DNA from: Planctomycetota bacterium
GTDB lineage: Bacteria > Planctomycetota > PUPC01 > JACPCR01
Assembly: GCA_016179685.1 (NCBI GenBank)
Contig: JACPCR010000056.1
Span: forward strand, 62,001-126,000
Length of the DNA: 64,000 nt
Reading direction: 5' to 3'
Below the pieces are notes generated by a model. That model was not told the origin of the DNA and made no database searches. It saw only the letters and a program-made list of their open reading frames with translations. A program made the position numbers and the translations under genes. Of the stretch, positions 1 to 64,000 are shown in pieces. How positions within the stretch are numbered: position 1 is the stretch's first letter; each line of letters starts with the position of its first letter.

Positions 1-381
1 GCCAACCCCGGATGTGCCTCCAGGATCGAGCTTCAAGAGGACGCGAAGGCCCATCTCTGCGCAGCCCTCCAGCTCCCGAATCAGGGCCTGGCAAGCGATC
101 CGATTCTGTTTCAGAAGATGAAGAACCTCGGTCTCTCCATCATAAGAGTGGCCGAAGCGCATGGGAATGACGGTATGGTCCCGATGGAAGGACTCGACGA
201 CCCGACCGTAGGCAGCCAGGGCGGAGGCCCCGCAGGGGGCTTCTGCACAGGCGATTGGCGAAACGGCGGCGGCAAGGTCCTGGCAGGTCACTACGGCTAC
301 TCCTTCACCGCCCACTCCTGTCAGGTTCGGATGTCCCGACCGGCTCGCCGGCGGAAAGATGCAGTACAGGAGGAGGGGCAT
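1..381 (-). CDS. GvpL/GvpF-family gas vesicle protein, partial (3' end outside the window)
   Basis: Reading the minus strand from an ATG at 381 gives an open frame of 127 residues that runs off the left edge. It starts MPLLLYCIFP and contains the stretch YGRVVESFHRDHTVIPMRFG, which is the typical GvpL/F pattern (a Y-x-V-V-E-x-F-H motif, then a 'VIPMRFG' strand). GvpL/F proteins are accessory proteins of gas vesicle assembly in the cytoplasm. It lies 105 bp downstream of a second GvpL/F-like gene in the same direction, so it is probably the next gene of that operon. The frame is open upstream of the ATG for at least 13 codons, so an earlier start cannot be excluded. Confidence 0.75.
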   Translation of the reverse strand, partial: MPLLLYCIFPPASRSGHPNLTGVGGEGVAVVTCQDLAAAVSPIACAEAPCGASALAAYGRVVESFHRDHTVIPMRFGHSYDGETEVLHLLKQNRIACQALIRELEGCAEMGLRVLLKLDPGGTSGVG

Positions 382-447
382 GCGCCGGAGTCTTTCTAGT
401 CCGGATTTCTCATTCTGGCACGATGAGAAATGGCGGCTAGTGGATGA

Positions 448-475
448 GTTGGCAAGTGCGGGTGCACTTGCCAAC
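448..475. repeat. Perfect intergenic hairpin with GGGT loop (family P)
   Basis: Arms 448-459 and 464-475 are perfectly complementary over 12 bp (GTTGGCAAGTGC and its complement) around the loop GGGT. It sits between the two gvpL/F-like genes. The same AGTGC / GGGT (or ACCC) / GCACT core recurs at 16770-16797 and 22281-22300. There is no T-run on either side, so a simple terminator role is not obvious. Confidence 0.75.
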
Positions 476-486
476 CCGTCTGCTCG

Positions 487-1320
487 TTAGTTTCCCGGTT
501 CAGAAGCGCTCCCGCACTTCTGAACCGGGAAACTCGGGGAGAAGCTGAAAGGCGGCCAAGGCCCAGTGATCTCAAAATACAGGCCCCGGGGCCCCTGATC
601 GGCGTTCAGACGAGCGACTTCCTCCTGGAATCCCGGAACAGCGCCACTCGGCAGCAGGAACGCCCAGTTGGCGATGACCTCTTTGCCGGCCCCGACCGCG
701 GAGACGGTCCGGCGCTCGCAGAAGTCCGGGGCATAGGCCTTGAGGCGAGTCGCCGACTCGCTCAAGACCTGCCTGACCCAGGAGGAAAGGTCCCTTCGGT
801 CACAGGCCTGCCGACGTTTCTCGTGGAGATATCGCCTTCCCGCGGACACGGTTTCAAGTGGTTCGCCGGAATCGCCCGGGGCTGGAGAGTCGAGGCTCGT
901 CCGGGCCAGAGTCCTGTCCAGCCTGCCCCGAACGCCCCATTCCTCCCGGCCGGAGACCCGTTCCAGAAACTGGACGATGGTTTCCTGATGGTCCGCCAGA
1001 AGACGTTCCAGGGCAGGCCAGGAGGAAAAGAGTGTCCCGAATCGTGCTGGCAGGACCGGAGCATATCGCATGACTTGCCGGAGGACCTCCTCGTGCCGGC
1101 AAGCGCGCGGGGCGACCCAAGACAAGTCCTGCAGCCGCTGTTCCGCAGAACTCCCGCAAAACTCTTCCAGAGTTACCCGGCTCACAACGGCGCTGACGTC
1201 CTGGACGTCGTGGCGCTCCAGCGCGAACCGTTCGTCCACGCCCTGGCCGTCCAGCGGCGGCATCAGGCTGGAACGAGTCAGGCCGTATAGATAGATGCCC
1301 AAGCATTCCATGGCTGGCAC
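487..1320 (-). CDS. GvpL/GvpF-family gas vesicle protein
   Basis: 277 residues starting MPAMECLGIYLYGLTRSS; GvpL/F proteins normally open with a 'YLYGI/L' strand. Further family features are the central 'RHEEVLRQVMRYAPVLPARFGTLF'-like region around residues 75-100 and a C-terminal strand 'GLYFEITGPWPPFSFSP'; in the family this reads 'ltGPWPPYSF'. The family helps gas vesicle assembly. The start could be M1 or M4. The last ~15 codons lie inside a perfect palindrome (489-534), so the tail after SFSPSF is probably repeat-derived rather than conserved protein. It lies downstream of the CDC48 ATPase with a 161-bp gap. No gvpA, gvpN or gvpK is visible in this window. Confidence 0.85.
   Translation of the reverse strand: MPAMECLGIYLYGLTRSSLMPPLDGQGVDERFALERHDVQDVSAVVSRVTLEEFCGSSAEQRLQDLSWVAPRACRHEEVLRQVMRYAPVLPARFGTLFSSWPALERLLADHQETIVQFLERVSGREEWGVRGRLDRTLARTSLDSPAPGDSGEPLETVSAGRRYLHEKRRQACDRRDLSSWVRQVLSESATRLKAYAPDFCERRTVSAVGAGKEVIANWAFLLPSGAVPGFQEEVARLNADQGPRGLYFEITGPWPPFSFSPSFPVQKCGSASEPGN
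489..534. repeat. 18-bp-arm palindrome overlapping the 3' end of a gvpL/F gene
   Basis: Arms 489-506 and 517-534 are perfectly complementary (AGTTTCCCGGTTCAGAAG and its complement) with a 10-nt loop CGCTCCCGCA. The minus-strand stop codon of the gvpL/F-like gene (487-489) lies at its edge, so the palindrome encodes the C-terminal residues. It may act as an mRNA 3'-end hairpin. No T-run follows. Confidence 0.7.
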
Positions 1321-1393
1321 TCCGAAACGCGGCAGAATGGCCGCAACCCCGTTGGATCGACGGCTTCAGCCTTGCCGACCAGCCCGACGCTTA

Positions 1394-1427
1394 AATCCCT
1401 CCCGAACTCGCCCCCATGGGAGGGATT
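1394..1427. repeat. Hairpin between the CDC48 gene and the gvpL/F gene
   Basis: AATCCCTCCC (1394-1403) pairs perfectly with GGGAGGGATT (1418-1427) across a 14-nt loop. It lies in the 161-bp gap inside the minus-strand gas vesicle accessory cluster. Similar 'tccctccCAGCG...GGGA' palindromes occur near 18840-18880. It could be a processing site or partial terminator; no T-run is visible. Confidence 0.5.
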
Positions 1428-1481
1428 CTGCGAGAACGGTATCTCTCCCAGAGTCCCTCCCAACCCTAATGACGCCGGCGT

Positions 1482-3602
1482 CTACTGGCAGTCCTCTATG
1501 GCCTGAAGGATGTCGGCTCTCTCCACGCGCAGCGAAACCGCATCCCATGCCCCCGCGGCGGGTCCGGATTCCACGGCGCGCTGGATGGACCGGATCGCGG
1601 CGCGGTGACAGACGCCGGCAATATCGGCCCCGGAAAACGATTCTGTCTTCTCGGCGAATTCCTGGACTTGAATCCCGTCGCCAAGCGGCCTGCCGCGAAG
1701 ATGAACCTCAAAGATCGCCTCACGTTCCTGAGCATCCGGAAGGGGGATATCCACGACCTCGTCGAAACGACCCGGCCTGAGGAGGGCGGGGTCCAGGATG
1801 TCCGCGCGGTTGGTGGCCCCGAGGACGAGGACATCGTGCAGCTCTTCAACGCCGTCGAGCTCGGCCAGGAACTGGCTGAGCACGCGTTCGGAAACGTGAC
1901 TATCCGTTGAAAGGCCGCCTCGAGCCGGCAGCAGGGCGTCAATCTCATCGAAGAAGACCATGCAGGGCGCGGCCTGACGGGCCTTACGAAAAATGTCCCG
2001 GACCGCTCTTTCGGACTCTCCTACGTACTTGGAAAGCAGCGAGGGTCCGTTGACAGAGATGAAGTTCACCTGGCTTTCCGTGGCTAGAGCCTTGGCCAGA
2101 AGGGTCTTTCCACAGCCGGGGGGGCCCGAGAGCAGGATGCCCTTGGGCGGGTGGACGGCCATCCTCCGGTAAAGAGGGCCGTACTTGAAGGGCCACTCGA
2201 CGGCCTGGATCAACCGGTGCTTGACCCCGGCCAGCCCCCCCACGTCCTGCCAGCGAGTATTGGGCACTTCGACGAAGACCTCGCGAATTGCAGAGGGCTC
2301 GACTTCTCGCAAGGCGGCGAGGAAATCGTCCCACTGCAGCTCGAGCTGGCTGAGCCGCTCGTAAGGGATGCGCGTCTGGGCAAAATCGATATCGGGCAGA
2401 ATCCGGCGCAAGCAGATCATCGCCGCTTCCCTGCACAGGGCCTCCAGGTCGGCCCCGACAAAGCCATGCGTGATCTCCGCCAGCCGGTCCATCGCCACGT
2501 CCTTGCCGAGAGGCATTCCACGACTGTGGATTTCCAGAATCTCCAGACGAGCGGACCGGTCCGGAATGGGAATGGAAATTTCCCGATCGAATCGGCCGGG
2601 CCGCCTCAGCGCCGGGTCCAGGGCCTGGGGAATGTTCGTCGCCGCGATCACGATGACGTTCTGCCGCTTGTTCAGGCCGTCCATGAGGGCCAGGAGCTGC
2701 GCCACGACGCGCTTCTCAACGTCTCCGACCACGTGCTCGCGGCGCGGTGCGATGGCATCAATCTCGTCCAGGAAGACGATGCTCGGCCCCTGGCGCGTGG
2801 CCTCATCGAATATCCTGCGCAGATGGGCCTCGCTCTCACCGTAGAACTTGTGAATGATCTCCGGGCCGCTGACCGAATAGAAATTCGCCTCGGTCTCATG
2901 GGCGATCGCGCGGGCGATCAGCGTCTTCCCACAACCCGGGGGACCGTAAAGAAGCACGCCCCTGGGCGCGTCAATGCCCAACCGCTCGAACACCTCGGGA
3001 TACCGCAGGGGCAGCTCGATCATTTCCCGGATTCGTTGGAGCTGCGGCTTCAGGCCACCGATGTCTTCGTAAGAAAGGGAACGCGCCGGCTCGTCTTGCG
3101 TTCTTCCTACCACCAGCTCCGTCGCGGGGTGAATCATGACCGGTCCCTTGGGCGACGTGTTCTCGACCTTGAAATCCGCCCAACGGCCTCCGAAAAGCGT
3201 TGCTCGAACTCGGTCGCCTTCCTGCACGGGAACGCCGTCCAGGAGGCCGCCGATGTACTTCAGGTCACGCTCCGACACGGAAAGGTTCGAAGGGGCGAGA
3301 ACGACACGGGCCGCCGAGGGACAGGATATTTTCTTGACCAGAACAAACTCATCCATGCCGGCGCCGGCGTTTTCCCGCGTCACGCCGTCCAGTTGGACGC
3401 GCGACTGGCCCCGCAAATCCCGGTAGGCCGGCATCGCCTTGCAAACCGTGCTTCGCTTGGCCGAGACCTGCACGATGTCCCCGATGGCCGCTCCAAGCCT
3501 CTCGATGTCCTCGGGGCCCATACGGGCAAAGGCCCTTCCCACGTCCTTGCTCAAGGCTTCCGCCACGCGAAGTCTCAGACCACCGCCTCTTTCCTTCTCC
3601 AT
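1482..3602 (-). CDS. CDC48/VCP-type AAA ATPase
   Basis: 706 residues from the ATG at 3602, which has AGGAGG about 9 nt upstream; the open frame extends further but that part overlaps the hsp20 gene in another frame. Order: a CDC48 N-terminal double-psi-barrel-like region (residues 1-~180), then two AAA modules. Both have Walker A GPPGCGKTL and Walker B (VFLDEIDAIAP, VFFDEIDALLP), followed by 'RPGRFD' second-region-of-homology motifs. CDC48 proteins are hexameric unfoldases. As the third gene of a run with an Hsp20-like protein and GvpL/F genes, it may remodel gas vesicle or stress-aggregated proteins; that link is inference from context. Confidence 0.93.
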   Translation of the reverse strand: MEKERGGGLRLRVAEALSKDVGRAFARMGPEDIERLGAAIGDIVQVSAKRSTVCKAMPAYRDLRGQSRVQLDGVTRENAGAGMDEFVLVKKISCPSAARVVLAPSNLSVSERDLKYIGGLLDGVPVQEGDRVRATLFGGRWADFKVENTSPKGPVMIHPATELVVGRTQDEPARSLSYEDIGGLKPQLQRIREMIELPLRYPEVFERLGIDAPRGVLLYGPPGCGKTLIARAIAHETEANFYSVSGPEIIHKFYGESEAHLRRIFDEATRQGPSIVFLDEIDAIAPRREHVVGDVEKRVVAQLLALMDGLNKRQNVIVIAATNIPQALDPALRRPGRFDREISIPIPDRSARLEILEIHSRGMPLGKDVAMDRLAEITHGFVGADLEALCREAAMICLRRILPDIDFAQTRIPYERLSQLELQWDDFLAALREVEPSAIREVFVEVPNTRWQDVGGLAGVKHRLIQAVEWPFKYGPLYRRMAVHPPKGILLSGPPGCGKTLLAKALATESQVNFISVNGPSLLSKYVGESERAVRDIFRKARQAAPCMVFFDEIDALLPARGGLSTDSHVSERVLSQFLAELDGVEELHDVLVLGATNRADILDPALLRPGRFDEVVDIPLPDAQEREAIFEVHLRGRPLGDGIQVQEFAEKTESFSGADIAGVCHRAAIRSIQRAVESGPAAGAWDAVSLRVERADILQAIEDCQ

Positions 3603-3651
3603 GCCCGTGTCCCTCCTTCGTGTTGCCGGGAGGTGATTCCCGCCACGGCGA

Positions 3652-4182
3652 TCATTTTTTGCACCGGATTTCCAGAACGCCGTTGTTGCAAGAGACTTCC
3701 ATCTTCTCCCTGGCATAGGCGCCAGGCAGAAGGATTTCCTTCCGGTACTTCTGGTCTCCATGCTTCGCCTCGATACACAACAGGTCCTCCTGGAGATCGA
3801 GCTGAACATCCTTCACGCTAATCCCGGGCATCTCTGCCACGACCAGCACGTAATCCTTTTCCTCGAAGACGTCGACCAGCGGCTCCCGAAATTCGTGAAC
3901 GACGGACCGCCCGCTGACCGCGTCCTTGCCGATGTTGCCAAAGGGCTCGACCTTGAGCCCCTCGCCGCCCAGCCCCACCTTGACCGTGAATCCGTACACG
4001 CCCTTCAGACCCTTCTCGCCGCCCGGGCTTCGAATCTCCCCCGACCGGGTAAGCTCCCCGCCTTTCTCCGCAAGCTCCCCGAGCTTTTCCACCAGGTCGC
4101 CCAGGCCCTTGAAAATGCCACCCAGGCCCAGGTTCAGTTCACCGGCGTCCGAACGGTCCTTCTCACGGCTTTGTTTACTCAT
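3652..4182 (-). CDS. Hsp20/alpha-crystallin (GvpH-like) small chaperone
   Basis: 176 residues from the ATG at 4182 (MSKQSREKDR), with GGAGAG 8 nt upstream. A start five codons earlier (4197) is possible but would overlap the upstream gene more. The N-terminal ~90 residues are Gly/Lys/Glu-rich (GLGGIFKGLGDLVEKLGELA). The C-terminal ~85 residues are an alpha-crystallin domain (PLVDVFEEKDYVLVVAEMPG, then VKDVQLDLQEDLLCIEA and NNGVLEIRCKK). This arrangement matches GvpH/Hsp20 proteins of gas vesicle clusters. Its ATG overlaps the stop of the NtrC-type gene by 8 nt, implying translational coupling. It lacks the usual C-terminal I-x-I tail of canonical Hsp20. Confidence 0.85.
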   Translation of the reverse strand: MSKQSREKDRSDAGELNLGLGGIFKGLGDLVEKLGELAEKGGELTRSGEIRSPGGEKGLKGVYGFTVKVGLGGEGLKVEPFGNIGKDAVSGRSVVHEFREPLVDVFEEKDYVLVVAEMPGISVKDVQLDLQEDLLCIEAKHGDQKYRKEILLPGAYAREKMEVSCNNGVLEIRCKK

Positions 4183-5587
4183 GGTGACTCTCTCCATTGG
4201 TCCAGATACCGTACCGTTTCATCTTTGCATAAAGCGTCTTGGAATCGATCTGGAGATAACGCGCCGCCTTGGCCTTGTTTCCCCCTGTTTGCGCGAGCAC
4301 CCGTTGGAGCACTTCCCGTTCCACGGCCATCGTATTCCCCTGCACAATCTCCTTGAGTGAACGCTTGTCCCAGGCCTCCTGGGAGCTACTGAAGCCGCAG
4401 GCCGCTTCCAGCGTCCAGGCGAAATCCAGCTCCTTCTCCGTGATCACCTCGTCTGCAAGAAGAATGCCTCGGCGCACGACCGACCGGAGCTGCCGGACGT
4501 TTCCCGGCCACCGATAAGCGAGCAAGGCCTCGACCGCCTTGTCGGAAAAGCCCTTCACGAGCTTGTTGAGCTCAAAGCTGGCGATATCCAGGAATCGTCT
4601 CGCCAGGAAAACGATGTCCTCCGGGCGCTCCCGCAGCGGCGGCACCGTGATCGTGAAGTCGTTCAACCGGAAATAGAGGTCCTGGCGGAAAGCGCCGGAA
4701 GCGATGCATCCCTGAAGGTCGTGGTTGCAGGCGACCACGATGCGGGCGTCAATTCGAATCGGCTTCACTCCGCCAACGCGATACAGCACTTTCTCCTGAA
4801 TCACTCGCAAGAGCTTTGCCTGCGAAGGCTTAGGCATGTTCGAGATTTCATCCAGGAAAAGGGTGCCTCCACGGGCCAACTCAAATTGACCCGCCTTCTG
4901 GGACTCCGCGCCCGTGAAAGCGCCCTTTTCGTGGCCGAACAATTCGCTCTCGAGCAGCGTCTCGGGAATGGCCCCGCAATCGATGGCGACAAAGGGACCT
5001 CCCGACCGCGGACTCCCGGCGTGAATAGCCCGCGCCACCAGTTCCTTTCCCGATCCAGTCTCCCCCAGGATGACCACCGAAAAGTCGGACGCCGCCACAC
5101 AACCGACCGCTGCCAGGAGATGCCCAATGGCACTGCTGGGACCCATCGTCTCTCGCAGCGAACAATTAGGGTATTCTTCACGGCATAGCTCGGCGCATCT
5201 CACCCGCCGATCCGATTCCCGCAAGGCCCGCTCAACGGCCTCGGTAAATTCCGATGAGCTGAATGGCTTGACCAGGTAGTCCAGGGCCCCTTCTCTCATG
5301 GCGTCCACGGCTTGCTTCACCGCAGGATAAGCGGTCATCAGAATCACCGGCAATTCCGGATGCCCCTCCTTCATCCGCTTGAAGACCTCCAGCCCATTCA
5401 GACCTTCCATCCGTTGGTCAACGACGGCCACGGCCGGAGGCTCTTCCTTGAGCAATTCGAGAGCCGCCTTCCCGTCCGAAGCCACCAGTGCCTTGAGACC
5501 CATCTCCTTTACAAGAAGAGAAAGCAAATCTCGGATCTCCGCCTCATCATCAACGATGAGGACTCGGCGTTGTGTGTCTCTTTTCAT
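4175..5587 (-). CDS. NtrC-family sigma54-dependent response regulator
   Basis: 470 residues. The receiver domain (1-~125) has D13/D14, the likely phospho-acceptor D57 (VAVVDQRM), T84 and K107. The central AAA+ sigma54-activator domain shows Walker A GETGSGKE, the GAFTGA loop (HEKGAFTGAE) and Walker B GTLFLDEI. The C-terminal Fis-type helix-turn-helix includes NKAKAARYLQIDSKTLYAKM. It should activate sigma54 promoters on phosphorylation. No partner histidine kinase is in the window. It is co-directional and overlapping with the hsp20 gene (8 nt) and the unknown upstream gene (38 nt), so it is probably cotranscribed with the gas vesicle accessory genes and may control them. I found no clean -24/-12 site upstream of the cluster. 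Confidence 0.95.
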   Translation of the reverse strand: MKRDTQRRVLIVDDEAEIRDLLSLLVKEMGLKALVASDGKAALELLKEEPPAVAVVDQRMEGLNGLEVFKRMKEGHPELPVILMTAYPAVKQAVDAMREGALDYLVKPFSSSEFTEAVERALRESDRRVRCAELCREEYPNCSLRETMGPSSAIGHLLAAVGCVAASDFSVVILGETGSGKELVARAIHAGSPRSGGPFVAIDCGAIPETLLESELFGHEKGAFTGAESQKAGQFELARGGTLFLDEISNMPKPSQAKLLRVIQEKVLYRVGGVKPIRIDARIVVACNHDLQGCIASGAFRQDLYFRLNDFTITVPPLRERPEDIVFLARRFLDIASFELNKLVKGFSDKAVEALLAYRWPGNVRQLRSVVRRGILLADEVITEKELDFAWTLEAACGFSSSQEAWDKRSLKEIVQGNTMAVEREVLQRVLAQTGGNKAKAARYLQIDSKTLYAKMKRYGIWTNGESHHE

Positions 5588-6194
5588 CCTGGATTCTCCT
5601 CATGACGGGTTTTCCTAAAGGGTAGACCACTTGGATATCTGTATTCAGATTTCCGACAACGCCATGGGCGATTCCAAGGAATAGGATTCCTGTCTCACTC
5701 GGGCCAAGCGTGTCATTGATCCGATTCGCAATGAAACGGTCACGCCTCCGCAGCAAGGAATCGCTCCGCTCCAGCAGCCGGGCCTTCTCGGCCATCGATC
5801 CAGGCCCAGAGACCTCCAGCATTTTTTTCATCAGGCTGTACTCTTCCTCCAACAGCTCGGACGATTCCGTCCCCGTGATTCGCGCTCCTCTCTCTTTCAA
5901 TCGCATCAGAAGCTGATGGTTCTTGCTCCCAGCATCCGCCAGCTCGGCTATGATCTTCTCTTCCTGGCCACAAATGGGTAACCCGTCCTGGTAGACCCGG
6001 AGGCCTTCGCGAGGCAGATTCAGAACATCAATTGACCGCTCGATCGTTTCCCATAACTGATTAATCTGGCAGAGGTAACGCTCGAGCCCTCGCCGACCCA
6101 GCTTCTCCAACCTAAGCTGTCTAACCGACGGTGCGAGGGTTCCGATGTCGACCGATGAGTGTATTATTTGAAAATATATTAGAATTTTATTCAA
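5550..6194 (-). CDS. Hypothetical protein, first gene of the regulator/gas-vesicle accessory run
   Basis: 214 residues; family not recognised. The middle is helical and charged (ELLEEEYSLMKKMLEV, then a 'RLLERSDSLLRRRDRFIANRIND' segment). It ends in a beta-rich part: GILFLGIAHGVVGNLNTDIQVVYPLGKP. The pattern 'R-D-x-x-I-A-x-x-I ... G-x-x-F-x-G-x-A-H' recalls hydrolase-like folds where the His could be functional, but I cannot assign a function. The start ATG at 6194 lies at the edge of an AT-rich stretch and has no good ribosome-binding site. It overlaps the NtrC-type gene by 38 nt, suggesting a linked role. Confidence 0.6.
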   Translation of the reverse strand: MNKILIYFQIIHSSVDIGTLAPSVRQLRLEKLGRRGLERYLCQINQLWETIERSIDVLNLPREGLRVYQDGLPICGQEEKIIAELADAGSKNHQLLMRLKERGARITGTESSELLEEEYSLMKKMLEVSGPGSMAEKARLLERSDSLLRRRDRFIANRINDTLGPSETGILFLGIAHGVVGNLNTDIQVVYPLGKPVMRRIQDEKRHTTPSPHR

Positions 6195-6800
6195 AATAAA
6201 CGCTCAGATCGCTTTATATTTCATACTAATAATCTGAATAATATTTTTATAGATAGGTAACTATTGCTGACCATTTTTCGTTCAGGTGCCATTATTTCAT
6301 ACACCCGTCGAATCCATTAGACCAGATACTTCGCTTAGCGAGACGAGACGCATCCAGTGCGCATGACTGATATCAATATGCTACGTTCCCGACATCGCGG
6401 TAAATCGTTCACCGACGTGTCCTGAGGCTGTTACCCAGAATGTACAGGCGAGTACTGACGTATTTGCGTTTAAACGCTCAAAAAGTCTATAGCTGATCCT
6501 TACTTTCGCCCATATAGGCTGAATCAGATACACTGTCCCGTGTAAGAAATGAATCTTCAGCCCGAGTCCATGGAATCTTTTAAACGTCAGGTTTAGTCGC
6601 GCAAAATCACGGGAGACTCTGACTAGCATGTGGAACGCTCAATTCCATGGAAGCGTCTCCCCACTTTCGAGTAAACAATTCCCGAGATTGTTGATGCCCC
6701 ATCAATCCAATTGACTCCGAGCAAGCCCTGTTCCACAATTTGATCGTTCTCAAACTATACTCCCACTGAAATCTGCCGGCAGGCGGATTTGAGCTTCCAC
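6195..6800. other. AT-richer intergenic region with a hairpin at its right end
   Basis: About 600 bp without a convincing gene. The first ~110 bp (6160-6270) is very AT-rich (runs such as AATATATTAG and AATATTTTTATAG), unlike the GC-rich surroundings, and would hold the promoter of the minus-strand regulator/gas-vesicle run. An 82-residue minus-strand ORF (6381-6629) has no recognisable features and no clear ribosome-binding site. At 6774-6795 a hairpin of the AAATCCGCC-TGCC-GGCGGATTT family (one mismatch here) lies just downstream of the gene ending at 6801 and may terminate the mnmG transcript. Confidence 0.5.
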
Positions 6801-7289
6801 TCAGAACCGCGTCAGCGCTCCAAGCCATCTTTCGATGTCGTCTGGAAACACCGCGCTGGTCACCATCCACCGGCCGCCTTCCTTCCGGAGGTTGACGATC
6901 ACCGTCTGGGACCCCTCCTCGGTCTTGACCTGGATATTCTGGGCGCCACGGCTGACGCGGGCGCTGACGGTCAATTCGACCTCGGCCGAGTCGCCCCGGA
7001 CCGTGAGGGACCTTCGGGCGATGTTGACCATGACCTCGTGAGCGACGCGGCAGAAGACGAGCAAGAGATTGCGGATGTCGCCGCGTCTCCGGCCCGTGCT
7101 GTCGTGATACTCGGACGAGATCACGGACAGGCATCCCGAAGAGTCCCTCGCCTCGAGGGCCTCTTCCACCTGCTGGAATACGGCCATGATGCGGTCCTCT
7201 TCGGTAAGGACGAGCCGCCGGTAAGCGAAAACGGCCAGGAAGAGGACGGCGGAGACGGTGAGGATTTTCTTGAATGGAGAGGTCTTCAC
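6801..7289 (-). CDS. Hypothetical membrane-anchored or exported protein
   Basis: 162 residues from a GTG that overlaps the mnmG stop codon as GTGA. The N-terminus is MKTSPFKKILTVSAVLFLAV, a positively charged start followed by a single hydrophobic helix (signal peptide or anchor). The rest (EEDRIMAVFQQVEEALEARD, then ISSEYHDSTG and a beta-rich C-terminus) has the look of an NTF2/SnoaL-like alpha+beta domain, but no catalytic motif is visible. The tight overlap with mnmG suggests cotranscription. Function unknown. Confidence 0.7.
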   Translation of the reverse strand: MKTSPFKKILTVSAVLFLAVFAYRRLVLTEEDRIMAVFQQVEEALEARDSSGCLSVISSEYHDSTGRRRGDIRNLLLVFCRVAHEVMVNIARRSLTVRGDSAEVELTVSARVSRGAQNIQVKTEEGSQTVIVNLRKEGGRWMVTSAVFPDDIERWLGALTRF

Positions 7290-9166
7290 GGAGGGACCGT
7301 GTTGGCCGGCCCTGCGCCCGCCAGCGCCGAGTCCCGCTGGCGCGGCATCGGGCGATCGCCCTTCAGAAACACGAGCAGCACCGAGATGTCCGCAGGAGAG
7401 ACCCCGGAGATTCGGGCGGCCTGGCCGACGGACACGGGCCGCATCCGGTCCAGCTTGCCCCGGGCTTCGTTGCTGAGCTGTGGGATCGCCCGGTAATCGA
7501 TGTTGTCCGGGATTTTCTTGTTTTCCATCTGCTTGAACTGGGCGATCTGGGCCTCCTGCCGGCGGATATAGCCCTCATACTTGACCTCGATCTCCACCTG
7601 TTCCCGGACGTCCGGCGTCATTTCGAGCGCCGCCAGTGCGGGGCACGTCTTTTCGAGGTCCGCCAGAGCCGTCTCGGGCCGCCTCAGCAGCCTCGAAAGC
7701 GGCTGACCCTCGTGCGTCTGGCGCTCGAGAACCGCCCTTGCTTCTGCGATCCGCTTCTCCTTATCCTCCCGACGACGCCAGACGTCGTCGGGGACCAGGT
7801 TGAACCGGTGTCCGTACGCCATCAGCCGGCGGTCCGCGTTATCCTGTCGTAGAACGAGGCGGTACTCCGCCCGAGAAGTGAACATGCGGTACGGCTCCTT
7901 CGGGTCCTCCGTCACGAGGTCGTCGATCAGCACGCCGATGTAGGCCTCGGACCGGTCGAGGACGAAGGGGTCCTTGCCCTGGATTTTGAGGGCCGCATTG
8001 ATGCCCGCCATGATGCCCTGGGCCGCAGCCTCCTCGTATCCGGACGTGCCGTTAATCTGTCCCGCGTGGAAGAGGCCCTCGACGAGCCGCGTCTCCAGCC
8101 AGGGATAGAGCTGGCGCGGCGGCACCATGTCGTACTCGACGGCGTAGCCGAAACGCATGATCTCCGCTTTTTCAAGGCCGTGGATCGAGTGGACCATCTC
8201 TTCCTGCACGTCCTGAGGGATGCTCGTCGATATCCCATTGCAGTAGTACTCGAGGGTACTTTCCCCCTCCGGCTCGAGAAAAATCTGATGCCGGGGCTTG
8301 TCAGCGAACCGGACGACCTTATCCTCGATGGACGGGCAGTAGCGGGGCCCGACGCTCTGGATTTGACCGCTATACATGGGAGCGCGATGCAGGTTAGCCC
8401 GGATGATCTCGTGCGTCTTCGAGTTGGTGTACGTGATCAGGCACGGGATGTTCGGACGCCGGACTCGGTCCGTGCGGAAAGAGAACGCCGGAGCCGGGTC
8501 ATCGCCGTACTGCACCTCGAGTCCTGCGGCGTCGATCGTCCGGCCGTTCACCCGAGGCGGCGTGCCCGTCTTCAGCCGGGCGATCTCGAAGCCGAGCTGG
8601 CGAAGATCGTCGGAGAAGAGCTCCGAGCGGGCGTCGCCCATGCGGCCGCCTCCGATCTTGACCTCGCCCATGTGCATGAGTCCCTTGAGGAACGTGCCGG
8701 TGGTGACCACGACGGCCTTGCCTCGGTAGAGGCGGCCGGAGCGCGCTCGGACGCCGGAGGCCCTCCGGCCCGCCAGGATCAGGCCCTCGACCATATCCTG
8801 CCGGACCACCAGGTTCTCCTGCTGTTCGAGCCAGTATTTCATCGTGAACTGATAGCGTTTCTTATCGGCCTGGGCGCGGGGCGCGTGCACGGCGGGTCCC
8901 TTGCCTCGGTTCAGCATGCGGAACTGGATGCCGGTCGCGTCGATGCAGAGGCCCATGAGACCGCCGAGCGCGTCCACCTCTCGGGCCAGTTGCCCCTTGG
9001 CCAGGCCGCCAATGGCCGGGTTGCAGGACATCTGCCCGATCGTATCCAGATTGATCGTCAGCAGAAGGGTCCGCAGGCCCATGCGGGCGCTGGCCGAGGC
9101 CGCCTCGCAGCCGGCGTGCCCGGCCCCGATCACGATCACGTCATAGTCGTCCTGGATGGGGCCCAT
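7286..9166 (-). CDS. mnmG: tRNA uridine-5-carboxymethylaminomethyl modification enzyme MnmG
   Basis: 626 residues, normal full length. The Rossmann FAD motif GAGHAG is at residues 14-19; the family signatures 'SCNPAIGGLAKGQLAREVDALGG', 'GTFLKG', 'RLKTGTPPR' and 'INGTSGYEEAAAQG' are all present, as is the C-terminal 'FTSRAEYRLVLRQDNADRRL'. MnmG, with MnmE, installs the cmnm5 group on wobble U34 of several tRNAs using FAD and methylene-THF. No mnmE or rsmG is adjacent here; the gene downstream is a small anchored protein overlapping by 4 nt. Confidence 0.98.
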   Translation of the reverse strand: MGPIQDDYDVIVIGAGHAGCEAASASARMGLRTLLLTINLDTIGQMSCNPAIGGLAKGQLAREVDALGGLMGLCIDATGIQFRMLNRGKGPAVHAPRAQADKKRYQFTMKYWLEQQENLVVRQDMVEGLILAGRRASGVRARSGRLYRGKAVVVTTGTFLKGLMHMGEVKIGGGRMGDARSELFSDDLRQLGFEIARLKTGTPPRVNGRTIDAAGLEVQYGDDPAPAFSFRTDRVRRPNIPCLITYTNSKTHEIIRANLHRAPMYSGQIQSVGPRYCPSIEDKVVRFADKPRHQIFLEPEGESTLEYYCNGISTSIPQDVQEEMVHSIHGLEKAEIMRFGYAVEYDMVPPRQLYPWLETRLVEGLFHAGQINGTSGYEEAAAQGIMAGINAALKIQGKDPFVLDRSEAYIGVLIDDLVTEDPKEPYRMFTSRAEYRLVLRQDNADRRLMAYGHRFNLVPDDVWRRREDKEKRIAEARAVLERQTHEGQPLSRLLRRPETALADLEKTCPALAALEMTPDVREQVEIEVKYEGYIRRQEAQIAQFKQMENKKIPDNIDYRAIPQLSNEARGKLDRMRPVSVGQAARISGVSPADISVLLVFLKGDRPMPRQRDSALAGAGPANTVPP

Positions 9167-9269
9167 GGTGGATAAAGACCTGAATCAAAGGGTCATCACG
9201 ATTGAACGATCTTTGTAACATAAAACATAAGCCCTCGGGCCTCGGACCGCAACGCGGAAGGCACGAGGA

Positions 9270-9365
9270 GGACCAGGGGGCCAGGGGGCCAGGATGCCAG
9301 GGGACCAGGGGGCCAGGGGGCCAGGGGGCCAGGGGGCCAGGGGGCCAGGATGCCAGAAGGCCAGA
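9270..9365. repeat. 8-bp tandem repeat (CCAGGGGG) array
   Basis: In the 290-bp gap upstream of mnmG a run of about ten imperfect copies of CCAGGGGG is seen, with variants such as CCAGGATG and CCAGAAGG at the ends. The purine/pyrimidine strand bias is strong. Short related tracts occur at 58322-58360. No gene is supported in 9167-9456. Confidence 0.85.
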
Positions 9366-9456
9366 AGGCCAGGGCGACAGGGGGCTCTGCCCGCTTCTCG
9401 CTACTCGCCACCCGTTTTCGAGACGTCGTACGCGGGCCGAATTCGGAGCGCGACGT

Positions 9457-10335
9457 TCACTCCGGGCCGCGGGGCCCGAGCTGGACCAGGCAGCCGCGGA
9501 TTTCTCCGACCCGATCCGCCGGCGCGATCAGGTGCAGCTCCTTCAGCTTCCAGGCCTCCTGCGGCCGATCCGGAGTCAGGTGAAAGCACTCGGGGACGAA
9601 GGATTCGATCGCCAGGCCCGAGGAGGCAGCGACCATTTGCACGCCTCGGGCCGGAGCGTAGGCCATGGGCGCGGCGACGTCCCAGAGGTGGGCGCTGGTC
9701 GCCGCGCCCCATGCCCGGCCCAGGACCACGGCCAGGAGATTCCACACCGTGCAGCCGCTGATGCGGGGGACGTGGGGCCGGGTCAGCCGATACCGGTAAA
9801 AGAACGAGTCGTAGGCCATGAAGAGGGGGCTGTGTTCGGTGGCGGCGGAGCGTGCAGGCACGGCCTGGGCGGGTGACGTTTCCCGATCCGCGTCACGCCG
9901 GAGCAGGAGCTGCTGTCCCTCATTGAAGTACAGCTCGCCATTGAGCGCAGGAAAGTAATTGACGCCCAGGACCGGATGGCCGCGCTCGAGGTGGGCGATC
10001 GAGACGCACCAGACCGGATGGCCGGCGACGAAGTTGTTCGTGCCGTCGATGGGGTCCACGACCCAGGCATGGTCGGCCAGGAGGGCCCGGCTGAAGCACT
10101 CGGGCCCGGTGTCGCCCGCGGCCTCCTCTCCGATAATCGGCTCGCCGGCGCAGTCCTGGCGCAGCCGGCGGGTGATGTGTTCCTCGACGGCCGCATCGGC
10201 CTCCGAGAGGAGGGACTGGTCCGGCTTCAGGTCCACGCGAAGCTCGGACTGCTGGTAGAACCGTCGGGCGGTCCGGCCGGCTTCGAGCGCGAGGTCTTCA
10301 CCCAGATCGAGCCGGCTCTGCTCGTCCATCTTCAC
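9457..10335 (-). CDS. Inositol monophosphatase-family phosphatase
   Basis: 292 residues from GTG 10335 (overlapping the pyruvate carboxylase stop as GTGA) or 290 from the ATG at 10329. Metal-site motifs of the family are present: GEE at 69-71, WVVDPIDGTNNF at 91-102 (D94, D97) and WDVAA at 218-222 (D219). These are Mg-dependent, Li-sensitive phosphatases acting on inositol-1-phosphate, PAP or related sugar phosphates; the substrate cannot be told from sequence. Overlap with pyc suggests cotranscription, although a functional link is not obvious. Confidence 0.9.
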   Translation of the reverse strand: MKMDEQSRLDLGEDLALEAGRTARRFYQQSELRVDLKPDQSLLSEADAAVEEHITRRLRQDCAGEPIIGEEAAGDTGPECFSRALLADHAWVVDPIDGTNNFVAGHPVWCVSIAHLERGHPVLGVNYFPALNGELYFNEGQQLLLRRDADRETSPAQAVPARSAATEHSPLFMAYDSFFYRYRLTRPHVPRISGCTVWNLLAVVLGRAWGAATSAHLWDVAAPMAYAPARGVQMVAASSGLAIESFVPECFHLTPDRPQEAWKLKELHLIAPADRVGEIRGCLVQLGPRGPE

Positions 10336-13300
10336 GCCCCTCGGGCATAGGTCAGCAGCAGGTCCTTGGCGTCCACGCGGTCGCCGCGCCGGACCAGCAC
10401 CTCTTCGACGACGCCCTCGCGGTCGCTGTAGAGCGTGGTCTCCATTTTCATGGCCTCCATGCTCAGAAGCTTGTCGCCGGCCTTCACCTTCGAGCCGGGC
10501 TCGACAGCGACGGCGACGACGAGGCCCGGCATGGGGGCCCCGACGTGCAGACCGTTCGTGACGTCGGCCTGGCGGCGAGGGGCCGCCGTCGGCTTCACGC
10601 CTCGGTTCAACACTTTCACTTCGCGGGGCTGGCCGTTCAACTCGAAGAAGACCGTCGACTCGCCCTGGGCGTCCGCGGGGCTGACGGCCAGGAGCTTCAG
10701 GATCAGGAGCTTGCCGGGCTCGATCTCGACCTCGACCTCCGTATCGGGCGGCATCCCGTAGAAGAAGACCGGGGTGGGCAGGGCGGCGACGTCGGCGTGC
10801 CGCGCCCGGTGCTCGGCGAACTCGACGAACACTTCGGGATAGAGGAGGTAGGAGACGACCTCGCGGCGAGTGACCTTTCGGCCGATGCGGCGTTCAAGCT
10901 CGGCCTGCGCGGCCGGGAACGAGGCGGGTGGCAGTACGCTTCCCGGCCGGCCGCGCAGAGCCTTGCGGCCGCGCAGGATGCGTTTCCGCAGCTCGGGGGG
11001 GAATCCGCCGTAAGGCTGCCCGAGGTATCCCTGGAAGAACTCGATCACCGACTTGGGGAAGGCGAGCTCGCGGGTCGAGTGCAGCACAGCGCCCGGTGTC
11101 AGATCGTTGGCCACCATGAAGAGCGCCATGTCGCCCACCACCTTCGAGGTCGGCGTCACCTTGATGATGTCCCCGAACAGGCGATTGACCTGCACGTAGG
11201 TGCGGCAGATGTCGCGCCAGCGGTCTCCGAGCCCCATGGACTGGGCCTGCTGGTAAAGATTGGTGGTTTGTCCCCCGGGCATCTCGTGCTGGTAGACCTC
11301 GGGCGTGCCGGCCTTCTGGTTCGACTCGAACGGGGCGTAGTATTGCCGTACGATCTCCCAGTATTCTGCGGTCTCGTTCAGCGCCTGGGGGTCCAGGCCC
11401 GTATCGCGGCGGGTGAAGCGCAGCATCTCGACGGTGGTGTTGAGGTTGGGTTGGGAGGAGAGGCCCGAGAGCGGGGCCATGGCCGCGTCGAGGATATCGA
11501 CGCCCGCCTCGGCGGCCTTGATCAGCGTGGCGACCTGGCCTCCGGCGGTGTCGTGGGTATGGAAATGGACCGGGATGCCGATCTCCTGCTTCAGGGCCCG
11601 GACGAGCTGGAAGGCCGCATAAGGCTTGCACAGGCCCGCCATGTCCTTGATCGCGAGCAGGTGGGCACCCATCCGCTCGAGTTCCTTCGCCAGCCGCACG
11701 TAATAGGCGAGGTTGTACTTCCGACGGGAACGGTCGAGGATGTCGCCGGTGTAGCAGACGGCCGCTTCGCAGAGCGCGCCGGTGGAGCGCACCGTCTCGA
11801 TGGCGAAGCGCAGGCTGGGCGTCCCGTTGAGCGCGTCGAAGACGCGGAAGAGGTCGATCCCCGCTGCCGCGGCCTCGCGGACGAAGGCCCGGACGACGTT
11901 ATCCGGATAATTGGAGTAGCCGACCGCGTTGGAGGCCCGGAGGAGCATCTGGAAGAGGAGGTTGGGGATTTCGGCCCGGAGTCGTTCGAGTCGTTCCCAG
12001 GGGCATTCCTTGAGGAAGCGCATGGAGGTGTCGAAAGTGGCCCCGCCCCACATCTCGAGCGAGAAGAGGCCGGCATGGCGGTGCGCGTAGGCCCGGGCGA
12101 TCCGCAGCATGTCGATGCTGCGCATCCGAGTGGCCAGAAGCGACTGGTGGGCGTCGCGGAAAGTCGTATCGGTGACCAGCACCCGGCTCTGGCGCGCCAC
12201 CCACTGGGCGAACGGCTCCGGACCGAGCTGCTGGAGCTTCTGGCGCAGGCCGGGTGGCGGCGCGAGCGTCCGCGCGAAGGCCGGCACGGGCGCAGGCCGC
12301 CAGAGGATCGAGGCCGGCCGCTGGGGCACGACCGGGTTGCCGTTAACGAGGACGTCCCCGACGAAGTGGAGGAGGCGGGTGGCCCGATCGCGGCGCCGCG
12401 GCAGATGAAAGAGCTCCGGCGTCTCGTCGATGAATCGCGTGGTGCACCGGCCCTCGGCAAAGGCCGGATGAAAGATGAGGTTGATGAGGAAGGGGATGTT
12501 CGTCTTGACGCCCCGGACCCGGAACTCCTGGAGGCAGCGTTCCATACGGCGCACGGCGTCGATGAATCGCGTGCCCCAGGCCGTGACCTTGACGAGCAAG
12601 GAGTCGTAATAGGGCGTCACGACCGCGCCGGTGAAAGCGGTGCCGGCGTCCAGGCGGATACCCATGCCGGAGGCTGACCGGTAATGGAGGATGCGGCCGT
12701 AGTCGGGGATGAAGGAGTTTTGCGCATCCTCGGTGGTCACGCGGCACTGGAAGGCGTAGCCGTGCACGGAAACGGCGTCCTGGCTCGGGAGTCCGACCTC
12801 GTCGTGGTTCAACGGGTAACCCTGCGCCACGAGAATTTGCCTGCGGACGATATCGACGCCCGTGACCACCTCGGTCACCGTGTGTTCCACCTGGATGCGA
12901 GGATTCACCTCGATGAAATAGAAACGGCCCGTATCCGCGTCGAGCAGGAACTCGACGGTGCCCGCGTTCGGGTATCGCACGGCCCGGCCGATCCGGAGCG
13001 CGGCCTCGCAGATCGCCGCACGGGTCTCCGGCGGCAGGTTCACTGCGGGTGCGATCTCCACCACCTTCTGGAAACGGCGCTGGAGGGAGCAATCCCGCTC
13101 ATGGAGATGCACGAGATTGCCGTAGGCATCCCCCAGAATCTGCACCTCGATGTGCCGAGCCCGCGGGATCAGCTTCTCCATGAAAATCTCGTCGCTGCCG
13201 AACGTGGACAGCGCTTCACGACCGGCCTCGATGAGCCGTGCTTCCAGCTCCGATTCCGATGGAACGCTGCGCATGCCGCGGCCGCCGCCCCCGTGCGCGG

Positions 13301-13790
13301 CCTTCAGCATCACTGGATAGCCGAGCCGCCGGGCAATCCGGCGGGCCTCGGCCAGACCCCGGGCTGGCCGTCCGCTCCCCGGCAGGACGGGCACGCCGAG
13401 CCGCCCGGCCAGTGCCCGGGCCGCCGTCTTGTCCCCGAGCTGCTCGAGCAGAGCCGCGCTCGGGCCGATGAAGAGAATGCCCGCCGCCTGGCACGCCCGG
13501 GCCAGGGCAGGATTCTCCGAAAGGAATCCATAGCCCGGATGAAGCGCGTCGACTTTCTTCTCTCTCGCCAGGGCGAGAATGCCCTCGATGTCCAGGTAGG
13601 CCTTCACGGGGTCCAGGCCCTCCCCGATGAGGTACGCCTCGTCCGCCTTGAAACGGTGCAGGGCGAAGCGATCCTCCCTCGAGTAGATCGCCACGGTCCG
13701 GATGCCGAGCTCGTGGGCGCTCCGGAAGACGCGGATGGCGATCTCGCTGCGGTTGGCCACCAGAAGTCGTCGGATGGGCCTGATCGTCAT
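10332..13790 (-). CDS. pyc: Pyruvate carboxylase
   Basis: 1152 residues, full single-chain length. The biotin carboxylase part (1-~455) has the ATP-grasp glycine loop (HGGGGRGMRSV), the HERDCSLQRR motif and the 'FIEVNPRIQVEHTVTE' segment. The carboxyltransferase part (from ~535) has TDTTFRDAHQSLLATR and the metal-site HFHTHDT. The biotinyl domain has EAMKMET with the biotinyl lysine at K1115. It makes oxaloacetate from pyruvate, bicarbonate and ATP for anaplerosis or gluconeogenesis. It appears to be the first gene of a two-gene unit with the phosphatase gene. Confidence 0.98.
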   Translation of the reverse strand: MTIRPIRRLLVANRSEIAIRVFRSAHELGIRTVAIYSREDRFALHRFKADEAYLIGEGLDPVKAYLDIEGILALAREKKVDALHPGYGFLSENPALARACQAAGILFIGPSAALLEQLGDKTAARALAGRLGVPVLPGSGRPARGLAEARRIARRLGYPVMLKAAHGGGGRGMRSVPSESELEARLIEAGREALSTFGSDEIFMEKLIPRARHIEVQILGDAYGNLVHLHERDCSLQRRFQKVVEIAPAVNLPPETRAAICEAALRIGRAVRYPNAGTVEFLLDADTGRFYFIEVNPRIQVEHTVTEVVTGVDIVRRQILVAQGYPLNHDEVGLPSQDAVSVHGYAFQCRVTTEDAQNSFIPDYGRILHYRSASGMGIRLDAGTAFTGAVVTPYYDSLLVKVTAWGTRFIDAVRRMERCLQEFRVRGVKTNIPFLINLIFHPAFAEGRCTTRFIDETPELFHLPRRRDRATRLLHFVGDVLVNGNPVVPQRPASILWRPAPVPAFARTLAPPPGLRQKLQQLGPEPFAQWVARQSRVLVTDTTFRDAHQSLLATRMRSIDMLRIARAYAHRHAGLFSLEMWGGATFDTSMRFLKECPWERLERLRAEIPNLLFQMLLRASNAVGYSNYPDNVVRAFVREAAAAGIDLFRVFDALNGTPSLRFAIETVRSTGALCEAAVCYTGDILDRSRRKYNLAYYVRLAKELERMGAHLLAIKDMAGLCKPYAAFQLVRALKQEIGIPVHFHTHDTAGGQVATLIKAAEAGVDILDAAMAPLSGLSSQPNLNTTVEMLRFTRRDTGLDPQALNETAEYWEIVRQYYAPFESNQKAGTPEVYQHEMPGGQTTNLYQQAQSMGLGDRWRDICRTYVQVNRLFGDIIKVTPTSKVVGDMALFMVANDLTPGAVLHSTRELAFPKSVIEFFQGYLGQPYGGFPPELRKRILRGRKALRGRPGSVLPPASFPAAQAELERRIGRKVTRREVVSYLLYPEVFVEFAEHRARHADVAALPTPVFFYGMPPDTEVEVEIEPGKLLILKLLAVSPADAQGESTVFFELNGQPREVKVLNRGVKPTAAPRRQADVTNGLHVGAPMPGLVVAVAVEPGSKVKAGDKLLSMEAMKMETTLYSDREGVVEEVLVRRGDRVDAKDLLLTYARGA

Positions 13791-13913
13791 GGCTCGGGTC
13801 CCGGGGCCGCGGAACGCGACCGCGGGAACGAAATCGGAATGCGGAATGCACCGGGTCGCCGGGGTCCGGGGGAATTGTATAACGTCCCTCCGATTTCGCT
13901 TCCCAGGCCGGCG

Positions 13914-15230
13914 TCAGCGGAGCGCCCGTGCCGCGGCAAAGAGGTCCCGGACCAGCCGGAAAAGGCCCACCTCTTCCCGCAGCCTCCGGAATATGGCCTT
14001 CTCGATCTCGCCCTTCGGCGTCTCCGAGACCGTGAAGAAATCCTTCGCCAGGTCCGTCAGGAGATACGGATACCGGTCGAAAAACTGCGGATGGGTCACT
14101 CCGAAATCCGGAATGCGGCGGTACTTGGACACATCCTTCAGCACGAAGCTCTCCGCCAGCCTGCGGGTATAGGCCGAGAGGTTTTCCGCCGTCATGGGCT
14201 TCCCGGCCCGTTTCAACGCGAGCACCGTCTCGGCCGCGAGCACCCCGCTCGCCATGGCCAGGTTCGTGCCTTCATGGTAGAAGGGTGAGAGGTTGACCAG
14301 GCCGGCGGAGTCTCCGAGGAAGAGCACACCGTCTCCGGCGATCCGCGGCAGGGTCTCGCGTCCGAACTCGGGGATCATGTGCCCGGAGTACTCGAGAATC
14401 TCGCCGCCCCGGAGGAGAGGCTGGACGCAGGGATGTTTCTTGAAGTGTTCCAGGACCTCGTGCGGCGTCACCTTCCTGGCCGCGAGGTCGTGGAGCGAGC
14501 AGGAAACCCCGACGGACAGGGATTCCTTCTCCGTGTAGATGAAGGCTCCGCCGAAGAGGCCCTGCACGGCGTCACCGCCGAGGTATTCGATGGCCGCGCC
14601 TTCGTCGCCCACGAGTTGAAATCGGTCATCGATCACCTCCCTCGGCAGCCCGATCATCTCCTTGACCGCGAGCTGAAGCCGGTGCGGCTCGAATTCCTTC
14701 CGGAAACCGTGCCGGAGAGCCAGCATCGAGTTGCAACCTTCGGCCACGAGGGTCACGTCGGCATGGACCTCCCCGTCCTCGCGGCGTCCGATCGCGCCAT
14801 CGACGCGGCCCTCGCGGAAGATCAGGGAATCCACCACCGTCTCGTTGAACAGCATCGCACCCGCGGCCTCCGCCTGCGCCGCGAACCATCGGTCGAACTG
14901 CGACCGCAGCACCGTGAAGGAGTGGTTATAGGGCGGCTGGTTGAAGGCGGGACAGTTGAACTCGAACGCGAGCTCCTTCTCCTGCCCGAGCATCGAGAAC
15001 TTGCGGCGGGTGACGTGCCGTTCCACCGGCGCGCTCTCCCAGAAGCCTGGCAGAAGCCGGTGAACGATGGTGGAGTAGAGGATGCCTCCGAACAGGTTCT
15101 TCGAGCCCGGGAACTCTCCACGTTCGAAGACGAGGACCTGGAGGCCCGCGCGCGCGAGGACCAGTGCGGCTGCGGCCCCAGCGGGGCCCGCGCCGACGAT
15201 CACGACATCGAATCGATTCTCTTCAGCCAC
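13914..15230 (-). CDS. FixC-like / ETF-quinone oxidoreductase-type flavoprotein
   Basis: 438 residues from the GTG at 15230, which directly precedes the dinucleotide-binding strand (VAEENRFDVVIVGAGPAG). Two further FAD contacts are seen: 'VLRSQFDRWFAAQAEAAGA' and 'GVLFLGDSAGLVNLSPFYHEGTNLA'-type motif (quoted in part). FixC/ETF-QO proteins pass electrons from electron transfer flavoprotein to quinone. No fixA, fixB or fixX is adjacent; the partner ferredoxin FixX would be expected elsewhere, or the enzyme may act as a geranylgeranyl-reductase-type oxidoreductase. The open frame extends upstream to 15434 but overlaps the racemase-like ORF there. Confidence 0.85.
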   Translation of the reverse strand: MAEENRFDVVIVGAGPAGAAAALVLARAGLQVLVFERGEFPGSKNLFGGILYSTIVHRLLPGFWESAPVERHVTRRKFSMLGQEKELAFEFNCPAFNQPPYNHSFTVLRSQFDRWFAAQAEAAGAMLFNETVVDSLIFREGRVDGAIGRREDGEVHADVTLVAEGCNSMLALRHGFRKEFEPHRLQLAVKEMIGLPREVIDDRFQLVGDEGAAIEYLGGDAVQGLFGGAFIYTEKESLSVGVSCSLHDLAARKVTPHEVLEHFKKHPCVQPLLRGGEILEYSGHMIPEFGRETLPRIAGDGVLFLGDSAGLVNLSPFYHEGTNLAMASGVLAAETVLALKRAGKPMTAENLSAYTRRLAESFVLKDVSKYRRIPDFGVTHPQFFDRYPYLLTDLAKDFFTVSETPKGEIEKAIFRRLREEVGLFRLVRDLFAAARALR

Positions 15231-15249
15231 GTGCGGAACGAAAGAGGAG

Positions 15250-15579
15250 TTACGGTGCGGCAACACGTGCCGCATCGGTGAACAGCAGTCGCGCGGCCGC
15301 AGCAAGGCCCGACCGCGGGCTGGACAGCACGGGCACAGGGCGCGGCAAGGTGACGTTCCCGGCGACGCGCGCCATCGAGGCCTGAGCGAGCACGATGACG
15401 TCGACACGTTCCGCCAGATCGGCCAGCCCGGCACGGACCTTCTCGTCGTGGGCCGTGCGGTCGCCGGACACCATACATTGGAAAACGTGGACTCCGATCA
15501 GCAGCTCGACCGCAAGTTGCTTGAGCGGCTCGATCACCGACGCGGTCGTATGGATAAGCGCCAGCGTTTTCGGCTTCAT
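15250..15579 (-). pseudogene. Internally deleted Asp/Glu racemase-family protein
   Basis: 109 residues with a good ribosome-binding site (GGAGG 5 nt before ATG). The first ~30 residues (KTLALIHTTASVIEPLKQLA) match the N-terminus of Asp/Glu/hydantoin racemase-like proteins, and from VSGDRTAHDEKV onward (DVIVLAQASMARV, then PVPVLSSPRSG) it matches the C-terminal third. Family members are about 220 residues, so roughly 100 central residues, including the first catalytic-Cys region, are missing although the frame is intact. It is either a decayed gene with an in-frame deletion or a minimal derivative. Confidence 0.65.
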
Positions 15580-15621
15580 GCACGCCTCCGTCCAGTCGAT
15601 CCGTTCAAAGATGGGGCCGAA

Positions 15622-16737
15622 CTATTTCTGAACTGATTTGCTAGCCAATCGCTGGAGAATCTGCACGCCCTCTCGCAGCACCGAATCCGGCGCGGCAAAC
15701 GATATCCGGAAGTGCGTCCGGGCCTCCGAGAAAACGCTTCCCGGGATGATGAGCAGGCGGCTCTGGATGGCGGCGTGGACGAACTCCTCGTCCGAGCCCC
15801 ATGGCGCTTTGGGAAAGATGTAAAAAGCGCCCCCGGGCCGCTCCACTTCGAACGCATCCTTCAAACCTTCGTAGATCAAGTCCCTCTTGGCCCGGTAGGC
15901 CTCCCGGTGCTCGTTGCGGACCGACTCGAGCGCTTCGAGGATCGCGTACTGCGCGAAGGACGGCGCACAGACGAAGGTGTACTGCTGCAGCTTCGTCATC
16001 TCCGCAATCAGGTCGGGCGGCCCGTAGGCATAACCCATGCGCCAGCCCGGGATCGCATAAGTCTTCGAGAAGCCGCCCAGGAGCAGCGTGGACTCGTGGA
16101 GCGAAGCCACGCTCGGCGGCGTCTCGTCATACGTGAACTCGTCATAAATCTCATCCGAAAGAAGCAGGAATCCATGTTCCCGGGCCAGCCGGGCAGTCAT
16201 CTCCAACTCGGCCCGGGAATAGACCACACCCGTCGGATTGGATGGGCTGTTCACCACCATCAGCTTGGTGCGCGCCGAGATCAGCGGACGAATGCGCTCC
16301 TCTCGAAGACGAAAATCCGGGTAGGTGTCCACGTAGACCGGGACACCGCCGAGCAAGTTCGTCAGGTGTTTGTAGATAACGAAGTACGGATCGGGGATGA
16401 GAACCTCGTCGCCGGGGTCCACCAGAGCCAAAAAACCCAGAAGAAGGCCGCCAGATACGCCGGACGTGATCAGCACCTCGGCTTCGCCTAGGCCTTTCTG
16501 CGCCCGCAAGTAGGACTTCAAACGCGCCCGGAGGGGCTCGATGCCTTGAGTGACCGTGTAACGGTTGCGTCCCTGCCGGATGGCCCGAACCGCCGCTTCC
16601 CGGATTTCCTCCGGCACTTCAAAGTCCGGCTGACCGATGCTCAGATTGATCGGATTCTCGATCTGCGCCGCCAGGTCGAAGACCTTCCGGATGCCGGAAG
16701 CGTCGATCAAGGACATCCGCTTGGCGATGCGTGTCAT
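15622..16737 (-). CDS. PLP-dependent class I/II aminotransferase
   Basis: 371 residues from ATG 16737 (MTRIAKRMSLIDASG); M8 (16716) is an alternative start. The fold-type I motifs are in order: INLSIGQPDFEVPE, TSGVSGGLLLGF, VVNSPSNPTG, LLLSDEIYDEFTY and GGFSKTYAIPGWRMGY with the PLP-binding lysine. This matches the aspartate/alanine aminotransferase (AAT_I) group; the amino acid substrate is not determinable. The open frame reaching 17172 is not credible beyond 16737 because it runs through intergenic hairpins. It is divergent from recJ. Confidence 0.9.
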   Translation of the reverse strand: MTRIAKRMSLIDASGIRKVFDLAAQIENPINLSIGQPDFEVPEEIREAAVRAIRQGRNRYTVTQGIEPLRARLKSYLRAQKGLGEAEVLITSGVSGGLLLGFLALVDPGDEVLIPDPYFVIYKHLTNLLGGVPVYVDTYPDFRLREERIRPLISARTKLMVVNSPSNPTGVVYSRAELEMTARLAREHGFLLLSDEIYDEFTYDETPPSVASLHESTLLLGGFSKTYAIPGWRMGYAYGPPDLIAEMTKLQQYTFVCAPSFAQYAILEALESVRNEHREAYRAKRDLIYEGLKDAFEVERPGGAFYIFPKAPWGSDEEFVHAAIQSRLLIIPGSVFSEARTHFRISFAAPDSVLREGVQILQRLASKSVQK

Positions 16738-16769
16738 GGGCGGGTCGGCACGAAGCGCTGGATACCAAG

Positions 16770-16848
16770 GTTCGGAAGTGCACCCGCACTTCCGAACAGG
16801 GGTGGTCGGCGGGCTCGCTCGTGCGAATGCACTTGCGAGCCCGCCGAC
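16770..16848. repeat. Pair of intergenic hairpins (family P) between divergent genes
   Basis: First hairpin: perfect 12-bp arms 16770-16781 and 16786-16797 (GTTCGGAAGTGC and complement) with loop ACCC, the reverse complement of the loop at 460-463. Second hairpin: arms 16805-16824 and 16829-16848 complementary at 18 of 20 positions with loop GAAT, again ending in a GTGC/GCAC core. They sit in the divergent aminotransferase/recJ interval. Confidence 0.75.
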
Positions 16849-17007
16849 TCGGGACAAGTCCGCGAGGCGAGATATGAAACCCGAGTCGGACCTAAATGGC
16901 AAATCGAAAAATGGGGACTGAGGGCAGCGCTCTTGCGCCGCATGGAGTTGTCGCATAACATGGAAGGGATCGATGATCACGGGTCCCGCCTCCCTCGTCC
17001 CATCGCC

Positions 17008-18732
17008 ATGGTAAAACGCTGGACATTCCGCCGAGGCGACCCCGCGGCCGCACATCACCTGGCCGGAGAGCTCGGCCTCTCCTCCCTCTTGGCCCAGCTT
17101 CTCGGCGTCCGAAACGTCACGCAGCGCGAGGAAGCGGAAGCCTTCCTTTGGCCCAAGCTCATGGGCCTCCATGATCCGGGCCTGCTCCCCGACATGGCCA
17201 AGGCCGTGCGGCGCATCCGCCAGGCCGTCGAGTCACGCCAGAAAATCACCCTCTACGGCGATTACGACGTCGATGGCACGACCGGCGTGGCGGTGCTCCT
17301 CAAGTTTTTCGAGCAGCTTCGCTACCCGGTGGAGGCCTACATCCCGCATCGTGTGGAGGAAGGTTACGGGCTCAACCTCGACGCGGTCAAGGACCTTCAC
17401 GCTCGCGGGACGCAGCTCGTCGTCACCGTCGATTGCGGCACCACCGCGAGGGAGGCCGTGGGCTACCTCCAGCAGGCCGGCGTGGACGTGATTGTCACGG
17501 ACCACCACGGTGTCCCCGAGGAGCTGCCCCAGGCCTTCGCCCTGATCAATCCCAAAATCCCCGGCTGCAATTACCCCTTCCCAGACCTCGCCGGGTCGGG
17601 CGTCGCCTTCAAGCTGGCCTGGGCCATGGCCGAGTCCTTCTCCCGTTCCAAAAAGGTCTCACCCGAGTTTCGCCGCTTCCTGCTCAACTCCCTCTCCTAC
17701 GTCGCCCTGGGGACCGTCGCCGACGTCGTGCCCCTCATATCCGAGAACCGCATCCTCACGCGGTTCGGCCTCACGGCGCTGCGGGAGAGCCCGACGACCG
17801 GGCTGGCCGCGCTGCTGGACGAGGCGGGCATGCGCGACCGCCGCGTGGCATCGAGCGACGTGGCGTTCCGGATCGCCCCCAGGCTCAACGCAGCGGGCCG
17901 GATGGGGCACGCCAGCAGGACGCTCGAGCTGCTGACGACGGCGGACCCGGACCGTGCCCGCGAGATCGCCCAGGCGATCGAAAAGCAGAATTCGGAACGC
18001 AAAAAAAAGGTGGAAATCATGACCCGGGAGGCCATGGAAGCGATCCGAGAAGAGGGACTGGAGCGGCAGCCGGTCATCGTCCTGGCGCGGGAAAACTGGC
18101 ATGCGGGCGTGCTGGGCATCGTTGCCCAGAAGCTCCTGGAGACCTACGGCCGGCCAGCCGTCGTTATTGCGCTGGACAACGGCCAAGGAAAAGGCTCGGC
18201 GCGCTCCATCCCCGGCTACGACATCACCGATGCCCTGGGCTCGTGCCGCGACCTCCTGACCAATTCCGGCGGGCACGCCCGTGCGGGCGGCCTCCAGATT
18301 CAACGTGAACAGTTCTCAGCCTTCCGCGAGCGCCTCGTCGCCCATGCCGCCAGCAGACTGGGCGAGCAGGACTTCCTTCCAAAGATCGAGATCGACGCCG
18401 AGGTCCTGCTGACTCAGCTCTCGCCGGAAGCGGTGTCCCAACTCGAGCTTCTCGAGCCTTTCGGGGAGAAGAATCCGGAGCCCCTGCTGGCCGCGGCGGA
18501 CCTCACCATCGTGGGACAGCCGCGGGTCCTGGGTGAAAGACAGGATCACCTCTCCTTCTTCGTGCGGCAGGGAGAGACCTCGCTGCGGGCCATGGCGTTC
18601 TCGCAGGCGGTCCAGCTCCGGGACACGGTCCGCAGCGGCGTCCGCTGCTCCCTCGCTTTCACTCCCAGGCTCAACACCTACCGAGGCGAGACGACGGTGG
18701 ACCTGATCGTGCGGGACGTTCGGCAGTCCTGA
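17008..18732 (+). CDS. recJ: Single-stranded-DNA-specific exonuclease RecJ
   Basis: 574 residues from the ATG at 17008 (MVKRWTFRRG), the usual RecJ length; the longer open frame upstream is intergenic. The DHH-phosphoesterase motifs are present: ITLYGDYDVDGTTGVA, VVTVDCGTT, VTDHHGVPEE, and the DHHA1 motif NSGGHARAGGLQ near the C-terminal part, followed by an OB-like end. RecJ degrades 5' ssDNA ends in recombination and mismatch repair. No strong ribosome-binding site precedes this ATG, so an upstream in-frame ATG near 16961 (MEGIDDHG) is possible. Confidence 0.95.
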   Translation: MVKRWTFRRGDPAAAHHLAGELGLSSLLAQLLGVRNVTQREEAEAFLWPKLMGLHDPGLLPDMAKAVRRIRQAVESRQKITLYGDYDVDGTTGVAVLLKFFEQLRYPVEAYIPHRVEEGYGLNLDAVKDLHARGTQLVVTVDCGTTAREAVGYLQQAGVDVIVTDHHGVPEELPQAFALINPKIPGCNYPFPDLAGSGVAFKLAWAMAESFSRSKKVSPEFRRFLLNSLSYVALGTVADVVPLISENRILTRFGLTALRESPTTGLAALLDEAGMRDRRVASSDVAFRIAPRLNAAGRMGHASRTLELLTTADPDRAREIAQAIEKQNSERKKKVEIMTREAMEAIREEGLERQPVIVLARENWHAGVLGIVAQKLLETYGRPAVVIALDNGQGKGSARSIPGYDITDALGSCRDLLTNSGGHARAGGLQIQREQFSAFRERLVAHAASRLGEQDFLPKIEIDAEVLLTQLSPEAVSQLELLEPFGEKNPEPLLAAADLTIVGQPRVLGERQDHLSFFVRQGETSLRAMAFSQAVQLRDTVRSGVRCSLAFTPRLNTYRGETTVDLIVRDVRQS

Positions 18733-19030
18733 GCCCCCTGGTCACCTGGGCCGCTCGTCACTCGGCGTCCCGCGTCTCCCAACGGGATCCTGCGGAAACG
18801 GCATCCTTCCGGAGAGGATAAGTCCGGGATTTCGCCTCCCAGCGGAATCCCTCCCAGCGTCCCAGAGGGACCCCTCTGGGAGGACAAGTCCGGGATTTCG
18901 CCTTCTCGTGGGCCGCGCCCATTGACTTGCGGCGTTTTCATTTATATACCTTCGGGTCGTGGCTGTCCGTCCCCGCAGGGAACGCCGAGGGACGGCGTGC
19001 CTTTGTTTCGAACTCTATGGGCAGCCTCCC
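18733..19030. repeat. Intergenic region with a 24-bp direct repeat and hairpins
   Basis: Two near-identical 24-bp direct copies (18814-18837 and 18880-18903, 23 of 24 matching, containing AAGTCCGGGATTTCGCCT) flank a hairpin TCCCAGAGG-GACC-CCTCTGGGA (about 18860-18881). No gene is supported. The start of the downstream protease gene lies at the right end. Confidence 0.7.
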
Positions 19031-20107
19031 ATGATTTACCGAACCAGATGTTGGCGAAATATCGGCTTTCTCGCCCTGTTGGTCCTCGAGGCCAGCAGGC
19101 CCGCACGGGCATCGGAAAGCGAGGCCCCAGGGGGCGGCGTCAGCGCAGATGTCCGCGACCGGATTGCGGCCTATTACGAAAGCCGCGGCGTCCAAGCCTC
19201 TGTGTGGGACCAGTTCGAGGCGGCGGAGTATGACGAGGAAGAATATCGCCGGTTCGTACGCAGGGGCGTGAAAGTGGATACCCGCGTTCCTATCGCCGAC
19301 CCGGCTCGGATTCCTCCTCCCGGCCCCGCCCCGAAGTGGTGGCAGGAGCTGAGCGCGGCCAAGTCCAGCCTGACGCTCACCGAGGAGACGGAGGTGGGCT
19401 TGATGGTCGCCGGCCGCGTCCTCCGGGAATATCCTCTCTGGGAGGATGCGGAATCGACGAAGTACGTCCGTTTCGTCGGACGGTACGTCGCCGAGCAGTC
19501 CATGCGGCCCGACATTCCCTACAAGTTTTTCATCATTCAGGGCAAGAGCCCGGCGGCTTATTCGACGCCCGGTGGGTTCCTCTTCGTCTCGACGGGCCTT
19601 CTGCAGCTCTTGAGCGACGAGGACGAACTGGCCTTCGTGCTGGGTCACGAGGTGGCCCACGTGGCGCGATTCCACGGCATCCTCGAGGTAGAACGTACGG
19701 CGACGACGCGCCGGGCCAACGAGGCGCTCGAGGAGCTCGACACGATGAGCCAGAAAAGCGGCGGCGAGAAACCTGACCTCGAGGCCATCGCGGATGAGGC
19801 CTTCAAGGTCTTCACGGGTTTCCGCAGCCGGGCGGAGGAGGACCAGGCCGACGCTCTCGGCGTGGATTTCACCATCCGAGGCGGATACCGGAAGGAGTGC
19901 GGGGTCGAGGTTCTCGGCCTGCTTCAAAAGAAGCTGGGGGACGGGCCGGAGGCCTCCGAGAGCGACACGCACCCGAAGTTTTCCGAACGCATCCAGGCGC
20001 TGGAGAGGCATTTGAAATCCAAGGCGGGCAGCTCGCCGCGCCGCCGGATGACCTCCACCCAGAAGCGTTTCGATCAGCTTCGAAAGTCGTTGTCGGGAAA
20101 GGAATAA
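19031..20107 (+). CDS. M48-family exported metalloprotease
   Basis: 358 residues from the ATG at 19031 (MIYRTRCWRNIGFLALLVLE), which gives a clean signal peptide ending near ASRPARA; the frame is open further upstream but without signal logic. The zinc motif HEVAH is at 206-210 within LGHEVAHVARFHG; the likely third ligand Glu is in FRSRAEEDQADALGVDF; the C-terminal THPKFSERIQAL matches 'HP-x-x-x-R' of M48 BepA/LoiP-type proteases. It probably handles envelope protein quality control. It leads a four-gene run of exported proteins. Confidence 0.92.
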   Translation: MIYRTRCWRNIGFLALLVLEASRPARASESEAPGGGVSADVRDRIAAYYESRGVQASVWDQFEAAEYDEEEYRRFVRRGVKVDTRVPIADPARIPPPGPAPKWWQELSAAKSSLTLTEETEVGLMVAGRVLREYPLWEDAESTKYVRFVGRYVAEQSMRPDIPYKFFIIQGKSPAAYSTPGGFLFVSTGLLQLLSDEDELAFVLGHEVAHVARFHGILEVERTATTRRANEALEELDTMSQKSGGEKPDLEAIADEAFKVFTGFRSRAEEDQADALGVDFTIRGGYRKECGVEVLGLLQKKLGDGPEASESDTHPKFSERIQALERHLKSKAGSSPRRRMTSTQKRFDQLRKSLSGKE

Positions 20108-20129
20108 GAACACTCGTGAGGAATCGGCC

Positions 20130-20747
20130 ATGACACGATACCCCTTCTGCATCTCGTTGCTGTTCTGCGTCGCGGCCGCCCTGACCGGGCCGGGCTGCCG
20201 AACGGGTCCGGACGTCCAGCGGACGGACCCCGCCATGGTGGTGGACTACAGCGGCCGATGGAACGATACGGATGCGCAGCTTGTCGCCCGGGCGATGACG
20301 GAAGATTGCCTGGTCCGGCCCTGGATCGAAGACTTCAAGGCCAGCCACGGCGGCCAGAAGCCGGTAGTCGTCGTGGGCCAAATCCGCAACAACAGCCACG
20401 AGCACATCAACACCGAGGTCTTCACGACCAGCTTTGAACGGGAGCTGCTCAACTCCAGTCGGGTCCGCGTCGTAGCGGAGAGTCAGCTTCGCGCCGATAT
20501 CCGGGAGGAGCGCCGGAACATCCAGGCCAATTCGGACCCTGAAACGATCAAGAAATTCGGCAAGGAGATCGGGGCGGATTTCATCCTCCTGGGCGTGGTC
20601 TCCACGATCAAGGATGAGGTTGAGGGCCGCTACGCGATCTATTATCAGAGCAACTTCGAGCTGATCCATATCGAGACCAACGAGAAGGTGTGGATCGGGG
20701 AGCACAAGATCAAGAAGGACATCAAGCGCAAGGCTTGGAAACTCTAA
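20130..20747 (+). CDS. LpoB-family penicillin-binding-protein activator lipoprotein
   Basis: 205 residues with a GAGGA ribosome-binding site. The signal peptide ends in the lipobox LTGPGC with Cys at residue 23. The rest fits the LpoB fold: VVVVGQIRNNSHEHINTEVF, FERELLNSSRVRVV and 'FILLGVVSTIKDE' strands. LpoB lipoproteins anchor in the outer membrane and stimulate PBP1b in enterobacteria; in other phyla the same family is found next to COG3014 and LPP20 proteins, as here. The gene ends 2 nt before the next open frame. Confidence 0.88.
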   Translation: MTRYPFCISLLFCVAAALTGPGCRTGPDVQRTDPAMVVDYSGRWNDTDAQLVARAMTEDCLVRPWIEDFKASHGGQKPVVVVGQIRNNSHEHINTEVFTTSFERELLNSSRVRVVAESQLRADIREERRNIQANSDPETIKKFGKEIGADFILLGVVSTIKDEVEGRYAIYYQSNFELIHIETNEKVWIGEHKIKKDIKRKAWKL

Positions 20748-20814
20748 TGTGGCTCGGGCGATCAGAACCGACGCAGGAGACGGCAATCGCTTCGCTTCAG
20801 ATGGGTGGGTAGAA

Positions 20815-22269
20815 ATGTCCTGGAACTGCTGGCTTCTTCCTGTTCTTTCAAGGGCCGACACCCCGCGTGTCCCGGACGCCGTCAAGAGGCCGGCCCCCCC
20901 AGGTTGCCCGCGCCCCGCGGCTTTCCCGGGAAAATCTGCCCGCCGGCTCGCGTGGCTCGCCAGTCTGATTCTCCTGGCTCTGCTGGTCTCCTGCGGGCCG
21001 GACCCGGGCTTCTACGCACGGGTGGAGACTCTGATGGCCGCGGGGGACCATGCCCAGGCCTACGAGATGGTGCAGCTCAACCGCACGTCCTATTCGAAGC
21101 GCGAGCGGCTGCTTTATCATTTGGACCTTGGCCTGACGGCCCACTACGGGGGGCTTTACGAAAAGAGCAACGAGAACCTGGAAAAGGCGGAACAACTCGG
21201 GGAGGAACTGTACACCAAGTCCTTCACGGCCCAGAGCGCGTCCTTCCTGATCAACGACTATCTCTTGGCCTACCGCGGAGAGGACTTCGAACGCGCTCTG
21301 ATTCACCTCTTCAAGTCGCTCAATTACCTCAAGCTGGGCAAGGTCGAGGATGCCCTGGTCGAAGCGCGGCAGGTGGACAGCCGGCTGCAAACCCTCAATG
21401 CGAGCCACCCGGACGACCAGAAAAACGTGTACCGGGAGGACGCCCTGATCCGGTTCATCATGGGGCTGGTCTACGAGTCGGAGGGGAAGCTCGAAGACGC
21501 CGTGATCGATTACGCGAAGTCGGAGGAGGTCTTCCAGGATTACAGGCGACACTACGGCACGGTGTGGCCGCAGTTCCTGCTGGAGAATCTTCTGACCGCG
21601 GCGGACGGCGCGGGCCGGCGAGACCTGCTCGAGGAGTACCAGCAACGTTATCCCCGCGTCGTCCTCCTGCCTTACCAGCACAAAAAGGACCTGGCGGAGG
21701 TGGTCGTCGTCCATTACAGCGGCCGCAGCCCGGTCAAGGTGGGCGTCACCTTCCCCGTCGCCGTCGAGGAGAACGTCGTGCTCCAAGTCGCCATTCCCAC
21801 CTATCAGAAACAGCCTCGGAGCGGGGAAGCGGCGAGGATCACGCTCCAAAATGTGGCCGGCGGCAACCCGCAGGTGTTCGAAACGGAGTTGATGGAGGAC
21901 GTCGAAGCCATTGCCATTACGAATCTGCAGAACCGGCTGATGCGGATGACGGCCAAGGCGATTGCCCGCGTGACGGCCCAGTACTTCCTCATCAAGACCA
22001 CCGCGGAAAAGGTACGCCAGGAATATGGCGAAGAGGCCGCCCAGAATTATCAGCTCATGATGTCCGGACTGGCCCAGATGATCTCCCAGCCGGACCTCCG
22101 GTCCTGCCGGTCCCTGCCGGCCGAAATCCGCGTGGGATGCGCCTTGCTCGTTCCCGGCGAATACGATGTCCAGGCCGCCCTTCCAGGCAGGGCCGCGCCC
22201 CTGAGCCTGGGCCAAATCAAGCTGGAAGCCGGAAAAAAGGAATTCATCCTCTTGCGTTCCCTGGAGTAG
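20815..22269 (+). CDS. COG3014-type lipoprotein of the LpoB/LPP20 locus
   Basis: About 484 residues if it starts at ATG 20815; a GTG at 20749 is also in frame, and the 45 residues before the hydrophobic segment are Pro/Arg-rich, so the true start may be later. The lipobox is LLALLVSC followed by GPDPGFYARVE. TPR-like helices follow (LYEKSNENLEKAEQL, YLKLGKVEDALVEARQV, YESEGKLEDAVIDYAKSEEV), then a beta-rich C-terminus. This layout matches the uncharacterised COG3014 proteins that accompany LpoB and LPP20 genes. Role probably at the outer membrane or cell wall; unproven. Confidence 0.8.
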   Translation: MSWNCWLLPVLSRADTPRVPDAVKRPAPPGCPRPAAFPGKSARRLAWLASLILLALLVSCGPDPGFYARVETLMAAGDHAQAYEMVQLNRTSYSKRERLLYHLDLGLTAHYGGLYEKSNENLEKAEQLGEELYTKSFTAQSASFLINDYLLAYRGEDFERALIHLFKSLNYLKLGKVEDALVEARQVDSRLQTLNASHPDDQKNVYREDALIRFIMGLVYESEGKLEDAVIDYAKSEEVFQDYRRHYGTVWPQFLLENLLTAADGAGRRDLLEEYQQRYPRVVLLPYQHKKDLAEVVVVHYSGRSPVKVGVTFPVAVEENVVLQVAIPTYQKQPRSGEAARITLQNVAGGNPQVFETELMEDVEAIAITNLQNRLMRMTAKAIARVTAQYFLIKTTAEKVRQEYGEEAAQNYQLMMSGLAQMISQPDLRSCRSLPAEIRVGCALLVPGEYDVQAALPGRAAPLSLGQIKLEAGKKEFILLRSLE

Positions 22270-22280
22270 TAGACGAGCAA

Positions 22281-22300
22281 GCCAGTGCACCCGCACTGGC
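22281..22300. repeat. Intergenic hairpin with ACCC loop (family P)
   Basis: GCCAGTGC (22281-22288), loop ACCC, GCACTGGC (22293-22300); pairing extends outward with a small bulge (GACGA ... TCGTC). Same core and loop as 448-475 and 16770-16797. It lies between two genes transcribed in the same direction. Confidence 0.65.
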
Positions 22301-22328
22301 TCATCGTCACCTCGGAGGCAGATTGACG

Positions 22329-23438
22329 ATGCATGAATGGCAATCGGATGGATTTTCTCGGCGGCAAGCCGCTCGGCTTTATCCTGAAGGTGTTGCCTTC
22401 TTGGCCGCCGCGGTCCTCCTGTCGAGCGTCTGCGGCTGCTTCACAACCGGTGGGAGTCCGCCAGCCGGAGACGGCGGGGCTGGCGACGCGCCGGACTGGG
22501 TGCGGGGCCAGCCGGCCCGTTATCCCTCCGCCCGCTATCTCAGCGCGGTCGGCACGGGCGCGTCGAGGGCCATGGCGGAGGAGAACGCCCGGGCCGAGTT
22601 GGCCCGGATTTTCCGGTCCGAGATCGACTCCCGGACCCGGACTTACGAGAAATACCTCCAGGCTTCGTCGGGCGCGAAGACCCGCTCTTCCGAGGAGATC
22701 AGCCAGGAAAACCTGACTGTCATCTCCACCCGAAAGGTCATCGAGGGATCGGAAATCGCCGAGGTCTACCGGCAGAAGCAGCCGGAGGCCCATTACGCGC
22801 TGGCCATCCTGGACCGTAGCCGGAGCGCCGAGATGCTGAAGGATCGACTGGATCGGCTCGATTCGGAAATCGAATCGCTTTTGAAGGAGGCCCATGGGAT
22901 CACCGATAAGCTTGACCGGCTGAGAACGCTCCACCGGTCCGTGCCGAAATTCGCCCTGCGGGACGCCTACGACACGGAACTTCGCATCGTGAGCGCGGAA
23001 GGCGGCGGCCGGGCGTCGCCGCACCGGTTCGCGGACGTCCAAGCCGAGCTGGACCAGCTTCTTTTCCAGGACCTGTCCATCGCCGTGCGGGTCAAGGGGC
23101 ACGGATCGGAAGAACTCCGGGCGTCGCTCCTGGAGCGGCTGGGCCGGTTGAACCTGAAGGTCGAGCGGGACGAGGCGGACCGGACGTATGACCTGACCAT
23201 CGAGGTGGAGACTCTCTTCAAGGTGGTCCCGCGCAGTGAAGAATTTGTCGATTCGCGATGGGAGGCCAAGGCGCGGCTGCTGAACCGCAATCGCCAGGAG
23301 TTGGACGCTTCGACCGTGCAGGGAGGCGGAGGCTATCTGAATCGGGCGCTGGCCGAAGAGATGGCGCTGAAGGAGCTGCGGGAGAAGGCGCCCGAGGCCG
23401 CGGCCGCCCACGTCGCCCGCTATCTCTTCGGCCATTGA
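22329..23438 (+). CDS. LPP20-family lipoprotein
   Basis: 369 residues from ATG 22329 (MHEWQSDGFSRRQAARLYPE). The signal sequence ends LLSSVCGC with a lipobox cysteine. The LPP20 region is seen as 'PDWVRGQPARYPSARYLSAVGTG' followed by 'AMAEENARAELARIFRSEI'. The protein continues with helices and a beta-rich C-terminus (VEVETLF-type strands). LPP20 proteins are outer-membrane lipoproteins of unknown mechanism. It completes the LpoB/COG3014/LPP20 trio. Confidence 0.85.
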   Translation: MHEWQSDGFSRRQAARLYPEGVAFLAAAVLLSSVCGCFTTGGSPPAGDGGAGDAPDWVRGQPARYPSARYLSAVGTGASRAMAEENARAELARIFRSEIDSRTRTYEKYLQASSGAKTRSSEEISQENLTVISTRKVIEGSEIAEVYRQKQPEAHYALAILDRSRSAEMLKDRLDRLDSEIESLLKEAHGITDKLDRLRTLHRSVPKFALRDAYDTELRIVSAEGGGRASPHRFADVQAELDQLLFQDLSIAVRVKGHGSEELRASLLERLGRLNLKVERDEADRTYDLTIEVETLFKVVPRSEEFVDSRWEAKARLLNRNRQELDASTVQGGGGYLNRALAEEMALKELREKAPEAAAAHVARYLFGH

Positions 23439-23465
23439 ACAGGGATACGAGCACCCGCAGACTCC

Positions 23466-25112
23466 GTGAGAGAAACCATGCCTGCCGATGCCCCTCCCAT
23501 TCTTCGTGAAGTCGAGCGCCGCGTTCAGCCGCTGGAGAAGGCGCTGGCCATCGCCCACTGGAATCTCGAAACGACCGGGGATGACCGCTATGTCCAGGAG
23601 AGCGAAGCACTTCGGGTGAAGGTGGCGGAGCAGTACGCGGACCGGAACGTTTTCAAGAAACTGGGCGCGTTGCGGGTGAAGCCCCCGCCCCAGCCGAGCA
23701 CGGAGGCAGAACGGCAAATCGACGTGCTCTACCGCCATTGCGCTTCCCATCAGATGTCTCCGGCCACCATCGAGGAACTGGCCCGGCGCAGCGTGCAGCT
23801 CGAGGCGTGCTTCAACCGATTCCGGGCGCTGCTGGCCGGACGCCGCGTTGCCGACAACGAGATTGACCAATGCCTGGCCAATGAGACCTCCTCCGGCCGA
23901 GTCGAAGCCGCTTGGCGAGCCAGCAAGGACATCGTCCACTTCCGAGGCGAAGAGGACCGCCTGCCGCCCGTCCACCAGCAAATCCGCGAGCTGGTGCAAG
24001 TGCGTAACCGCGGCGCCCGGGAGGTAGGCTTCCATGACTATTACCAGATGTCCATGGAACTCGACGAGCTGGGGCTGGACTGGCTCTTCCAGACGCTCGG
24101 CGTTCTGGCCGATGCCAGCGAAGAGCCCTTCCGGAAGTACAAGGAGGGGCTCGACAGCAGCCTGGCCCGGAAGTTCGGCTGCCGGGTGGAGGACCTGCGG
24201 CCCTGGCACTACGGTGACCGCTTCTTCCAGTCGCCGCCCAAGGCGGGCAAGCTCGACCTGGACCCCCTGTTTCAGGGGCGCGATGTCGTCGCGCTGACGA
24301 CGCGCACCTTCGATGGGCTCGGGCTCGACATCCGGCCCATCCTCGCCCGGAGCGATCTCTATCCGGGCGATCCGGCGACGAGCAAGAAGTGCCAGCATGC
24401 CTTCTGCACGGCGATCGAACCCCCGGGCGATGTCCGCATCCTGTGCAATATCATGGACAACGAGCGCTGGATGTCGACGACGCTCCACGAATTCGGGCAC
24501 GGCGTGGACTCGGCGGGGCTGTCTCCTGATCTGCCTTATTTTCTGAAGACGCACGCGCATACGCTGACGACCGAAGCGATTGCCTTGATGATGGAGCGAC
24601 ACCGCTTCCATGCGTCCTGGCTTGTCGAAGTCGCCGGCGTCCCGGCCGAACGAGCGCGAGACATCGAGGCCCGGGGCCGCGCGGAACTAGCCGCAAAGCA
24701 CATCGTCTTCACCCGCTGGGTCCTGGTCATGTGCCACTTCGAACGCGCACTCTACGAACGGCCGGAGGACCCGGGCCTCGATGGATACTGGTGGGACCTC
24801 GTAGAGAGATACCAGGGGGTCGCCCGCCCCGCTCCGGGCCACCGCCAGCCCGACTGGGCCTCGAAAATCCACCTTGCCGGCGCACCCGCTTATTACCAGA
24901 ACTACCTCCTTGGCGAGGTGTTCGGGGCACAGCTCGAAGAGGCCATCGAGTCCCGATTCGGGCCCCTCGCGCTCAATCCGAAGGCGGGCGAGTTCCTCGC
25001 CCGGGAGATGTTCGCCCACGGCGCCCGCTGGCCATGGCGGGAACTGCTCCGCCGGCTCACGGGCCGGGACCTGACGCTCGAGCCGTTCGTCGCTCGAGGC
25101 CGAAGCGTGTGA
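23466..25112 (+). CDS. M2/M3-like zinc peptidase (peptidyl-dipeptidase type)
   Basis: 548 residues from ATG 23466; ATG 23478 (MPADAP) is an alternative. The zinc motif HEFGH is at 341-345 (TTLHEFGHGVDSAG) and the downstream glutamate ligand lies in HTLTTEAIALMMER about 25 residues later, as in gluzincins of the M2 (ACE-like) and M3 families. The order 'HYGDRFFQ', 'CNIMDNERWMSTTLHE' and 'YYQNYLLGEVFGAQ' is closest to bacterial M2 peptidases. No signal peptide is visible, so it is probably cytoplasmic. It follows the lipoprotein trio by 27 nt. Confidence 0.78.
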   Translation: MRETMPADAPPILREVERRVQPLEKALAIAHWNLETTGDDRYVQESEALRVKVAEQYADRNVFKKLGALRVKPPPQPSTEAERQIDVLYRHCASHQMSPATIEELARRSVQLEACFNRFRALLAGRRVADNEIDQCLANETSSGRVEAAWRASKDIVHFRGEEDRLPPVHQQIRELVQVRNRGAREVGFHDYYQMSMELDELGLDWLFQTLGVLADASEEPFRKYKEGLDSSLARKFGCRVEDLRPWHYGDRFFQSPPKAGKLDLDPLFQGRDVVALTTRTFDGLGLDIRPILARSDLYPGDPATSKKCQHAFCTAIEPPGDVRILCNIMDNERWMSTTLHEFGHGVDSAGLSPDLPYFLKTHAHTLTTEAIALMMERHRFHASWLVEVAGVPAERARDIEARGRAELAAKHIVFTRWVLVMCHFERALYERPEDPGLDGYWWDLVERYQGVARPAPGHRQPDWASKIHLAGAPAYYQNYLLGEVFGAQLEEAIESRFGPLALNPKAGEFLAREMFAHGARWPWRELLRRLTGRDLTLEPFVARGRSV

Positions 25113-25147
25113 CCGCTTCGGAATCAGCCCGCGACCGACGCCTTTTC

Positions 25148-25268
25148 TGAAATCCGCCTGCCGGCGGATTTCAATAGAAACTTCTGCTTTGCCGCCAGGG
25201 TTGGGCCGGCGAAGCCGGGCCAATCCTGGCTCTGAAATCCGCGAGCCCGAAGGGCCCAGCGGATTTCA
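25148..25268. repeat. Composite multi-hairpin repeat, copy 1
   Basis: Three consecutive hairpins. 25148-25173: TGAAATCCGCC-TGCC-GGCGGATTTCA, perfect. 25194-25230: GCCAGG...CCTGGC with a GAA loop (14 of 16 inner pairs). 25233-25268: TGAAATCCGC ... GCGGATTTCA around a GC-rich loop. The 75 bp at 25194-25268 recur almost identically at 25433-25507 (one internal mismatch) and inverted at 54064-54140. No gene is supported in 25113-25650. Confidence 0.85.
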
Positions 25269-25432
25269 ATGGGAGCTTGGGGCGTCAAAATTGAAAAAAA
25301 ACTTCTTAAGTTTGAGTTGCAGTTTCACGGTATAAGGACTCTTCCGGTCCCGATCCCCACGTGCATTCAATCGAGATCATCCAGGATAAGCTAAGAGGTT
25401 GGAAATTGAAGAGAGAGACCTCTGTCTGACCC

Positions 25433-25507
25433 GCCAGGGTTGGGCCGGCGAAGCCGGGCCAATCCTGGCTCTGAAATCCGCGAGCCCGAAGGGCGCAGCG
25501 GATTTCA
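25433..25507. repeat. Composite multi-hairpin repeat, copy 2
   Basis: 75-bp copy of 25194-25268 in direct orientation, 239 bp downstream, with one clear internal difference (GGGCGC for GGGCCC). Contains the GCCAGGGTTGGGCCGGC hairpin and the TGAAATCCGC/GCGGATTTCA hairpin. It ends about 150 bp before the cobalamin riboswitch. Confidence 0.85.
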
Positions 25508-25659
25508 TTAGGCAAGCGCTGTGCTGTAATGATTGGACCTTCCGCATCCGACTTGGCAGAAGTCTGCAAGAATCGCCGGTTCTATTTCGGAGTTGCAGAA
25601 ATCTCCCAGGTGCGTCCTGCGGCAAGTGCAGAATTTGCGGATTTGCTCTGTTGAAACTC

Positions 25660-25905
25660 GATACCGCTTCAGGTCCCCTCTTCGGGGGCTAACAGGGAAG
25701 CCCGTGAAAATCGGGCGCGGTCCCGCCGCTGTCACCGGGGACGAAACCTGCCGACGTTCGCCAACGGGGTCGAACGCCACGCCACTTGCCCAAGCTGGGA
25801 AGGCGCAGGAAGTAGAAGAATCCGGAAGCCAGAAGACCTGCCTGGGGCAAAAGTTGGCCAGCCGTCCCGGATATGGACGGTCGCCGGCAACGTGGGATCA
25901 AGAAA
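25660..25905 (+). promoter_or_regulatory. Adenosylcobalamin (B12) riboswitch
   Basis: The conserved core is clear: AACAGGGAAGCCCGTGAAAA at 25691-25710, the GGTCCCGCCGCTGTCACC segment that follows, and the B12-box AGCCAGAAGACCTGCC at 25827-25842. The edges given are approximate. It precedes cobA and a strong intrinsic terminator, so B12 binding should stop transcription of the whole biosynthesis and cobalt-uptake operon. Known behaviour of the class is repression by adenosylcobalamin; the attenuation mode here is inferred from the terminator. Confidence 0.95.
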
Positions 25906-25915
25906 GCTGGGTGCA

Positions 25916-25954
25916 ATCCCCGAGTGTCCTTCGGACGTTCGGGGATTTTTTTTT
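25916..25954 (+). terminator. Intrinsic terminator of the riboswitch expression platform
   Basis: CCCCGAGTGTCC pairs with GGACGTTCGGGG over 12 positions (two G-T pairs) with a 3-nt TTC loop, followed by nine T residues (25946-25954). It lies between the riboswitch core and the cobA start 20 nt later. Confidence 0.9.
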
Positions 25955-25973
25955 CAAAGGAAGTTTTTTCCCC

Positions 25974-26831
25974 ATGGTGAACCGCGAGGAAAGCGTTCTT
26001 CCCCGGCCGCCGTCGGCGGGCCCCGGCGGCGAGCCGAGGGCCGGCAAGGTCTTTCTGGTCGGAGCGGGGCCCGGTGACGTGGGGCTGCTGACGTTGAAGG
26101 GGGCAGCTTGTCTGCGCCTCGCGGACACGGTCCTCTGCGACGGCCTCGTGAACCCCGAGCTGCTGAGGAAGTTCTGCCCGCAGGCGGAGGTGATCGACGT
26201 CAGCCACCGCAAGGGGAGCTGCCGATGGACTCAGGAACAGATCGTCGACCTGACGGTGGAAAAGGCCCGCGCCGGCCGGTTCGTGGTGCGGCTGAAGGGC
26301 GGGGACCCGTGCCTCTTCGGCCGAGGAGGCGAGGAGGCGAGGGCCCTGCGCCGGGCGGGCATCGCCTTCGAGATCGTGCCCGGGGTAAGCAGCGTCACAG
26401 CGGTACCCGCTTATGCGGGCATTCCCGTGACGGATCGAGATTTTTCCTCCTCGTTGGGGATTTACAGCCTGCATCGCAAGAACGGGTTCACGCTTCCGGA
26501 TGACGAATGGAAGCGCATCGCCCGGGGCGGTCCCGATACGTTGGTCTTCCTGATGTGCGGGTCCGCCTGCACCCAGGTGGTAGGGAAGCTGTTGGAATTC
26601 GGCCTTGCGCCGGCGACTCCGATCGCGATCGTTTCGGAGGGCACCACCGACCGCCAGAAAAGGGTGGTGGCGACGCTCGATACGATTCGAAGTCGCCGGG
26701 AGATGGTGGAGCTGGCGTTGCCGGCCCTGATGGTCGTGGGGAACGTTGTGCGGGCCATCGAAGAAATGGACTGGTTTCAGCCCGCGGCATGCGCCGAGTC
26801 CGAGGGAGGAGGTCTCTCATGTCGCAGGTGA
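25974..26831 (+). CDS. cobA: Uroporphyrinogen-III C-methyltransferase
   Basis: 285 residues from ATG 25974, with AAGGAAG about 10 nt upstream and downstream of the riboswitch terminator; the open frame upstream is riboswitch. Family motifs: VFLVGAGPGDVGLLTLKG, VLCDGLVNPELL, RLKGGDPCLFGRGGEE and VPGVSSVTAVPAYAGIPVT. It methylates uroporphyrinogen III at C2 and C7 to precorrin-2 using SAM, the branch point to B12. It overlaps cobU by 13 nt. No UroS or CysG oxidase domain is fused; oxidation to sirohydrochlorin for CbiX must come from elsewhere. Confidence 0.95.
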   Translation: MVNREESVLPRPPSAGPGGEPRAGKVFLVGAGPGDVGLLTLKGAACLRLADTVLCDGLVNPELLRKFCPQAEVIDVSHRKGSCRWTQEQIVDLTVEKARAGRFVVRLKGGDPCLFGRGGEEARALRRAGIAFEIVPGVSSVTAVPAYAGIPVTDRDFSSSLGIYSLHRKNGFTLPDDEWKRIARGGPDTLVFLMCGSACTQVVGKLLEFGLAPATPIAIVSEGTTDRQKRVVATLDTIRSRREMVELALPALMVVGNVVRAIEEMDWFQPAACAESEGGGLSCRR

Positions 26832-27364
26832 TCCTGGTGGTCGGGGGCGGCCGCAGCGGCAAGAGCGCCTACGCGCTGAAGCTGGGCGAGTCGCTGCCGG
26901 GCCCACGGGCCTTTCTGGCGACCTGCCCCGTGGTCGACGAGGAGATGCGGGAGCGCATCCGGAGACACCGCGAGGCCCGGCGGCAGGCTCTCTGGCAGAC
27001 CGTGGAAGAGGCCATCGATCTCCCTGGCGTGCTGGGAAGGCTCCGAGACTATCCGGTGTTGCTGGTCGACTGTCTCTCGCTCTGGATCAACAACCTGATG
27101 TACCGCGCTGATTCCGAGGGCCGGAAGCTCACGGAGGAAGCGGTCGAGCGGCTCACGCTCGATGTCGTTTCCGCGTGCACGGACCGTGCTGGAACTGTCC
27201 TCTTCGTCAGCAGTGAGGTCGGGCTGGGAGTAATCCCGGAGACTGCGCTGGGCCGGCGTTACCGTGACCTTCTGGGCCGCTGCAACCAGGTGGTGGCGGA
27301 CCGGGCGGACCATGTGGTCTTCATGGTCTGCGGGTTGCCGATAAGCGTGAAAGGTCATGCGTAA
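26819..27364 (+). CDS. cobU: Adenosylcobinamide kinase / guanylyltransferase CobU
   Basis: 181 residues from ATG 26819 (MSQVILVVGGGRSGKSAYAL). The P-loop GGGRSGKS is followed by FLATCPVVDEEMRERIRRH with the GMP-accepting His region, then VLLVDCLSLWINNL and SSEVGLGVIPE, all characteristic of CobU. It phosphorylates adenosylcobinamide and transfers GMP to it. Overlaps cobA by 13 nt. Confidence 0.95.
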   Translation: MSQVILVVGGGRSGKSAYALKLGESLPGPRAFLATCPVVDEEMRERIRRHREARRQALWQTVEEAIDLPGVLGRLRDYPVLLVDCLSLWINNLMYRADSEGRKLTEEAVERLTLDVVSACTDRAGTVLFVSSEVGLGVIPETALGRRYRDLLGRCNQVVADRADHVVFMVCGLPISVKGHA

Positions 27365-27403
27365 GTAACAAGTTTAAAAATAGTTAAAGAGGAGAAGCAT
27401 TTG

Positions 27404-28468
27404 ATGGGCCTCCTGGAATCCACACTGGGACGGATCGATCCACCGGACGCCGACGCGCGTGCGGAGGCCCGGGCGCGCCTGGCACGGCTGACGATGCCGC
27501 ACTGGGCGCTGGGCAGGCTCATGGACCTGGCGGAGGAACTGGCCGGGATGACGCGTTCGCTGCGTCCGCCTGTGGACCGCAAGACGGTAGTGACGATGGC
27601 GGGCGATCACGGCGTGGCGGTGGAGGGCGTGAGCCTGTATCCGCAGGCAGTGACGCAGCAGATGGTATGGAACTTCGTCCGGGGCGGGGCGGGCATCAAT
27701 GCGCTGGCCCGGCTCGTCGGGGCCCGGGTGGTGGTGGTGGACATGGGAGTCGCGGGCGATCTCGCCGACCTGGCCCGGGGGGGCAGGATCGTGTCTTGTC
27801 GTGTGGGGCCCGGGACGCGCAACCTGGCCGAGGGTCCTGCCATGAGCCGCGAGCAGGCGCTCCGATGCGTGGAGTCGGGGATCGCGGTCTCGCTTTCCCA
27901 AGGGGCGACGACGGACCTGTTCGGCACCGGAGACATGGGCATCGGGAACACGACGCCGAGCGCCGCCATGGTCGCCGCGTTCACCGGCCTGCCTCCCGAG
28001 GAGGTCACGGGCCGCGGCACCGGCATCGGCGACGACCTCTGGCGACGCAAGGTCGCCGTCATCCGGAAGGCGCTCGAGGTGAACCGCCCGGACGCCCGGG
28101 ACCCCCTGGACGTCCTGGCCAAGTTGGGTGGATTCGAGATAGGCGGCATTGCGGGCCTCATCCTGGGCGCGGCCTCGCAGCGGAAGCCAATCCTGGTGGA
28201 CGGGTTCATTTCTACCGCGGGAGCGCTCGTCGCACGGCGTCTGTCTCCGCCGGCTGCAGGCTACCTGATCGCAGCGCATCGCAGCGCGGAGGCCGGGCAC
28301 GGGGCCGCGCTCCGCGACCTGGGGAAGCAGCCTCTGCTGGACCTCGGCCTGCGGCTGGGCGAGGGCACGGGTTCTGCACTGGCCATGCACCTCGTCGAGG
28401 CCGCAGCCCGCATCCTGACCGAGGTCGCCACCTTCGAGGAGGCGGGCGTCGCGGAGGCCGAACGATGA
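27404..28468 (+). CDS. cobT: Nicotinate-nucleotide-dimethylbenzimidazole phosphoribosyltransferase CobT
   Basis: 354 residues from ATG 27404, with GAGGAG about 10 nt upstream; a TTG one codon earlier is possible. Motifs: VTMAGDHGVAVEGVSLYP, FVRGGAGINALAR, GTGDMGIGNTTPSAA, GRGTGIGDD and 'VDGFISTAGALVA'; catalytic Glu is likely in the C-terminal GEGTGSALAM region. It activates the lower-ligand base as alpha-ribazole phosphate. No bluB or bza gene for the base is in the window. Confidence 0.96.
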   Translation: MGLLESTLGRIDPPDADARAEARARLARLTMPHWALGRLMDLAEELAGMTRSLRPPVDRKTVVTMAGDHGVAVEGVSLYPQAVTQQMVWNFVRGGAGINALARLVGARVVVVDMGVAGDLADLARGGRIVSCRVGPGTRNLAEGPAMSREQALRCVESGIAVSLSQGATTDLFGTGDMGIGNTTPSAAMVAAFTGLPPEEVTGRGTGIGDDLWRRKVAVIRKALEVNRPDARDPLDVLAKLGGFEIGGIAGLILGAASQRKPILVDGFISTAGALVARRLSPPAAGYLIAAHRSAEAGHGAALRDLGKQPLLDLGLRLGEGTGSALAMHLVEAAARILTEVATFEEAGVAEAER

Positions 28469-29220
28469 AACCGTTCCTCGCCGCCATTCAATTTCTCACC
28501 TGCGCGCCCGTCCCCCAGTGCTGGGGCGGCGGCGAGCGCGGACTGGCGGCCAGCGTGCCTTTCTTTCCCATCGTCGGGCTGCTCATCGGTCTCCTCGCCG
28601 CAGCCCTGGACCAGGTTCTATCCCGCGCATTTCCCCCGCTCCTGGCCAGCCTGTTCACGGTCCTATCGCTCGCGGCGGTTTCCGGGGCCTTTCACCTCGA
28701 CGGCCTCGCCGACACGGCCGACGGATTCCTCAGCGCCCGAAGCCGCGAAAGAATGCTGGAGATCATGAGGGACAGCCGGACGGGGCCGATGGGCGCCTGG
28801 GCGATCGTCTCGATCGTGTCGATCAAGTGGGCCGCGGTGGCCTCCGTCGCGCCCGCCGCGCGGTGGGGGTCGGTGTTGCTCATGCCCATGGCGGGCCGGT
28901 GCGCCCTCGTCATCGGGATGACGCCCATCCCCTACGCCCGGCCCGAGGGCGGCCTCGCTTCCCTTTTCTGCGAGCGCCGTTCCTGGGGCCGCGCGGCCTG
29001 GTCCCTCCTGGTCCTCGGAGCGGCCGGATTCTGGGCGCTCGGTGAAGCCGGGCTGATCGCCGCCGCCGCCTGCCTGGCCGCGACACTGCTCTTCGCTTTG
29101 TATTGCCATCGAAAGATCGGCGGGTTCACCGGCGACACCCTCGGCGCGGGCTGCGAGATGGCCGAGGCGATTCCGCCGCTCGTGGCGATCGCCTGGGGAG
29201 GCGGGAGGGCCGTGCTATGA
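28465..29220 (+). CDS. cobS: Adenosylcobinamide-GDP ribazoletransferase CobS
   Basis: 251 residues from ATG 28465, overlapping the cobT stop as ATGA. Multiple hydrophobic helices and the family motif [17 protein letters not shown] followed by [14 protein letters not shown], and near the end [18 protein letters not shown]. This inner-membrane enzyme joins adenosylcobinamide-GDP and alpha-ribazole to make cobalamin. Confidence 0.95.
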
Positions 29221-31790
29221 CGGCAAGCCGGCACGGCGGGAACGTGTGGCGCTGGGCCTCGGCCTCCGGCCGGCGACTCGAAGAGGTCCTCGATTTCTCC
29301 GCCAATATCAATCCTCTGGGGCCGCCCGAATGGCTGCGGCGGGTCGTCAGCTCGAATCTCAGTTCCCTCGTGCACTATCCGGACCCCGAGGCCGCTGCGC
29401 TGGTCGAAGCAGCGGCGGCCCGCTACGGCGTCTGCACGGCTGAAGTCATCGTGGGCAACGGCTCGACGGAGATTCTGCACCTGCTGCCCCCGGCGCTGCA
29501 GGTCACGCGGGCGCTGCTTCCCGTCCCCTCCTATTCCGATTACCGCCGCGCCGCGGAGGCGGCGGGCTTGGAAGTGGAGACGATGCCTCTTCGGGAGGAG
29601 GACGGCTTCCAACTGGACTCCGGCGCGCTCGAGCGGCGACTCCGGGGCGGCGAGATGGTCCTTCTCGGCCAGCCCAACAATCCCACCGGCCGGACCTTCG
29701 ACGCGGCCGACCTGCGCCTCCTGGCCGCACGCTGGCCGAAGACCCTGTTCGTGGTCGATGAAGCCTTCGCGGATTTCGTCGGGGGGCTGGACCGGCTGTC
29801 CCGCCGCCGGCCCCCCAATCTCGTGGTCGTCTGCTCCTTGACGAAGTTCTATGCCATTCCCGGCCTCCGCCTGGGCTGCGCCCTGGCCGACCCGGAGGTC
29901 GTGAGACGATACCAGCAACTCGTTCCGAGCTGGTCGGTGAACACCCTGGCCCAGGCCGTGGGGCGCGAGGCGCTGCGGGACGTCGAGTACGCCTGGCGGA
30001 CGGTGGCGTTCGTGAAGGAGCAGAGGGAACAGCTTGCCGCGGAGATGCGCGGCGTGCCGGGTCTGACCGTTGTTCCGGGCGAGGCGAACTTCCTGCTCGT
30101 GCGGCTTTCCGGCGGGCCTTTCGACGCTCCCGCCCTGGCGCGGCGGACGCTGCGAGAGGGCATCCTGGTCCGGCCGTGTGACGACTTCGATGGCCTGGAC
30201 GCGCGGTTTTTCCGCGTGGCGGTGCGGACGCCCACCGAAAATGCGAGGCTCGTCGAGTGCCTGCGGGCCGCGCTCGGCGTCGGGCATCCCCGGCCACCGA
30301 AGCGCCACACCCCGGCGATCATGTTCCAGGGCACCAGCTCCAATGCCGGCAAGAGCGTCCTGGCAACGGCCTTCTGCCGGATTCTTCTCGAGGACGGTTA
30401 CCGGGCCGCACCCTTCAAGGCGCAGAACATGTCGCTGAACTCCTGCGTGACCCGGGACGGCGGCGAGATGGGCCGCGCCCAGGTCGTACAGGCCCAGGCC
30501 TGCCGCATCGAGCCCGACGTGCGGATGAACCCGGTCCTGCTGAAGCCGAACAGCGACACGGGCTCGCAGGTCATCGTCCTGGGCAAGCCGGTGGGAAACA
30601 TGGAGGTGGGCCAGTATATCCGGTACAAGGCCGAGGCGGTGTCGAGGGTCCGGGAGGCCTACGATGCGCTGGCCGCGGAGTTCGACGTTCTGGTGATCGA
30701 AGGCGCAGGCAGCCCGGCGGAAGTCAACCTGAAGCGCCACGACATCGTCAACATGAGCATGGCGAGACACGCCGCGTCGCCGGTCCTGCTGGTGGGCGAC
30801 ATCGACCGCGGAGGCGTCTTCGCCTCGTTCGTCGGGACCCTCGAGGTCATGGCCGAGTGGGAACGGGCCCTCGTCGCCGGATTCATCGTCAACCGATTCC
30901 GAGGCCAGCCGCAACTGCTCAAAGACGCCCTCGAGTACACCCGCCTGCACACCGGCCGGCCGGTCCTCGGCGTCGTGCCCTACCTTCAAGACCTCGGCCT
31001 TCCCGAAGAGGACTCCGTGAGCTTCAAGGAAGGCGCCTTCGACGCCAGCTCGCCCGGCCGGGACAGCGTCGAGGTCGCCGTCGTTGACCTTCCTCATATC
31101 TCCAATTTCACGGACTTCGACCCTCTGCGGGTCGAGCCGGACGTCCGCCTGCGCATCGTTCGCAGGCCGGAGGACCTCGACCATCCCGACGCGGTCATCC
31201 TCCCTGGAAGCAAGAACGTGGTGGGGGACATCGCCTACCTCCGGGCGAACGGCCTGGCGCGGAAGGTCATGGAACTGGCCGCTGGGGGCCGCACGGAGGT
31301 CGTGGGCCTGTGCGGGGGATTCCAGATTCTGGGCCGGAACATCGGCGACCCGCACGGGATCGAATCGTCGGGCCGGGTCGTGGAGGGTCTGGGGCTGTTG
31401 CCCGTGGAGACCGTGCTGGCCCCGGAAAAAACGCTCCGGCGCGTCGCGGCCGAGCACCTCGATTCACGGCTTCCGGTCAAGGGCTACGAGATTCACCACG
31501 GCGTGACTCGCGGCCAGGGCCTTCTCCCCCTCGTTCGCCGCGAAGACGGAGAGGTCATCGGCGGCAAGTCCGGGGACGGCCGCGTCTGGGGCAGCTACCT
31601 CCACGGGATTTTCGACGCCGACGCGTTCCGCCGGTGGTTCGTCGACCGGCTGCGGGAGCGCCGCGGGCTGAAGGCGCTCGGCGAGGTGCGCGCGCCCTAC
31701 GATCTCGAGCCGGCGTTCGAGCGGCTGGCGTCGGCCGTCCGCGCCGGCCTCGAGCTGGAGGAGATTTATCGAAGGATGGGACTGCGATGA
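29217..31790 (+). CDS. CobD (threonine-phosphate decarboxylase-like) fused to CobQ (cobyric acid synthase)
   Basis: 857 residues from ATG 29217 (ATGA overlap with cobS). Residues 1-~355 are a PLP aminotransferase-fold protein of the CobC/CobD group: [37 protein letters not shown] and [14 protein letters not shown] with the PLP lysine near 210. From ~366 it is Cob[44 protein letters not shown]-type Cys nucleophile ([14 protein letters not shown]) and the catalytic His in [10 protein letters not shown]. So one chain would make aminopropanol phosphate from L-Thr-phosphate and amidate adenosylcobyrinate diamide. The linker ([11 protein letters not shown]) is short and no frameshift is needed. Confidence 0.92.
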
Positions 31791-32752
31791 GCCTGGAACA
31801 TCAAATTCTTTGGGCTCTCGGACTGGACTTGCTGCTGGGCGATCCGCGGTGGATTCCGCATCCCGTGCGGCTCATGGGGCGTCTGGCCCTGGCCCTGGAG
31901 TCGCCCCTTCGCCGGGTCGTCCGGAGTCCGAGGCGGGCCGGCGCGGCCGCGGCCTTCACCGTCCTTGCGGCGACGGCCGCCGTCACCGCCGCACTGGTCC
32001 TCGGGGCCCGGCGCATCCATCCCCTGGCCGGGGACCTCGTCTCGATCCTGCTGCTCTACACCACGCTGGCGGCGCGGGACCTGGCGCACCACAGCATGGA
32101 GGTCTACCGGGCGCTGCGATCGGGCGACCTGGCCGCGTCGCGCCGGAGGGCGGCCCGGATGGTCGGCCGCGACACGGACAAGCTGGACGAGCCGGAGGTG
32201 ATTCGTGCGGCGGTGGAGAGTGTGGCCGAGAGCACGGTGGACGGCGTGACGGCGCCGCTGTTTTACGCCTTCCTGGGGGGCCCCGTGGGCGCGATGCTTT
32301 ACAAGGCGGTGAACACGCTGGACTCGACCTTCGGCTACCGCGACGAGCGGTACGCCGAGTTCGGCTGGGCCTCGGCGCGAATCGACGATCTGGCCAACTA
32401 CCTGCCCGCCCGCGTCACCGCTCCTCTGATCGGCGTCTCGGCCGCGCTCCTTGGCCTCCGGCCCCTCCAATCCCTGCGGGTCCTCCTGCGCGACGGGCGG
32501 AAGCACCCGAGCCCGAACTCCGGCCTGCCGGAGGCTGCGGTGGCCGGCGCCCTGGGCGTCCAGCTCGGCGGAATGAACACCTACGCGGGTGAGCCTTCCG
32601 AAAAACCTCGATTGGGGGACCCTATCGTCTCCTTGCAGAGAAGGCACATCCTCCAGGTCAACGCGCTCATGCTCCTGACGACGGGCCTGGCCACAGCCCT
32701 GCTCCTGGCCGTCCGGGCGGGCCTCGAGTCGTGGAACGGAGGGACGCCTTGA
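31787..32752 (+). CDS. cbiB: Adenosylcobinamide-phosphate synthase CbiB
   Basis: 321 residues from ATG 31787 (ATGA overlap). Membrane protein with [71 protein letters not shown] and [20 protein letters not shown], the CbiB signatures. It attaches aminopropanol (phosphate) to adenosylcobyric acid, so it uses the product of both halves of the preceding fusion. Confidence 0.96.
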
Positions 32753-33297
32753 AAGAATCGAACGGGGGACGGCCGAGGAGCGCCCGCATCCTGCTCTTCA
32801 CGGGCGACGGCAAGGGGAAGACGACCGCGGCTTTGGGCCTGGCGGCCCGGGCCAGCGGGCACGGCCTGAGGGCTCTGGTGGTCCAGTTCATCAAGTCCGA
32901 TCCCTCGACGGGCGAGATGGAGACCTTCCGCCGACTCGGCGGGGTGGAAATCCAGCAGACCGGCCTCGGCTTCGTGCCCCCGCCGACGAGCCCGCACTTT
33001 TCGGAGCACCGGGCCGCGGCGGAAAGGGGCCTCGCCCTGGCCTCCGAGGCCCTTTCCTCGGGCCGGTACGACCTCCTCGTCCTGGACGAGGTCTGCAACG
33101 CCGTCGCCCGCGGCCTGCTCGAAGAGGCCCGGGTCATCCAGGCCATCCGGCAGGCGGGGCCCGCGACATGCGTCGTGATGACCGGCCGCGGCGCGACCGA
33201 GGGACTCGTCTCGCTGGCGGATACCGTGACGGAGATGCGTTGCGTCAAGCACGCTTACCACGCGGGCGTGTCCGCGCAGAAAGGAGTGGAGTTTTGA
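32749..33297 (+). CDS. cobO: Corrinoid adenosyltransferase (CobO/BtuR type)
   Basis: 182 residues from a TTG at 32749 that overlaps the cbiB stop as TTGA and has GGAGGG 5 nt upstream; an in-frame GTG at 32731 is less well placed. P-loop GDGKGKTTAALGLAARA, VVQFIKSD, and YDLLVLDEVCNAVARGLL with LTGR-like 'VMTGRGA'. Transfers the adenosyl group from ATP to cob(I)yrinic acid derivatives. Confidence 0.95.
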   Translation: MKESNGGRPRSARILLFTGDGKGKTTAALGLAARASGHGLRALVVQFIKSDPSTGEMETFRRLGGVEIQQTGLGFVPPPTSPHFSEHRAAAERGLALASEALSSGRYDLLVLDEVCNAVARGLLEEARVIQAIRQAGPATCVVMTGRGATEGLVSLADTVTEMRCVKHAYHAGVSAQKGVEF

Positions 33298-33328
33298 GCG
33301 CAGCCAATCCGCGAATCGAGGTCGGGCC

Positions 33329-34090
33329 ATGACGGAAAAAAACCGATATCCCGTGGCGGCGGCGACGGGGCGCGCGGCAGGGCCCGTCCAAAGGGCCCTG
33401 ATCCATGCGTTCCTTGCCGACCCCATGAGCGGGCAGCAGATCGAGGAAAGGTCGTTCGAGATCATCGACCGAGAGGCGCCGGCCCATCCCTTCAACCCGG
33501 AGGAATGGAACGTGGTCCGCCGGATGGTCCACACCACCGGGGATTTCGGCCTGATCGGCTCGGTGCGCTTCTCCAACGGAAGCATCGACGCCGCGGAGGA
33601 GGCCTTGCGGAGCGGCCGCCCGCTCTACGTGGACTCCAACATGGTCCGGGCCGGCATATCCATGGACCGGTTGCAGAAGGTGTCCGGGACCTATCGACCC
33701 GAACACGTCGTCTGCCACGTGGCGGACGAGGATGTGGCGCGGCAAGCGCAGGCGGCCGGGCTGCCTCGCTCGCTCCTGGCCGTGCGCAAGGGAAAGCCGA
33801 TCCTGGACGGCGGGATCGGCGTGTTCGGCAACGCGCCGGTGGGATTGATGGAGCTGAATCGCCTGATCCTGGAGGAGGGGGTCCGGCCCGCGCTGGTGAT
33901 TGCCGTGCCCGTCGGCTTCGTTCACGTCGTCGAGAGCAAGGAAGAATTGATGTCGCTGGATGTTCCGTTCGTGGCCCTGGCGGGGAGACGTGGCGGGAGC
34001 ACGCTGGCCGTGAGCGTGGTCCATGCTCTCGCGTCCGTCGCTGTGACTCGCCGGGCCGTCCACTCCTGGGCCACGCCCGAGAGGAGGTGA
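33329..34090 (+). CDS. cbiC: Precorrin-8X / cobalt-precorrin-8 methylmutase CbiC
   Basis: 253 residues from ATG 33329. Motifs: IEERSFEIIDREA, VRRMVHTTGDFGLIGSVRFS with the catalytic His, PLYVDSNMVRAGIS, and GVFGNAPVGLMELNRLI followed by VGFVHVVESKEEL. Moves the C11 methyl to C12 to give cobyrinate. A slightly longer than usual C-terminus (AVHSWATPERR). The stop codon overlaps a possible GTG start of the downstream peptide gene. Confidence 0.95.
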   Translation: MTEKNRYPVAAATGRAAGPVQRALIHAFLADPMSGQQIEERSFEIIDREAPAHPFNPEEWNVVRRMVHTTGDFGLIGSVRFSNGSIDAAEEALRSGRPLYVDSNMVRAGISMDRLQKVSGTYRPEHVVCHVADEDVARQAQAAGLPRSLLAVRKGKPILDGGIGVFGNAPVGLMELNRLILEEGVRPALVIAVPVGFVHVVESKEELMSLDVPFVALAGRRGGSTLAVSVVHALASVAVTRRAVHSWATPERR

Positions 34091-34095
34091 AAGGT

Positions 34096-34206
34096 TTGGC
34101 AACGACGAAAAAGGCGAAAAAGGACGTGATCGCCTATCGCCGAGCCTGCTCGGCCAATGGAACGGGCCTCTCTCACTACATCCTAGTGGAGAAGAAGTCC
34201 AAGTAG
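34096..34206 (+). CDS. cbpA: 36-residue peptide, probable RiPP precursor (CbpA-like)
   Basis: 36 codons from a TTG at 34096, with GGAGGT 7 nt upstream; a GTG at 34087 (GTGA overlap with cbiC) would add three residues but leaves the ribosome-binding site too close. The peptide has a Lys/Ala-rich N-terminus (ATTKKAKKDV) and a C-terminal part with one cysteine (C18), a small-residue segment ACSANGTGLS, then HYILVEKKSK. It lies directly upstream of a radical SAM/SPASM gene. From memory, NCBI describes 'modified peptide precursor CbpA' next to 'peptide-modifying radical SAM enzyme CbpB' near cobalamin/cobalt genes; this pair fits that description. The modification and role are unknown. Confidence 0.75.
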   Translation: MATTKKAKKDVIAYRRACSANGTGLSHYILVEKKSK

Positions 34207-34222
34207 GCCGGCCGTGCTCAAG

Positions 34223-34255
34223 CTGGACGCCCCGGCGCAGCGCCGGGGCGTCCAG
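34223..34255. repeat. Very stable hairpin between the peptide gene and the radical SAM gene
   Basis: Perfect 15-bp GC-rich arms (CTGGACGCCCCGGCG at 34223-34237 and its complement at 34241-34255) with loop CAG, starting 17 nt after the cbpA stop. There is no T-run, so it looks like a partial terminator or an mRNA-stabilising barrier that would leave more precursor than enzyme message. Confidence 0.8.
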
Positions 34256-34386
34256 TATCGGAGTCACGCCGATTTCCGCTGGGACGACGGAACGCGCCCT
34301 GCAGCGGCCATTCGGGCGGTCGCACAAAGGTTGAGGATTCTTGACTTCTCGGAATGGGAATCACCACGAACCAGGGGGAAACAGGA

Positions 34387-35799
34387 ATGAACGAGATGAG
34401 GACCGGAGTCGGCGCAGCCTCCTCGCGCGGGATGTACATGAATACGGGCAGGGGGCCGACCTTTCAGCCGCTCGATATCGGGCATCCGGACTACGTGGCG
34501 CTCGTGGACCCGGACACGGCGTTTTGGTCCCTGGTCCTGAAGGAAAAGGTGGGGCAGGCGCTGGCCGGCGGCTCGCTGCTGAAAGAGTATCGGCAAAAGC
34601 TCGAGGCCTGCTCGGCCGAGATGGAAACGCTCCGGTTCGGCCTCCGGCCTTCGGCGGTGTATTTCAATCCGACGGACCGCTGCAATCTGAACTGCCAGTA
34701 CTGTTACATCCCGGAAGCCATGCGCCGGGGCGGGGTGCAGATGTCGGAAGCACGGATGATGGAGGCGCTGGCCATCTTGAAGGCGTATTTCGGGCGGGCG
34801 CTTCCGGCGGGCCGGCTGCCGCAGGTGGTGTTTCACGGGGCGGAGCCTCTATTGAACCGCGACGCCCTGTTCGCGGCGATCGAGCGATACCGGACCGATT
34901 TCCGATTCGGTGTGCAGACCAACGGCACGCTGCTGGACGAATCGGCAGTGGACTTTCTGACCTCGCGTGACGTGAGTCTCGGGCTTTCCCTGGACGGCCA
35001 CGTCGAGGAGGTGGCGGACCGCACGCGCCGGACCTGGTCCGGGGCAGGCGCCTCCCGAAAGGTCGTCCAGGCCATTGAACGACTGAGGGGCTACGGCAGT
35101 TTCAGCGTCCTCTGCACCGTATCGAAGGCGAACCTCCGCGAGCTCCCGAAGATCGTGGATTTCTTCCATGACCTGGAGGTGCCCTATTGCATGCTGAACC
35201 CGCTCCGTTGCACGCAGGAGCGGGCCCGCGGCCTGAAGCCGCCGGACGAGGAGGCCGTGCCCCACTACCTGGCGGCTCTGGACCGGACCTATGAGCGATA
35301 CGAGGAGACGGGCCGGAAACTGATCGTCGTCAACTTTGCGAACATCCTGTTGAGCCTGGTGGCCCCGGCCGCCCGGCGTCTCATGTGCGACATTTCGCCC
35401 TGCGGCGGGGGCCGGTGCTTTTTCGCCCTGTCCGCGAGCGGCGACCTCTATCCCTGCAGCGAGTTCATCGGGCTGGAGGAGTTCTGCGGCGGCAACCTCT
35501 TCCGCGGCGAGCTGGAGAAGGCGCTGGCCAGCCCGGCCTTCCGGACCGTCACGGACCGGAAGGTGGAGGGCATCGAGCCGTGCGCCCGCTGCGCGATCCG
35601 GCACTTCTGCGGGTCGCCGTGCCCCGCGGAGGCCCATGCGATGAACGGGGGCATGAGCCGGCCGGGCGCCTTCTGCGAATTCTACGAGGAACAGGTCCGC
35701 TACGCCTTCCGGCTGATCGCGGACGGGAAGGAGGCCGCGTATCTGTATGACGATTGGGACCGAGGGATGACCGAGACCTTGAACATTTCATCCTTGTGA
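34387..35799 (+). CDS. cbpB: Radical SAM/SPASM peptide-modifying enzyme (CbpB-like)
   Basis: 470 residues from ATG 34387, with ACAGGA immediately upstream; an earlier in-frame ATG at 34354 lacks a site. The radical SAM cluster motif C-NLN-C-QY-C is at C99, C103, C106 (FNPTDRCNLNCQYCYIPEAM), followed by VVFHGAEPLLN and QTNGTLLDE. The C-terminal SPASM region is Cys-rich: LMCDISPCGGGRCFF, SGDLYPCSEFIG, EPCARCAIRHFCGSPCPAE and GAFCEFYEEQ, enough for two auxiliary clusters. SPASM proteins of this length modify ribosomal peptides, and the 36-residue gene upstream is the obvious substrate. An N-terminal ~90-residue region may hold a peptide-recognition element. Confidence 0.88.
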   Translation: MNEMRTGVGAASSRGMYMNTGRGPTFQPLDIGHPDYVALVDPDTAFWSLVLKEKVGQALAGGSLLKEYRQKLEACSAEMETLRFGLRPSAVYFNPTDRCNLNCQYCYIPEAMRRGGVQMSEARMMEALAILKAYFGRALPAGRLPQVVFHGAEPLLNRDALFAAIERYRTDFRFGVQTNGTLLDESAVDFLTSRDVSLGLSLDGHVEEVADRTRRTWSGAGASRKVVQAIERLRGYGSFSVLCTVSKANLRELPKIVDFFHDLEVPYCMLNPLRCTQERARGLKPPDEEAVPHYLAALDRTYERYEETGRKLIVVNFANILLSLVAPAARRLMCDISPCGGGRCFFALSASGDLYPCSEFIGLEEFCGGNLFRGELEKALASPAFRTVTDRKVEGIEPCARCAIRHFCGSPCPAEAHAMNGGMSRPGAFCEFYEEQVRYAFRLIADGKEAAYLYDDWDRGMTETLNISSL

Positions 35800-35815
35800 A
35801 AGGCAGGAGGCGCTC

Positions 35816-36280
35816 ATGAATTCTGACGAGAAGACGGCCGTGGTCCTTCTGGGCCACGGCAGCCGCGTGCCGGATGCCGCCGAGGCGATGGAGCAGGTGG
35901 CCGCGAAGCTGAGACAGCGATACCCGATCGTGGAGACCTGCTCGATGTCCCTGCGCGGCCCCTTGCTGCCCGAGGCCCTCGCGAAGTGCGTCCGTCTCGG
36001 GGTGTCGAAGATCGTCGTGATTCCGTACTTCCTCCACCAGGGGATGCACCTGCACGTGGACATCCCGGCGATGATGCAGGAGGCGGCCCGGGACTGCCCG
36101 CACGTGAAGCTGGTCCTGGGCAAGCACCTCGGATTCGACGAGTCGCTGGTGAACCTGGTGGCGAGGCGCATCGAGGAATCGGAGGGTCTGAACGACGTGC
36201 GGGATCTGAAGCTGAGAGCGGAAGAGGAACTGGTGGAATGCGCCCCGGACGCGGGCTTTCAGTCGCAGCCTCAGAGATGA
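35816..36280 (+). CDS. cbiX: Sirohydrochlorin cobaltochelatase CbiX (short form)
   Basis: 154 residues, with AGGAGG 7-8 nt before ATG 35816. Short-form CbiX motifs: VVLLGHGSRVPDAAEAM with the first metal-binding His, and VVIPYFLHQGMHLHVDIP with the second His cluster. Inserts Co(II) into sirohydrochlorin, which places the pathway on the anaerobic branch. The C-terminal ~25 residues (CAPDAGFQSQPQR) are not conserved. Confidence 0.93.
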   Translation: MNSDEKTAVVLLGHGSRVPDAAEAMEQVAAKLRQRYPIVETCSMSLRGPLLPEALAKCVRLGVSKIVVIPYFLHQGMHLHVDIPAMMQEAARDCPHVKLVLGKHLGFDESLVNLVARRIEESEGLNDVRDLKLRAEEELVECAPDAGFQSQPQR

Positions 36281-36293
36281 AAGGAGAGAACCC

Positions 36294-37646
36294 ATGAGAG
36301 CCCTCAGGAAGCCCAAGGTCCCACCGCGGATTTCATTCGCAACCGAAGAAGAGTTTCCCCACGGATTCTCCGTTAGGATGCCGTTGGGACCCGTCCCTAT
36401 GGGAAGGAGGACCGCGGATGGGAAAACTCAGCACTCGCTCATCACCCAGACGTTCGCCGGCAAGCCGATGGTTCTCGCCGCCGCGGCGGTTCTGTGGCCC
36501 GCCACCGCCTCGGCGATGCACATCTCGGAGGGCATCCTGCCGGCGCCCTGGGCCGCCCTCTGGTTTCTGGCTTCTCTGCCCTTCCTGGCGCTGGGCATGT
36601 GGCGGCTGCGGGAGCGAAGCCGACCCGACCCCCACTTCAAGGCGCTGGTGGGCCTCGTGGGGTCCGCGGTCTTCATCATCTCCTGCATGCCGGTGCCCGT
36701 GCCGACCGCGGGCACCTGCTCGCATCCCTGCGGCACGGGCCTGGCCGCCATCTTGATTGGACCCGCCCTCACCGTCGTCGTCACGAGCGTCGCGCTGACG
36801 CTCCAGGCGCTCTTCCTGGCCCACGGAGGCCTCACGACGCTCGGGGCCGACATCGTCTCCATGGGCGTGGCGGGCGCCTTCGTCGGATACGGCGTCTTCC
36901 GGCTGCTCCTCCGGCTGCGCGCGCCGCTCGCCGTTGCCGCCTTTGCCGCGGGCCTCCTGTCCGACTGGGCCACCTACGCGGTCACGTCCTTCGAGTTGGC
37001 CTCCGCCCTCCACGGCGACGGCAGCCTCTCCCAGATGTTCGTCGCCATCCTCGTCGCCTTCGTGCCGACCCAGTTGCCCCTGGGGATTCTCGAAGGCTTC
37101 CTCTGCGCAGGCGCCTTCCGGTTCGTCCGCTCGCGTCGGCCCGAACTGCTCCTGAGCCTGCTCGGACTCGACGCCCGAAGGGCCTCCGCTCTTCCCGCAT
37201 CGAATCGCAGCGCCGGCTTTCTGCCGCGACCGAATGGGGAAGAAATCCTCCGGACAAGATTCTCGGTCCGCAGGATTTTCGATTCGGCAACCGCGTTGCT
37301 CCAGCGCCGCGCCCGCCTGCGGCACGGGCGCGACCGCCGCGGGCGCGTCAAGCATCCCCTTTTCCCCTTCGTGGCCGGAGCGGTCCTTCTCGCCGCCCTG
37401 GCCGCCGGACCAGCCCGGCACGCCGCGGGCGCGGACTGGTCCGGCGTCGATGAGACCGTCGTGGAGAAGTTCGCCCGGGAGGCGAACCGGCCAGCCCGCA
37501 AGCCGTTCATCAACACCGATCAGGGCGACCTGCTCCTGTTTGTCTTTCTGGTCGCTGGGACCGCTGGCGGCTTCCTCGGCGGCTACTACTTCCGTGAACT
37601 GTTTCCACCCCGGGGCAAGAACCCGGAGAAGCCGGCGGATGTTTGA
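36294..37646 (+). CDS. cbiM: Cobalt ECF transporter substrate component CbiM with CbiN-like C-terminal extension
   Basis: Open frame of 450 residues. M75-H76 begins AMHISEGILPAPW, the N-terminus of mature CbiM; the preceding VLAAAAVLWPATASA looks like a signal peptide whose cleavage after ASA would expose Met-His, as CbiM needs to bind Co(II). About six membrane helices follow. After a polar linker (residues ~285-355) there is a second region with a helix, AGADWSGVDETVVEKFAREA and a final helix (LLLFVFLVAGTAGGFLGGYYF), resembling CbiN/PDGLE domains. ATG 36294 has AAGGAGAG, but residues ~8-45 run through intergenic-type repeat sequence, so the start is uncertain. Confidence 0.85.
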   Translation: MRALRKPKVPPRISFATEEEFPHGFSVRMPLGPVPMGRRTADGKTQHSLITQTFAGKPMVLAAAAVLWPATASAMHISEGILPAPWAALWFLASLPFLALGMWRLRERSRPDPHFKALVGLVGSAVFIISCMPVPVPTAGTCSHPCGTGLAAILIGPALTVVVTSVALTLQALFLAHGGLTTLGADIVSMGVAGAFVGYGVFRLLLRLRAPLAVAAFAAGLLSDWATYAVTSFELASALHGDGSLSQMFVAILVAFVPTQLPLGILEGFLCAGAFRFVRSRRPELLLSLLGLDARRASALPASNRSAGFLPRPNGEEILRTRFSVRRIFDSATALLQRRARLRHGRDRRGRVKHPLFPFVAGAVLLAALAAGPARHAAGADWSGVDETVVEKFAREANRPARKPFINTDQGDLLLFVFLVAGTAGGFLGGYYFRELFPPRGKNPEKPADV

Positions 37647-38415
37647 TCTTTTTTCGGACATTTTTTCCTCGCGTGAGAACGCGCTGACTCGGGTGGACGC
37701 CCGAGCCAAGCTCGGGATCGCTCTGCTCGGCCTCCTGGCGGTCCTGCTCTCGACGCGGCCGGTCCTGCCGCTGGCCGCGCTGGTCCTGTGCCTGGCGGGC
37801 GGGCTGCTCCTCGGACTTCCTCTCCCGCTGCTGGTCTTCCGGCTGCTGGCCCCGGCGGGCATCGTCTTGGTCCTGCTCCTCGTGCAGGCCTTCACGACGG
37901 GCTCGACGCCACTCTGCTCGTTCTCGGTGGGCGGCTGCGAGCTGACCGCCACGCGGGAAGGCGCCTGGCGCGGGCTCGTCATGGCCGCCCGCGTCCTCGG
38001 CGCGGTCAGCATCGTCCTGCTCCTCGGCGTCGTCACGCCCGCGCACCGCCTGTTCCAAGCCCTGCGCTCCCTCGGCCTCTCCGCCGCCTGGGTCGAGATC
38101 GCCATGCTCATGTACCGCTACACCTTCGTCTTCCTCGAACAGGCCGAGGAGGTTGCCACGGCCCAGAAACTGCGCCTGGGCTACGACGGACTCCGGCGCT
38201 CCCTGGCCTCCCTGGGCGTCCTGGCGGGGACCGTGGTCCTGCGGTCCGTGGACCAGGCCCAGCACACGCACGAGGCAATGACCCTGCGGGGCTACTCAGG
38301 CCAGATACCCTTCGGCCCCACACCCGCCCTCTCCGGCCGGGACTGGCGGCTTCTGGGAGCGTCCTCCGCGGCGCTGCTCCTGGCCTACCTCCTGCTCGAA
38401 GGGGGTCTGAAGTGA
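37639..38415 (+). CDS. cbiQ: Cobalt ECF transporter transmembrane protein CbiQ
   Basis: 258 residues from ATG 37639, overlapping the cbiM stop by 8 nt. Starts MFDLFSDIFSSRENALTRVD and has the CbiQ features DARAKLG near the N-terminus, five to six hydrophobic helices, and the coupling motifs (VEIAMLMYRYTFVFLEQAEE; HEAMTLRGYSG). It connects CbiM to the ATPase CbiO. Confidence 0.95.
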   Translation: MFDLFSDIFSSRENALTRVDARAKLGIALLGLLAVLLSTRPVLPLAALVLCLAGGLLLGLPLPLLVFRLLAPAGIVLVLLLVQAFTTGSTPLCSFSVGGCELTATREGAWRGLVMAARVLGAVSIVLLLGVVTPAHRLFQALRSLGLSAAWVEIAMLMYRYTFVFLEQAEEVATAQKLRLGYDGLRRSLASLGVLAGTVVLRSVDQAQHTHEAMTLRGYSGQIPFGPTPALSGRDWRLLGASSAALLLAYLLLEGGLK

Positions 38416-39293
38416 CGCCTGCGCCGCCTTCCCTCCAGATTTCGGGGGTCTGCTTCACCTTTCCCGACGGGACCCGCGCACTTCACGATGTCGATTTCCA
38501 CGCGGACGAGGGCGAGTTTGTCGCCCTGCTGGCCTCGAACGGTTCGGGCAAGACGACCTTGATCAAGGTGCTCGTCGGGCTGCTGACGCCGCAGGAAGGG
38601 AGCGTGCGGCTGGGAGGCATGGCCCTGGCCGACCTTTCAGCGCCGGAGCGGTATCAAGCGATGGGCGTGGTTCTGCAGAATCCCGTGGACCAGCTTTTCG
38701 CCGCGACGGTAGAAGAGGACGTGGCCTTCGGGCCCCGGAATCTGGGCCTGCCGGAGTCCGAGGTCCAGCAACGCGTGTCCGATGCGCTCGAGGCGGTGTC
38801 GGCCTCCGAGCTTCGCGGCAGGGCCATCCACCACCTCAGCTTCGGCCAGCAGAAACGGGTCTCCCTCGCTGGCGTCCTCGCCATGCGGCCCTCGATTCTC
38901 ATTCTGGACGAGCCGACGGCAGGCCTCGACCCGTCGGGCGAGGCGGCGATGATGCGGCTGCTCCACCGGCTGAACCGCTCGGGGCACATCACCATCGTCC
39001 TGGCGACTCATTCCGTGGACTTGCTGCCGCTGTTTGCGGACCGCATCTACGTTCTGCGGCATGGAAGGGTCCTCAAGGTGGGAACGGCCCAGGACATTTT
39101 CTGCGACCAGGAGGTGATCGAGCAGGCGAGCCTGCGCCTGCCCTACGTCTCCGCGCTGCTCTACGAGATGAAGCACGTTGACGGCGTGCCCATCCATGGC
39201 CTGCCCCTGACGGTCGGCGAGGCCCGACACCGGCTGCTGGAACTGATCCCGGAGGACCTCTTGTTGAAGCCCTTTGAGGAGAAGGCGTCATGA
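38412..39293 (+). CDS. cbiO: Cobalt ECF transporter ATPase CbiO
   Basis: 293 residues from GTG 38412 (GTGA overlap with cbiQ). ABC motifs in order: Walker A ASNGSGKTTLIK, Q-loop VVLQNPVDQLFA, signature LSFGQQKRVSLAGVLA, Walker B ILILDEPTAGLDP and switch His in LATHS. The 'A-S-N-G' variant replaces the usual G-x-N-G. A ~60-residue C-terminal extension follows. Powers cobalt uptake. Confidence 0.96.
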   Translation: MTPAPPSLQISGVCFTFPDGTRALHDVDFHADEGEFVALLASNGSGKTTLIKVLVGLLTPQEGSVRLGGMALADLSAPERYQAMGVVLQNPVDQLFAATVEEDVAFGPRNLGLPESEVQQRVSDALEAVSASELRGRAIHHLSFGQQKRVSLAGVLAMRPSILILDEPTAGLDPSGEAAMMRLLHRLNRSGHITIVLATHSVDLLPLFADRIYVLRHGRVLKVGTAQDIFCDQEVIEQASLRLPYVSALLYEMKHVDGVPIHGLPLTVGEARHRLLELIPEDLLLKPFEEKAS

Positions 39294-40345
39294 GCGGGCT
39301 GGTGACCGGCTGGACCACGGGCACGTGTGCGGCGGCGGCGGCCAAGGCGGCGGCCCTGGTGCTGTGCGGCGAGACGCCCCCCCTCGAGGTGGCGGTCTCC
39401 CTGCCGCGGGCGCACCGCGCCATCATTCCGATCCTTTATGGAAAACGCCTTGCGGACTCGGCGGAGGCCGCGGCCCGCAAGGATGCGGGCGACGATCCGG
39501 ATATCACGCACGGGGCCGTGCTCGTCGCCTCCGTGCGCTGGACGCCCGGCGGCAAGATCACCTTCGCCGCCGGAGAGGGCGTCGGCACGGTGACCAAGCC
39601 CGGCCTCTCCGTTCCGCCGGGCCAGCCGGCCATCAATCCGGCGCCGAGGCAGATGATCCACGACGCCATCCGGGAGGTCACGGACCGCGGCGTCCAGGTG
39701 ACGATCTCCATTCCGGGCGGGCGTGAACTGGCGGAGAAGACCTTCAACCCGCGGTTGGGGATCGTCGGCGGCCTTTCCATCCTGGGGACGACCGGGATCG
39801 TCCGGCCCTTCAGCAGCGAGGCGCTGCGGGAGTCCCTGAGAAGCGCCCTCAGCGTGGCCGTGGCCTGCGGCGTCCGTTCGCCCGTCTTCGTGCCGGGCCA
39901 CCTGGGCGAGCGGGCGGCCCGGAATCGTTTTCGCCTCGCTGTGGAGCAGGTGATCGAGGTGAGCAATGAATGGGGCTTCATGGTGGATGCCGCCGTGGAG
40001 GCCCGGCTGCCGCGTCTGCTCGCCCTCGGCCATCCCGGCAAGCTGGCCAAGCTGGCGGCAGGCGAGTGGGATACCCACTCCTCGCGTTCCGGCAGCGCCT
40101 TGCCCGTGGTCCTGGCCGCGGCCCGAGAGGCGCTCGGGCGGGCCCTGCCGGAGAGCCCCACCGTGGAAGGCCTCTTCAAAGGCCTGCCGCCGGACGAACG
40201 GCAGCGGCTGGCGGACCCCCTGGCCCGGCGCATCCGGGAAGCCATCGTCCAGCGCGTCCGGGGCAGGCTGGAGGCCTCGGTCGTGCTCGTCGGGATGCAG
40301 GCCGATGGGTTGGGAAGCGCGGGGGACCTGAGCCCATGGCAATGA
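39290..40345 (+). CDS. cbiD: Cobalt-precorrin-5B C1-methyltransferase CbiD
   Basis: 351 residues from ATG 39290 (ATGA overlap with cbiO). Motifs: GWTTGTCAAAAAKAA, GEGVGTVTKPGLSVPPGQPAINPAPRQM, IPGGRELAEKTFNPRLGIVGGLSILGTTGIV (seen in part) and FVPGHLGERAA. CbiD is specific to the anaerobic pathway and methylates C1. Starts the second half of the operon, devoted to corrin-ring methylation. Confidence 0.96.
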   Translation: MSGLVTGWTTGTCAAAAAKAAALVLCGETPPLEVAVSLPRAHRAIIPILYGKRLADSAEAAARKDAGDDPDITHGAVLVASVRWTPGGKITFAAGEGVGTVTKPGLSVPPGQPAINPAPRQMIHDAIREVTDRGVQVTISIPGGRELAEKTFNPRLGIVGGLSILGTTGIVRPFSSEALRESLRSALSVAVACGVRSPVFVPGHLGERAARNRFRLAVEQVIEVSNEWGFMVDAAVEARLPRLLALGHPGKLAKLAAGEWDTHSSRSGSALPVVLAAAREALGRALPESPTVEGLFKGLPPDERQRLADPLARRIREAIVQRVRGRLEASVVLVGMQADGLGSAGDLSPWQ

Positions 40346-40980
40346 CCCGAGCGAAGATTCTCCTCGTCGGATGCGGGCCGGGCTCGCCGGACACGGTGAC
40401 GCCCGAGGCGCGCCGGGCGGCCCTCGAGGCCGAGGTCCTGGCCGGCGCCGATCGCCTGCTGCGGCTCTTTCCCGAAAGCCGGGCCGAAAGGATCAGGGTC
40501 GGCGTCGATGTCGAGAAGACCCTCGAAGAGCTGGCAGCCCGCGCGGGACGCCAGCGCGTGGCCGTGCTCGTGACGGGCGACCCCGGGCTCTGCAGCCTGG
40601 CGCAGCCGGTGATCCGGCGATTCGGCCGCGAGGCCTGCGAAGTGATCCCGGGCGTCAGTTCCGTGCAGGTGGCTTTTGCACGGCTCGGCCTGGAGTGGCT
40701 TGACGCCCGCATTCTCAGCGCCCACGCTCGGCTTCCCGACGTGGACGCCGGGGCGCTGGCCGATGCGGAGAAGATGGCCATCCTGGCCGGCGGAAAGGAT
40801 TCCTTGCTTTGGATCGCCAAGTTGGCCGGAAACTTGGGAGGTGACCGACTCTGGTTCGCCTGCGAGAACCTGACGCTGGAGGACGAGCGTGTGCGCCAGG
40901 TGACGCCCCCGGAACTCGGGGCCCTGGACGCCCGATCGAGAACGATAGTCCTGATGGTCAAGCGGAGCGTGTGGTCATGA
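40336..40980 (+). CDS. cbiE: Cobalt-precorrin-7 C5-methyltransferase CbiE (no CbiT domain)
   Basis: 214 residues from ATG 40336 (or 40342), overlapping cbiD by 10 nt. Tetrapyrrole methylase fold: LLVGCGPGSPDTVTPEARRA, VLVTGDPGLCSLAQ, VIPGVSSVQVAFARLGLEW and GDRLWFACENLTLEDERV. CbiE methylates C5. In many bacteria CbiT (C15 methylation and decarboxylation) is fused or adjacent; here the gene stops after CbiE and no CbiT is seen anywhere in the window. Confidence 0.92.
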   Translation: MAMTRAKILLVGCGPGSPDTVTPEARRAALEAEVLAGADRLLRLFPESRAERIRVGVDVEKTLEELAARAGRQRVAVLVTGDPGLCSLAQPVIRRFGREACEVIPGVSSVQVAFARLGLEWLDARILSAHARLPDVDAGALADAEKMAILAGGKDSLLWIAKLAGNLGGDRLWFACENLTLEDERVRQVTPPELGALDARSRTIVLMVKRSVWS

Positions 40981-41714
40981 CGCTTGGAAAACTCTACGGA
41001 ATCGGCGTGGGGCCGGGCGATCCGGACCTGGTCACGGTGAAGGGGGCGAGCCTGCTGGCCCGATGCCGGCAGGTCTTCGTGCCGAAGGGCCGGGCCGCCT
41101 CGCAGAGCCTGGCCCTGAACATCGCCCGGCGTCACGTCAGCGCCAGCGCCCAGGTCCATGAGCTGCTCTTCCCGATGACCACGGACGCCGCGGAACTGGC
41201 CGGCCGCTGGGCCGAGTCGGCCGACCGGATCGCGGAAGTCCTCCAGTCGGGCGAGGATGCCTGCTTTCTGACCCTGGGCGACCCCTTCCTCTACTCGACG
41301 TACATCTACCTGGTCCGCGCGGTGCGGGAACGCCTGCCCGGCCTCGAGATCGTAACGGTGCCCGGGATCACCTCGTTCAGCGCGGCCGCGGCGCTCACGG
41401 AATTTCCCGTGGGTGAAGGCAAGCAGCCGGTGGTCATCGTTCCCACCGCGGAGGACTTGACGGAGGTGAAACGGGCGCTGCAGGGGCCCGGAACGGTCAT
41501 CCTGATGAAGATCGGCAAGCGCCTGGGGGACATTCTCGACGCCCTGGAGGAGGCGGGGCTTCTGGACCAGGCGGTGTTCGTTGCGCATGCCGGCGCCGCC
41601 GAGCAGCGCATCGAGACGGACCTCCGGCGTCTGCGGGACGCGGGGCCGGAGGCCGGCTACCTGTCCATCATTCTCGTTCGATGCCTGCGGACTCCACCGC
41701 GGAGGAAGTCATGA
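40977..41714 (+). CDS. cbiL: Cobalt-precorrin-2 C20-methyltransferase CbiL
   Basis: 245 residues from ATG 40977 (ATGA overlap). Signature LYGIGVGPGDPDLVTVKG, then VFVPKGRAASQSLALNIAR, CFLTLGDPFLYSTYIYLV, VPGITSFSAAAALTEFPVGE, and the end QRIETDLRRL. Methylates C20 of cobalt-precorrin-2. Confidence 0.95.
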   Translation: MTLGKLYGIGVGPGDPDLVTVKGASLLARCRQVFVPKGRAASQSLALNIARRHVSASAQVHELLFPMTTDAAELAGRWAESADRIAEVLQSGEDACFLTLGDPFLYSTYIYLVRAVRERLPGLEIVTVPGITSFSAAAALTEFPVGEGKQPVVIVPTAEDLTEVKRALQGPGTVILMKIGKRLGDILDALEEAGLLDQAVFVAHAGAAEQRIETDLRRLRDAGPEAGYLSIILVRCLRTPPRRKS

Positions 41715-43306
41715 AGGTCACCTTCGTGGGCGCGGGGCCCGGCGATCCGGAATTGTTGACGCGGAAGGCCGAACGGCTGCTCCGGAGCTGCCGCTTCTGC
41801 ATCTACGCCGGCTCCCTGGTGAGTCCGGAGGTCCTGGCGCTGATCCCCTCGGCCTCGGAAAAGCACGATTCGGCCGCCCTCTCGCTCGACCAGATCGTCG
41901 GGCTCTACCGGCAGGCGCAGGAGCGGGACGTGGACGTGGTGCGGCTTCACTCGGGCGATCCCGGCCTGTTCAGCGCCATCGGGGAGCAGATGAGCGAGCT
42001 GGATCGGCTCGGCATCGAGTATGCCGTGATCCCGGGCGTCAGTTCATTCCAGGCCGCGGCGGCGGCGCTGAAGGCGGAGCTGACGGCGCCCGAGGTGGCG
42101 CAGGCCGTGGTCCTGACCCGGGTGGCCGGCCGGACTCCGGTCCCGGAGGGGCAGGAGCTGGACCGGCTTGCGGGACCGCGCGCCACGCTCTGCCTCTTCC
42201 TCTCCGTGCACCGGATTCGGGAGCTGGCGGACACGCTCGCGGCGTCGTACGGCAAGGACTGCCCCGCGGCGGCCGTGCACCGCGCCTCCTGGCCTGACGA
42301 GAAGATTGTCCGCGGGGTGCTCGGCGACATCGCCGGCCAGGTGGAGGCCGCCGGAATGGCCCGGACAGCCCTGATCGTCGTCGGACACGCCCTGGCTCGC
42401 GGGCTGCCCGTCTCCCGGCTCTATAACGCGGCCTTCTCGCACGGTTTTCGGGCCGGCAGCCCGGCGAAGCCGGCAGACCCGGAGATTCCGCCTGGGGAGG
42501 CGGGGAGCGCGGAGTTGCCGGCGGGGGTGCGGACCCCGATCGCCTTGATCAGTGTTTCCGACGCTGGGGCGCGTGCGGCGGCCCGGCTGTCGGAGCGTCT
42601 TCCCGTCGCCCGGGCCTTCCTGCACGAGTCCGCGAGCGCGTCATTCGCCGGCGAGAGATATAGCAGCCTGGTGGATTTGACGAGCCGCCTTTTCAGCGAG
42701 TTCGGCTCCCTGGTCTATTCGGCGCCCTGCGGCGCCGTCGTACGCGCCGTCGCTCCCCTGCTCCAGAACAAGAAAACCGATCCGGCGGTCGTCGTCGTCG
42801 ACGCGGGCGGCCGATACGCCATCAGCCTCCTCTCCGGCCACGAGGGCGGCGGCAACGCACTCGCCGTCCTGGCCGCCAACGCCCTCGGCGGCGAGCCGGT
42901 GATCACCACGGCCAGCGAGGCCGTCAAAACGGTCATCGCGGGAATCGGATGCCGCCGCGGCGTGGAATGCGCCCGAGTCCTCGAGGCGCTTCATCAGGCC
43001 CTCGAAAAGGCCGGTGTGAGCATCCGGGAGGTCCGGCTGCTCGCTTCCGCCGACATCAAGGCCGGGGAGGCGGGGCTGCTTCAGGCCTCCGCGCGCCTCG
43101 GGATACCCATCCGCTTCATCCCGTCCGAGGAGATTCGAGCGTGCCCCATGGCATTCAGCCGATCCGAATTCGTGGAAGAGAAGGTGAATCTGCCCGCGGT
43201 CGCCGAGCCGGCGGCCCTGCTGGGGGGACGAAGAACCCGACTCCTGCTGCCGAGGATTCTATGCAACGGAATTACAGTGGCTCTGGCCCGGGAAGGTTGC
43301 TGGTGA
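41711..43306 (+). CDS. CbiF (cobalt-precorrin-4 C11-methyltransferase) fused to CbiG (cobalt-precorrin-5A hydrolase)
   Basis: 531 residues from ATG 41711 (ATGA overlap with cbiL). Residues 1-~247 are CbiF: MKVTFVGAGPGDPELLTRKA, YAGSLVSPEVL, RLHSGDPGLFSAIGEQM, VIPGVSSFQAAAA and SVHRIRELADTL. A Pro/Gly-rich linker (248-275) leads to CbiG (276-531): IALISVSDAGARAAARL, YSAPCGAVVRAVAPLL, SLLSGHEGGGNALAVLAANA and the C-terminal part with GIGCRRGVECARVLEAL and PSEEIRACPMAFSRSEFVEE. One chain thus does two consecutive steps, C11 methylation and opening of the delta-lactone with loss of acetaldehyde. Confidence 0.94.
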   Translation: MKVTFVGAGPGDPELLTRKAERLLRSCRFCIYAGSLVSPEVLALIPSASEKHDSAALSLDQIVGLYRQAQERDVDVVRLHSGDPGLFSAIGEQMSELDRLGIEYAVIPGVSSFQAAAAALKAELTAPEVAQAVVLTRVAGRTPVPEGQELDRLAGPRATLCLFLSVHRIRELADTLAASYGKDCPAAAVHRASWPDEKIVRGVLGDIAGQVEAAGMARTALIVVGHALARGLPVSRLYNAAFSHGFRAGSPAKPADPEIPPGEAGSAELPAGVRTPIALISVSDAGARAAARLSERLPVARAFLHESASASFAGERYSSLVDLTSRLFSEFGSLVYSAPCGAVVRAVAPLLQNKKTDPAVVVVDAGGRYAISLLSGHEGGGNALAVLAANALGGEPVITTASEAVKTVIAGIGCRRGVECARVLEALHQALEKAGVSIREVRLLASADIKAGEAGLLQASARLGIPIRFIPSEEIRACPMAFSRSEFVEEKVNLPAVAEPAALLGGRRTRLLLPRILCNGITVALAREGCW

Positions 43307-44019
43307 TCGGCATCGGACCCGGTGGGAGGCTGGACCGGACGCGCCGCGCGGAGGAGGCGATTGCCCGGAGTCAGGTCGTCATCGGCTATTTCCGGTATCT
43401 GGAGCTGATCCGGGACCTGACGACGGGGAAGGATCTCGTCTCTACCGGGATGACGCAGGAGGTGGAGCGATGCCGCGAGGCGCTGCTCCGGGCCCAGAAA
43501 GGGCAAGTGGTCGGCCTGGTCTCCTCGGGCGATCCGGGCGTTTACGGCATGGCGGGTCTGGCCCTGGAGCTGGCCGCCTCGGGCGGCTTTTCGTGTCCCA
43601 TCGAGATCGTGCCCGGGGTCTCGGCGGCGCAGGCGACCGCGGCTCGGCTCGGCGCCCCCCTCATGCTGGATTTTGCCTGCATCAGCCTGAGCGATCTCCT
43701 GATGCCCTGGGAGATCATTCGCCAGAGGATCGAAGCCGTGGCCGCGGCGGACCTCGTGGTGGCGCTCTACAACCCGAGAAGCCACAAGCGACGCCGCCAG
43801 CTCGAGGAGGCCGCCGCCATCCTCCGGAGTCACCGGCCCGGAAATACCCCCGTGGGCATCGGCACCGCCGTCGGCAGCGAAGAGGAACTCATCCTCCTGA
43901 CCGACCTCGACCGCTTTCTGGAGGCGGAAATCAACATGAGAAGCACCGTCCTGGTCGGAAATCGATCCTCCAAGAACATTCACGACTGGTTCATCACCCC
44001 GCGGGGGTACGTACTATGA
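43261..44019 (+). CDS. cbiH: Cobalt-factor III / precorrin-3B C17-methyltransferase CbiH
   Basis: 252 residues from ATG 43261, overlapping the CbiFG gene by 46 nt; a GTG at 43303 (GTGA overlap) would remove residues before the first strand (LLVIGIGPGG), so the ATG is preferred. Motifs: QVVIGYFRYLELI, LVSSGDPGVYGMAGLALEL, IVPGVSAAQATAARLGAPLM, DFACISLSDLLMPWEIIRQR, and VVALYNPRSHKRRRQL. Does C17 methylation and ring contraction. Confidence 0.94.
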   Translation: MQRNYSGSGPGRLLVIGIGPGGRLDRTRRAEEAIARSQVVIGYFRYLELIRDLTTGKDLVSTGMTQEVERCREALLRAQKGQVVGLVSSGDPGVYGMAGLALELAASGGFSCPIEIVPGVSAAQATAARLGAPLMLDFACISLSDLLMPWEIIRQRIEAVAAADLVVALYNPRSHKRRRQLEEAAAILRSHRPGNTPVGIGTAVGSEEELILLTDLDRFLEAEINMRSTVLVGNRSSKNIHDWFITPRGYVL

Positions 44020-44831
44020 TCCTTTTGCTGGGCGGCACGAGTGAGACGGCGGCCCTGGCGACGGGCCTGGCCGAGGCGGGCTACCCCGTGCTGGTCTCCA
44101 CGGCTACGGAGATTCCGCTCGAGACGGGCCGCCACCCGGCTATCCGACGCCGGTCGGGCCGGCTGGACGCTGAGGGGTTGGCGGCCATCGTTCGCGAGGA
44201 AGGCATCCGGGCCGTGGTGGACGCCACCCATCCCTTCGCCACGGTCGTGCACGCCACCGCCCGCGAAACGGCCACGCGCTTGAGCATCCCTTATCTGCGC
44301 TTCGAGCGCCCGCATACCGACCTGCAGACGCACAACCTCTTCTTCGCCGAGGACCATCCACAGGCCGCTCGCATCGCCTTCTCCTTCGGACGCGCCGTCC
44401 TGCTGACCACCGGATCGAAGGTCCTCGAGCCCTACGTGAGCGAGGCCCGAAGGACGGGAACGGCGCTGGCGGCCCGGGTCCTTCCGCATCCGCAATCCCT
44501 CGAGGCCTGCCGGGCCGCCGGCCTTCCGGATGGCCTCATCCTGACCGGCCGAGGCCCGTTCTCGGTGGAGGAGAACCGGTCGGCCATCCGGCAGTTCGGG
44601 ATTGGCGTGCTGGTCACGAAGGACAGCGGGGCGGCGGGCGGGGTGCCGGAGAAGATCGCCGCAGCGCGGCTGGAAGGCTGCTGCGTCGTCGTGGTCCGCC
44701 GGCCGGCGGAATCCACGGCCGCCGTTTACAGCAGCGTACCCGGCCTGATCGAGGCGCTGCTGAAACACTTACAGGACAGCCCAGGGCGATCCGCCGCACC
44801 TATTGAGAAATTACGCATTCCTATTGCGTGA
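44016..44831 (+). CDS. cbiJ: Cobalt-precorrin-6A reductase CbiJ/CobK
   Basis: 271 residues from ATG 44016 (ATGA overlap). Starts MILLLGGTSETAALATGLAE, has VDATHPFATVVHATA, LRFERP, LLTTGSKVLEPY, RVLPHPQSLEACRAAG, and VTKDSGAAGGVPEKIAAA, all family features of the NADPH-dependent reductase. Last gene of the B12 run; the C-terminal tail (EKLRIPIA) runs into sequence that resembles the 'tattgagaa(g/a)ttac' end of the MITE-like element at 58401-58574. Confidence 0.93.
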   Translation: MILLLGGTSETAALATGLAEAGYPVLVSTATEIPLETGRHPAIRRRSGRLDAEGLAAIVREEGIRAVVDATHPFATVVHATARETATRLSIPYLRFERPHTDLQTHNLFFAEDHPQAARIAFSFGRAVLLTTGSKVLEPYVSEARRTGTALAARVLPHPQSLEACRAAGLPDGLILTGRGPFSVEENRSAIRQFGIGVLVTKDSGAAGGVPEKIAAARLEGCCVVVVRRPAESTAAVYSSVPGLIEALLKHLQDSPGRSAAPIEKLRIPIA

Positions 44832-45097
44832 CCGTTCAACGTATGTACCCCTCATCCAGCAGGCGTACAAACCCGCGAGGTCGGCTTCATCGTGACAGAG
44901 AGAAGCTCAATCGGTTTGAACCACGGAGAACACGGAGAGCACGGAAAAAAACCAGTCTGAGCCTTGTCGGGCTTCGGGTATCATCCGCCTGGGGTGAGAA
45001 TGGGTTTTGAATCTTTCGCCTGGGTTTCCTATAGTGCTCGATCACGGAAGTCCGAACGCACTTCCGTGCCCAAGCACTCGTCATCCATGCCCGGAGC
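44832..45097. repeat. Intergenic region with CACGGAGA heptamer-type repeats and a hairpin
   Basis: At about 44918-44946 runs GAACCACGGAGAACACGGAG followed by AGCACGGA: a short-period repeat often seen between genes in uncultivated genomes. At 45043-45068 a hairpin CACGGAAGT ... ACTTCCGTG lies before pabB; its GGAAGT/ACTTCC stem and 'cgcact' loop recall hairpin family P. No gene supported. Confidence 0.6.
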
Positions 45098-46588
45098 ATG
45101 ATCGGCGCTTCTTTGTCCCCCAGCCCGACCGTCCAAGAAATCCCGGTGACCTTGACGCCGCTGGAGGCCTTCGAGCGGATTTCGGACCTGCCTTATCCTC
45201 TATTCCTCGATAGCGCCCTGCCCGACGCGCACCAAGGCCGGTATGCGTTCATCACGGCCGATCCGTTCGAATTCGTCAGCTTCCGCAGCGGACGCCTCAG
45301 CCGCCATCCCGTGCATTCCCCCTCGATGAGCGACGCCAGGGAGGAGACTACGGCTTCCGCCAACGTGTTCCTATACCTCAAGGATCGGCTCGCGGCCTTT
45401 CCGGCATCGACCCTCGAGGGCCTGCCCCCGTTCCAGGGCGGCCTCGCGGGACTCTTCAGCTACGACCTCTGCCATCAGGTCGAGCGCCTGCCGCGTCCGC
45501 TCCACGACGAGTTCCAGTTTCCCGACCTCGCGGTGGGACTCTACGACTGGGTCTTGGCCTTCGACCTGCAGGAGGAAATGGCCTGGATTCTCTCTCACGG
45601 CTTTCCCGAAGGCGACCCTGATCGCCGGCGCAGCCGCGCCGAGGCCCGCGTCCGGGCCGTCCAAGCCCTGCTGGCCCGGCCCGCGTTCGAGCCCGTGTCC
45701 ATGCCCGGCCACCCCCCTCTGCCGCCTTCTGCGCTGGCGGACCAGACGCCCGTCCGGGGCCCCGATGGCCTCACGAGCAACTTCTCCCGCGAGGCCTACC
45801 TCGAGGCCGTCCGCAAGATCATCGACTACATCGCCGCGGGCGATATCTTTCAGGCCAACCTCTCCCAGCGGCTGCTCTTCCCCGCACGGGAGCACCCCCT
45901 GCGCCTCTACCGGAGACTGCGGGCGCTCAATCCCGCGTCCTTCAGCGCCTATTTCCACGCCGGCGGGTTGACCCTCGCCAGCGCTTCTCCCGAGCGATTC
46001 CTCCAGGTCCGCCTCGGCCAGGTCGAAACGCGGCCCATCAAGGGCACGCGTCCCCGTTCGCCGGACCCCGCTCGGGACCAGGCCATGGCGGACGAGCTGA
46101 GGCGCAGCGAAAAGGACCGGGCCGAGAACGTCATGATCGTCGATCTGCTCCGAAACGACCTCTCCCGCGTCTGCGTCCCCGGTTCCGTCCGCGTTCAAGA
46201 GCTCTTCCGCCTGGAATCCACTCCCTTCGTGCACCACCTCGTCAGCGTCATCCAGGGAAGACTCGCCGAAGGCAAGTGTCCCCTCGACCTCCTGCGGGCG
46301 GCCTTCCCGGGCGGGTCCATCACGGGCGCCCCGAAGGTGCGGGCCATGGAGATCATCGCCGAGCTCGAGCCGACCGCCCGTGGCCCCTACTGCGGCTGCC
46401 TCGGCTACGTCGGATTCGACGGCTGCATGGATACCAGCATCCTGATCCGCACCTTCATCGCCTCACGAGGATGGCTGCAGTTCCCCGTCGGAGGCGGCAT
46501 CGTCTCCCAGTCCGTGCCCGAGCTCGAATACGAGGAAACCTTCCACAAGGCCCAGGGCCTCCTGGCCGCCTTGCCGCAAGGCGCGTGA
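45098..46588 (+). CDS. pabB: Aminodeoxychorismate synthase component I PabB
   Basis: 496 residues. The N-terminal lobe is the anthranilate-synthase-type component I domain (PLFLDSALPDAHQGRYAFIT, FQGGLAGLFSYDLCHQVE). The C-terminal chorismate-binding domain has IIDYIAAGDIFQANLSQR, ASASPERFL, the PIKGT motif (ETRPIKGTRPR) whose lysine marks PabB rather than TrpE, and RAAFPGGSITGAPKVRAMEI. Provides p-aminobenzoate for folate. No pabA or pabC neighbour. The start is uncertain: the first ~15 residues (MIGASLSPSPTVQEIPVTL) are weakly conserved. Confidence 0.93.
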   Translation: MIGASLSPSPTVQEIPVTLTPLEAFERISDLPYPLFLDSALPDAHQGRYAFITADPFEFVSFRSGRLSRHPVHSPSMSDAREETTASANVFLYLKDRLAAFPASTLEGLPPFQGGLAGLFSYDLCHQVERLPRPLHDEFQFPDLAVGLYDWVLAFDLQEEMAWILSHGFPEGDPDRRRSRAEARVRAVQALLARPAFEPVSMPGHPPLPPSALADQTPVRGPDGLTSNFSREAYLEAVRKIIDYIAAGDIFQANLSQRLLFPAREHPLRLYRRLRALNPASFSAYFHAGGLTLASASPERFLQVRLGQVETRPIKGTRPRSPDPARDQAMADELRRSEKDRAENVMIVDLLRNDLSRVCVPGSVRVQELFRLESTPFVHHLVSVIQGRLAEGKCPLDLLRAAFPGGSITGAPKVRAMEIIAELEPTARGPYCGCLGYVGFDGCMDTSILIRTFIASRGWLQFPVGGGIVSQSVPELEYEETFHKAQGLLAALPQGA

Positions 46589-46943
46589 TACCTGCAACCC
46601 AAGTCGGAATGTTAAAGCTGCAATGCAGACTTCAACGCGCCCTTCCTGGCATCTCGATCCGGGCTAGCCCCTCAATCCCTGCCTCTTAATCCCCAAACGC
46701 TGAAAAAACCCGCCAAAAAAATGCCCGGGCCCTTCGTGCCGCTTCCACGCGTTGGAGTGAGCGCTTCAGCGCTGGTGTTGCGGTGAGCGCTTCAGCGCTG
46801 GTCCGCGCCTCCATCCCACCGGGACACCCAAGGGAGGCGTGACCCCAACTCGCCACGCCTCCATCCCAGCGGGATGCCTCCCAGTGCTTCCCCTTGGGTT
46901 TGCGTCCCCCCTGTTCGGGCTCGCCGCCGGCACACTCGCTCGC
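46589..46943. repeat. Convergent intergenic region with a 20-bp direct repeat and palindromes
   Basis: GTGAGCGCTTCAGCGCTGGT occurs at 46757-46776 and again at 46783-46802; each contains the palindrome AGCGCTTCAGCGCT. Further right are two copies of a GCCTCCATCCCA(c/g)CGGGA motif (about 46807 and 46857). It lies between convergent pabB and dnaN. No gene or classical terminator with a T-run seen. Confidence 0.7.
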
Positions 46944-48047
46944 CTACGCGGTCGGGGTGATCGGCATGATCAGGTTCAGATACCCCTCGTCGGCCCTGAC
47001 CAGAACGGGCCGGTTTACCTCGGCAAACTCCATCCGAAACGTGCCGGACGCCAGCACCTTCAGAATATCCGCCAGATACTCAGGATTGAACCCGAGGACC
47101 AGCTCCTTGTTGTCGTACTCCACCGGCATCTCCAGCTCCGCTTCCGCGACACCCTCGTTTGAGGACTTGAAGGTCAGCATGCCTTTCTTGAAGCCAATGT
47201 AGACGACACGGCTGGTGTCGCTCGCCATGTAAGCCGCCTTCTGCAAATCAGAATGGAAAGGCGCTGCCGGAAGCTCGAGCCGGATGGGATACTCCTTGGG
47301 TATGACCTCCCGGTAGTTCGGAAAGTTTCCCTCCACGAGCTTCGCGCTCAACGTGACGTCGGACACTCTGAACTGAATCAAGGCCTCCTGAACATCCAGG
47401 AGAAGCTTTTCTTGTTCCCGGCCGGCCGCAATCCGCTCGAAAAGCTCCATCGCCTTTCTGGGCACAATGGCAAAAATCTTCCCTTCAACCTTCTGTTCCA
47501 GGGTCTTTGAGACCATCGATAACCGCTTCCCATCCGTCGCTACCATCTGGAAATCCTGGCCCGACATTTCCAGCAGCACCCCGTTCAACGCAAACCGCGC
47601 CTTCTCCTTCGCCGTGGCGAAAATCGTTCTCCGGATCGACTCCAGAAAATCCCCGACCTGGAACTCCATCGACTTTCCAGACTCGATAAACGGCACAAAG
47701 GGAAAGTTGTGCGGATCGTCTCCCTGAATCCGGTATCTGCTCCGAGGCGATCGGATTTCACAGACATTCCCTTCCGCCTGAAAAACCACCTCTTCATCCC
47801 GCGTCTCCCGCATGATCAACGCCAGATTCGATGGAGGAATCGACACCACCCCCTCTTGTTCCACGCGGACGTCGCGAATCAACGAACGCAGCGCTACCTC
47901 GGTATCCGTTCCTATCAACTCCACCCCGCCCCCTTTCGTTTCCAATCGGATATTGTTCAAAGCCGGACGTGGGCTATTGGCAGGAATAACACCACCCACC
48001 AACTGAAAGGCATTAGCCAGTAGTACTGGTTTGGTTATAAACTTCAA
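46944..48047 (-). CDS. dnaN: DNA polymerase III beta sliding clamp DnaN
   Basis: 367 residues, normal length. Starts MKFITKPVLLANAFQLVGGV and shows the three-domain clamp pattern: ALNNIRLETKGGGVELIGTD, RRTIFATAKEKARFALNGVL, VATDGKRLSM, FPNYREVIPKEYP and the C-terminal NLIMPITPTA (usual end 'YLIMPMR/L' with the conserved M-P). It tethers polymerase to DNA. dnaA and recF are not adjacent, but DnaA-box-like sites lie 230-400 bp upstream. Confidence 0.97.
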   Translation of the reverse strand: MKFITKPVLLANAFQLVGGVIPANSPRPALNNIRLETKGGGVELIGTDTEVALRSLIRDVRVEQEGVVSIPPSNLALIMRETRDEEVVFQAEGNVCEIRSPRSRYRIQGDDPHNFPFVPFIESGKSMEFQVGDFLESIRRTIFATAKEKARFALNGVLLEMSGQDFQMVATDGKRLSMVSKTLEQKVEGKIFAIVPRKAMELFERIAAGREQEKLLLDVQEALIQFRVSDVTLSAKLVEGNFPNYREVIPKEYPIRLELPAAPFHSDLQKAAYMASDTSRVVYIGFKKGMLTFKSSNEGVAEAELEMPVEYDNKELVLGFNPEYLADILKVLASGTFRMEFAEVNRPVLVRADEGYLNLIMPITPTA

Positions 48048-48269
48048 AGAAAGAACTCCTAATACAAGGACCTGTGCAAAACCATCATATCGGCCACTCC
48101 ATCCGCACTCCTGCCGGTCAGGAGCGAACGGGCTGAGAAACCTCCAGTCCTGACAAGTGGGCGTATTTTCGCCATATAACCGGGTTCAAATCAAGTAGGT
48201 TGAGTAAAAAAATGAAGGGGATGAGATGCTCGGGTACAGTCCTGAGTTTTTGCCCATTTAGCTTTTGGC

Positions 48270-48440
48270 AAACCGATGTGGAAAACCTGTTCGTAAGATG
48301 TGGAAAACTCGGTGTATGACTCGGGTATTGCTGGAGAGGGCTGCGTCCATCCGCGGAGTGCAGAGCAATGGGTGTGGAACCTAGTGGAAACTTTGAGAAT
48401 TATCCACTGTGAATCCGCAAGATTATCCACCGGTTTTCCA
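48270..48440. other. Cluster of DnaA-box-like 9-mers, candidate replication origin
   Basis: Relative to TTATCCACA, 8-of-9 matches are at 48277-48285 and 48299-48307 (TGTGGAAAA, reverse strand), 48400-48408 (TTATCCACT) and 48423-48431 (TTATCCACC); a weaker one (TGTGGAACC) is at 48373-48381. The spacer upstream of dnaN is AT-richer than its surroundings, and a very AT-rich stretch follows at 48780-48900. No gene is supported in 48048-48742. Confidence 0.5.
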
Positions 48441-48610
48441 ATGTTCTTGGACACGAAATCAATTAGTTATTATGATGATAGGCAGCCAAGCGCTGCTTCA
48501 ACACTCTCAGAATTTCATGCAGAGCGACGAGCGTGAGCGAGTTGAATTTGACGATGTCTAGACAATTCACTGGTAGGCGATGCTGTAACTCCTTAGCGAA
48601 AACTTCTGTC

Positions 48611-48725
48611 GTCCCTACGGGACTCTTATGGTTGATGCGCTTTCCCTTCCCAGGGCTGCGTTCGCCTTCGCGGGGCTTCGGCGAACTTGTGCCCTGGGCT
48701 CATTTCGGACGTCCCTATGGGACTC
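48611..48725. repeat. Nested palindromic repeat with GTCCCTAcGGGAC ends
   Basis: GTCCC-TAC-GGGAC at 48611-48623 and GTCCC-TAT-GGGAC at about 48711-48723 flank nested arms CCCAGGGC/GCCCTGGG (48649-48656 with 48691-48698) and GTTCGCC/GGCGAAC (48660-48666 with 48680-48686). The open frame of the downstream giant gene runs through it, but this part is surely not coding. Related CCGTCCCTATGGGA sequence occurs at 36390-36405 ahead of cbiM. Confidence 0.7.
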
Positions 48726-48742
48726 AAAGAAACAGGCCACCG

Positions 48743-51700
48743 GTGACGATCACTAAGCAGTTACGACGATGCTACGGGTGCGGCAGTTTTTTCGGCATCG
48801 TTTATTTACATTACTTAGAAAAGAAATGTATTGACAGGCTTGCAGCGTATGGTATTTGTATAGTTTGTTTTATTTTAATCATTAATAATAATTTGTCAGC
48901 AGAGCAGACGCAGGAAATGCCTGGGAAACCGCCCCTCGCGCCAGAAAGTATTCAGAATTCGAGTGAGGCGAAACCGGGTGGAGAAGAGCCAGCCGGCAGC
49001 GTTCGTTCCTCAACGAAGCAAGTCGTTCCAGAGGATTCCGATGACCGTGTGTTCATCCATACCGATCCGGAAGTGAGAAATCTTCTGGATGCCCTAGAAA
49101 AAGCCAGAGATGCCGGAGACTGGCGAGGGGCTTTGACTCTCCTGGGAACTCTGATCGAGAAGTATCCTAAGTCTTTGATAACCAATGAGAAGTATCCAAG
49201 TCTTTACCTTCCTGCTCATATTTATGCGGCTTCCCTGGTTGCCAGCCTGCCGGAGGAGGCGGTTGGTTCTTACCGGCAGGTGAATGATGCGGTAGCTCAT
49301 CAGCTTTTCGACGAAGCGATGAAGAATTCTGACCTTGAAGGGATTCGAACGATTGTTGAACGGTACTTTTGTGCATCTATAGGGCATCGGGCTGCCGATC
49401 TCCTTGCTGAGTATTTATTTGAGAAAGAACGAATTGCGCATGCCGCCTCGGTCTGGAGGCAGATTCTGGATATTTACCCGCAGCCGAAGGTTGACCGTAC
49501 CGCCATTCGAGCCAAATTGATTCTGGCCTATCATCGTCTGGGAAGAGAGGACATGACGAATGTTTTGATGGAGTCGGTCCGGAATGACCTTCGCGAGAAG
49601 GAGGTAGTGTTTTCTGGCGAACGTATTCTCATGGATAGCTTCCTGAGGCAGTCGCTGCAGGATTCCCTCTTCACGCCCTGGTCGCTCCGACATCGGCCGG
49701 AAGAGCAGGCTCGACTTAATTTCTGGAGTTATGGGAACAGCGAAGGCATCCTTGATCCTGGACTCGAGGCCTGGTCCTGGTCAATCAAAGGCATAGAAAC
49801 CGCGAGGTATTTTCAAGGGCGTGAAAGGATGAAGTCCGCCGAGCTCCTGTTGCCCTGGTTTCCGGTAGTTGTCGAAAACGTGCTGTATATCGCTGGTCCC
49901 ACGGCAGTAACCGCGCTGGACGCCAGCACAGGCCGGGGCCTCTGGCAATACCAGGATCGGAGCGAGGGCGCTGCTGACCTGGACCAGCCGAGGGACGAGG
50001 AATTCACGCCGGCAGTTTCGGGCGACCTGCTGGCGGCAAAGATTGCCGGCCGGCTCGTCTGTTTGGACCGTCGCAGCGGGACGGTGGTCTGGGACACGAG
50101 GGATTCTCTGGCGGGCACTTCGAACGAGAAGTTTCTGGCGGAGATGACGGATTTCACGTCTCCTGTAGCTGTGCCCGGGCAATTCGTGATTTGCGGCTCT
50201 CGCCTGAAGGGGGAGGTAGAATCGGTGGCTGCGGGTTTTGATGGGGCGAGCGGCAAGCTGGTCTGGGAACGGATACTGGCGGCGCGGGGTCACGAGGCCT
50301 TTTTGGGCCTGGGTTACCGGCCCTGTTTGCCGATTTACCGTGACGGCTCGGTTTACGTGGTGACCCAGATTGGCGCCTTTGCGGCGCTGGATGCCGCGAC
50401 AGGGGACATTCGGTGGGTAAGAACCTATGACACGTTTCTTCCGGGCCTGCGCAAGCGCACGGTACGCGACTTTCGCCGGTGGCATCAGTTGCCGCCGAGG
50501 GAGATTGGCGGCATGTTGTATGCTACGCCGCAAGATTCCAATTACTTATATGCTGTGGACGTGGTGGACGGACAAATTCTGTGGCGATATCCCCGGGGCA
50601 GCCAGTTTCTCTTGGCCGCGAGCAATTCGCGTTGCCTATTCCTCGCGGGCCGAAGCCTGATGGCTCTGGACCGCCGGCGTGGGAGGGTCCTGTGGGAGAC
50701 ACGGGAGTCGCCTGGGGAGGCTGCCGGCGTGGGCCTCGCCAGCGAAACGGAAGTCCTCGTACCCGCCACGGGCGGACTCTGGCGCGTCGATGCTTCCACG
50801 GGCGCTTCTCGGGCCGTTTACCGGTGGCATGCGGCGGACAGCGTGGGGTCGCTTCTTCAGGCCGGCGAGCGCCTCCTGGTCTGCGGCTCGACGGAAGTGG
50901 CATGTCTGGAGTCTCTGGCGCGGACGATGGCGCGCTGCGAGGAGCGTCTGGCGCAGCCCGAGCGCGAAGCGCAGGCGCGGGATGACCTGGGACATCTGGC
51001 CTGGCGGAGGGGAGACCTGGACGGGGCGGTGGAGGAATTGGAGAAGGCTGTGGCGCTGTATCTGGAGGAGGCGGACGCGCTGCGAGGCGAGGGCGAGATC
51101 GACCGAGCTCAGCGGATGTGTCGAGAGGCCTTGATGGAGCGCGGCGGAGCCCGGCTGGCCCGGGGCGCGGCAGGGGATGCGGAAACGGATTTTCGGCGTG
51201 CCTCGACTCTGTCCCAGGGCCCCCGCGACGCTGTCCCGGCGCTGCACGCGGCTGCCGAGGCCGCCCGCGCCGCGCAGAACTGGAAGTCCGCGGTGGAGCT
51301 GTACCAGCAGCTCCTGGAGGACCATGGCGAGCGCCGGCACGAGTTCGTCCCGGGCGTGGAGATGAGCGTCAGGGCCGAGGCCCGCCGCGCCATCGGGGAG
51401 GTCCTGCTCGCCGCCGGACGCGACGTGTACCTCGAATTCGAACAGGAGGCGGAGCTGCTGGCCGAGTCGGCCCGGAATGAGGGGCGTGCGGCGCTCTGGC
51501 GGCAGCTCTACGAGCGCTTCCCGAACAGCGAGCTGGCGCCGGAAGCGCTTCTGAGGTCCGCCGTATCACGTTTGGGCGAGGGAGACGCTCCGGGCGCCAT
51601 CCTCGGCCTCGAAGAATGGCGGCGGTTCTTCTCCGGCGGGCACTTCGAGCCCGAGGTGCTCTATCGTCTGGCCGAAGCCTATGAGAAGGCGCGGCAGCCG

Positions 51701-54064
51701 GGGCAGGCCGCGTTGCTGTATCGGCGGATCAGAGATTTCTTCGGCGACCGTGTTCTGGCCATGGACAAGGAGCAGGGGAGCGCGGCGCAGTGGGCCGGGG
51801 CGGCCCTCGAGCGCCTCTCGTCCTCCGGCGTCACGTCGGAGACGCGCTCCCTCGCTTTCCCCCTGCGCCCGAAATGGCAGACCTATTCCAAGATGCTTTC
51901 GGGATCGAGCGCCTTCCTTGAAATCGAGAATGCGGACCCGGAGTCGATATCGGACCTCATGCTGGTCGTTTCACGCTCGATGACGCGGCTGCCGAGCGGC
52001 GTTTACGACCAGATCGAATGCCACAGCCGGGCGTCCGGCGCTGAGCACTGGTCCCTCCGGCTGCCCTCCGGGATCGCCCGCAGCGCCGCGGCCGGCCTCG
52101 TCGGCGGTCTTCTCGTGCTGAAGTCCGGACCGGACCTCCTGGGCATTCGAGCGGCGACGGGCGAGCGCGTCTGGCAGTTCGCCCGCGGCGAACGGGTGCG
52201 CCTCCCCGGGGAGGCCCCGGAGACGGAACCCAAGGCCAGCGAAGAAAATCCCGAGTTGCCCTTCGACTGGGAGCGGCTGTTCGAGGGCCCGGAGACGGAG
52301 ACGGAGGCCCAGCGGTGGTCCGGTGTGGCCTTCGACGCCGCGAGGGTGTATGGCGTCACCGTGGGCCGCCGGGTTTACGCACTCGACGGACTCGAAGGCC
52401 GCAAGCTCTGGAACCGTCCGATCGACGAAGCCGTCGTCGGGCCGCCTCTCTTCTGCGGTGAGAACCGCCTCGTCTTGTGCACCGAGAACCCCGTCAAGAT
52501 TTACCTTCTCGACGCCACAGACGGGTCGCTCCTCTTCAGCCAGGAGTTTCCCATTTCCGACAGCCGCCTGCCCATACCGCCGGTTGTGATGCAGTCGGGC
52601 ACGCTTCTGGCTCTATTAGGTGGCGATCAGACCCTCCAGGTCTTCGATCTCGTCGCCCGCCAGGTGCTGTGGAAGAAGAAGCTGGGACCCCAGGGCATCC
52701 AGGTCCGGTCCGCCGCCGCCGAGGGGCGTCCGGTCCTGGTCCTCAGTCCATCCCAGTGGACGCGCACGGGCCAGATTTCCGTCCTGGACGGGCGGACCGG
52801 AGAAGAAATCTGGAATCTTCCGATCCCGGACTCGAAGGTCAAGGCTCTGGAGGTATCGGGGGAGGAGATGCTCGTGCTGCTCTCTCGGGACCGGGACGTG
52901 CTGTCCGCCTTCCCGTTGGGGAGCGGCGACAAGCTCTGGGAGGCTGCGGTGCCTCGTGCCTGGGGCCAGGCCGCACTCGCCGCCAGCGGTGAGCTCGTCC
53001 TCGTCGCCGTCGAGCGCATGCCCAAGGTTTACCTCTATGCTCGCCGGTCCGGCGCGCTTCTGGACGAATGGAGTCTTCCGGGCCGGGCGCAGCTCGCTCT
53101 TGGCGTTTACGGCGACACGCTCGGCCTGGCCACGGACCGCGGCCTGCTCGCCTATTCGGCCCTGGATGAAGGGGCGCTGAGCGAGCGGGCCGCCGAGCTT
53201 CTGGCCAACCTGAGAGCCCGGCCCGAGGAGGAGGCGTACCTCGAGGAGCTCGCTGGCATCTATTTCCGACTCCGGCAGGCCGACCGCGCCATCCAGCTTC
53301 TCAGCCGGGCGCTCGAATCGGAAACGCTTCCCGAGGCCTCGTTCCGCCGCCTGCACGACCAGCTTACGGGCCTGCTCGAGCATCAGTCCGAAATCACCCA
53401 GCCCGTCCTCGAAATCCGGCGCTTCACGCGCCCGCCCGAGATCGATGGGGAGCTCACGGACGCCTGGCGGCAGGATCAAAGCGCCCGGCTCGATCGTCCC
53501 GGCTTCATTTCTCGAGTCCAGGAGGGCGGCGAGAGCCCCCGATTCTGGCGCGGCCGCAGCGATCTTTCGGGCACGCTCTATCTCGGCTGGGACGAAAAGA
53601 ACCTCTACATCGCCGTCGAGGTGTCCGACGACGTGTCCCAGAGCTTTTCCTCGGACAGCCCCGTGTGGAAGGGCGACGGGCTGATGATCGCCATCGATCC
53701 CGACAACGACGGCGGGTACGGGTACGACGGCCGCGACTACGTTTTCACCCAGGCTCTGATGAACAAGCCTCCGAACGACCAGAATGACGACGACGAGCCG
53801 GAGGGCCAGTACGCGGTGCGGCACAAGCCGGACGGCACGGGCACCATCTACGAGTCGGCCATCCCATGGAGCTACGTCAACCGGATATCGCCGCGGCCGG
53901 GCAGCCGTTTCGGCTTCAACATTTACGTCACGGACGACGACACGGGCCGGGGTTGCGAGAAGGGTCTGACCTGGACGGCCGGATTCCAGCTTCACCGATT
54001 CCGCGATTTTTTCAGCAAGGGCTACGTGCCGCAGTATTTTGGAAAGGTGATCCTGAAGGATTAA
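48743..54064 (+). CDS. Giant exported PQQ-propeller / TPR protein with C-terminal CBM9-like domain
   Basis: About 1773 residues if started at GTG 48743, the last in-frame start before the signal helix (RLAAYGICIVCFILIINNNLSAEQ by part); the longer frame upstream is repeat. Domains: an N-terminal TPR-like region, a PQQ-like eight-bladed-type propeller with 'TALDASTGRGLWQYQDR', 'LVCLDRRSGTVVWDTRD', 'FAALDAATGDIRWVRTYD'; a central TPR/helical stretch (~750-1080); a second propeller (YALDGLEGRKLWNRP, QISVLDGRTGEEIWNLPIPD); another TPR; and a C-terminal CBM9/DOMON-like sandwich (RFTRPPEIDGELTDAWRQ ... YLGWDEKNLYIAVEVSDD ... FGFNIYVTDDDTGRG). No catalytic site recognised; probably binds partners or glycans outside the cytoplasm. 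Confidence 0.85.
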   Translation: MTITKQLRRCYGCGSFFGIVYLHYLEKKCIDRLAAYGICIVCFILIINNNLSAEQTQEMPGKPPLAPESIQNSSEAKPGGEEPAGSVRSSTKQVVPEDSDDRVFIHTDPEVRNLLDALEKARDAGDWRGALTLLGTLIEKYPKSLITNEKYPSLYLPAHIYAASLVASLPEEAVGSYRQVNDAVAHQLFDEAMKNSDLEGIRTIVERYFCASIGHRAADLLAEYLFEKERIAHAASVWRQILDIYPQPKVDRTAIRAKLILAYHRLGREDMTNVLMESVRNDLREKEVVFSGERILMDSFLRQSLQDSLFTPWSLRHRPEEQARLNFWSYGNSEGILDPGLEAWSWSIKGIETARYFQGRERMKSAELLLPWFPVVVENVLYIAGPTAVTALDASTGRGLWQYQDRSEGAADLDQPRDEEFTPAVSGDLLAAKIAGRLVCLDRRSGTVVWDTRDSLAGTSNEKFLAEMTDFTSPVAVPGQFVICGSRLKGEVESVAAGFDGASGKLVWERILAARGHEAFLGLGYRPCLPIYRDGSVYVVTQIGAFAALDAATGDIRWVRTYDTFLPGLRKRTVRDFRRWHQLPPREIGGMLYATPQDSNYLYAVDVVDGQILWRYPRGSQFLLAASNSRCLFLAGRSLMALDRRRGRVLWETRESPGEAAGVGLASETEVLVPATGGLWRVDASTGASRAVYRWHAADSVGSLLQAGERLLVCGSTEVACLESLARTMARCEERLAQPEREAQARDDLGHLAWRRGDLDGAVEELEKAVALYLEEADALRGEGEIDRAQRMCREALMERGGARLARGAAGDAETDFRRASTLSQGPRDAVPALHAAAEAARAAQNWKSAVELYQQLLEDHGERRHEFVPGVEMSVRAEARRAIGEVLLAAGRDVYLEFEQEAELLAESARNEGRAALWRQLYERFPNSELAPEALLRSAVSRLGEGDAPGAILGLEEWRRFFSGGHFEPEVLYRLAEAYEKARQPGQAALLYRRIRDFFGDRVLAMDKEQGSAAQWAGAALERLSSSGVTSETRSLAFPLRPKWQTYSKMLSGSSAFLEIENADPESISDLMLVVSRSMTRLPSGVYDQIECHSRASGAEHWSLRLPSGIARSAAAGLVGGLLVLKSGPDLLGIRAATGERVWQFARGERVRLPGEAPETEPKASEENPELPFDWERLFEGPETETEAQRWSGVAFDAARVYGVTVGRRVYALDGLEGRKLWNRPIDEAVVGPPLFCGENRLVLCTENPVKIYLLDATDGSLLFSQEFPISDSRLPIPPVVMQSGTLLALLGGDQTLQVFDLVARQVLWKKKLGPQGIQVRSAAAEGRPVLVLSPSQWTRTGQISVLDGRTGEEIWNLPIPDSKVKALEVSGEEMLVLLSRDRDVLSAFPLGSGDKLWEAAVPRAWGQAALAASGELVLVAVERMPKVYLYARRSGALLDEWSLPGRAQLALGVYGDTLGLATDRGLLAYSALDEGALSERAAELLANLRARPEEEAYLEELAGIYFRLRQADRAIQLLSRALESETLPEASFRRLHDQLTGLLEHQSEITQPVLEIRRFTRPPEIDGELTDAWRQDQSARLDRPGFISRVQEGGESPRFWRGRSDLSGTLYLGWDEKNLYIAVEVSDDVSQSFSSDSPVWKGDGLMIAIDPDNDGGYGYDGRDYVFTQALMNKPPNDQNDDDEPEGQYAVRHKPDGTGTIYESAIPWSYVNRISPRPGSRFGFNIYVTDDDTGRGCEKGLTWTAGFQLHRFRDFFSKGYVPQYFGKVILKD

Positions 54065-54140
54065 TGAAATTCGCTGCGCCCTCCGGGCACCGCGGATTTC
54101 AGAGTCAGGGTTGGCCCGGCTTCGACGGCCCAACCCTGGC
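54064..54140. repeat. Composite multi-hairpin repeat, copy 3 (inverted)
   Basis: Its reverse complement aligns with 25194-25268: the GCCAGGGTTGGGCC...AACCCTG hairpin and the TGAAAT(T/C)CGC ... GCGGATTTCA hairpin are both kept with a few substitutions. It starts at the stop codon of the giant gene and lies just before the S41 protease gene, so it may end the upstream transcript. Confidence 0.8.
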
Positions 54141-54161
54141 GGGAAAACGGAAGCCTTTAAA

Positions 54162-56450
54162 ATGCAACTCAAAAGGGACGGGTGGCGAGGCGTGACTCCA
54201 ACATCTCCGCCGGGTGCTCGCCGGGTGGTCGCCGAATCCCAGCGGGACCCCTCTTCGGGCGGCGGGCGGCGGTCTACCGTCACCTGGCGACAGGCAGGCG
54301 GCAGGGGGGTGTTCCTCGGTCTGGCGCTGCTCTTCGGGGTGGTCGTCGGCCTCGCCACCGCCCAGGACGAAGGGACCCTGAACATATCGGAGAAGGTGGC
54401 CCAGGAGGTCAGGAATCTTCTGATGGAGATGTCCAGGGCGGGCCCCGAGGAGCTTTGGCCCCTCGAGCGCAAGCTCGAGCTGCTGGGCGGGCCCGGGGCA
54501 AGACTGGTCAAGGCCCTCGCGCCGACGCTCGCGCCGGGCCCGCGCCTCGCATGCGCCAAGATGCTCTGCGCCGCAGGGGAGAACCGCGCCGGGATCGACC
54601 TGCTCCACGGCATCCTTCAAGACGAGGGGCAGGGGATGGCGCTTCGGGTGACCGCGGCCGATCTCCTGGCCGCCTACGCCCTGACGGCCGCTCCCGGGGG
54701 GGCGGCGCCGGGCCCTCCGCCGGTCGGTGATGGCCTTCCCGGCCGGCTCGTGCGTCTGTTGGAGAAGACCCGCGAGGTCTCGCTTCGGGTGTCGATCGCC
54801 AAGGCGCTCTGGAATACCGGTGAGAATGAGGAGCACCAGTCCAAGGCCTACGAGGCCCTCGCAGGCGCACTTCACTCGCCCGATGCCCGCGAGCGCGGCC
54901 TGGCCGCGTTCGCGCTTGCCGAGCTGTTCGGCACAAAGCCACTCGCCGATGAAGCCGTCCAGGTGCTTCAGGAATTCGAAAATGAGCCCACACCGGAGGG
55001 CCGGCGGGCAACGGCCCTCCTGCATCTCCACCGCCTCATTCTTCATACCGTCCGGGAATCCCAGTTCCGCGGCAAGTTGAGCAATCCGCTTCTCGATGAG
55101 CTGCGGAACAAAATCCAGGCCTACTACGTCGATGAAAACCTGATCGGCGACGGTTACCTCGTCGAGTCCGCTTCGCGCGGCATGGTGTCCGCCCTCGACC
55201 GTTTCTCTTCTTACATGAACCAGGCGGAGTGGGAGGGTTTTCGCGAGGGTATGGCCGGGGAATATGCCGGCATCGGTGCGTCCGTGCTGGCGCGCGAGCG
55301 CCGCGTCACCATCGAAAAAGTCATCTACGCGGGTCCCGCCTACAAGGCCGGCCTCCGCACCCACGATGAAATCCTTCAGATCGATGACGCGGCCATGGAA
55401 GGCAAGGGCACGGAGGATGTGGTCCGGGGACTCCGCGGCGAGGCCGGCAGCACCGTCGTCCTCAAGATTCGACGCCTCCGGGCGCCCGAGCCCCTCACCT
55501 TCACCGTCACCCGAGAGTCCATCAAAATCCCCGTCGCTTACCGGGAAGTCCTTCCCGGCCCCATCGGATACCTCCGGCTATTGAGCTTTGGAGATACGGC
55601 CAGCGAAGAGATGCGCCAGGCGCTCGAGACCCTCGAGGACGAGGACAAGGTCCTCGGCCTGGTCCTCGACCTGCGCCAGAATCCAGGGGGGCTTCTGCAG
55701 GCCGCGCAGGAGATCGCGAACCGTTTCCTCGATGGCGACAAGCTCATTGTCTTCAGCAAGGGCCGCAACCCGCAGATCGCCCCGCGGCAGGAATTCCGGA
55801 CCGATCCGAATGTCCGGACCACCGCCTTGTCCCTGGTCGTGCTGGTGGACGGGAACAGTGCAAGCGCCGCCGAGATTCTCGCCGGGGCCCTCCAGGACCA
55901 CCACCGCGCCGTCCTCGTGGGACAGAAGACCTTCGGCAAGGGCAGCGTCCAGCAGCTCATGCCCCTCGATTCCACTCAGGGCGTCAGCGCCCTCCGCCTC
56001 ACCATCGCCAAGTACTACCTCCCCTCTGAACGCTGCATTCACGAGATCGGCATCCAGCCCGACGTCGCCGTCGAAGCCCGCGCCCTGGGCGCGGACGATG
56101 AAGAAAAACTCGCCCGGCTCGGCGAAGCTCCCTTTGTCGATTATTACCTGGACCGGCGGCAAGCGCAGGGCAAGCTTCTCGAAAACCTCGCTGATGACGA
56201 CGGCAGGGACTCCAGACGCTATCCAGACTTCGAGGCCTGGTATTCCGCACTGCCCGTCCAGCCGTCCCGCGATGCCGCCCGTTACCAGCTCCGGCAGGAA
56301 ATCCGCCGGTTCATTGCCGACGAGCGCGGCCGAGATTACTTGACCGACCTTGCCGACGATCCTCATCTCCAGAAGGCCATCCGGGAGATTGCTCGAAAGA
56401 TCGGCCTGGACCTTTCGACGTTCGAGGCCTACAAGAACCTGCCGCCATGA
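54162..56450 (+). CDS. S41 C-terminal processing protease with N-terminal helical repeats
   Basis: 762 residues from ATG 54162; the first ~45 residues are low-complexity and a later start just before the signal helix (RGVFLGLALLFGVVVGLATAQ) is likely. After the signal come HEAT-like helices (~60-310), a tail region YYVDENLIGDGYLVESASRG, a PDZ domain (EYAGIGASVLARERRVTIEK, AGPAYKAGLRTHDEILQIDD), and the S41 core: GYLRLLSFGDTASEEM, GLVLDLRQNPGGLL, the catalytic Ser in VDGNSASAAEILAGAL and Lys in GQKTFGKGSVQ. Typical periplasmic tail-specific protease with an unusual repeat extension. Confidence 0.93.
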   Translation: MQLKRDGWRGVTPTSPPGARRVVAESQRDPSSGGGRRSTVTWRQAGGRGVFLGLALLFGVVVGLATAQDEGTLNISEKVAQEVRNLLMEMSRAGPEELWPLERKLELLGGPGARLVKALAPTLAPGPRLACAKMLCAAGENRAGIDLLHGILQDEGQGMALRVTAADLLAAYALTAAPGGAAPGPPPVGDGLPGRLVRLLEKTREVSLRVSIAKALWNTGENEEHQSKAYEALAGALHSPDARERGLAAFALAELFGTKPLADEAVQVLQEFENEPTPEGRRATALLHLHRLILHTVRESQFRGKLSNPLLDELRNKIQAYYVDENLIGDGYLVESASRGMVSALDRFSSYMNQAEWEGFREGMAGEYAGIGASVLARERRVTIEKVIYAGPAYKAGLRTHDEILQIDDAAMEGKGTEDVVRGLRGEAGSTVVLKIRRLRAPEPLTFTVTRESIKIPVAYREVLPGPIGYLRLLSFGDTASEEMRQALETLEDEDKVLGLVLDLRQNPGGLLQAAQEIANRFLDGDKLIVFSKGRNPQIAPRQEFRTDPNVRTTALSLVVLVDGNSASAAEILAGALQDHHRAVLVGQKTFGKGSVQQLMPLDSTQGVSALRLTIAKYYLPSERCIHEIGIQPDVAVEARALGADDEEKLARLGEAPFVDYYLDRRQAQGKLLENLADDDGRDSRRYPDFEAWYSALPVQPSRDAARYQLRQEIRRFIADERGRDYLTDLADDPHLQKAIREIARKIGLDLSTFEAYKNLPP

Positions 56451-56697
56451 ACGGAGGGACCATAGACTATGGACAAGGGACGATGGACAAGGAACGAGGG
56501 ACTTTAGAATCCAGGATGAGTTAGCAGTGAACAGTCATCAGTCAAGAGTCATCAGTCAACCAGCAACCACCCACCGCCAACCACCAACCGATTCGCGGCG
56601 TGGCCCTCGTAGGTTCTTATTCGGCCCGGCTCTTCACCACCAACGACCAACCACGAACCACCAACGGATTGGGCAGGCCGCAGCCCTCCGCTCCCAC
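56451..56697. repeat. Intergenic region with short tandem CAGTCATCAGTCAA / CCAACCAC repeats
   Basis: A tract GTGAACAGTCATCAGTCAAG, then a second copy AGTCATCAGTCAACC, then ACCACCCACCGCCAACCACC-type repeats and ACCAACGACCAACCACGAAC. These low-complexity heptamer-type arrays are common between genes in planctomycete-like genomes (recollection). No gene supported, although the downstream frame is open through it. Confidence 0.65.
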
Positions 56698-57912
56698 TTG
56701 TCCATTGGCCGTTTTCTCCTGCTCCTTGTGCTGGCGCACCCGGGTGTCTCTTCCTTCGCCCAGGAGGACGAGGGGGGGTCTTGCACCGTTTCACTCGCCC
56801 GCGGCGATCGATTCGAGGCGCGGTGGACCGCTCTCGAGGCCCCCCATCTCTTCCGCTTCGAGGCCGCCGACGGCGTGCGATCCGTGCCCGGCGACCAGAT
56901 TCTCGAGATGGTCTGGCCCTCGGCCGCACCGGCGGCCGAGAACGACACGCCCGACCTCCGCCTCCAGTTCGTCAACGAAGACCGCCTCTCTGGCCGTTTT
57001 GAGGAGCCCGGCAGCGCCGGCTTCCGCCTCCGTTCACCCTGCTGGGGCCTCCTCAACGTCCAGCTCAAACACCTCCGGTCCGTCCAGTGGCTGGACAAGA
57101 CCGTCGGAGAATCTACCCGGCAGAAGCTCCTCGCCGCCCTGGCCGCCCGTGATTCCCGCGAGGACCGCGTTATCCTGACCCACGGCGACGTCCTGCCCGG
57201 CGTCGTTACCGCCTGCACCGCTACCGGCCTCACCGTGCGGTCCGACCTCGGGGACCTGGAAATCGGGACCGATCGGCTTTATGGTGTCGTTTTTACCGCC
57301 GCGGCCGCGGAGCTTGCCGCCCCCAAGGACCTCATCGCCGTGCTCGAAAGCGTCGGAAACGATGTCCTCACCGCCTGGCTCGATTCCCGGACGGGAAACG
57401 AGTTGACCGGCCGGTCGGTTTTCGGCGAAAATATCCGCTTGCCCCTGCCGTCGATTCGAAGGCTTTCCTTCCGGAACGGGGCCGTGGTTTTTCTCTCCGA
57501 CCTGGAGCCGGAAAGCGTGACCGAGGTTCCTTTCTTCGAGGTGGTCTATCCCCACCGGCGTGATCGAAGTCAAGGGGACCAACCCCTGCGCCTGAGAGGC
57601 AAGACCTATCCCAAGGGGCTCGGGGTGCATTCCCGAGCGATTCTGACCTACGTACTCGCTGGCCAGTTCTCCCGCTTCCAGTCCGATATCGGTATCGATG
57701 ACGAGGTCGAGAACCGTGGCAACGCTGCCTTCCGGGTCCTCGCCGACGGCAAGGAAATCGCCCATCAGCCCGAGGTGCGCGGCGGCCAGCCTCCCGTCTC
57801 CCTCGACCTCGATGTGCAAGGAGTGAAGAAGCTGACGCTGGTCGTCGATTTCGGAAAGGATTTTCACATCGCCGACCACGCGGACTGGGCCGGGGCCAGG
57901 CTTCTTCGTTGA
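56698..57912 (+). CDS. Exported NPCBM-domain protein
   Basis: 404 residues if started at TTG 56698, right before a signal helix (SIGRFLLLLVLAHPGVSSFA). The frame is open back to 56350 but that part is repeat. Residues ~25-270 show beta-rich repeats with the pattern 'GD-x-x-x-G-x-x' (VILTHGDVLPGVVTACTATG). The C-terminal ~125 residues form an NPCBM-type domain: LRGKTYPKGLGVHSRAILTY, FQSDIGIDDEVENRGNAAFR and KLTLVVDFGKDFHIADHADW. NPCBM domains bind glycans in glycosidases; no catalytic domain is present here. Confidence 0.85.
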   Translation: MSIGRFLLLLVLAHPGVSSFAQEDEGGSCTVSLARGDRFEARWTALEAPHLFRFEAADGVRSVPGDQILEMVWPSAAPAAENDTPDLRLQFVNEDRLSGRFEEPGSAGFRLRSPCWGLLNVQLKHLRSVQWLDKTVGESTRQKLLAALAARDSREDRVILTHGDVLPGVVTACTATGLTVRSDLGDLEIGTDRLYGVVFTAAAAELAAPKDLIAVLESVGNDVLTAWLDSRTGNELTGRSVFGENIRLPLPSIRRLSFRNGAVVFLSDLEPESVTEVPFFEVVYPHRRDRSQGDQPLRLRGKTYPKGLGVHSRAILTYVLAGQFSRFQSDIGIDDEVENRGNAAFRVLADGKEIAHQPEVRGGQPPVSLDLDVQGVKKLTLVVDFGKDFHIADHADWAGARLLR

Positions 57913-57941
57913 GGTAATCCGCTTACGAACTCCCTCTCTCG

Positions 57942-58319
57942 ATGGGAAACACGAACATGTCCCAGACCTCCGCGCACCTGACGACCGAGAAGGTTCAAGA
58001 TGCAGTAGTGGTGCACTTCCACGGCCCCCGCATCACGAACGTCAATGACATCCGGGAAATCGGCGACATCCTTTTCGCGGTCCTCGAGAAGGAGAAGCCT
58101 CGGGAGGTGATCCTGGACTTCGAGAAGGTCAATTATCTTCCCAGCGCCATGCTCGGGAAGCTCGCCGCCATCCGGAGCAAGGTCCTCGGGCAGGGCGGCA
58201 CGCTTAAGCTGACCAACCTCCAGGAACCCGTAGCCCAGCTTTTCAAGATGACGCACTTGGAGAAGATTTTCCAGATTTACAAGGACCTCGACAGTGCGAT
58301 GAAGGCGAAGGCCAAGTAG
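57942..58319 (+). CDS. STAS-domain protein (anti-anti-sigma factor-like)
   Basis: 125 residues from ATG 57942; M6 (57957, MSQTSAHLT) is an alternative. Single STAS domain: DAVVVHFHGPRITNVNDIRE, EVILDFEKVNYLPSAMLGKL and GGTLKLTNLQEPVAQLFKMT. The residue usually phosphorylated in SpoIIAA-type antagonists (Ser/Thr after 'Y/F-L-S') is here S of LPSAMLG. Free-standing STAS proteins of this form are common in Planctomycetota. A partner kinase or sigma factor is not nearby. Confidence 0.9.
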   Translation: MGNTNMSQTSAHLTTEKVQDAVVVHFHGPRITNVNDIREIGDILFAVLEKEKPREVILDFEKVNYLPSAMLGKLAAIRSKVLGQGGTLKLTNLQEPVAQLFKMTHLEKIFQIYKDLDSAMKAKAK

Positions 58320-58400
58320 ACCAAGGACCAGGGATAAGAGGACCAGGGGACGGGACCTGGAGGCAAGGGGCAAAATGGAAAATCCCGGAGGGACCCGCTG

Positions 58401-58574
58401 GTAGCTTCTCAACAAGTTCGGGTAAGACGATCAGGTCAAGTCCATGAAGTATGAATTCCGTAGCGGAACGCGTCAGCGTTCCGTCCGAGAGATGAGATTT
58501 GAGGGCCCAGACGAAGCGCTGACTGAGAAGTTACAAACGGGCGAGCGATTTACCCGAACTTATTGAGAAGTTAC
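58401..58574. mobile_element. MITE-like element with 25-bp terminal inverted repeats
   Basis: The left end 58401-58425 and right end 58550-58574 are inverted repeats of 25 bp with 23 matching positions (shared core CTTCTCAA, then AAGTTCGGGTAA). The 174-bp element has no ORF; inside is a hairpin GGAACGC-GTCA-GCGTTCC (about 58464-58481) and an internal fragment (58523-58534) like the right end. No clear target-site duplication is seen. A related solo end may lie at 44803-44818. The rest of 58320-58819 holds low-complexity purine-rich sequence and small palindromes only. Confidence 0.7.
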
Positions 58575-58819
58575 TCCCGCCGGACTTGTCCCACTGGGAG
58601 GCGGGTCGGGTGTCAGTTGATTCCTGAACCCTGACACCTTTTGCACCCTAGTTGGGTTGCGGGCTTCGCCCGCTTGAAGATATCTTCGTGCATGTTCACT
58701 CGTGAGGGCTTGGCGAGTCGGGTGACCGCCGTTACAATCAGAAATTTGAGGGTTCGGAAAAATACCGGACGGAAGGCGCGGCAGCGATCGTCTACCTTTG
58801 TCTTGGGAAGGAGAAACTC

Positions 58820-60352
58820 ATGGTGCGGAGAGGCCAGGTGAGGGCGGACCGTCAGAGGGTGGGAATCCGGGAATCATTTTTCGAGCTGAGCGGCCAGGCG
58901 GCCTGTTTAGCAGGGTTGCTGGCCCTGAGCATGGCCCTGGCCGAACCTCCGGCCGCGCCCGCGGCCCCCAAGGCGGAGACCTTGTCGCTCCAATCGGAGG
59001 TGACGATTCCGCCGGGCACCCGCGCGGGAGCGGCGCTTCTCCAGCAGCTCCGCGAGGACATGGAGGCTGCGGAAGGCAAGGCGAAGCTGACCTTGTCGGG
59101 CGGCCTGGCCGCGGAGACTCTCGATGCCCAGGACGGGAAATCCGAGTCCTTTATAACGCTCGATCTCGGCACGGAATTCAGCATCTGGAAGCTGGGGATT
59201 GGACTGGGCGGGCCCATCCGCGTCAGCCTCGAACAGGGGAGCATCCGCCATGAAGATTGGGACGAGCTGGCCGATTTCTTCAACGTGGCTCAGTACGTCC
59301 GGTTCGGACACCGAGGCGAGTCGATTTACGCCCGCGCCGGCTCGCTGCCCTCGGTCTCCCTCGGACACGCCACCATCGTGGACCGTCTGGGAAGCGAGGT
59401 GGATGCGGACCGCATCCGGCGCGGCCTCGAGGTGTCCCTCGATTTCGAGAAGGCCGGGGTCGATTATTTTCAGACCAGTCTGGGGGAAAGCCCCATCCTG
59501 GGCGGACGCGCCTTCGTCCGGCCCCTCAAGTTCTTCGACGTGGATTCCTTTTTCGAACGCCTGGGCGTCGGCTTCAGCTTCGTGACGGACATGGATGCGC
59601 CGGCCAGACTGCGGCTCGATTCCGCCGGGCGGCCCCAGATCGATGAGGACGGGAATCTCCACTTCGCCGGCAATTCGGTCGAGGTCTTCGGCTTTGACCT
59701 GGACCTTCCACTGGTCGCCTCCGACTGGTTCTCGATGACGGCCTACGCGGACGAGGTCTTCATCCGAAACGCGGGCCAGGGCTTCCACACCGGCTTCCAG
59801 GGCCAGCTCAAGCTGCCCCTCGTCGAGCAGGCGCTTCTTTACCAGGCGGAGTATCGGCTGCTCGATTCGGACTACATTCCGACCTACTTTGACAGTCTTT
59901 ACGACGTCCAGCAGTTCCACTTTCCGGACAGCGATTCCCGCGTGACGAAGCTTCAGCAGCTCCAATCGCTGCGGCCCGACGGCTCCCGGGCCTCAGCGGC
60001 CTTCTTCGAGGCCGCGTGGGCCATGGGGAAGACCGCCGCCTTCGGGGCCAACTGGCAGGATACGTTCAAGGACGACAACGACCAGTCGGCCCAGCTCGGC
60101 GTCTTCGGCCGCGTCGCCGTGTCCAAGTACCGCATCGAACTGAATTACATCAAGAAAAATTTCGGGACCCTGAGCGAGGCCTTCACCGTGGATGACCGCT
60201 CCCTCGTCACCCTGTCCGTCGCCTCGAAGGTCTCGGAGCTTGTCGAAGTGGTCCTTCTCGTCACGCGTCGCTTCCAGGTGAATGAGAACACCCGCGAAGT
60301 GGAATCGCTGGACACCTATAGCATCAGCCTGAACCTGTCAAAGACCTTTTAG
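58820..60352 (+). CDS. Putative outer-membrane beta-barrel protein
   Basis: 510 residues from ATG 58820 with GGAAGGAG upstream. A signal-like segment AACLAGLLALSMALAEPPAA follows an atypically long charged start. The rest is beta-rich with alternating hydrophobic residues and aromatic belts (FSIWKLGIGLGGPIRVSLEQ, FSMTAYADEVFIRNAGQGFH, YRIELNYIKKNFGTLS), and the last residue is Phe (SISLNLSKTF), as expected for a barrel inserted by BAM. No family recognised. It supports a diderm envelope. Confidence 0.65.
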   Translation: MVRRGQVRADRQRVGIRESFFELSGQAACLAGLLALSMALAEPPAAPAAPKAETLSLQSEVTIPPGTRAGAALLQQLREDMEAAEGKAKLTLSGGLAAETLDAQDGKSESFITLDLGTEFSIWKLGIGLGGPIRVSLEQGSIRHEDWDELADFFNVAQYVRFGHRGESIYARAGSLPSVSLGHATIVDRLGSEVDADRIRRGLEVSLDFEKAGVDYFQTSLGESPILGGRAFVRPLKFFDVDSFFERLGVGFSFVTDMDAPARLRLDSAGRPQIDEDGNLHFAGNSVEVFGFDLDLPLVASDWFSMTAYADEVFIRNAGQGFHTGFQGQLKLPLVEQALLYQAEYRLLDSDYIPTYFDSLYDVQQFHFPDSDSRVTKLQQLQSLRPDGSRASAAFFEAAWAMGKTAAFGANWQDTFKDDNDQSAQLGVFGRVAVSKYRIELNYIKKNFGTLSEAFTVDDRSLVTLSVASKVSELVEVVLLVTRRFQVNENTREVESLDTYSISLNLSKTF

Positions 60353-60470
60353 CGCCATCGCCCCAGGCGGGCCGCGTGGTGCTACGCGAGCCGCGAGGCA
60401 CACGTAGCCGGCGACCTCCGGGCGTCGGGACCGTGACCTTTTCGAAGCGCAGGAGCGCTTCGACACCGCT

Positions 60471-60695
60471 CGCGATGCGCGTGTGTGTGCGTGTAGTGGG
60501 TAAGGGGAGCGGTCGCACAGCGCCCGCGCTACCTGCCTCGCGATGCGCGTGTGTGTGCGTGTAGTGGGTAAGGGGAGCGGTCGCACAGCGCCCGCGCTAC
60601 CTGCCTCGCGATGTGTGTGTGTGTGCGTGTAGTGGGTAGTGGGTAAGGGGAGCGGTCGCACAGCGCCCGCGCTACCTGCCTCGCGATGCGCGTGG
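60471..60695. repeat. 68-bp minisatellite, three full copies
   Basis: Units begin TCGCGATGCGCGTGTGTGTG at 60471, 60539 and 60607, giving periods of 68, 68 and then 75 bp, because the third copy has an extra GTAGTGG-type 7-bp duplication; a fourth partial unit starts at 60682. Each unit contains CGGTCGCACAGCGCCCGCGC. There are no spacers, so this is not a CRISPR array. Confidence 0.9.
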
Positions 60696-60735
60696 CGGCA
60701 GGCGGCCGCGGCTGCCATCCCAACGTGGCGGCATG

Positions 60736-60763
60736 TTGCAGCCGTCCGGCTTTTGACTATAAT
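60736..60763 (+). promoter_or_regulatory. Predicted sigma70-type promoter
   Basis: TTGCAG at 60736-60741 and a perfect TATAAT at 60758-60763, with a 16-bp spacer. It points toward the SLC13-type transporter gene and lies about 235 bp before a strong terminator. Confidence 0.6.
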
Positions 60764-60769
60764 CTCACC

Positions 60770-60999
60770 ATGTTTCGGGAAAGGAAACCCGGAGCGGGAG
60801 TGGACTTCGACTCATTCGTCGAATCATAAGGATGGGAATGCGTCTCCGGCTGAATGGTGCCTGTCCCTGTTGTCCTTTCATGAAAGGCTTCCTGCCCTTC
60901 GGGAGGACCGCGTGGACGAGTTTTGAGCCGTAAGAAGCGCCCTCGGAACGCAAGAATCTCGAAAGCCTGGAAGCCTTGACCGGCTTCCAGGCTTTTTTT
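60770..60999 (+). ncRNA. Candidate small RNA or structured leader between promoter and terminator
   Basis: About 230 nt from the predicted promoter to a T-rich terminator, with no convincing ORF. Visible hairpins: TTTCGGG...AAACCCGGA (about 60772-60793), TTCGAC-TCATTC-GTCGAA (60807-60824), CTTTCATGAAAG (60877-60888) and TCCTGCCC-TTC-GGGAGGA (about 60891-60908). I do not recognise 6S, SRP, tmRNA, RNase P or a known riboswitch. It could be an independent sRNA or a transcription-attenuation leader for the downstream transporter, whose ATG is 25 nt after the terminator. Confidence 0.45.
60962..60999 (+). terminator. Intrinsic terminator
   Basis: AAGCCTGGAAGCC (60963-60975) pairs perfectly with GGCTTCCAGGCTT (60982-60994), 13 bp, loop TTGACC, followed by a run of T to 60999. 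It sits just upstream of the transporter start, which is unusual unless it is regulated. Confidence 0.9.
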
Positions 61000-61023
61000 G
61001 TTCTGAGTCAAGGACTGCTGGCC

Positions 61024-62883
61024 ATGACACCCGAGGCCTGGCTGACCCTGGCCATCACGGCCGCCATTTTTCTAGCGCTTTTACGGGACCTTGCGCCGCC
61101 GGACGTCCTTTTCGTGTGCGCCGCGACCGTCCTGGCCGTCGCGGGCATCATCACGCCAGCCGAGGCGTTCCACGGATTCGCCAACTCGGCGGTGCTGGCG
61201 GTGGCCGCTCTGTTCGTCGTCGCCGCTGGGCTGCGGGAGACCGGGGTGCTCGAGCACCTGGGACACCGCGTGCTGGGAGGCGCACGGACCAATGGCGATG
61301 CACGCCCGCCCAACGAGTCCGGCGCGTTGAAGCGCCTCGCGGCCCTGGTCATCCCTCTTTCCGCTTTTCTCAATAACACGCCGATTGTGGCCATGTTCAT
61401 GCCGGTCACCGTGGACTGGTGCCGGCGTCACCGCATCTCACCCTCGAAGCTCCTTATACCTCTCTCCTATCTTGCCATTCTCGGCGGCACGTGCACCCTG
61501 ATCGGCACGAGCACCAATCTCGTTGTCAACGGCCTCATGACGCAAAGCGCGGGTTCGCCCGGTCCGGGCGATTCTCCGGCGGCGGAGGCGGGGGCGGCGT
61601 TCCGACGCGACCTGCGCGGAATGAGCCTTTTCGAGCTTGCGCCCGTCGGCGTGCCTTACGCGCTCGTCGGCCTCGCTTACCTTCTCTTCGTGGGACGGAA
61701 GCTGCTGCCCGAGCGCAAGGACCTCCTCGAGCAGCTCGGCGATGAGCGCCGGGAATACCTCGTCGAGATGCTCGTCGAGCCCGAATGCCGCCTCGCCGGC
61801 CTGCCCGTCCAGGAGGCGGGGTTGGGCGGTCCCGCGGGCCTCTCCCTCATCGAAATCGAACGTGAAGGCCGATCGATCATCCCTTCCAGGCCCGGGGAGA
61901 CGATCCAGGCGGGCGACCGGATCGTCTTCAGCGGCGTCCTGAGCCGGATCGTCGAACTGAAACGGATTTCCGGCCTGATTCCGGTGATCGATCCTTCCTA
62001 CGAGGTGACGCCCGAGAAACAGGCGAACCGCCTGCTCGTCGAAGCCGTCCTTTCGCCGTCTTCACCGCTGGTGGGGAAGACGGTGGAGGATGCGGATTTC
62101 CGTTCGGCTTATGGGGCGGCTGTTGTCGGCGTGCACCGCAACGGTGTCCGCGGCACGGGCCAGATTCGCCACTTCGAGCTTCGGCCCGGCGATACCGTTC
62201 TGCTGCAGGCCCGGTCCTCCTTCCTCCGGGCGCATCGGAACGACCCCGATTTCTACCTGGTCAGCGACGTCGAGGAATGGCGGCCTCTCCGGCCCGATCG
62301 GGCCTGGATCGCCCTCCTCCTCTTCATCGCTCTGATTGCTCTCATGACCACCGGGTCAGTCGACGTGGGCATCGCCTCCCTGGCCGCGGGCGTGCTCATG
62401 ATCCTCTGCGGGTGCATTTCGACCGCGGAGGCCCGGAAGGCCATCGATTTCCAGGTCATCGTCACCATCGCCGCGTCCTTCGCCGTTGGCGTGGCGCTAC
62501 AAAAGACGGGGGCGGCCGCGGTCATCGCCGGAATCGTGGTGGACCTCACCCGCGGGCTCGGGCCCCTGGCGGTCCTCGCCGCCCTGTATCTCGTCGCCTC
62601 CATGGTGACCGAGCTGATCACGAACAACGCCGCCGCCGTCCTCCTTTTTCCTCTCTGCCTCGAGACCGCCCGGGCCTGCGCCGCCAGTCCTCGACCCTTC
62701 CTCATGGCGCTCGTCTTCGCCGCTTCCGCCAGCTTCGTCACCCCCATCGGCTACCAGACCAACATGATGGTCTACGGGCCCGGCGGATACCGCTTCATCG
62801 ATTTCGTCCGCGTCGGCCTGCCGCTCAAAGTCATCCTCTGGCTCGTCGCTGTCGCCCTGATCCCTCTGTGCTGGCCGTTCTGA
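61024..62883 (+). CDS. SLC13 (DASS/ArsB-NhaD-like) transporter with central TrkA-C domains
   Basis: 619 residues from ATG 61024 (MTPEAWLTLAITAAIF), the frame before it being the terminator. N-terminal helices carry the SLC13 motif SAFLNNTPIVAMFMPV and LAILGGTCTLIGTSTNLVVN; a cytoplasmic insert has two TrkA_C/RCK_C-type domains (~220-390: SLIEIEREGRSIIPSRPGET; VVGVHRNGVRGTGQIRHFEL); then the second membrane half with TELITNNAAAVLLFPL and SFVTPIGYQTNMMVYGPGGY. Such proteins carry dicarboxylates or sulfate with Na+; substrate unknown. It follows the promoter-terminator leader. Confidence 0.92.
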   Translation: MTPEAWLTLAITAAIFLALLRDLAPPDVLFVCAATVLAVAGIITPAEAFHGFANSAVLAVAALFVVAAGLRETGVLEHLGHRVLGGARTNGDARPPNESGALKRLAALVIPLSAFLNNTPIVAMFMPVTVDWCRRHRISPSKLLIPLSYLAILGGTCTLIGTSTNLVVNGLMTQSAGSPGPGDSPAAEAGAAFRRDLRGMSLFELAPVGVPYALVGLAYLLFVGRKLLPERKDLLEQLGDERREYLVEMLVEPECRLAGLPVQEAGLGGPAGLSLIEIEREGRSIIPSRPGETIQAGDRIVFSGVLSRIVELKRISGLIPVIDPSYEVTPEKQANRLLVEAVLSPSSPLVGKTVEDADFRSAYGAAVVGVHRNGVRGTGQIRHFELRPGDTVLLQARSSFLRAHRNDPDFYLVSDVEEWRPLRPDRAWIALLLFIALIALMTTGSVDVGIASLAAGVLMILCGCISTAEARKAIDFQVIVTIAASFAVGVALQKTGAAAVIAGIVVDLTRGLGPLAVLAALYLVASMVTELITNNAAAVLLFPLCLETARACAASPRPFLMALVFAASASFVTPIGYQTNMMVYGPGGYRFIDFVRVGLPLKVILWLVAVALIPLCWPF

Positions 62884-63082
62884 CTTCCTCCACGCGCACT
62901 CGCTCGAGCAGTTCCCCATACACCTCCCGTGGTATCCGGCCTGGCGAATGGCAGAGGACGTCCGCCGTCCCGGCGGCCACCGCGCTCCTCAGGACATCCG
63001 GAGTCTGCAGCCCGGCCCGGCCAGCCACGATCAGACCCGCCAGCATCGCGTCGCCGCACCCGACGGTATTGGGAATCCGGGT
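62831..63082 (-). pseudogene. C-terminal fragment of a PfkB-family carbohydrate kinase
   Basis: The minus strand reads NTVGCGDAMLAGLIVAGRAG, the catalytic GxGD-type motif and following helix of PfkB/ribokinase kinases, then TPDVLRSAVAAGTADVLC. Homology-like sequence covers about 70 residues; the frame has a TAA at 63085-63083 just upstream, and no N-terminal part of a kinase follows to the right. So only the last quarter of the gene remains; its 3' end overlaps the transporter gene's end. The breakpoint lies at a small GCGAAGC/GCTTCGT palindrome (about 63085-63102). Confidence 0.75.
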
Positions 63083-63222
63083 TTAGCGAAGCGTTGCTTC
63101 GTAAATTAATGTAATGCCCCCAGCATTCCAAGCTTGCGAGAGTTAAGGTCTTGCCTGTAGATTATGCGCCCCCGCCGTTCCGAACTCGTCCATACTGCCC
63201 AAGTCCGAGGCCTCCACCCCTG

Positions 63223-64000
63223 ATGGAGCGGACTGAAGAAGGAGAGGGCCAGCCCTTGCAAGGCCAGGCAACGTCTCTGTCGATTGGATTTCCGAGCCGG
63301 ACCTGTCACGACCGCGCATTGGCTCTATCAGCCCTTCTGATGGTTCTTGGGCAGGGCCTCCTTCGGGCCGAGGGAGCGGAGTCCGCCCGCATTATCCTGG
63401 GGACGCGTTCCTATCTTGCGGTCCCGGAGGCGGCCCCGCCAGCCTACAACTGGGAACTGAAGTTTGAAAATCCGGAGGGCGTGAGGGACCTCGACCTGCT
63501 CTTCAACTATCGCAGCGCGGAAGAATATTACCGATTCCGCTGGTCCGGAGAGGAGATCGAGCTTCTGAAGGGCCAGGCGGGACGGGAAACCCTGCTGGCC
63601 CGGGCCAGGACGGCTTCCCTGGCCAAACGGAAGGCCGGCGAGGTTCTGGTCCGAAGGCGGGCATCGGCCTGTTCCGTGGTTCTGGATGAACGCCAGGAAT
63701 TGGAAGCGCGTGACGGAACGCACGCGGGTGGGCGGCTCGCCGTCGGCACGGGCGACGAACGACTTCGGATCACCGCCCTGCGGATGCAGCCGGTCGAGGC
63801 CATCCAGTTCAGCGACGATTTCATGCGCCGTGAGGAGGAGCAGGACCTCGGCTCATGGAGTCCCGTGCATGGCCAGTGGTCCTTCCGGTCCGTCATGTCC
63901 GAGGTGCGGCAGAACAAGGACGCCCGAATCCGCAAGGGCAAGGAGCCCGAGGCCCAGCGCAGCGCGAACCCGTTCACATTCCAGGCCCAGGGCGGTACAG
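63223..64000 (+). CDS. Hypothetical exported protein, partial (runs off the right edge)
   Basis: Open from ATG 63223 to the window end (259 residues) without a stop. A hydrophobic segment ALALSALLMVLGQGLLRAEG after ~30 residues suggests a signal peptide with a long n-region, so the real start may be later. The mature part is beta-rich: NWELKFENPEGVRDLDLLFN, YYRFRWSGEEIELLKGQ, then FSDDFMRREEEQDLGSWSPV, which is like the start of a LamG/DUF1080-type jelly-roll. Family not assigned. 63083-63222 shows nothing else. Confidence 0.65.
   Translation, partial: MERTEEGEGQPLQGQATSLSIGFPSRTCHDRALALSALLMVLGQGLLRAEGAESARIILGTRSYLAVPEAAPPAYNWELKFENPEGVRDLDLLFNYRSAEEYYRFRWSGEEIELLKGQAGRETLLARARTASLAKRKAGEVLVRRRASACSVVLDERQELEARDGTHAGGRLAVGTGDERLRITALRMQPVEAIQFSDDFMRREEEQDLGSWSPVHGQWSFRSVMSEVRQNKDARIRKGKEPEAQRSANPFTFQAQGGT

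Follow-up and report, generated by a model that had tools for sequence, protein, structure and literature searches.

CbpA and CbpB, a conserved peptide and radical SAM/SPASM enzyme pair linked to cobalamin riboswitches and possibly serving corrinoid salvage or late cobamide assembly

The window analysed here, a 64-kb stretch of DNA (64,000 nucleotides of contig JACPCR010000056.1) from a Planctomycetota bacterium, incorporates a closely packed run of cobalamin (B12) and cobalt transport genes on the plus strand, headed by a cobalamin riboswitch (25654..25859, plus strand; RF00174 in Rfam, 101.2 bits against a gathering value of 31.5). This riboswitch is the only one of its kind in the window, and lies 8.2 kb 5' of, and on the same strand as, a short peptide gene (cbpA) which precedes a gene for a radical SAM/SPASM enzyme (cbpB). 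The plus strand 5' of this pair encodes cobU, cobT (27401..28468; TIGR03160, 436 bits), cbiB, the corrinoid adenosyltransferase cobA/btuR (32731..33297; PRK05986 and TIGR00708, each just under the cut-off) and the precorrin-8X/cobalt-precorrin-8 methylmutase cbiC (33329..34090; PF02570, 215 bits), which ends 5 nt before cbpA. On the 3' side, the same strand carries the sirohydrochlorin chelatase cbiX (35816..36280; PF01903), starting 16 nt after cbpB, the cobalt ECF transporter S component cbiM (36294..37646; TIGR00123, 192.6 bits, matching from residue 75) and T component cbiQ (37234..38415; TIGR02454, 147.8 bits, matching from residue 154), followed by cbiD and tetrapyrrole methylases. On the basis of gene spacing, a single transcript may run from the riboswitch through cbpAB. 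A preliminary description of this DNA had placed the pair between B12 and cobalt genes under one riboswitch, and this arrangement is borne out by the feature matches.

The cbpA gene (34096..34206, plus strand) starts with TTG at 34096, ends with a stop codon at 34204-34206 and encodes a precursor peptide of 36 amino acids, MATTKKAKKDVIAYRRACSANGTGLSHYILVEKKSK. It is preceded by a Shine-Dalgarno sequence, AGGAGG (34082..34087, plus strand), 8 nt before the start codon, in line with the 36-codon gene with a ribosome-binding site previously seen between cbiC and the SPASM radical SAM gene. The peptide, which contains one Cys, matches the NCBIfam model 'modified peptide precursor CbpA' (TIGR04164) with 46.7 bits (E 1.6e-12), above the cut-off of 35. 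Two segments can be distinguished, namely residues 11-17 (VIAYRRA; 34126..34146, plus strand) and a core, C18-S-A-N-G-T-G-L-S-H-Y-I29 (34147..34182, plus strand), which contains residues that are invariant in the alignment of homologous peptides. The spacer between cbpA and cbpB incorporates a 16-bp hairpin (34222..34256, plus strand) without a T-run, and the surrounding 200 nt have a fold z-score of -3.0. This hairpin may control the ratio of peptide to enzyme. Long perfect hairpins without a T-run were also observed in the cbpA-cbpB spacer of four homologous loci (L010, L035, L058 and L060).

The cbpB gene (34387..35799, plus strand) encodes an enzyme of 470 amino acids with PF04055 and PF13186 domains, and matches TIGR04163 with 693 bits over the full model (NCBIfam cut-off 375). 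While the longest open reading frame spans 34354-35799 (481 amino acids), a good Shine-Dalgarno sequence (AGGGGG) only precedes the ATG at 34387, which is most likely the start codon and from which residues are numbered here. The CxxxCxxC motif noted previously is present (C99, C103 and C106), but the last 140 residues contain ten further Cys residues rather than the dozen or so reported, eight of which are invariant among 77 homologues. Seven of these fit the SPASM pattern Cx9-15Gx4C-gap-Cx2Cx5Cx3C-gap-C (C339-x12-G-x4-C357, C399-x2-C402-x5-C408-x3-C412 and C430), and are, like the CxxxCxxC motif, invariant in the 77 homologues. The eighth conserved Cys, C334, occupies a position resembling that of a cluster ligand in the anaerobic sulfatase-maturating enzyme (anSME), where the auxiliary clusters are ligated entirely by Cys (PMC8326336). 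By analogy, this suggests that the auxiliary clusters of CbpB are fully ligated, and is mild evidence against the direct capture of a thiolate that has been proposed for thioether-forming enzymes.

With both the peptide and the enzyme above their equivalog cut-offs and in identical gene order, the window pair belongs to the CbpA/CbpB families of NCBIfam, and the names given in the preliminary description are thus correct. Pairs already carry these names in public annotation, for example on the Methylovirgula plasmid pHY1. The open literature searched contained no papers on either NCBIfam family (TIGR04163 and TIGR04164) or on a RiPP controlled by a cobalamin riboswitch, nor any description of the product or its function, so that CbpA/CbpB is apparently a named family whose biology is unpublished.

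Comparison with better known systems places CbpB close to several SPASM maturases. The second-best NCBIfam model is that of the freyrasin-type ranthipeptide maturase PapB (137 bits against a cut-off of 340), the substrates of which carry a Cys-x3-Asp/Glu motif with a Cys-x3-Asp acceptor, whereas CbpA has C-x3-Gly. The best PDB sequence match is CteB (81 bits), which is also among the nearest folds to the AlphaFold model of CbpB (5why, TMt 0.74), along with anSME (TMt 0.84). The CbpB score against the anSME model is 119 bits, below the cut-off of 349, and anSME acts on a sulfatase rather than on a dedicated peptide. The SCIFF/ranthipeptide system (CteA/CteB) likewise combines a SPASM maturase with a short and widely conserved peptide whose role is uncertain, and the link reported in SCIFF, Cys32-Thr37 (PMC8326336), has the same spacing as the C-x4-T of most CbpA peptides. 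However, SCIFF contains six Cys in approximately 45 residues as opposed to one in CbpA, CbpB scores 112 bits against a SCIFF maturase cut-off of 425, and control by a B12 riboswitch is a feature of CbpA/CbpB. A SCIFF-spaced Cys-Thr bridge was rejected as the general product, since some clade I peptides have Ala, Val or Ile in place of the Thr, and the divergent clade II described below has Asn. A resemblance to ribosomal protein L33 (SSAGTGHFY as against CKAxGTGLSHY) was also discarded, with no Pfam match of CbpA to L33 even at an E-value of 10, and PDB matches of CbpA to antibody heavy chains were considered to be due to chance.

Docking was modelled with AlphaFold2 on a read-through CbpA-CbpB fusion folded as a single chain, for which few paired alignment rows were available. 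In the fused window pair, VIAYRRA forms a confident strand (pLDDT 86) beside a disordered linker, and the homologous VIAYRK segment docks likewise in the fused pair of a second species, an Omnitrophota bacterium (L065). Confidence in the CbpA core is low in the fused models (48-57). The models are consistent with the VIAYRK segment being the part of CbpA which is recognised and bound by CbpB.

GTDB genomes were scanned with a CbpB alignment, which yielded 228 relatives; 80 loci were retained, and 78 were usable once duplicates and cases at contig edges had been removed. In all 78, derived from about fourteen phyla, cbpA immediately precedes cbpB in the same orientation, and since the same peptide precedes the enzyme in every usable locus, the pairing extends beyond chance. 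The peptide core is conserved as R-K-x-C-x3-G-T-G-L-S-H-Y, with R in 77/77 peptides, C in 77/78, T in 69 (otherwise A, V or I), both G, L and H in all 78, S in 76 and Y in 75 (otherwise F), while C, both G, L and H are invariant in an alignment of 54 peptides. Strong purifying selection on the peptide frame is evident (mean pS 0.77 versus pN 0.23), with pN values of 0.02-0.03 at high or saturated dS among near pairs. Both the constant pairing and the selection on the frame are as expected of the peptide gene first proposed. Two natural CbpA peptides from different clades (L056 and L120) carry Gly instead of the Cys, with CbpB present; the Cys may be non-essential, or these copies may have decayed or been misread. 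In the CbpB tree, phyla such as Chloroflexota, Bacillota, Thermodesulfobacteriota, Myxococcota, Nitrospirota, Planctomycetota, Verrucomicrobiota, Omnitrophota, Elusimicrobiota and Acidobacteriota are intermingled, with some labels being old MAG names, and this intermingling suggests that cbpAB has been spread by horizontal transfer. Carriage by phages was rejected, as no CbpAB relative was found in viral contigs.

Clade II comprises divergent CbpB proteins (460-525 bits) in fourteen Omnitrophota genomes (L109-L122, L123-L136), with peptides such as SYRLKCAKTANGLSHFVMYGD. The peptide and enzyme are paired in 14/14 of these genomes, and 13/14 pairs lie within B12 operons, among CobU/CobT/CobS/CbiB/CobQ/CbiA or adjoining DUF71, while no riboswitch was found within 1.5 kb. 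Clades I and II share the pattern YR-x2-C-x5-G-L-S-H-[YF]-[VI]. GLSH[YF] is thus retained in the clade II peptides, which have Asn at the Thr position and in which the replacement of Tyr by Phe is above all found. This replacement bears on the proposal that a small molecule, such as a lower-ligand base or phenol, is cut from CbpA. Salvaging organisms need a lower ligand and cobT is encoded closely 3' of cbpB in two loci (L030 and L048), but with a Tyr that can be Phe, no peptidase beside the pair and no anaerobic lower-ligand route that is known to need a peptide, this is the least probable of the explanations considered and a very improbable one.

The genomic context of the pair varies. At least two B12 gene families flank 31 of the 83 loci classified, 45 lack such neighbours and seven are too short to classify. 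In many of these 45, a B12-box was nevertheless detected approximately 200-450 nt before the cbpA stop codon, and RF00174 was identified with Infernal directly 5' of cbpA in 36/42 loci tested, most of which are without B12 genes alongside. Among these 42 loci it was missing in L015, L074, L079 and the Methylovirgula plasmid, while the contigs of L038 and L039 are too short. Operon-embedded and other contexts have been swapped at least eight times on supported branches of the CbpB tree. Since stand-alone loci have a cobalamin riboswitch of their own and contexts were swapped repeatedly, B12 control appears to be retained with or without adjacent B12 genes, and riboswitch, cbpA and cbpB may together constitute a stand-alone B12-sensing unit. 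This retained association is the strongest evidence for placing CbpA in B12 physiology, and it agrees with the expectation that the peptide would be produced when B12 is low.

The neighbourhoods of the homologous loci also bear on the notion that CbpA is the precursor of an exported signal or antimicrobial RiPP released at low B12. SPASM enzymes often produce secreted RiPPs, and work cited in PMC8326336 has connected SCIFF-derived ranthipeptides with quorum sensing. However, no exporter, immunity gene or protease was found to recur beside the cbpAB units in these neighbourhoods, and a core that is nearly invariant over some fourteen phyla is unlike those of antimicrobial peptides. Export is accordingly considered quite improbable, and the secreted metallophore or signal among the functions originally suggested is disfavoured for these two-gene units.

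Gene content was used to delimit the step of B12 metabolism concerned, in counts which include many incomplete MAGs and ignore kinship. Among fifty cbpAB genomes, CbiC, which takes part in corrin ring synthesis, is encoded in 28 and lacking in 22, while CobS and CobT are each encoded in 42, one or the other in 46, and BtuR in 42. CobS or CobT is kept in 18 of the 22 CbiC-lacking genomes, most of which are drafts, with the exception of a complete Omnitrophota chromosome (CP070837.1; L065) encoding cbpAB, CobS and CobT but not CbiC. In an Omnitrophota sample, CobS occurs in 102/285 genomes, and these 102 include every one of the 26 that carry cbpB (hypergeometric 2.5e-13, kinship ignored). CobS and CobT are common among B12-using genomes, and their link to cbpAB may therefore reflect general B12 use. 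As cbpB is present in just 26 of the 102 CobS-positive genomes, cbpAB can be regarded as accessory. The B12-binding domain PF02310 was present in 20/20 genomes tested and is uninformative in this regard.

These counts are pertinent to the cobalt chaperone or chelator previously put forward, whereby CbpA would deliver cobalt to CbiX or scavenge it for CbiMNQO. The position of cbpAB between cbiC and cbiX/cbiM in the window and several other loci, together with the Cys and His as candidate ligands, would suit such a role. In the 22/50 cbpAB genomes lacking CbiC, including the complete chromosome with CobS and CobT, no corrin ring is made and there is therefore none to receive cobalt, and many cbpAB units lie far from cobalt genes, which renders a cobalt chelator or chaperone improbable, if less so than an exported peptide. 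The best reading of the gene content would be that cbpAB is accessory to cobamide salvage or completion, away from ring synthesis and cobalt insertion, and corrinoid handling fits best among the functions first suggested.

A sequence of events can be proposed on this basis. Under cobamide scarcity, expression of cbpA and cbpB would be permitted by the cobalamin riboswitch, whether that of the pair itself or that at the head of the operon. CbpA would dock onto CbpB through the predicted VIAYRK strand, and CbpB would introduce a radical modification within the conserved C-x5-G-L-S-H-[YF] segment. Once mature, the peptide would presumably remain intracellular, where it may serve a step common to corrinoid salvage and late cobamide assembly. 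In the most likely version, CbpA would bind or carry corrinoids that are incomplete and base-off, for which the invariant His and Cys are candidate ligands; such a role is favoured because incomplete corrinoids lack the lower base, so that the His could fill the site. The pair probably helps the cell to acquire or finish B12. The proposition that the two genes form a peptide modification system, induced by B12 starvation and serving corrinoid salvage or late assembly, is one for which we consider the case evenly balanced, while the binding of corrinoids by CbpA, taken as a single step, is possible yet doubtful.

The main rival holds that the modified peptide is a redox cofactor, in which a crosslinked or oxidised Cys, His or Tyr passes the electrons required either for the reduction of corrinoid cobalt ahead of adenosylation or for the recovery of B12 enzymes that have become inactivated. 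The CbpA core is conserved in the manner of cofactor precursors, PqqA for example, and BtuR, found in 42/50 cbpAB genomes, is encoded close upstream in the window. As the Tyr is Phe in several CbpA peptides, above all in clade II, and no recurrent dedicated reductase was found in the cbpAB neighbourhoods of homologous loci, this cofactor is deemed unlikely, though the least so of the alternatives. The frequency of BtuR also led to rejection of CbpB as a stand-in corrinoid adenosyltransferase acting through its own 5'-deoxyadenosyl radical, there being no gap for it to close.

Returning to corrinoid salvage and assembly, CbpA may tentatively be viewed, with somewhat more doubt than belief, as the first ribosomal radical-modified peptide for B12 homeostasis, an intracellular corrinoid ligand, carrier or cofactor, which is riboswitch-controlled and has been spread horizontally over about fourteen phyla, mostly from anaerobic habitats and including salvage-only organisms. 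B12 metabolism is well mapped, yet cbpAB is conserved in its operons and riboswitch regulon over these phyla. Beyond what the NCBIfam naming conveys, the present analysis documents units with their own riboswitch, genomes restricted to salvage and a divergent clade. Corrinoid supply shapes anaerobe communities, and the corrinoid reading, if true, would add a ribosomal peptide with a radical modification to the known components of anaerobic cofactor salvage. The role of CbpA is directly testable, as the inducing condition is known from the riboswitch and a unit of two genes is simple to co-express.

Some loci differ further in terms of their neighbouring genes. DUF71-B12 proteins, a family of unknown function in the ATP-pyrophosphatase family tied to B12 salvage (PMC3541065), often adjoin cbpB in Omnitrophota and relatives; the tie to B12 salvage is common to both, although DUF71-B12 is not a peptide system. 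In five loci (L031, L043, L045, L065 and L090), an asparagine-synthase-like PP-loop gene (PF00733) occurs directly 5', and DUF71 (PF01902) directly 3', of cbpAB; four of the five also have a small radical SAM gene further along. The PF00733-cbpAB-DUF71 grouping is possibly a larger corrinoid salvage module. On the Methylovirgula plasmid (L012, 14804-16383), cbpAB occurs without a cobalamin riboswitch, near pqqADE and a Crp/Fnr regulator. Furthermore, matches to the Acido-Lenti-1 RNA were observed near cbpAB in two loci (L061, 12646-12691 and 14339-14384; L021, 2920-2964).
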